DNA of 25,014 nucleotides, taken from the NCBI GenBank assembly GCA_003024175.1, contig MDYQ01000318.1:1-25014 (forward strand), read 5' to 3'. The position numbers and the translations under genes are program-made. The stretch comes from Planoprotostelium fungivorum (Eukaryota > Evosea > Variosea > Cavosteliida > Cavosteliaceae). This document shows positions 1 through 25,014 of this stretch, piece after piece; within the stretch, counting starts at the first letter, position 1; every line of letters begins with the position of its first letter. The notes under the pieces are model-generated. The model saw only the letters and a program-made list of their open reading frames with translations. It was not told the origin of the DNA and searched no databases.

Positions 1-653
1 CTGGAAGACAACTTGGTTGACGGGACCAAAGTGACCGGAAATACCACCAATATCATCCTCGTAGATCATGTGGAAGAATCTTACTTTGAACTGTGCCTTC
101 ATCAATGCGACATTGCTGGCCTCCTGACTTGCCACAAGTTAACGACTGCAAGTGATCCAACGTACCTCCTCCCACAATGACCTCCTCTTTCAGTGGAGAG
201 ATACTGCACGAGTTAATGGGCCTATCGGTGGTGTACGTCTTTAAGTGCTGGAGAGACTGCGTGTCGTACAGCTATTTCTTCTCTCAGTTTGCGTGATGGG
301 GGCCACTCACTCTACACGTTCCGTCCTTGGAGCAGGTGGCAAAGAGAACCCTGTCCTTACTTTGGACGATCTGCGTCACTGGCTTGGTGTGATCCGTGAT
401 GTTCTTCAGTTCCTTTCCTGTCTGGAGGAGTTGAGGTGGAGGTGTAGATGGACACCCACTCTGACGTCGAAAATTCTGACGGAACCGTCCTCTCCTGCAG
501 TGTAGACGGTCTGGTTTCTGGGTCCCCAAATGGCGTTGTACACCTTTGATTCGCTGTTCACATTGATCTCCACGATAGGTCTTGGTCACCCTCTTGGTTG
601 TATTTGATTGATGTGATACTACGCTCGTGTCCTGAGAGCGCGATGGGCCTCAT
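1..653 (-). pseudogene. EIF3I: EIF3I copy B, internally deleted and cut by the window edge
   Basis: Minus-strand gene for the WD40 subunit i of translation initiation factor eIF3. It starts with [20 protein letters not shown] (start codon 653-651) and then jumps, near 580-595, into sequence that in copy A lies in exon 3 ([22 protein letters not shown]). The jump is out of frame, so WD repeats 1-2 are missing and the N terminus no longer reads into the rest. Downstream the gene looks healthy: exons reading TGKELKNITDHTKPVTQIV, LYDTQSLQHLKTYTTDRPIN, and VRFFHMIYEDDIGGISGHFG, separated by introns of about 38 nt, run off the left edge before the last WD repeat. The intact 3' half plus a broken 5' half suggests either a recent deletion in one tandem copy or a misjoined haplotype. 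The family assignment is firm; whether it is a real pseudogene is not. Confidence 0.75.
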
Positions 654-675
654 TTTTGTGCTTATCTCTGACTCA

Positions 676-712
676 GAAGAGATCACGCAGGAAAACAGAA
701 TAAAGAAAGAGA
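676..712. repeat. Upstream element copy 3 (about 37 nt)
   Basis: Sequence upstream of EIF3I copy B that matches elements at 768-805 and 1758-1795. The shared core is ACAGAATAAAG followed by purine-rich sequence. It lies just 5' of the copy B start codon, as the 1758 element does for copy A. On the coding (minus) strand it reads as a pyrimidine-rich tract, so it could be a promoter or a splice-acceptor-like 5' UTR element. Confidence 0.6.
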
Positions 713-767
713 CAACCAAAGCGTTTATTCGGTGAAGTGCGCACTTTCTGGAATCAAGCGTTGAGAT

Positions 768-805
768 GAAAAGATCATGTATGAACACAGAATAAAGGAA
801 GAAAT
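768..805. repeat. Upstream element copy 2 (about 38 nt)
   Basis: Closely matches 1758-1795 (GAAAAGATCATG, then ACAGAATAAAGGAAGAAAT; only a few differences) and, more loosely, 676-712. Two copies in tandem therefore sit upstream of EIF3I copy B, whereas copy A has one. The extra copy suggests a breakpoint or a remnant of another duplicate. Confidence 0.6.
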
Positions 806-811
806 CATTTC

Positions 812-1088
812 GTTGATTTTTGGTGAGCAATGAATGTGGTATGATATGTCTCTGAGATGATCAACACACTACAGAGCCCGACATCTTTAATTGATTCTCT
901 TTCAATCGACGAGATGTCCCCGTTCTCCTCTCGTTCGTCTATGTCTCTGCATAGGGATAGATTACAACAGACCCAACCTCTGAATGGCCTTGTATTGATC
1001 TGGAACCTGCTCATCCGTCAGCGACATCATCACCAATGAAGAGATGATCATAATCCACCTCTTGCAAGGCGTTGACGGCGAACGTGAN
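812..1088. other. Unassigned segment between the EIF3I copies, ending at an ambiguous base
   Basis: About 275 bp with no confident gene, bounded on the right by the single N at 1088. On the minus strand a possible terminal exon reads VPDQYKAIQRLGLL followed by a stop (about 962-1010), and could be joined across a 51-nt GT-AG intron to VNALQE. I do not recognise this peptide. It is not EIF3I, whose copy A stops matching exactly at the N. The segment may therefore be the end of another gene brought in by a faulty join. Confidence 0.35.
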
Positions 1089-1734
1089 CGAAAATTCTGA
1101 CGGAACCGTCCTCTCCTGCAGTGTAGACGGTCTGGTTTCTGGGTCCCCAAATGGCATTGTACACCTTTGATTCACTCTTCACGTTGATCTCCACGATGGG
1201 TTTCGGTGGCTCTTCTCGATTCAGCAATGAGGAAAGAGATTCATATTGAAAGAATAAAAGAGGGTTGGAATGTGGAAGAATTCGAGTTCGAAAGTGGACT
1301 CACTCTGAGTAGTGTCGAAAATCTGTATGGCGGCTTTGTTACCGATGATAGCATCGGTGATGGTGAAGAAAAGCTTCTCTCCGTAGCTGTAACCAACATC
1401 ACGAACGGCTACTTTGTGTCTGATCATGTTGATTTCTCTTCCAGTCTCTACATCCCATTGTCTGACTGTGGAATCTGCGGCAGCAGAGAGGAGGTGTTGT
1501 GTTTTGTCTGGTATAGCTTAGGAATAGCGATCATTAGCACCCAAACTCACGATCGACATCGATAGACCATACAGCACCAGTGTGACCCTCGTACGTTCCT
1601 AAACGCTCTCCATTGTCAGAGTACCAGACACAGATGGCTGGAGATTTGGCTGCGGAGAAAATGAGGTCACCCTCCTGATTGTATTTGATTGATGTGATAC
1701 TACGCTCGTGTCCAGAGAGTGCGATGGGCCTCAT
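1089..1734 (-). CDS. EIF3I: EIF3I copy A, 5' half (eIF3 subunit i)
   Basis: Minus strand, start codon 1734-1732. Encodes the N-terminal half of the WD40 beta-propeller subunit i of eIF3, which binds the small ribosomal subunit during initiation. Exon 1 carries [15 protein letters not shown] and [14 protein letters not shown], the first WD repeat; a 44-nt intron leads to [20 protein letters not shown]; a roughly 90-nt intron leads to [20 protein letters not shown] and GEDGSVRIF. There the match ends at the ambiguous base 1088, in the middle of a WD repeat, so only about 160 of the usual roughly 325 residues are present. Copy B continues the same sequence from this point, with about 5% nucleotide difference in the shared exon, mostly synonymous. 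The 5' end faces STAG across 217 bp. Confidence 0.85.
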
Positions 1735-1951
1735 TTTTGTGCTTGTTTGTGGCTCCCGAAAAGATCATGCACGAAAACAGAATAAAGGAAGAAATAAATA
1801 AAATGACGTCTTGATCATTTATTCACGTCGGACGTTTTCCCGCCTCAAACCGTGTTTCCCGCCAAAATTGAGGGAACCATTTGCTCATTCAAACGTTCTC
1901 ACGAGGTAAGTGGTGGTGGTGCGATTCGATATCAAGTATAACGGAACGAAG
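1735..1951. promoter_or_regulatory. Divergent EIF3I/STAG promoter region with two E2F-type sites
   Basis: The 217 bp between two outward-pointing start codons. It holds TTTTCCCGCC at 1835-1844 and TTTCCCGCCAAAA at 1855-1867. Both contain TTTCCCGC, the E2F/DP consensus (TTTSSCGC), and they are 19 bp apart, 85-117 bp before the STAG start. A TGACGTC (CRE-like) sits at 1804-1810. A strong donor (GTAAGT, 1906) and an AG immediately before the STAG start codon suggest a 46-nt intron in the STAG 5' UTR (1906-1951). E2F control of cohesin genes is established in animals and plants; use of these sites here is inferred. Confidence 0.6.
1758..1795. repeat. Upstream element copy 1 (about 38 nt)
   Basis: Lies 24 bp upstream of the EIF3I copy A start codon and matches 768-805 almost base for base, and 676-712 more loosely. 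Because it is kept at the same position before both EIF3I starts, it is either part of the duplicated unit or a conserved 5' element. Confidence 0.6.
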
Positions 1952-4900
1952 ATGGCAAAGAAGAAGGTCCAAGCGGTAACTGAGGAAGACATCGCTGAAG
2001 GAGAAGAACAACAGGAAGTTGTTCGAAAGTCTCCTGCAACACACCTTTTCGGTGAGACAGATCCTGTTATCGATGTCTGAACAGATCGCCACAGAAGCCC
2101 TCAAAAAGAAGGGAACATCGATCAACACTCTAGTCGATGAATGGATCAAGAACTACACTAAAGATAGAAAAGAGGCCACTGTTCAGATCATCAATTTTCT
2201 TATCAAGGTATGTCGATTGCCCTGTGTACGAGATTGAAATCAAGCAGGCATGTGGCTGCGAAACAGGAGAATTAACAGTCGATGAATACGAAGAGGACGA
2301 AGCACAGGAGTTGTTGAACGGCATCATCACACCCGAGTATCTGAAGGAGGGAGAGATGAACTATCCCATCGTCGCACGAAAGGGAACCAACTTTGCTTCT
2401 CAATTCGCCAAATTCTGGAACCAAATCATCTCCAAGAGTACGAACAAGATCTTGTTCGATGGATATTTCCTCGACTCTATCTCATCGTGGATCTCAGCCT
2501 TCAGCAAGTGAGTCTGCTCCTTCTTCACTTGGACTCACGAGACGGCAGTGCTCTCGCGAGACCGTTCCGCCACACGGCGACGATGGCAGCGATGGAAGTG
2601 AACAGTGCACTGATCAAAGTGATCAACGAGAGGATCAACAAGGACATCTCTGCTTTGGATCGATCGATCAGCACAGAGCGAAGAAAGGGAGCGAGCAGTG
2701 GCAGTCAGAAGATGAAGGACCTCACGAAGAAGAAGAACCGACTCGAACAGAACAAGCAACAACTCCAAGAGGCCATGAATGTGCTGTACAAGGGGTAAGT
2801 CACATCGTGCAGCATGGAAAATGACAGAGGAAGGGTGTTCATTCACAGATACCGTGACACAGTACCCGAGATCAGATGCACTTGTGTGGAGGCACTGGGA
2901 AGGTGGATCAACAGCTACCCAGAGTTCTATCTCGACGACAAGCTTCTCAAATACATCGGTTGGGCTCTGTCCGATAAGGATGCCAGAGTGCGAATCCTCG
3001 CCTTGAAGGTGAAGCTCCGCTCTCTTCTCACGTTCTCATCATGTCCAGGTGGTGGAGAGATTGTACGCACAGCCCGAGTTGGCAGACACATTGGAGATCT
3101 TCATCTCTACCTTTGAGAACCGTCTGATACAGATGGTGGCTGATAACGAGATCGACGTCGGTGTGGAGGCCCTCAAAGTTGTCACTCTGCAGACCAAGTG
3201 AGCGACAATCATACCTCAAAGCTGATTCTCTTCCAGGATGAAAGAGCTTTCCGAGGAAGACATCCAGAGGATCTACCAGGCCATCACAGATGATCACACG
3301 AAGATCAGATTGGAGGCTGCCAAATTCGTCAAGTTGTGCTATTTCGATAAGATCGGTGACACCACCGGCGAGGAGGGCATAAGGTCCCTCATCAGTTTCG
3401 TAGACAAGTCGCTCGCTCCCGACGTGCCCAACTACATCGTCGACGCTCTCTGGCCATTGGACATCCCACACTTGAAGGTGACTCTTTCTCTTCTATCACT
3501 CGTTGATCTCCATTAGAATTGGAATGCCATGGTCAACGTTCTCATGGACGACGAGCTGTCTGCGAGTGAGCAGGTTCATGCGGCCCGTATCTTTGTGTGC
3601 TGCATCAAGAAGGCCAACGGTGCTCCCATCTACCCAGCCCCCAAGGCGGAACAATCGAAGCCAGACAAGAAGGTGAAGTCTTGAGGGAGGGAACAGAAGG
3701 ATGATGGAGAACAGGAGAAGATCGAGAAGAACAAGAACGATCTAACGCGTGTTCTCATTAAACAGTTACCCGAGCTCATCAACAACTTTTCGGAAGAGGA
3801 GCAAGTCTTATCTGAATTGGTCGTCATCCCTCAATACCTTGCCTTAGACGTCTATTCCACACAGAGAGATAAAGAGGTGAGCCGTTCTAGTGGATTGGAG
3901 GTTCACGGAGACACAGAAATTCAGTGCCCTGTTGAAGAAATTGACCAAATGCTACACGAGCCACACGAACGAGGAAGTGTTGACGGGAATCGCCAACACC
4001 TTGGTCTATCTCGCCGACACAGAGCACGAACTGAAGACGCCCGCAGAAGAGATCCTCCTGCAGTTGGCCATGGACTTGAACAAATCGTTCGAAACCAACT
4101 ACAAGAGCCTCGAGGACAAAGGTGATCCACTCGACATCCTCACAGACTCACACGAGCAGATTTCGATCGCACGAATCTGGTCGTTGCCATCGAGAGGATC
4201 GACTACCTGTACAAATGCAAGGATCTGAGTGACAGCATCGGCATCGATGAATCTCTCATCGAAATCATCGGAGACAAAGAGAGTCTCATCGAGGTACTCA
4301 TCCTCTCTCATTCGAGCTGACATCCTCTCAGGATCTGTCGAGTGCATTCTCCGTGTTGAACACTTCCATGCTGTGGTCTCTGTTGAAGGTACACAAGGAT
4401 CCTTCTGGATTGGAATTGTTTGTGAGGACGAGAGACCATCTGGGAAGATTATTACAGCAACACCTCTCGGTGGGAACACCTTCCGTCAGAGAGAGATGCT
4501 TCACCATCCTCTGTGACTTCCTCGTCTTGTTCCCCAGAAAGTTTGAGAAGACAGAGGTGTGCCATTCTCTCTTTCTCCTTCTCTCTTCTCACTCTATCAT
4601 CTTCTCCTTCTCACTCTATCTCCTTCTCTCTATCATCTTCTCCTTCTCACTCTATCTCCTTCTCACTCTATCTCCTTCTCTCTATCATCTTCTCCTTCTC
4701 ACTCTATCTCCTTCTCTCTCTATCTCCTTCTCACTCTATCATCTTCTCTCTCTATCATCTTCTCATTCTCACTCTATCAGATGTCAGACTTGGAGTTTCA
4801 ATGCAAGAGCTCTCTGGAGAGAGAGATGAGAGAATATTACGTGGAGACTGTGGCAGCCATGGAAGAGAGCGAAGACAGAGAGGGAATCACAAAGCTGACT

Positions 4901-6143
4901 GAGGCTTACGTGAGACCTCTGGCATCCGGGGCCATGAGCACCGAATCGGTACCCTCCGTGCTGACCCACTTTTGTCAACACGGAAAGTACGTCGAGACGG
5001 TGATCAAGAGTCTCCTCTCGAAGCTGAGAGAATCAAACGCCGACGCCGAGTGGAAGTTTGTCCTGGCGACCCTCACAGAAAAGTACGAAGAGACGTTGAA
5101 GGCCATCGAGGAAGACGAAGACATTGGAGAAGAGGAAGAAGAGAAGAGAGAGAAGGTGCAGAACCACATGAAGGGCTTCAAGGAGCTGGCCGCGAGATTG
5201 GCTCTCACGTACCACTCCAACTTTGGAAAGGCAGATCGCTCTCTCACCGATGGACTTCGATCACTTGTCATCCGGGCCATCGACACGGCATTCAAGGAGG
5301 ATGAAGGTCACGATCCCAAGAGGTACTTTAGCTTCTTGGGTGATGGTGTCCTCCGTCTCTCTTCCAGGATGGGTCAATCTGCCGCCAGTGAATCGTGAGT
5401 GTCTCTTCTATACATGAATGAGAGATGACATGATGAGAGCCGTGGATGTATTGTGCTAGCTGATAGAGCCGTGGATGTATTGTGGTAGAGCTGATGTGTG
5501 TTAGGTTGAGACACTTGGAGGAAGCGGAGAAGAAGAGATACCCCGATGGAATCGAAGAGGTAGAAGAGGGAGAGGACGAGCCCTACTGCAGGTTCAGAGC
5601 ACACATCAAGAAGATCGCCCTGGGAGCCAGTGCTGCACCCTCATCACCCAAGAAGAAGGCAGGGAAGAAGACCGCAGGAAAGAAGACGGCAGGGAAGACA
5701 AAGAGGAAGGCAAAGGCAGCCAAGGTCCTCGACTTTGAAGGTGAGAGAAGAGAAGAGAGAGGAGAGAGTGAAGGAGAACAGAGGAAGAAGAGGGAGGAGA
5801 GAAGGAGAAGAGACAGTCACCGAGGAAGAAGAGCAGAGTGAGCTACAAGGATGATGAGGTGGAGAGCATCGACTCTTCAGAAGAGGAGGAAGCTCCCAAG
5901 GTGAGAGGAGAGAGAGGGGAGGGTGATGACGGAGAACAGAAGAAGAGAGGGAAGGGAGATGAGAAGAAGAGAGGGAAGGGAGACGAGAAGAAGAGAGGGA
6001 AGAAGACAAAGGAACACCAGTCACTCAAGAAACCGAGGTACTCTAAGAAGCCAGCCTCACTGAAGGGAAGGGACGACAGTGATGGAGAGAGTGACGAGGA
6101 CGAAGATGTAAGACAACTGAGATCGGAGCTCAAGAGAGGATAA
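1952..6143 (+). CDS. STAG: Cohesin subunit STAG/SA (Scc3 family)
   Basis: HEAT-repeat subunit that docks on the SMC1-SMC3-RAD21 cohesin ring and is needed for sister-chromatid cohesion in the nucleus. Joined exons give about 1,130 residues (animal STAGs are about 1,230-1,260). The N-terminal STAG domain shows INTLVDEWIKNYTKDR, INFLIK, FAKFWNQIIS and PFRHTATMAAMEV; next comes a coiled coil (KKKNRLEQNKQQLQEAMNVL) and the stromalin conservative domain VFIHRYRDTVPEIR ... LLKYIGWALSDKDARVR at about residues 240-300. HEAT repeats follow to about residue 1,000. The C-terminal 150 residues are a lysine/glutamate-rich tail with short repeats (KKTAG, KKRGKGDE). About 15 introns, most near 40 nt; the exception is 224 nt (4557-4780). 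Intron 1 most likely uses a GTTGTT donor. The intron at 3673 has two in-frame acceptors (24 or 42 nt long). The stop codon overlaps GATAAA. Confidence 0.93.
4557..4780 (+). repeat. Pyrimidine-only minisatellite filling a STAG intron
   Basis: A 224-nt intron, roughly six times the local norm, made almost wholly of C and T plus periodic A. It is a mosaic of short units such as CTCACTCTATC, TCCTTCTC and CTATCATCTTCTC, repeated about a dozen times. It begins GTGTGCC after ...EKTE and ends CTATCAG before MSDLEF (phase 0). The sense strand has no stop codon in any frame across the repeat. Its length is not a multiple of three, so retention would shift the frame. Unit-by-unit expansion of a polypyrimidine tract is the simplest origin. 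Confidence 0.85.
5436..5495 (+). repeat. Tandem 30-nt duplication inside a STAG intron
   Basis: Two adjacent copies of AGAGCCGTGGATGTATTGTG plus CTAGCTGAT or GTAGAGCTGAT (5436-5464 and 5465-5495), differing by a two-base indel and a substitution. They lie in the 110-nt intron 5395-5504 between ...GQSAASES and LRHLEEAEKK. The duplication accounts for much of this intron's excess over the usual 40 nt. Confidence 0.85.
5940..6003 (+). repeat. Coding tandem repeat in the STAG tail
   Basis: Three near-identical 24-nt units, each encoding KKRGKGDE (the last reading KKRGKKT), directly after a splice acceptor. A second set of repeated codons encodes KKTAG twice at about 5659-5696. Both sit in the disordered basic/acidic C terminus, where length changes should be tolerated. 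Confidence 0.8.
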
Positions 6144-6144
6144 A
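6139..6144 (+). other. Possible poly(A) hexamer overlapping the STAG stop codon
   Basis: GATAAA, a known weak variant of the AATAAA signal, contains the TAA stop. Similar overlaps occur at the ends of three neighbouring genes, which suggests extremely short 3' UTRs. Confidence 0.4.
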
Positions 6145-6253
6145 GAATACTGTGTCTATGAAGTCTTTCATACTCTGAGGGCAGCTGTCCCTTCTGTTTG
6201 GTTGATGTCTTTGTTCCAGCTGTTGCTCACGGTCCCAATTTGGTTACACACGA

Positions 6254-6259
6254 TTTATT
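6254..6259 (-). other. AATAAA poly(A) signal containing the stop codon of the 140-residue gene
   Basis: On the minus strand the last codons read AAA TAA ATC, so the canonical hexamer AATAAA spans the stop. Confidence 0.55.
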
Positions 6260-6717
6260 TCTTTCCAAAAATTCGGCTGAAGAAGCCCCCGCTGTTCTCT
6301 TTTCTCGTAAATTCTGCTGCTGCTGCTTCTGTCTGTGCCTGCACTTGGGCCTTCTCTTCTTCCTCCTTCATCTTGGCTGCATCTTGTCTCTGTCTGTGAA
6401 TCCTGTATTCTGTTGCTCTCTTCATGCTCTCTTTGACCTGCGGATCTTAGCACAAATCGATTTTCTAAGATTCTCACTTCATCTGTCGATCTCTTTCCAT
6501 ACTGCTTCCTGATACTGTGTAGCGCTCTATCTACGTTGACACCGATCTCTTCTTCCTCGTCTCTGCCGCTGTGTGAACTTCTCGTGCGAATAGGAACGAG
6601 GCGTGACGAGAAGCATTCTGCATTACGGATGGTTCCAATTCTCTGTGGTGTGGATAATGCACTGATCCTCTTTCCACCAAAAGCGTAGAAACTGCACTGA
6701 GGGGATACTCGCTGCAT
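6255..6717 (-). CDS. Hypothetical 140-residue protein, possibly mitochondrial
   Basis: Minus strand, two exons joined across a 40-nt GTGAGA...GCAG intron (6438-6477), giving 140 residues from the ATG at 6717. Residues 1-48 are rich in Arg, Ser and hydrophobic residues with a single acidic one, as in a mitochondrial presequence. They are followed by an acidic patch (DEEEE, 53-57), a segment reading VDRALHSIRKQYGKRSTDE, and a charged, probably helical stretch (ATEYRIHRQRQDAAKMKEEEE, then Gln/Ala-rich) ending GGFFSRIFGKK. I recognise no domain. The gene is head-to-head with the mitochondrial peptidase gene 84 bp away, which fits a mitochondrial role but does not prove it. Its stop codon lies in an AATAAA hexamer. 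The frame upstream of the ATG stays open, so a longer N terminus is possible. Confidence 0.65.
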
Positions 6718-6801
6718 GTTTGATATTTCGTTGCTTGGGGTCAACTTTGAATTGTAGTCCACCGAAATTCCTGATCAGGAGACACAAGCATCAAGACGAT
6801 C
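6718..6801. promoter_or_regulatory. Short divergent promoter with a 12-bp palindrome
   Basis: The 84 bp between the start codons of the 140-residue gene and the MPP-alpha gene. It contains the perfect palindrome TCCTGATCAGGA at 6769-6780, placed 22 bp before the MPP-alpha start. A symmetric site would suit a dimeric factor, but no known factor is assigned. No TATA box is evident. Confidence 0.4.
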
Positions 6802-9027
6802 ATGCATCGGTTGTCACAGTTTTTCAAACAAACATCTGCCAGAGAGCACAGTTGTATCCCCAGACGATTCATCAGCGAAGCTCCCTTGAAATCTAAAAAG
6901 TTTGATCCAAAATTACCCCCGTTTCAGAGTAGCACAATTTCGAGGAGTATAGATTATATCAACGGTCAGAAGGTCGAGGGTGAGCTCTATTCCATGTGCA
7001 TCTGCATTCAGCTTCCATCACGGTCAGGGCGTTGATTTGACGATAAAATAGTCCAAAAGATCGATGGAACGCCACGAAACAAACAAGAACGACCGGTAGG
7101 TTACGATCTCAAGGTACCATTACCTGGCTTTGAAGAGAAACCAGAAGGTATTTCTCATCTCTTCATATCAATCTATCATCAACCAGCACTTTGACGTTCA
7201 ATTGATCCCTCTTCCATCATTCGACTGATTCAGGCAGAGAAGAAGAGAGTGGGAGAGAAATGGCCGACTGTGATCACGAGACTGAACAATGGAATGCGAG
7301 TGGTCACACAAAACATTCCTTCACCCTCCTGCGCAGTCTCCCTCTTTGTCGATGCCGGTGCTCAGTACGAGACGGATGCCAACCACGGAGTGACTCACCT
7401 CTTGGAAAGAATGTCCTTTCAGGTGACTCACAAACGTCGACCTTCTCTGATTTGCGACAGTCGACGAAGAATATGGAATCCAAGAGATTAGTGGAAGAGC
7501 TGGAGAATCTGGGAGGTAACATCACGACGACCACACAGAGAGACATGGTCAACTACTCTTGTGAATCCTTACCCGAGAATGTTCCTCGCATGATCGAACT
7601 CTTATCTGACATCACAGTACGCCCTGCTTTTGCCGATGATGAGATCGAAGGTGAAGCGTTGAGAGTGATGGTGACTGACGAGGGGAAGAACAGAAGGAGG
7701 GGATCAAGATGGAATCGGAGGACATGAAGAGGAACAAAGACATACAGCCTTACATATCCGATATCATCCATAGTGTGGCCTACAACAATCAGCCTCTGGG
7801 GAGGTGAGTGGAGGAGAGAAGAGGATCTGAAGAGAACAGAGCTCTATCGACAGAGCCAGAGTTGGTGGATCAGTTGAATAGTCAAGTGGTAAGAGAGTAC
7901 CATTCGAAGCTGTACGTACCTCCCAGATTTGTTCTGGCGGTAGCTGGGTACGATCACGATCAAGTGGTGGAACTATCTCAACGCCATTTTAATGTTCCCT
8001 ACGCTCCGAGTGTAGTATCCAATGTGATTGATCGATGTATAGATGATAGAATAGATCGATCGATATACATAGATCACACAAAGAGGATGACACGTATTCG
8101 ATTGTACATCATGGATATATCAAGTGGAAGGGAGAGTGATGAAGTGAAGGTGACATCCAAGTGGACGGGAGGGATATGGATCAGAAGACAAGATGATCTG
8201 ATTGAAGAGATGGAGGAAGATCAGATGGATGAGGCTGTGGATGGCAGCAGGAGAATCCAAGACATCATGTCCAACTTGGTCCTGGCATTCGAGACGAAGG
8301 GTACAGCTGCAGAAGAGACCTTCCCTCTGGCTGTCCTCCTCTCCCTCTTTGGTGGTGGTGGTTCTTTCTCTGCCGGAGGTTGAACATCTATCCTTCATCA
8401 TCCCTCGTATGACATTCTCTATCCTCTATGTGTTCATTCGATATTAAGGAATGACGCCAAATAGGACCGGGGAAAGGAATGTACAGTCGGTTGTATCGAA
8501 ACGTGCTGAACGGTTACGGATTTGTAGACAGCGTGCAGAGCTTCACGTCTGGTTTTGCAGAGACTGGCATGTTGGGCATTCACGCCACGTGCAGGATGAG
8601 AGATAACAACTTGGATCACCTCCAGCAAACCATCGTCCACGAGATGCTGGACGTCGTCAAACGGATCGACTCGGAGGAGTTTACGAGAGCACAGAATCAA
8701 GCGAAATCGGGGATCTTAATGGCCCTTGAGTCCAGGAACATCGTTGCGGACGACATGGGCAGACAGATCTTGATCTACAACAAGAGGTGATCCCTCTTCC
8801 ACAGGTACATCAATAGAGACTGAGAGAGATACAGATACAGCGCAGAGGAGATCGTCAACAGCATCGACCGGTTGACGGTAACGGATGTACAGGATACACT
8901 CGCAAGGATCATGAGCAGCCGACCGGCGATGGTGCTGGCTGGGTCAGAGGCAGAATTGAAGCAGTGTGCCATGTTGAATGACGTGGAGCACCACATCAAA
9001 CAGCACATCCGCCCCACCGTCTTATAA
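6802..9027 (+). CDS. PMPCA: Mitochondrial processing peptidase, alpha subunit
   Basis: Substrate-recognition subunit of the matrix MPP heterodimer, which removes presequences from imported proteins. Joined exons give about 570 residues. An Arg/Ser-rich presequence (MHRLSQFFKQTSAREHS) precedes the M16 fold WPTVITRLNNGMRVVTQNIP ... GVTHLLERMSFQ. The zinc motif HxxEH of beta subunits is replaced by HLLER, as expected for the non-catalytic alpha subunit. The diagnostic glycine-rich loop [21 protein letters not shown] is present at about residues 390-410, split by an 84-nt intron (8381-8464). SKWTGG leads into an acidic insertion (DDLIEEMEEDQMDEA, about 340-365) that I do not expect in other animals. 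The segment 8024-8149 reads open but is best treated as a 126-nt intron. The intron at 7665 has several in-frame acceptors (29 to 44 nt). The last 32 nt overlap the opposite-strand gene. Confidence 0.92.
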
Positions 9028-12000
9028 AAGAGGATGGGATCGTAATCGCATTTACATTCTTATTTATTGCTGTTGCTCTTTGTGTGAGGAGTTTGAAGAA
9101 ACACTCTCTGGTGATGACTTCCTCTACAAACTCGTGGTGCTTGTTGTGACCGGTAACGACATTGTGTGCTACTTCGTGAGCAAAGGTAACCAGCCACCAA
9201 CACTTGACTCTGTCGTAGCTTTCGTTGGGTTGTAACACTTGGTAATACCTCAAATTGAAGAACAGACTATATAGGTGAGGGACAGATGAATAGTGATTCT
9301 TACTGTGTGTTGTGATTGAAGGCAATGGTCTCTTTGTCTTCGTAGAAACAGTGAACCTTGTGTTGGGGATAGTTGAATAACAAGGTCAATGATGAGATGA
9401 CCTCTCTGAAATTGTCTATGCACGTCTTTGTGCATTTACTGAGCTCCATTTGCCCCTGTAAATCTTTCCTCTCGCAGTAGATTCCTTCTCTGCCTTGAAT
9501 CCAATCCTTCCTCGAGAGTGTCTCACATTCTTCTATCCAAAAGGATTTCATTTGTTTTTTGAATTGATCGAGCAAGCCACTCTATCTTTGATTCAATTTC
9601 TTTGTTTATGGAATAGATCTATTTTACCATGTACTATGAGCGACACTCGTGGTAACTACTGAGAGCTGTGTTGAGATCCAACGTTTTGGATCTCAAACTA
9701 CCAACAATAGAGTCGTTACCGATAGAGTATGCTCACCATGTGTCAATAGGATCATGACTCACCGCATCGTTATTGTTGTGGATGTTGAATAACGTATTGA
9801 ATAGCAGTTGCTCTTGTTGAGCGAGATGGATAGGTCCTACCGTTTCGTGTCTCTGTTCAGCCTGAACGGCATTCCCCGGAGCCATCTCTACGGTGGTGAT
9901 TGGTGATGGATTGATCTCTGCAGGTGTGGGGCTCTCTTGTATCGTTCGGTTCAATAGAGAGACGAGGAGGACGTCAGCATTCACTCCTCTCTTTCCCATG
10001 ATGCGGAGGAAAGCATTGACGATGGATGTCTTGATGCATTGGCAGCTATTGGATATGCACTTGGAGATGTTTTTCTCTTTCAACCATTGATGCTGTGTAT
10101 TTCAGTCAGACATGTCAAACTGAAAAGACAGCGTCACCATTTGTGATCGACTAAGGAATCGAGCGTCGATGATCCACTCTTTCGGTTGTTTTCCCTGAAT
10201 GGCTCTTCCTGTTGTGGATGAGCCACATAAGAAGAGGAGAGATTACCTTGTTCGTCCGTGTGAGGAATGTCGATGACCAAGAGACAGTTTCCCGGAGGAA
10301 AGATCTTGAAGGTGAGGCTCAGTTTTGCTGAGGGACTGGTTGAGAAACACTTATCAAGTGTGTCCACCAGGCTTTGATGGATTTGTTTCTCAACGGCATT
10401 GCTCGGTCTCCAATCGGTCAAGCTGAGCCGAATGAGTGATGAATGTTGTGGATGCATCACCTTGACAAGTCTTTTCTCTTGATCTCCCACAGTCTGTCTA
10501 GGGTGACCATGTGCCTCGAAGTTCTCATCAAATTGTAGACACCATCACAGACGAGATGTGTTTTGAACTGTAGATATTCTGCCTCTTCTTTCATGTCCTT
10601 CTGTTCTTCTTTGTATGGCAGAATGGGAGAATCGGTCTTCAGTTCCCTGCGGAGGAGAGAGTTGAAGTACCTGTGCCTATCAACATGGACATCGAATTCG
10701 AGTTCTTACATGCAGAGTGTATCGGCAAAGGGGGTGCCTCCATATTTCTTCATCGCCTCCACAAATTCTGAACTCTGGTCCTTCGGCTGCGCTCCCACGT
10801 GTTTCAGTATGAATCTGTTCCATTCAATACGATCGATGTACTGTCTCACTCACTGACACATCGAGTCTTGAGCTCGACTGTTTCCCGCGAAGCTGACAGT
10901 GAGAAGTTTTGTGATCATCTGGCCTATGATGCGGTCGGACATGAGATGGTCTCTGTCTCTGCCTAATCCCAATTCTTTGTAGAGATTAGACGAGCCGATG
11001 TAGTTGATGGCGAATCCCATGGAGTTACCGACAGCTGAGCCGTGTGGGCTCTTCATCACTCGTATGCCCCGGATGTAGATTCCTCCCGCCATCTTCGATG
11101 TGTCAATGTCATCTCACCATCATTGATTCAATACTCATTCATATAGATGTTCGATCGAAGAGGATGTGAAGAATCGATCACCTGTTCGGGTCCATTTGCG
11201 TTGAATGATGGATTGAGAAACGGGGCAAACTTTTCGATCTGAAGGAAGAGAATATTTTGATCCGAATCAAAGTGGGGAGATGCGAGTTGATAGTAGGGAT
11301 TCAGTGTCAAGTGTTCGTTGATGTCGATTGCCTTCATCGTGTCTCCCCTTTGTACCACGTGATAGGGTATCTGGATGTATCAGGTGGCTTCATTTCATCG
11401 ACTCACTCGAATGGTGACCACCGTGTGTGGCTTCGGTTCTATCCGACTGAAATGAACGTGAAGAATCTGATTCTTGTTGTGGGAGAAGGTCCACTTTGTA
11501 CATCCCGTACAATATTCCACCTGAACAGAGGTGAGAAGAGGAAGATGGTGAGAGGATGATGAGAGTGGAGAGGAGATGATGAGAGTGGAGAGGAGATGAT
11601 GAAAAGACAAATGAGAGGTGAGTGAGAAAGAAATATGAGGAACGTACGAGGTAACCGGCGTCTGTCAGACAATTGATCGCAACTTTCATTCCTTCCCCAA
11701 AATGTCCGGCAGCACCCTCTCCTGTGAGAATGAGATTAGAAGGCAAGTTGATTCAGTGCTTGGATGATCACCTTTCTCACTGTGTCCAACGGCGAGAATG
11801 ACGGGATCTAACACCGTACTGAAATTGGTCATCACGGTGTAGATGGGGACACTTGCTACGACTGCTTCAAATAGACTGCCAAGTAGCTGTATCGGTTAGA
11901 AAAGTACGGGCTTGAGGATGAGACAAACTTTCGCATCTTGGTTGAATAATCTCCAAACGTTGATGCCGTCTGCGACGTCGAGATTTGAGGGAACTTGTTC

Positions 12001-12404
12001 GTACGTCAAGCGTGGATCTCGATTACCGTTGAGGTGTCTGCACTGATCCACGAAGTTTTGAATCAATTCACGTTGATTTCTGAAATTGGTTCTATTCCTC
12101 AGATAGGATCTGGAAGATGTCACATGTTTGTGGGTTGCACATCACATCTCACCCAGTCAGATTCATGTCCTTGATCCCTTCGCTCGGTGATACGTTCATC
12201 TTGTAGCGGGCTTCGTCAGTGATCAAAGGAGCGCCGTCCACTCTTTGCATCTCTTCCAATTTGGTTAGGAGATGGCCTAAACGCAAGTTAAATGCATCCT
12301 GGTCCATCATCTGTTTCTGGTTTGTTATCTTCTGAAACCCCAATCATCTCTTTCGCTCGAGCTTCGGCAAGGAAACTTCCCGTTTCTTCAATTAAGAATT
12401 TCAT
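8996..12404 (-). CDS. GHKL (Hsp90/sacsin-type) ATPase with C-terminal HExxH zincin-like motif
   Basis: Large minus-strand gene, about 15 exons and about 880 residues by eye. Residues about 110-125 read NQRELIQNFVDQC, matching the GHKL N-box (E-x-x-x-N). Residues about 162-195 read DPVILAVGHSEKGEGAAGHF then GEGMKVAIN, matching the glycine-rich ATP-lid motifs. A transducer-like part follows: GGIYIRGIRVMKS and LGLGRDRDHLMSDRI (about 310-360), which resembles uncharacterised GHKL proteins of fungi and protists. Then come DWRPSNAVEKQIHQ, a Cys-rich CISNSCQC and a long linker. Near the C terminus KCWWLVTFAHEVAHNVVTGH carries HExxH with further His and Glu residues downstream (HNKHHEFVEE), a plausible zinc site. 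Function unknown; an ATP-driven chaperone or protease is inference. The start at 12404 was chosen as the first ATG of the open first exon. The intron at 12338 has in-frame acceptors giving 28 or 40 nt. The exon 8/9 junction (about 10858-10914) is the least certain. Confidence 0.7.
9023..9028 (+). other. Possible poly(A) variant hexamer overlapping the PMPCA stop
   Basis: TATAAA, a variant poly(A) hexamer, contains the TAA stop codon and lies just outside the 32-nt overlap with the opposite gene. Confidence 0.35.
9645..9728. repeat. Nested inverted repeat in an intron of the GHKL gene
   Basis: The core 9671-9696 is a perfect hairpin: 11-nt arms TTGAGATCCAA and TTGGATCTCAA around CGTT. It is flanked by GGTAAC (9651-9656) pairing with GTTACC (9715-9720), and by ACTC (9645-9648) pairing with GAGT (9725-9728). 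The whole structure lies inside the 181-nt intron 9582-9762, the longest in this gene. It could fold the intron, or be the remains of a small inverted-repeat transposon, although no target-site duplication is obvious. Confidence 0.75.
11551..11606 (-). repeat. Intronic minisatellite, 18-20-nt unit, about three copies
   Basis: Units AGAGGATGATGAGAGTGG, AGAGGAGATGATGAGAGTGG and AGAGGAGATGATGAAAAG in tandem, inside the 127-nt GHKL intron 11521-11647. On the transcribed strand it is a pyrimidine-rich tract feeding the splice acceptor, analogous to the long STAG intron, so intron growth here again comes from polypyrimidine repeats. Confidence 0.85.
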
Positions 12405-12544
12405 CTTTCAACTTGAATCGATCCAACCGATCCTTGTGACACTATTCGTGGGCGGGAGACACTAGCATCAATCAAAGTGATATCAAGGATGGACGTCGTC
12501 TTTGTCATTATAGAGGCTAGACAGAAGAAATGTGTCTGACGCGA

Positions 12545-13447
12545 TTATCTTCCAACATATACATTTATGATGAGAGCCAACACGACGAACGCCATAATCA
12601 ACAGAAATCCCATCCCAGTCCTTCCACCCTTCTGCTCTCTCAACAGCACACCCTGTCCCTCCTTCTCCTTCTCTCTTCCCTCTCTCAGCGACTCCCCTTC
12701 TGCGACCGATTCTACCTGCCATCCCATGAGAAGAAGAGTTGAACAGGAACTCACTAACTCTGGAAAGAGCTTTCTGAACATTGGATTCGCGGCGTTGATC
12801 TTGGATGAGTTCTGTGCGTACTTTCTCTTCTGGTCTGTGGTCGTCCTGACAGAGCCCAATGTGTCGGCGTCTTCCAACATGAAGGACAAGAGTCCGTTCA
12901 ATATCGTCGACACACTCCACAGAGGATTCCATCTGTGATCTTCAATCTCATACAGTACCTTCCTCACTCACGATTCTGGATGATCTGGGAGAGTCAGAAG
13001 AGGAAGATGGAGGAGATCGACTCACAATCACTCATGGAGAGGCACAGTCTCTTGTTGATCTCAAATCGACCGTTTGGAGTGATCATGTAGATGGCGGGTG
13101 GTTTGTGGGGATAGCCTGTTGGAAAAACAACCTTACCGTGATATGTTCCTCCTGATCGTCTGTCATCTACGTTGAAACACATGGCATATGTGCGAAATGA
13201 AAAGGAGAATTGACACCTTCGTACGGGGTGTCTGTTGGTCCTGTGATGACATAATGCCTGGCAATAGTTAGAACAGTGTCACAAGAATTTGAAATAACCA
13301 TTCTAAAATGTTCTTTGGGTTGGGGAGTGCGACAATGTTTGGAATGGGCTCTTTGAGTATCATGTGTAGCTCCCTTTTCAGTCGTGTCTGACAATAAGTT
13401 AACGGAGAAGAAATCGTGGGTCTCACTATGCACTGCTTCGTCTCCAT
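12545..13447 (-). CDS. UBE2J2: Ubiquitin-conjugating enzyme E2 J2 (Ubc6 type)
   Basis: Tail-anchored ER E2 that works with ERAD ubiquitin ligases. Five exons join to about 235 residues: [112 protein letters not shown]. The catalytic Cys is in NKRLCLS, and the Ubc6-type SMSDYHRWNP loop replaces the usual layout, as in UBE2J proteins. A charged linker precedes the C-terminal transmembrane anchor [20 protein letters not shown]. The anchor has almost nothing after it (GR-stop), as in a tail-anchored protein. One intron uses a GTTATT donor; another, with several AGs, is about 85 nt. Head-to-head with the tubby gene, 144 bp apart. Confidence 0.93.
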
Positions 13448-13591
13448 TTCGCCAAGATCATTGATTTCACGATCATCACATCACGTGGCTTTTTACAACG
13501 TACCAGGATCAAAATATTGTGCTGGAAGTTTTTGGTGGCTTTCCAAATTAAGGCTACCTGTTAAACACGTTCGACTCCTCACAGGAGGTCC
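13448..13591. promoter_or_regulatory. Divergent UBE2J2/TULP promoter region with E-box
   Basis: The 144 bp between two start codons. TCACGTG at 13481-13487 is a canonical E-box (CACGTG) of the type bound by USF/MITF-class bHLH-ZIP factors. No TATA box is apparent. Regulation is inferred only. Confidence 0.4.
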
Positions 13592-15342
13592 ATGTTTTAC
13601 AGCTCCAGTGACGATGAGGAGGATATAGGGCTGAAAGTAGCCGCTGAGTCCTCCTCTTCGTATCAGACCCAACCATCTTACAATACCTTCTCTAAAGTAG
13701 ACCCTTATGATAGTGAGAAGGCAATCTTCCTCCTCTCTTACACCTTGAAGGTCCGAAAGTGGTTCGACCAACGTCGGCTGCTCAATCGCCGAGAATCGCT
13801 GCTCAGGCAAGGGCGAGAGCACTTGAGGAGAAGAGGAGAGCAAATCGATCCAATATTCCTGGTATGGTCACAGAGGCAGGCAACATGCCCCGACCTTCCT
13901 CGGGTGAGATGATCCGTACAACCGTGGTCTCACGTCCACAGCTTTGGGTTCTCCTCGTGTGAATAATTTCACGAGCGCTGGTGACGCTGACATCAAAGTT
14001 CTTTTGAAGGAGAGAAATGCACTACCCGAAGATTATGTTATCGTGAGCCACAATCAATCTCAGTCATCTAACACCTTTCAGGAACAGAAGGGAATGAGTG
14101 ATGCGGAGCGAACATTGATGTCGCAAGGCATCAGTTCTACCTTCGACCCACGAGAAGAAGAGGAAGATGTAGTACCTCCTTCCAGCTCTACTGCGACAGA
14201 GGTGTGCGGGCTGTGAGACAACTGTGCTCACGTACAACAGAATATTTTCCAGAAGAGATCAACAGAGACAGCGGTTCCTCCCGAGAGAGAGGAGCTTCAG
14301 TCTAGTAGTGAGCTTCCAAGTCCTCCTGCATCTCCAAAGGTTTCTTCTCACGCTCCTAAATCCATCATCAATGTGGATGCTTCTGACGTCAGAGCTTTCA
14401 TCAACCAGTGCGTGGCTGATGTGTTCCATTCATCTAATGAGTTCAGACCTGGACCGAAGGGAGGGTTCATTAATTGCAAGATCATCCGATCCAAGAGCGC
14501 ATTCGGAGCTGAATATTACCTTTACCTGGAAGAGGGCGAACGCTTCTTGTTGGCTGCAAGAAAAAGGAAGAAGAGCAAGACATCCAACTATCTCATCTCA
14601 CTCGAGAGAGGCGACCTCAACCGAAACAGCGGCAACTTTGTGGGAAAGGTGAATATCGATGTCACGTATCAGAAAGTGACTTGCAAGGTTCGCTCTAATT
14701 TCACTGGAACTGAATTTGTCATCTATGACCGAGGTGTCGCTCCTGGAAAGGATAACAGCAACGTGGGCACTCGCCAGGAGCTTGGTGCCATCCTCTACGT
14801 AAGTTGAAAAGCTGTGAAACTGATGTCGTGGCACTCATCGTCTCAGCAATCCAACGTATTAGGGATCAAAGGGCCGAGAAAGATGAAAGTCATAGTGCCC
14901 TCATTCAACCCAGAGACGGATCAACGCGTCCAGTGGAAACCAACTCGTCCCGCTGATTCTCTATTGGAGAAGTACAAAGCTAATCTGACGGAAGATATGC
15001 TTTTGCTGCAGAACAAGTCACCTGGTTGGAACGAAGGTGATGAGTCAGTGATCTGAGACCATCAAGTAACGAAAGGTAGAGAAGAAATCTTACATGCTCA
15101 ACTTTTATGGAAGGGTCAAGATGGCTTCCATCAAAAACTTTCAGATCGTCTCGGAGGCTGAGGGTGAGAGATGATCTTGTGCGCTGTGACTCAAATTTGT
15201 AGGTGGAGGTGATCAGATCCTAATGCAATTTGGACGCTGGAACAACGAGCAGTTTAGCTTGGACTTCCAGTACCCCCTGTCTCTGATTCAAGCATTCGGT
15301 ATCGCATTAGCCAGTTTCGACAATAAGCTGGCTTGTGAATAA
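13592..15342 (+). CDS. TULP: Tubby-like protein (TULP family)
   Basis: Joined exons give about 500 residues. The N-terminal half is low-complexity and Ser/Glu-rich ([13 protein letters not shown]), with a short basic/coiled segment [16 protein letters not shown]. The tubby domain (about 245-500) folds as a beta barrel around a hydrophobic helix and binds PI(4,5)P2; in animals TULPs carry receptors into cilia via IFT-A. Diagnostic motifs: [20 protein letters not shown] (phosphoinositide-contacting Lys/Arg), [46 protein letters not shown], and the terminal helix [22 protein letters not shown] (split here as two motifs, PLSLIQAF and [10 protein letters not shown]). That ending is nearly the animal consensus. 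Introns are about 38-48 nt. The first intron joins DPYDS to PKVVRPTS. The stop lies within AATAAA. I see no clear IFT-A-binding helix like that of TULP3, so the exact orthologue is open. Confidence 0.94.
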
Positions 15343-15343
15343 A
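15338..15343 (+). other. AATAAA poly(A) signal containing the TULP stop codon
   Basis: The last codons read GAA TAA A, so the canonical hexamer spans the stop. The next gene starts 67 bp downstream, leaving room for only a very short 3' UTR. Confidence 0.55.
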
Positions 15344-15409
15344 ATGAGTCAGAAATTTCTGTGAGTGACAGTTGTAGCCTGAATAAAAGGTGGCCTTCCG
15401 AGAAAGATC

Positions 15410-17426
15410 ATGGCGGACCTGCAGAGCTGCCCCTCGGTATCATTTCCTCAAGGCCACCACAATTGTGAAGATTTTCTTCGTTTCGTCGTTGGGTTCCTCA
15501 CAGCTCATCATCAATTGCTCTCTGGTCCTGTGGTGCACTATCTATCAAAGAATCTGTATGAAGAGATTATACCTGTACAAATCAGAATGTGGTGGGATGC
15601 TCTGGATGAACCTGAATGGGATCACCTTCTGAGACATCTTAGCAAGGGAGAGCAACGAGTGAGATCATCCTTGAATGATCCATCACATCAATGGATTAGC
15701 TGAGTTGTTCTGATCTGCGTAAAGGATGAGTATCCCTCCGAATTGAGACAATTCCTGGAGGATCTGCAGAGCACCCAGCTGTCCCGTGATACACCAGAAT
15801 TTCGTGCGTAGAGAATCAACATCGAGTCGCTGAATCTAGAAATGACAGTCAAGAGAACACATTACAAGCTCTCAGACGATCTATGCATAGGACAATCACC
15901 AAAGAAATTGCATGAAGTGGGAAGATTGTGTCAACTACTCTGCCAGGTCAAAGAATTGACGAACGCTCGCCTAGCCATCGATGCAGGATCGGGACAAGTG
16001 AGGATCTGATCTATGAGGAACAAACTTCTCACGATAACAAGGGTTATCTGTCTAGATCAATCACCTTCCCTCCATTGAGTTTATCTTGTCAGGCCATCGA
16101 AAGATCGGAGACGAACGTGGCCTCGGCAAAGAAGACAGATAAGAACATCAACAAAAGGAAGACAGTCAAGGCTGCCAGGGCTGAAAAAGATCGCAATGGT
16201 GACGACCGTCCATCTCAGCTTCTCTTATTTCCACAGATTTCGGTCTCCTTGTACACACAGTGGCCGACCTGGATCGACATTCCCTATCAAAAATATTCGA
16301 TAAGGCAGGGACCTATCCAGAGACAGGAAATATAGAAGGAGAGCTAAAGCTCAGTCCAGAGGAGATGAGAGAAGATAACGGAGGGACGATACGAGGAGAG
16401 GGAATGGAGAGGCCAAAAGGAGAGAAAGAGAATAGACAAGGCAAAGAGACAGAAGAGAACAGAGAAGGTGTAAAGAAAGAGAATAGAGAGGGAATGGATC
16501 AAAGGGGAACAGTGGCAGTCGCTCTGCACGCTTGTGGAGATCTGACTACAAATTGCATCAGAGCCTTCTTAGACAGCTCGGAGCACATGTGCGCTGCCGT
16601 GTTTATCCCTTGTTGTTATCAACTCATGTGTGTAGAAGGTAACACACAATCACAGTTTCACGAGACTAAATTGATTCAGATCGACCAGATCAGTGGCCAT
16701 TGTCCCATCAGTTGAGAGAAATCATCAAAAGTAATCCACAGAGACCTTGCAGAATGGGACAGTCAACGTCCCAGACTGTAACATTTGAAGCAACTTATCG
16801 ACTGTTCATGTTGGCAAATCAAGTGAGCTGAATGTTCCGAATTATCTATCACCAATGATCAATTCTAGGTACCATCAACATGGACATTGAACGAACAAGA
16901 ATGGAGCGATTTCAGAAACTCCATCCACCATCATTATTATCGTGCCAGAATAGAGAAGGAACTGTTGTCTCCTGCTATAGAGGCTGGCATTCGGTAATTG
17001 AGATGCACTTTATGAATCTGAACGTGTGCAGACCAGCAGAGACATTCAAGAGAATGGGAAGACTCCCGTCCACTGCCTTCTCCGGTGGATTCTCTGAATA
17101 CAAATCAGCTGTCATACGCAAATATAAACTGGAAGATTTTGTGAGTACAGCTTCTTTGGAACCAGAGATGGAGGAGGACATGGTGAGTTGGGAGTATATT
17201 CAGATCAAACTGAAGCTGGAAGATGGCGGAGAAGAGGATTGCCCTCTTGTGGACACTGAGAGCGTTAATTGCACCCGCAGTGGAGAGTCTGATTGCAATC
17301 GATCGATATCTCAATATGAGGGAGTCTTTGAATGATGAATGGGATGTGAAGCTATTGGCAGCTTTTGAATATACAGAAAGCCAGAGGAATCTCTGTTTGG
17401 TTGCTTACCGGAGATGCCAAATCTGA
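15410..17426 (+). CDS. METTL25B: METTL25/METTL25B-family methyltransferase-like protein
   Basis: About 580 residues after splicing. The N-terminal helical part (MWWDALDEPEWDHLLRHL) leads to SPKKLHEVGRL and the SAM-binding motif I IDAGSGQGYLSRS (about 160-172). Motif-IV-like ALHACGDLTTN and the paired cysteines of FIPCCYQLM follow, then QWPLSHQLR. The C-terminal helical domain includes RMGRLPSTAFSGGFSEYKSA and LIAPAVESLIAIDRYLN, ending NLCLVAYRRCQI. These motifs and the APAVESLIAIDR segment match METTL25B (RRNAD1) and METTL25; I favour METTL25B because of the C terminus. Methyl substrate unknown. Between VHTVADLDRHSLSKIF and the LHACGDL motif lies an insertion of about 80 highly charged residues rich in E, K, R, G and N, probably disordered. 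Introns about 38-65 nt. Starts 67 bp after TULP; same strand. Confidence 0.85.
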
Positions 17427-17484
17427 ATGAAGAAATTTTCCTTTGAAATTCAATCGCTTAAATAATGTGTGATAGAGCACTCTA

Positions 17485-17506
17485 CAACAGCTTTCGTGGG
17501 CTGTTG
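17485..17506. other. Small hairpin between convergent genes
   Basis: CAACAGC and GCTGTTG (7-bp perfect stem, 8-nt loop) in the 175-bp space between the 3' ends of METTL25B and PPIP5K. It lacks the histone stem-loop consensus and a following U-tract, so no function is assigned. Nothing else is recognised in this spacer except AATAAA near 17574. Confidence 0.35.
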
Positions 17507-17601
17507 AACCGATTACATCTCACTTAGCCTTCTTGATAATATCAACACAAAGAACTGATCTCGTGACACGGAGAATAAACGATTGTACCGAGTCTTAAGG
17601 T

Positions 17602-20600
17602 TTATCTCGGTTCTTCGTTAGGTAATTCCTTGGGATCTTCCCACACATCCTCCACGCCGCTTGTCGATGTCGACAGGATCTCTTCCTTCATGGGACGGAC
17701 GATCGGTGAACAAAATAATCACGACACATCATTTATTCTGATTCTCCTCGACAACGTGATCAACCTTCTTCACTATCTCCTTGAGCTCCTCCAGACCTAC
17801 TCTCATCAACACAAGAAGCATTGCATAACCCACCAAGATCGTCATTCACAGAGACCATCGCCCTGACTGCCTGTCTGTGCTCTGAATTCATCACACCAAA
17901 GGGATTGTTGTGACATCCACTGCAGAACAAAACTTCGATCTGAAATCTCTCCTCCTCTCTCGTGGCCCCCAGATTCTCGTAGATCTTGAACACAAGATTC
18001 GATAGATAACTATTCTTGCATCAGCCCACCATCAACCTCTCATCGATTACCTCAGTTCGACTGGTTCGATCAGCTCGTGAAACTTGGATGAACCAGAATG
18101 AAGAAGAACATTTCTCATGGAGTGGAGATGTGATTCGGATGTAAAGTATAATCTTGTCTTGGCCCCTTCTCCTTTGGACATTTCCACCATGTCGGTATAA
18201 AACTTTTGAACGAGATCTTCACAGATGAGAGATCCGATCGTCAGCTTCTCCTGAGGGGTGGTTCCATACTCAGCAGGCACAATGAACTTGGACAATAGCT
18301 CCTGTTACGTTCAGTGAAAGAGGTTCACCACTCACGATACAATCATATGAATGCACGAGATGAAAAGTGGATGTGATGAACAGAGTGATGGAGACACACC
18401 GCTTTCTCGTACAAACCAGAGAGGTCGATGTGGTTGAGCCAAGCATGATTGTGTAATATGTCGTAATTGATATAATCGAAGATGTCCGGTATCTTTGTCG
18501 TATCAAAATGGCCCTTCTTGGCCAACCAGAAGGTGGTTGTCAGCCTGTGCCATCTCTGTTGCATCATGGGCACCGTCTCTCCCTCACACGGTGTGGCTTG
18601 TGATGGCAACTCGTTATACAACTCTTTGATCAGTGCGTGGAGGTCCCTCATGCACTGGAGGGGGTTGTTCAACTCGTCCACTCCAGGCAGGTGGTTGAAT
18701 TTACTGGCGTCTTCCAGGTGCATCACCTTTCATCTTCAGCTTTCTCTTCCCTTTCATTCATCACCTCGAAGATGGTGCGTTTTGTATTTTCCATCAAATC
18801 CTTTCCAGCTGCGATATCTCCCAGCAACTTGACTGCTAATTTATCTTCACGGAAGATGTTGGCGGGGGCAGCTCCACCGAGCACACCGGATGCGAAAGCC
18901 TCAGCAGTCGCCTTGACTCTCCTCTCTGTGTTCGAGAAGACCTGCACAGTCAAAAGTGTAATGGTTATCGTTTACCTCGAGACTGGACAGGAAATCTTGG
19001 GCGTTTTCCTTGGGAAACACTCTCTCGGCGAAATATCTTCCCAGTATCTCAGATTGTTGAATACCAGCGTGTGTTAATATACCTTCCTTCGTCATTCTTG
19101 TCGTGATGAATAGGAGGAGGGAGACGTAGAGCGAATGTTCTCACGCACCTCCCCACTTGCAGATGAGTAAAACTTGATTGACTTTCTTCTTTCCACTTTC
19201 GTCTGTAGTCAGCTTTGGCTTCAATTGAACCTTTATCTTTGTGAGTGCGGAAGTGATCAGGTCACCATCAATCGCTCACCTTCGTCCCACCAAACTTCTT
19301 CTGGATGACAGTGTTGAACAGAAGGAGCTTGTGACTGTCCGTGACCTCCACCAGTCCTTCCTTCCTCTTGATCACTTCCTTCGAAACCTCCACCAAGAAC
19401 TTCATCCTCTCGATGTCGTTCTCTGAGTCATTCTTCAACTGAGAGATTCAGCTTCACCTCTACATCGACTCCCACCTTGATCTCTTTCGTGGAATCAGCA
19501 AACATGTTCAGGATCTCGGGGGCGTTGAGGTTCACTTTGACCTTCTGCTTCGGTGTGCGGTCTGCATGACGGAACACGGCTGACACTCCCCGGAGGATTC
19601 TCACACCCGATACTGTCTTGATCTGAGGTAGTCCCTGTGAGATCCTCGCCTGGATGAACATGTTCCTCATAATGGATGCAAAATCATCGTAATATTTCGG
19701 TGAATTCTGAGGAGGGTGAGGTCTGAAGTTGTACTCGTTTGACTTTGCACCTTGACAAAGGACCAACCATTGACATCACAGACGAATGCCTTTCCCGTCT
19801 TATCTCTCAGTAGGTCAAATCCACAGATAGGTTGTTTGAATGCCCTCGACACCTGGTACAGTGAGAAGAAGGAGAGAATCAGAGGATAACATGTGAGATA
19901 TTTCCTCACCTTCTTCGCGATGACTTGTTCCTCTGGAGTGAGATTGCAGATCTGTCTCAACTCTTTCCCGTCTTCCCCTCGTATGACGATACCATCCACG
20001 AATGGTGCTTTCCTCGCCTCAGAGTGTGCATACTCTGGACCGATGGTGTACACTTTGATGTCCTGTAGAATGAATGAGTGGACGTGTAAGGTGTGGAATA
20101 CCCACGTGTGAATTCTGAGTATCGATAAACTCTTCGTAGATGTAAGATCCGTTCTTCCTGACGCTCGAATTGTCCGATCGTTCTGAGCTCTTGTTGGAGA
20201 TCTTCCGGAACAGTCTGACGGAGCCACCACCCTGAGCAGAGTGGAAGTAGATGGTGATGTTGTGATCATCTGCATCCACTGGTTTCTCCACAAAGGGTTT
20301 CGTCATCCTCTTCCCATTGACCTGTCGTGCGTCATACGATGGAACAATGTGATGTCATGCGCGTCAGTACATTCATGGTGACGCTGACTTACCTCGATGT
20401 AGTCTTTAGTCTCGATGAAGGTGGGCTCCTCCTCAGATCCGTCTCTCGACATAATCACATGCTTCACACAAGGGATAGAGTTCCGCTGCAGTATCCTATC
20501 ATATGGTTAGAATAGATTTTGTGAAACGATCGAGTGAAGAAGGGTGAATTGTCCAACCTGAGGATGGCTCTTCTGTCCAACAGAGTCGTTTGCCAAGAGA

Positions 20601-21038
20601 GCTCATTGATACAGTAGACGGTTGGATTCAGTTGAATATACCGCATGGCCTTCTCGAGAGGAAAACCGAGGGAATGGAAAGCGATGAGACAATCACAGTG
20701 AGGCCAGTCTTCCACCTGACAAATGTTGACAATTACCCAATGAGAACGGGTCATCACCTCCTTATTCAAGATGTTTTCCTCTCCAAACATGATCACTTGG
20801 ATCTCAGGGAAGGCATCTAACCTTCCATATGATATCAATTTGAGTTATGTGAATGATAGGTAACTGACCTGGTTAAGATCTCTTCCATTGGTTTGGAGTA
20901 GCCTTTGTAATCCATGCAACAAACTCCGACCAGACAATTAGTTCCAGCTGTCATATTTCGAGCATAAGAACTTCTTAAGTTTGGATTCAGAGATAGCATC
21001 TCTCTGGACGGAATGGCTGATGTCCAACTCATACACAT
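17602..21038 (-). CDS. PPIP5K: Diphosphoinositol pentakisphosphate kinase (PPIP5K/Vip1)
   Basis: Bifunctional cytosolic enzyme making and breaking inositol pyrophosphates (InsP7/InsP8). About 900 residues from 17-18 exons. N-terminal RimK-like and ATP-grasp kinase: [89 protein letters not shown], ending [18 protein letters not shown], where intron removal restores the conserved motif. C-terminal histidine-acid-phosphatase-like domain: [13 protein letters not shown] (about 370; usual motif RHGDRTP), [73 protein letters not shown] and [19 protein letters not shown]. It is short (animal enzymes are about 1,200 or more) because it lacks the long tail. The 3' end is ambiguous: either read on to a stop at 17729-17731, overlapped by AATAAA, or splice from a GTTGTC donor to an acidic tail ending ELPNEEPR at 17602. 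I chose the longer form. Confidence 0.93.
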
Positions 21039-21093
21039 CCATCTACACCGGCGAATCCGTTTTTTCTATTTTCTTTTAATCAACCGATCTTCA
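21039..21093. promoter_or_regulatory. 55-bp divergent PPIP5K/IMMP2L promoter region
   Basis: Only 55 bp separate the chosen start codons. The sequence is T-rich (TTTTTTCTATTTTCTTTT, about 21059-21078) and this tract lies directly before the IMMP2L start. Either transcription start sites overlap the opposite gene or 5' UTRs are almost absent. The IMMP2L frame is also open upstream of the chosen start. Confidence 0.4.
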
Positions 21094-21878
21094 ATGATGG
21101 TGAGATCCATCATCCAGCAGTACGCTCGTGGTGTGACCAACATCGTTGGTGCTCTCTGTGTGGGACATTTCTTCGGTACTGAAATATACTCTACCGCTTG
21201 GGTGAAGGGATCTTCCATGTTACCCACTCTACAAGACAAAGAACTTGTATTCGTCGAGAAGTGGAGACCGTATGATCACTATAAATCGGGCGACGTTGTG
21301 ATTTTGAGGTGCGATGCACTTCGTGGAAAGAAAAACTGAATGACGCAGATCTCCCACAGCAGAGGGTAAAGCTTGGGTCAAACGCATCATCTCTCTGCCA
21401 GGTGAGACAGCTCCACTCCCTGATACCAAGGGGAAACCCATCCAGGTAATATCCTAAGTCAGCGCTGGTGTTGATGGGATGTAGGTACCGACAGGTCATG
21501 TGTGGATCGAGGGAGATAATAGGAGGGTCAGCAGTGATAGTCGAGCGATAGGCCCTGTGAGTGCAAAATTAGATGTACATGACATTGTTTGATGTTGTGA
21601 CGTTGATGAACCACTTCTCATAATATCATCGATTAAGAGATTCTCTTTGACAAGTGATCAATGAAGAAATACAGATACCAATGTCACTCATAGAGGGAAG
21701 GGTCATTCGAGTGTGGTGGCCGTATCAGAGAATCAGAGGCGTCTCAAATGAATTATTCTCATGGCAGAAACCGTATAATGTGCCTTTCTCTCAAGATTCT
21801 GAATTTGGTCGAGTGATGTCAGCGTACTGGGGAGAAGAAGAGCAGCAATCCAAACAGTCTGAGGATGAACAACAATGA
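21094..21878 (+). CDS. IMMP2L: Mitochondrial inner membrane protease subunit 2
   Basis: Signal-peptidase-like serine protease (S26 family) of the inner membrane that removes sorting signals on the intermembrane-space side. About 185-190 residues. An N-terminal membrane segment (VTNIVGALCVGHFFGTEIY) precedes the catalytic Ser in VKGSSMLPTL. The general-base Lys is in WVKRIISLPGE, and VPTGHVWIEGDNRRVSSDSR matches the conserved box. VWWPYQR matches the IMP2-type ILWPPERW end. A C-terminal extension of about 40 residues (VPFSQDSEFGRV, then Glu/Gln-rich) is longer than I expect. Four exons; the last intron (about 21560-21656) is nearly 100 nt, and its exact donor around GPV is uncertain. Two tandem ATGs (21094, 21097) are possible starts. 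Confidence 0.9.
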
Positions 21879-22209
21879 TCAAAATGAATTCAGAAAAAAT
21901 GGTTTAATTCCTTTACGAACAAACTATCTGTGGAGATCGGCGGTATGTGGTCGGGCAGGGTACATTCACGGGACCAACGTTTGATAGTGCGACGGAAAAA
22001 TAATATTGATATACGGTCTATTTGGACCAGAAAAGAGCAGATGATCTGACTGCAGGCTAATTTATTGGTCGGAGCAGAGACAGTGGAGGAATTGGTGTCT
22101 AGATCCAGCAAGCTTGAAATATTTTCTCAAAGATTTGGGTGCTGTCTACAATCCGATTTTTGGGTGTGTGTGGCAGTCGTCTGGGAGCAGCTGCAGCAAA
22201 CCGCAAGCC
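21879..22209. other. 331-bp intergenic region, no assigned gene
   Basis: Between IMMP2L and SEC63. On the + strand a readable stretch from 22056 (ANLLVGAETVEELVSRSSKL, then EIFSQRF) looks coding-like but runs out of frame over the SEC63 start. On the minus strand 21890-22111 is open and basic. I recognise neither. The sequence presumably includes the SEC63 promoter. A GC-box-like or TATA element is not evident. Confidence 0.4.
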
Positions 22210-24652
22210 ATGGCAAAAAACAACTATGACGATTCTGCCTCTATCTTCTTTGCCATCTCCATTCTTGGAATCATCTTGATCGCAACCACGATTGCATACA
22301 TCAAGAGTGAGTTTCTCTCTCTGCCGACTACCTAATCTTCTCCCTAGCGTGGAAGAGAGCCTTCTCGAAGGCCTACAAGGGCGAATGCAATTGCGATGCT
22401 TGTCACACTAAAGCGGAAGCCACTCAACTAGAGAACAGAAAGCCCACCAAATGGGCCATCTTTAAGTTCGGTCTTTATCTCCTTGTTTGGGCTGTCTTTT
22501 TGTATCTCACCATCAACGCATATCAGAAGAGCTCGCAAGAGGTGACAACTCTTTCTCTCATTTCTACAAACTTTTCGAGATCTAAACAGAATGACACGAC
22601 GGACAGCCCGTATTATTCGACCCTTACAAGATTCTGGAGTTAGACCAGGGGGCCACCGATGCAGAGATCAAGAGCTCTTACAGAAAGCTATCCCTAAAGA
22701 ACCACCCTGATAAGAACCCCTCCGCTGACGCAGCCGCGAGATACACTGAGATCGCCAAAGCCTACACGACTCTCACAGGTGATCTCCTTCTCCTCCACAG
22801 ATATTCGTCGTGCTGCATTCACGGCTGTCGGGTGGCTGATGGACTTGTCATACAGATCCCGATACGAAAGAAAAGTGGGAGAAGTACGGAAATCCAGATG
22901 GACCACAGGGTTTTACCATGGGTGTGGCCCTACCAGGGTGGTTGGTTGATGGAAAGAACAAATCGGTGAAATGACACACCTCCGTCTCGATCTCATCTTA
23001 GACAGGTGGTCTTGGCCATCTACGTCATCTTTTTAGTCATCGTCTTCCCCACTGTCGCCATCTGCTTCTGGACTTCACAGAAGGATAAAGCTCACAATCA
23101 GCTGAACAACAAGACCATGGGTTACTTCTACCAGAATGTCAAGCAGGGTCACCGATTCAGATACCTCATCGACATCTGGTGTCTGTCTTTCGAGTGAGTA
23201 TCCATACTCTTCACCATCATGTGATATGAGACCAAAGATCACATGATGAAGGTGAAGAGCGATCATCTGATGTACCATCAGGTACGTCCAAGAGATTCCA
23301 GTGAGAAGATCAGACGAGGCCGAGTTGATGGCACTGAAAGACAAACTCCCCTCCGATGAGAAGCGAGACCAACAAGTCAGAAAGAGTCTCAAGGCCAACT
23401 CGAACAACAATGGGGCTCTCACTCATCCCCTTCGCATCAAGAACCCCATGCTCCTCTTCTCTCACCTCTCTCGTTACCATTACACCCTCTCTCCCCTCTT
23501 GAGAAAAGATCTGGGTGAGACGAGTCATTCTATCGTGCTCGAGATTGAAGGTAGGAGAGACTGATGGGCACAGATGTCTTCTTGAAGAAGGCACATCAGC
23601 ACATATTTGGTCTGGTCGAGATCAGTGCGGCCCAGCAGTGGCTCATTCCTACTCTGGAGAACATTTACACCGCACAGATGATCACTCAGGCTGTGTGGGG
23701 TGATTCAGCTCGCATGGGCAAGGTATCACTTTTATTTCTCTTCTTCTCTTCTCCATCATCTCTGTAACAAAGAGACTCAACATGGGTAAATGTATTTCCA
23801 TAGAGAGTTGAACGAAGCTCAGGTGACCGACTTGCTCCAAATCCCTCACTTCACCGAAGCAACGATGAGAAAGGCAGCAGACAAGCCTTACAAGGTCAAC
23901 GACATCACCTCTTTCTTCGCCCTACCCAAAGAGAAGCGTGATGCTTTCCTCACCGAAAACTTCTCCCCCGAACAGAGGGCCGACATCGAAAAGGTGACGC
24001 ACTACAACTCGCCATCTTCAGAGACTCATCTCCTGTAGATCTCCGGCACGTTTCCCCATGACGTGAGCATCTCCAGCGTCGAATCGTTCAACGAAGACGA
24101 TGACGATGAAGGAGCGAGGGAGAAGAAGGTGACGGCCAACTCTCTCGTCACCCTCGTGGCCACCATCCACAGACCTTCTCTCAACCCCGCTGACGATAAG
24201 GTGAGATGGACATCGTCTCGTCTCGACTGACAACATCAGAGTAAGGATCTGGCACCAGAAGTCCACGCACCATTCTATCCCCTTCCGAAGAGAGAGGCGT
24301 GGTGGCTCATCTTGGCTGACGATCGCACTAGCATCCTCATTTCTTTCAAAAAGGTTCCCGCTCTGTGTCACAACACCGAGGTGAATCAATCTATATCGAT
24401 CTACGCGATGCTGACGACGGACAGGTGAAACTGCAGTTCCAAGCACCGAGAAAGATGGGGGTGTACAACTGGACGCTGTACCTGGTGACTGATTCTTTCG
24501 TCGGCTTCGACGTCCAGAAGAGCTACAAGCTCGAAGTGGAGAAGGAGGCGGCGTATGTACCACCACCGAAAGAGGAGGAAGAGGAGGATGAAGCGGAGAG
24601 TGGAGAGGAATCGGAGAGTGATACGGACAGTGAGGACGAGAAGGAGAAATAG
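22210..24652 (+). CDS. SEC63: SEC63, ER translocon J-protein
   Basis: ER membrane protein that partners SEC61/SEC62 and recruits BiP for post-translational import. About 617 residues (human 760). TM1 (SIFFAISILGIILIATTIAY), a short loop with CNCDACHTKAE, TM2 (GLYLLVWAVFLYLTINAY), the lumenal J domain DPYKILELDQGATDAEIKSS ... LSLKNHPDKNPS (HPD intact, about residue 130), then GNPDGPQGFTMGVALPGWLV, and TM3 (VVLAIYVIFLVIVFPTVAIC). The Sec63/Brl domain includes PMLLFSHLSRYH and LLQIPHF; the FN3-like part includes AWWLILADDRTSILI and KMGVYNWTLYLVTDSFVGFD. The tail is highly acidic (EEEEEDEAESGEESESDTDS), as expected for SEC62 binding. The central acidic/lysine-rich linker of vertebrates is missing. 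The exon junction near 23695-23815 (QAVW to ELNEAQ) is uncertain. One 88-nt intron holds a strong hairpin. Confidence 0.95.
23209..23257 (+). other. Strong intronic hairpin in SEC63
   Basis: Arm CTTCACCATCATGTGAT (23209-23225) pairs with ATCACATGATG (23238-23248) and GGTGAAG (23251-23257), leaving a 2-nt bulge and a 12-nt loop. It lies within the intron 23194-23281. Excluding the 49-nt hairpin, the intron would be 39 nt, the local norm, with donor GTGAGT and acceptor CAG both outside the stem. Confidence 0.85.
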
Positions 24653-25014
24653 ATTTCTGTCGTTCGTCTCTGTGGCTCACCTGTTTCGTGCACCATCGTC
24701 TCTTTGGTAATATCGAGAACCAGTCCTGCATGGTGAAGCTTGCCTTTTTTCCCTTATCAACATGCGCCGGTTGCTGGTGTCTGACTAATCGGTTTGAAAT
24801 GACTACATTCGAGCCGCAGACCGCGAGGATTGGAGAGCTGCAAGATACATTACACAACTACAATGGTATTACATACCTGTGAGTCGGTCACGTGGCTACT
24901 CCGTCCTGACAGCCCTTAGATGGCCACTCCCCACTGACAGCTCCCTTACAGACAGCACCATTCATTTTAACGAAAGAAAGAGAGGAAAGGGCAACAGAGA
25001 AGAAGCAACATGAA
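24653..25014 (+). other. Region right of SEC63 with a weak first-exon candidate
   Basis: About 360 bp with no firm gene. From the ATG at 24799 a short exon reads MTTFEPQTARIGELQDTLHN then YNGITYL and meets a good donor (GTGAGT, intron from 24879). Several AGs at 24910-24955 could be acceptors, the later ones leading to a Lys/Arg-rich end at 25013. I do not recognise the peptide. It may be the 5' end of a gene lying beyond the window, or noise. The SEC63 3' UTR must lie in the first part. Confidence 0.3.

Follow-up and report, generated by a model that had tools for sequence, protein, structure and literature searches.

The phage family phrog_6077 (e.g. AUR89347.1 of Vibrio phage 1.122.A) is made up of divergent GHKL proteins of 330-407 aa, which carry an N-box of the form E..N..D and a GxFGEGxK-like lid followed by a DRDR region, and whose function is listed as unknown in PHROGs. 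Fungal DUF3684/sacsin-like proteins may end in an HExxH domain. No paper naming DUF3684, PF12449 or IPR022155 was found in the literature searched. GHKL paraMORCs and relatives of sacsin have been linked to defence and stress (excerpts of PMC3710099). Concerning peptidases, Wss1, SPRTN (WLM, SprT) and other mini-zincins possess a small zincin domain close to the C-terminus, with the spacing HExxH-x5-H/D and little sequence past the third ligand; the latter is His at +10 in metzincins (HEXXHXXGXXH), and Asp at this place in Asp-zincins (excerpts of PMC3890501). An architecture joining GHKL and HExxH is not described in the titles and abstract openings of the papers listed on GHKL, sacsin, Wss1/SPRTN and zincins, and the pairing of an Hsp90-related GHKL ATPase with a predicted zinc protease seems to be unstudied.

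Here, we analyzed a gene of Planoprotostelium fungivorum that appears to combine these elements. It lies on the minus strand of the window, a stretch of 25,014 nucleotides (G000:C279:1-25014) belonging to an assembly of 36.86 Mb and 471 contigs, in which all own-genome searches were carried out; its introns and genes are those of a eukaryote. Its ATPase resembles the phrog_6077 proteins in the N-box, the lid and the DRDR region, whereas the HExxH motif that the gene carries is absent from 8/8 phage proteins examined. Its C-terminal domain is similar to those of Wss1 and SPRTN in small size, near-terminal position, spacing of the putative ligands and the shortness of what follows the candidate third ligand, but differs by its fusion to a GHKL ATPase and by the fact that WLM homology was not detected. 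The main features are:

12310-8996, minus strand: whole coding region, 14 exons and 13 GT-AG introns of 36-181 nt
10247..12310, minus strand: N-terminal GHKL ATPase and transducer-like half (exons 1-10), assigned by hhalign to phage GHKL proteins
12043..12072, minus strand: GHKL N-box RELIQNFVDQ at residue 66, with E67, N71 and D74 invariant in 3/3 copies
11684..11787, minus strand: ATP-lid / G2 box GHSEKGEGAAGHFGEGMK at residue 147, split by the intron 11771-11722
9763..10092, minus strand: exon 12, mostly variable linker, with 31% amino acid identity to the paralogue C235 over a linker of approximately 121 codons
9582..9762, minus strand: linker intron 12, 181 nt, GTGAGT..GATAG
8996..9581, minus strand: zincin-like domain (exons 13 and 14), the best conserved part, with 61% amino acid identity to C235
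9128..9178, minus strand: HEVAHNVVTGHNKHHEF at residue 777, HExxH followed by His at +10 and +14

An initial annotation had noted an N-box, a glycine-rich lid and a distant HExxH motif, and had proposed that they belong to a single protein. All three are indeed present on the minus strand in one spliced frame of 836 aa, where HExxH follows the lid by 630 residues. The gene model was obtained by joining minus-strand genomic frames at GT-AG sites: from the ATG at 12310 to the stop at 8996 there is a single open frame once the introns are removed, and the intron phases are 2,0,1,0,0,0,2,2,2,1,0,0,2. The last intron (9303-9267) restores FNHNTHLFFNLRYYQ ahead of HExxH; several early searches (Pfam, PDB, own-genome, phage and viral) used a version of the protein six residues shorter before this motif. 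The coordinate 12404 given in the initial annotation was not confirmed as the start: position 12310 opens a stretch that aligns with the first aligned Met of the paralogues, and a further exon upstream of it is possible.

At the junction of exons 12 and 13, 60 paths with one or two introns remain open within the limits applied (GT-AG borders, 30-220 nt), and a two-intron variant of the linker gives a protein of 865 aa instead of the 836 aa of the simplest model. We favour the one-intron solution, 9762-9582, since it agrees in phase with the paralogue C235. Within this intron, at ~9670-9697, visual inspection shows an inverted repeat whose arms are 9 bases long (TTGAGATCC..GGATCTCAA). A search of the genome that skipped simple repeats and very common words found no second copy of the linker intron; since its own copy alone was recovered, the idea that it is a repeated element was ruled out.

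A search of the genome with the protein returned 27 matching stretches, distributed among the window (9), C235 (10), C138 (7) and C92 (1). C235 codes for a complete protein of 847 aa in which both parts are present, and has 13 introns with phases and order identical to those of the window gene. Since C235 has both parts and shares the 13 intron phases, we read the locus as one gene with a conserved motif, which agrees with the single protein initially proposed. Identity between the window gene and C235 is 0.64/0.73/0.41 at the three codon positions (810 codons), third positions being far more diverged than first and second ones, and amino acid identity is highest in the peptidase domain (143 codons), followed by the ATPase part (53%) and the linker, whose borders are approximate. 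These codon-position and domain-wise identities indicate that both halves are under constraint. The third copy (G000:C138:37000-42000, L022) has a readable ATPase half and a motif that reads HEVPHN; by eye, neither the linker nor the greater part of the exon preceding HExxH is present. Because query residues 523-743 find no match there in the own-genome protein search, this copy may have lost the peptidase, and it may be a decaying copy. Concerning the 5' side of C235, an additional first exon with a hydrophobic stretch, LLTVWCFSIIIL, was noticed by eye (L023, ~4630-4380, minus strand); if real, this possible exon would give an N-terminal extension.

The C-terminal domain is found more widely than in these copies. 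When the genome was queried with the domain of C92, we obtained 9 matches in five loci, namely C92, C235, C279 (the window), C138 and C211. Profiles of the short form and of the long form (C92/C211) align with each other by hhalign at Prob 99.2 and E 7.7e-20 over 124 columns, within a homologous region of ~125 residues. In the pattern HExxHN-x4-HN-x2-H, the residues H, E, H, N, H, N and H are invariant in 5/5 rows. From composition alone, 0.07 HExxH motifs are expected per protein of such length; as the motif is kept in four other loci of the genome, beyond this expectation, the comparison indicates that its presence is not a matter of chance.

The initial annotation had also envisaged a third metal ligand, for which the His at +10 after the first HExxH His, within this conserved domain, is a candidate: it stands at the spacing of the metzincin third ligand in 5/5 rows. 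These 5 rows have V, A, E, E and A in place of the metzincin Gly at position 8, and a Met downstream of the motif, as in a Met-turn, is seen in 1/5. No Pfam model matched the domain above its cut-off, the one match below it being to a C92 piece (E 0.047), and the best PDB profile match, to a snake venom metalloproteinase (E 0.57, 28 positions at the motif), is at chance level. The fold predicted for the last exon of the window gene alone has a pLDDT of 41 and is uninformative. Membership of the WLM/Wss1 family was considered and ruled out: PF08325 has no match at E <= 10 in the window protein, and hhalign aligned its domain with the Wss1-type exon piece of the same genome (joined by eye) at Prob 11 over 17 columns. 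We consider the domain to represent a candidate peptidase family, matched by no Pfam model here, and predict that it is a zinc peptidase.

The two remaining loci with this domain are DUF3684/sacsin-type genes, in which it lies outside the Pfam DUF3684 model:

C92:44613-50105: DUF3684/sacsin-type gene with the HExxH domain
C211:321914-327904: DUF3684/sacsin-type gene with the HExxH domain

Both have sacsin, HATPase_c_3 and DUF3684 stretches above Pfam cut-offs (pieces joined by eye). A genome search with DUF3684 gave 17 stretches, solely in these loci: 12 in C92 (7 above cut-off), collinear with model positions 3 to 1098 and located from 50105 to 46338, and 5 in C211 (2 above cut-off), from 326812 to 323335, the outermost stretches being weak. 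The HExxH exon follows downstream, at C92:44931-44707 (E 1.4e-44) and at C211:322078-321914 (E 4.5e-7), the latter accompanied by a weak match at 322228-322058 (E 0.11). From order and strand, we infer that the parts of each locus form one gene. These DUF3684/sacsin-type genes (PF12449, PF25794) resemble the window gene in having an N-terminal GHKL ATPase and the same HExxH domain downstream on the same strand, but they are much longer, and have a sacsin-type GHKL with an NDG box as well as a DUF3684 middle region. The window protein itself matches neither the DUF3684 (PF12449) nor the SACS (PF25794) model. DUF3684 was discarded as a label for the whole protein, given this lack of a model match and an hhalign Prob of 0.4 against the SACS part.

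The claim that known GHKL families carry no HExxH is thus not supported, as two sacsin/DUF3684-type genes of the very same genome have the same HExxH domain after them, in this order and on one strand. The pairing of GHKL and HExxH is not unique to the window gene, and represents a recurrent and apparently undescribed architecture with five loci in this genome, one of them lacking connecting pieces. The window protein is best described as a short variant of it with a phage-type GHKL.

The kinship of the ATPase is less apparent from general domain libraries. The joined window protein matched no Pfam family, HATPase included, and no NCBIfam family; exon by exon, Pfam gave one match below cut-off, to MBDa (E 0.12). 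PDB sequence searches returned two marginal matches for the window protein (E 0.37 and 1.3), and a PDB search with one profile none. The lead to the phage family came from tblastn of the full protein against phages: 8 records reached E <= 1, the best of them 0.2, and their alignments cover the ATPase part. In PHROGs, phrog_6077 is matched by 3/3 copies (best E 1.4e-7, residues 132-204); P0001, from Vibrio phage 1.122.A, matches phrog_6077 at 2.3e-88 and Pfam HATPase_c_3 at 27 bits (cut-off 25). By hhalign, residues 1-521 of the three copies align with 8 phage GHKL proteins, a selection from 108 matching records (40 of them listed), at Prob 94.8 and E 5e-8 over 302 columns, and one control pair gave Prob 0.1.

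At the level of motifs, the N-box E..N..D (RELIQNFVD) is invariant in 3/3 copies, and the G2 box / lid GxxGxG reads GAAGHFGEGMK in the window and in one paralogue, and GAVGHFGEGMK in the other. A G1 box DxGxG is lacking in the three copies, which have TNFSTVLDP, NNYNTVLDP and KNYNTVLDP at that place; its Asp is missing too in 8/8 aligned phage relatives. From the phage-profile matches, together with the N-box and lid that are kept, the ATPase is assigned by sequence to a divergent, phage-like branch of GHKL, and the relationship to GHKL put forward in the initial annotation stands.

A genome search with HATPase_c_3 returned 11 places, including C211 and none of the window, C235, C138 and C92. 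The phage profile aligns with the sacsin GHKL part of C92/C211 at an hhalign Prob of 89.6 (E 1.9e-6), whereas the ATPase profile of the window family has no direct match to it (Prob 0.4), all profiles used being small (2, 3, 5 or 8 sequences). The ATPase thus appears to be more closely related to phage GHKL proteins than to the sacsin type; profiles of two to eight sequences do not prove the order of branching. Similarity scans of viral contigs (with the full protein, A1, A2, P0001 and A9) and of genome contigs (with A9 and A5) confirmed no relative. This is weak evidence, because short peptide patterns are the starting point of such scans, and even the phage protein P0001 found none in the viral contigs. 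Among phages, relatives of P0001 occur in Vibrio (36), Pseudomonas (16), Pectobacterium (10), Escherichia (9) and other records; among the 40 of the 108 matches listed, one is annotated as ‘sacsin-beta sandwich’ and one overlaps a ‘chaperon protein’.

Taken as a whole, we propose, with a probability of about 0.5, that the window gene codes for an intracellular metalloprotease regulated by ATP and acting in protein quality control or defence. The divergent GHKL ATPase at the N-terminus, with its phage-type Bergerat fold and transducer-like middle, is predicted to bind ATP and to act as a clamp, which would hold substrate and would probably be dimeric. The variable, presumably flexible linker would connect it with a C-terminal zinc peptidase, small and of the mini-zincin type, whose putative site comprises the two HExxH histidines, the catalytic Glu, and the third His ten residues past the first. 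ATP-driven opening and closing of the clamp may then present substrate proteins to the peptidase or expose them to it, in the service of protein quality control or of defence against foreign elements.

Other explanations have to be weighed against this ATP-regulated protease. The C-terminal domain might bind zinc and yet be structural or regulatory, the protein working as a GHKL chaperone or clamp and using its tail to hold partners. The state of C138, where the ATPase part is kept and the linker is missing along with most of the exon ahead of HExxH, would fit such a role, as would the fact that no known peptidase family was matched above cut-off; however, the general-base Glu is invariant in 5/5 rows, and no other part of the protein is as well conserved as this domain, so that we see this explanation as possible but on balance unlikely. 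Somewhat less probable again is a dedicated defence or conflict protein, in which the ATPase would sense foreign nucleic acid or protein and then unleash the peptidase. The phage-type GHKL, the presence of P0001 relatives in 108 of 50,697 phage records, the three diverged copies, one of them apparently decayed, and the defence and stress links of GHKL paraMORCs and sacsin relatives mentioned above are all consistent with it. Against it, PADLOC gave one match in 1/3 copies, to PDC-M54A (E 0.0083), and in C235 instead of the window protein; this match is probably due to chance, as it covers residues 456-512, outside both motifs, at 11.4 bits, in a model of 1621 positions. Moreover, 8/10 neighbouring stretches scanned match Pfam at E <= 0.001, all to ordinary cellular families: M16 peptidase (two), Tub, methyltransferase, signal-peptidase-like, DnaJ, cohesin SCD, and an EIF3I-type beta-propeller that is below its curated cut-off.

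We regard as improbable a protease for damaged DNA-bound proteins in the manner of Wss1/SPRTN, with the GHKL part serving as a DNA or chromatin clamp. The HExxH-x5-H spacing is shared with the Wss1-type exon of the genome, whose local motif is similar (IHELTHMVWSDHDERF), but the lack of a WLM match and the short, low-scoring hhalign alignment speak against it, and the genome already has a separate Wss1-type (WLM) gene. Finally, some room for a chance HExxH motif, or for one that is part of a separate neighbouring gene, is left by the several splice paths at the linker junction and by a model drawn from genomic sequence alone. However, order, intron phases and motif are the same in C235, and homology is domain-wide over 124 columns; the intron phases and this homology rule out two separate genes or a chance motif for practical purposes, and we hold such an explanation to be very improbable.

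The ATP-regulated metalloprotease may be considered in a broader frame, which we put forward tentatively: eukaryotic metalloproteases gated by ATP would form a class in which a single undescribed mini-zincin is joined to both sacsin/DUF3684-type and phage-type GHKL ATPases. The recurrence of the same putative peptidase domain with two kinds of GHKL suggests that their pairing is of use in itself. Should the C-terminal domain prove to be an active peptidase, the protein would represent an ATP-driven protease that does without an AAA+ motor, and the uncharacterised DUF3684/sacsin-like proteins would gain a testable activity. GHKL clamps would then represent another driver of proteases, beside AAA+ motors and DNA-binding switches.

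At the 3' end of the window gene, the C-terminal tail is ~24 residues longer than in the paralogues, which end in FKLFNRWDD/FKLFNKWDN. By eye, the last 32 coding bases (8996-9027) overlap, on the opposite strand, the final codons of a plus-strand M16 peptidase gene, whose stop codon TAA is at 9025-9027.
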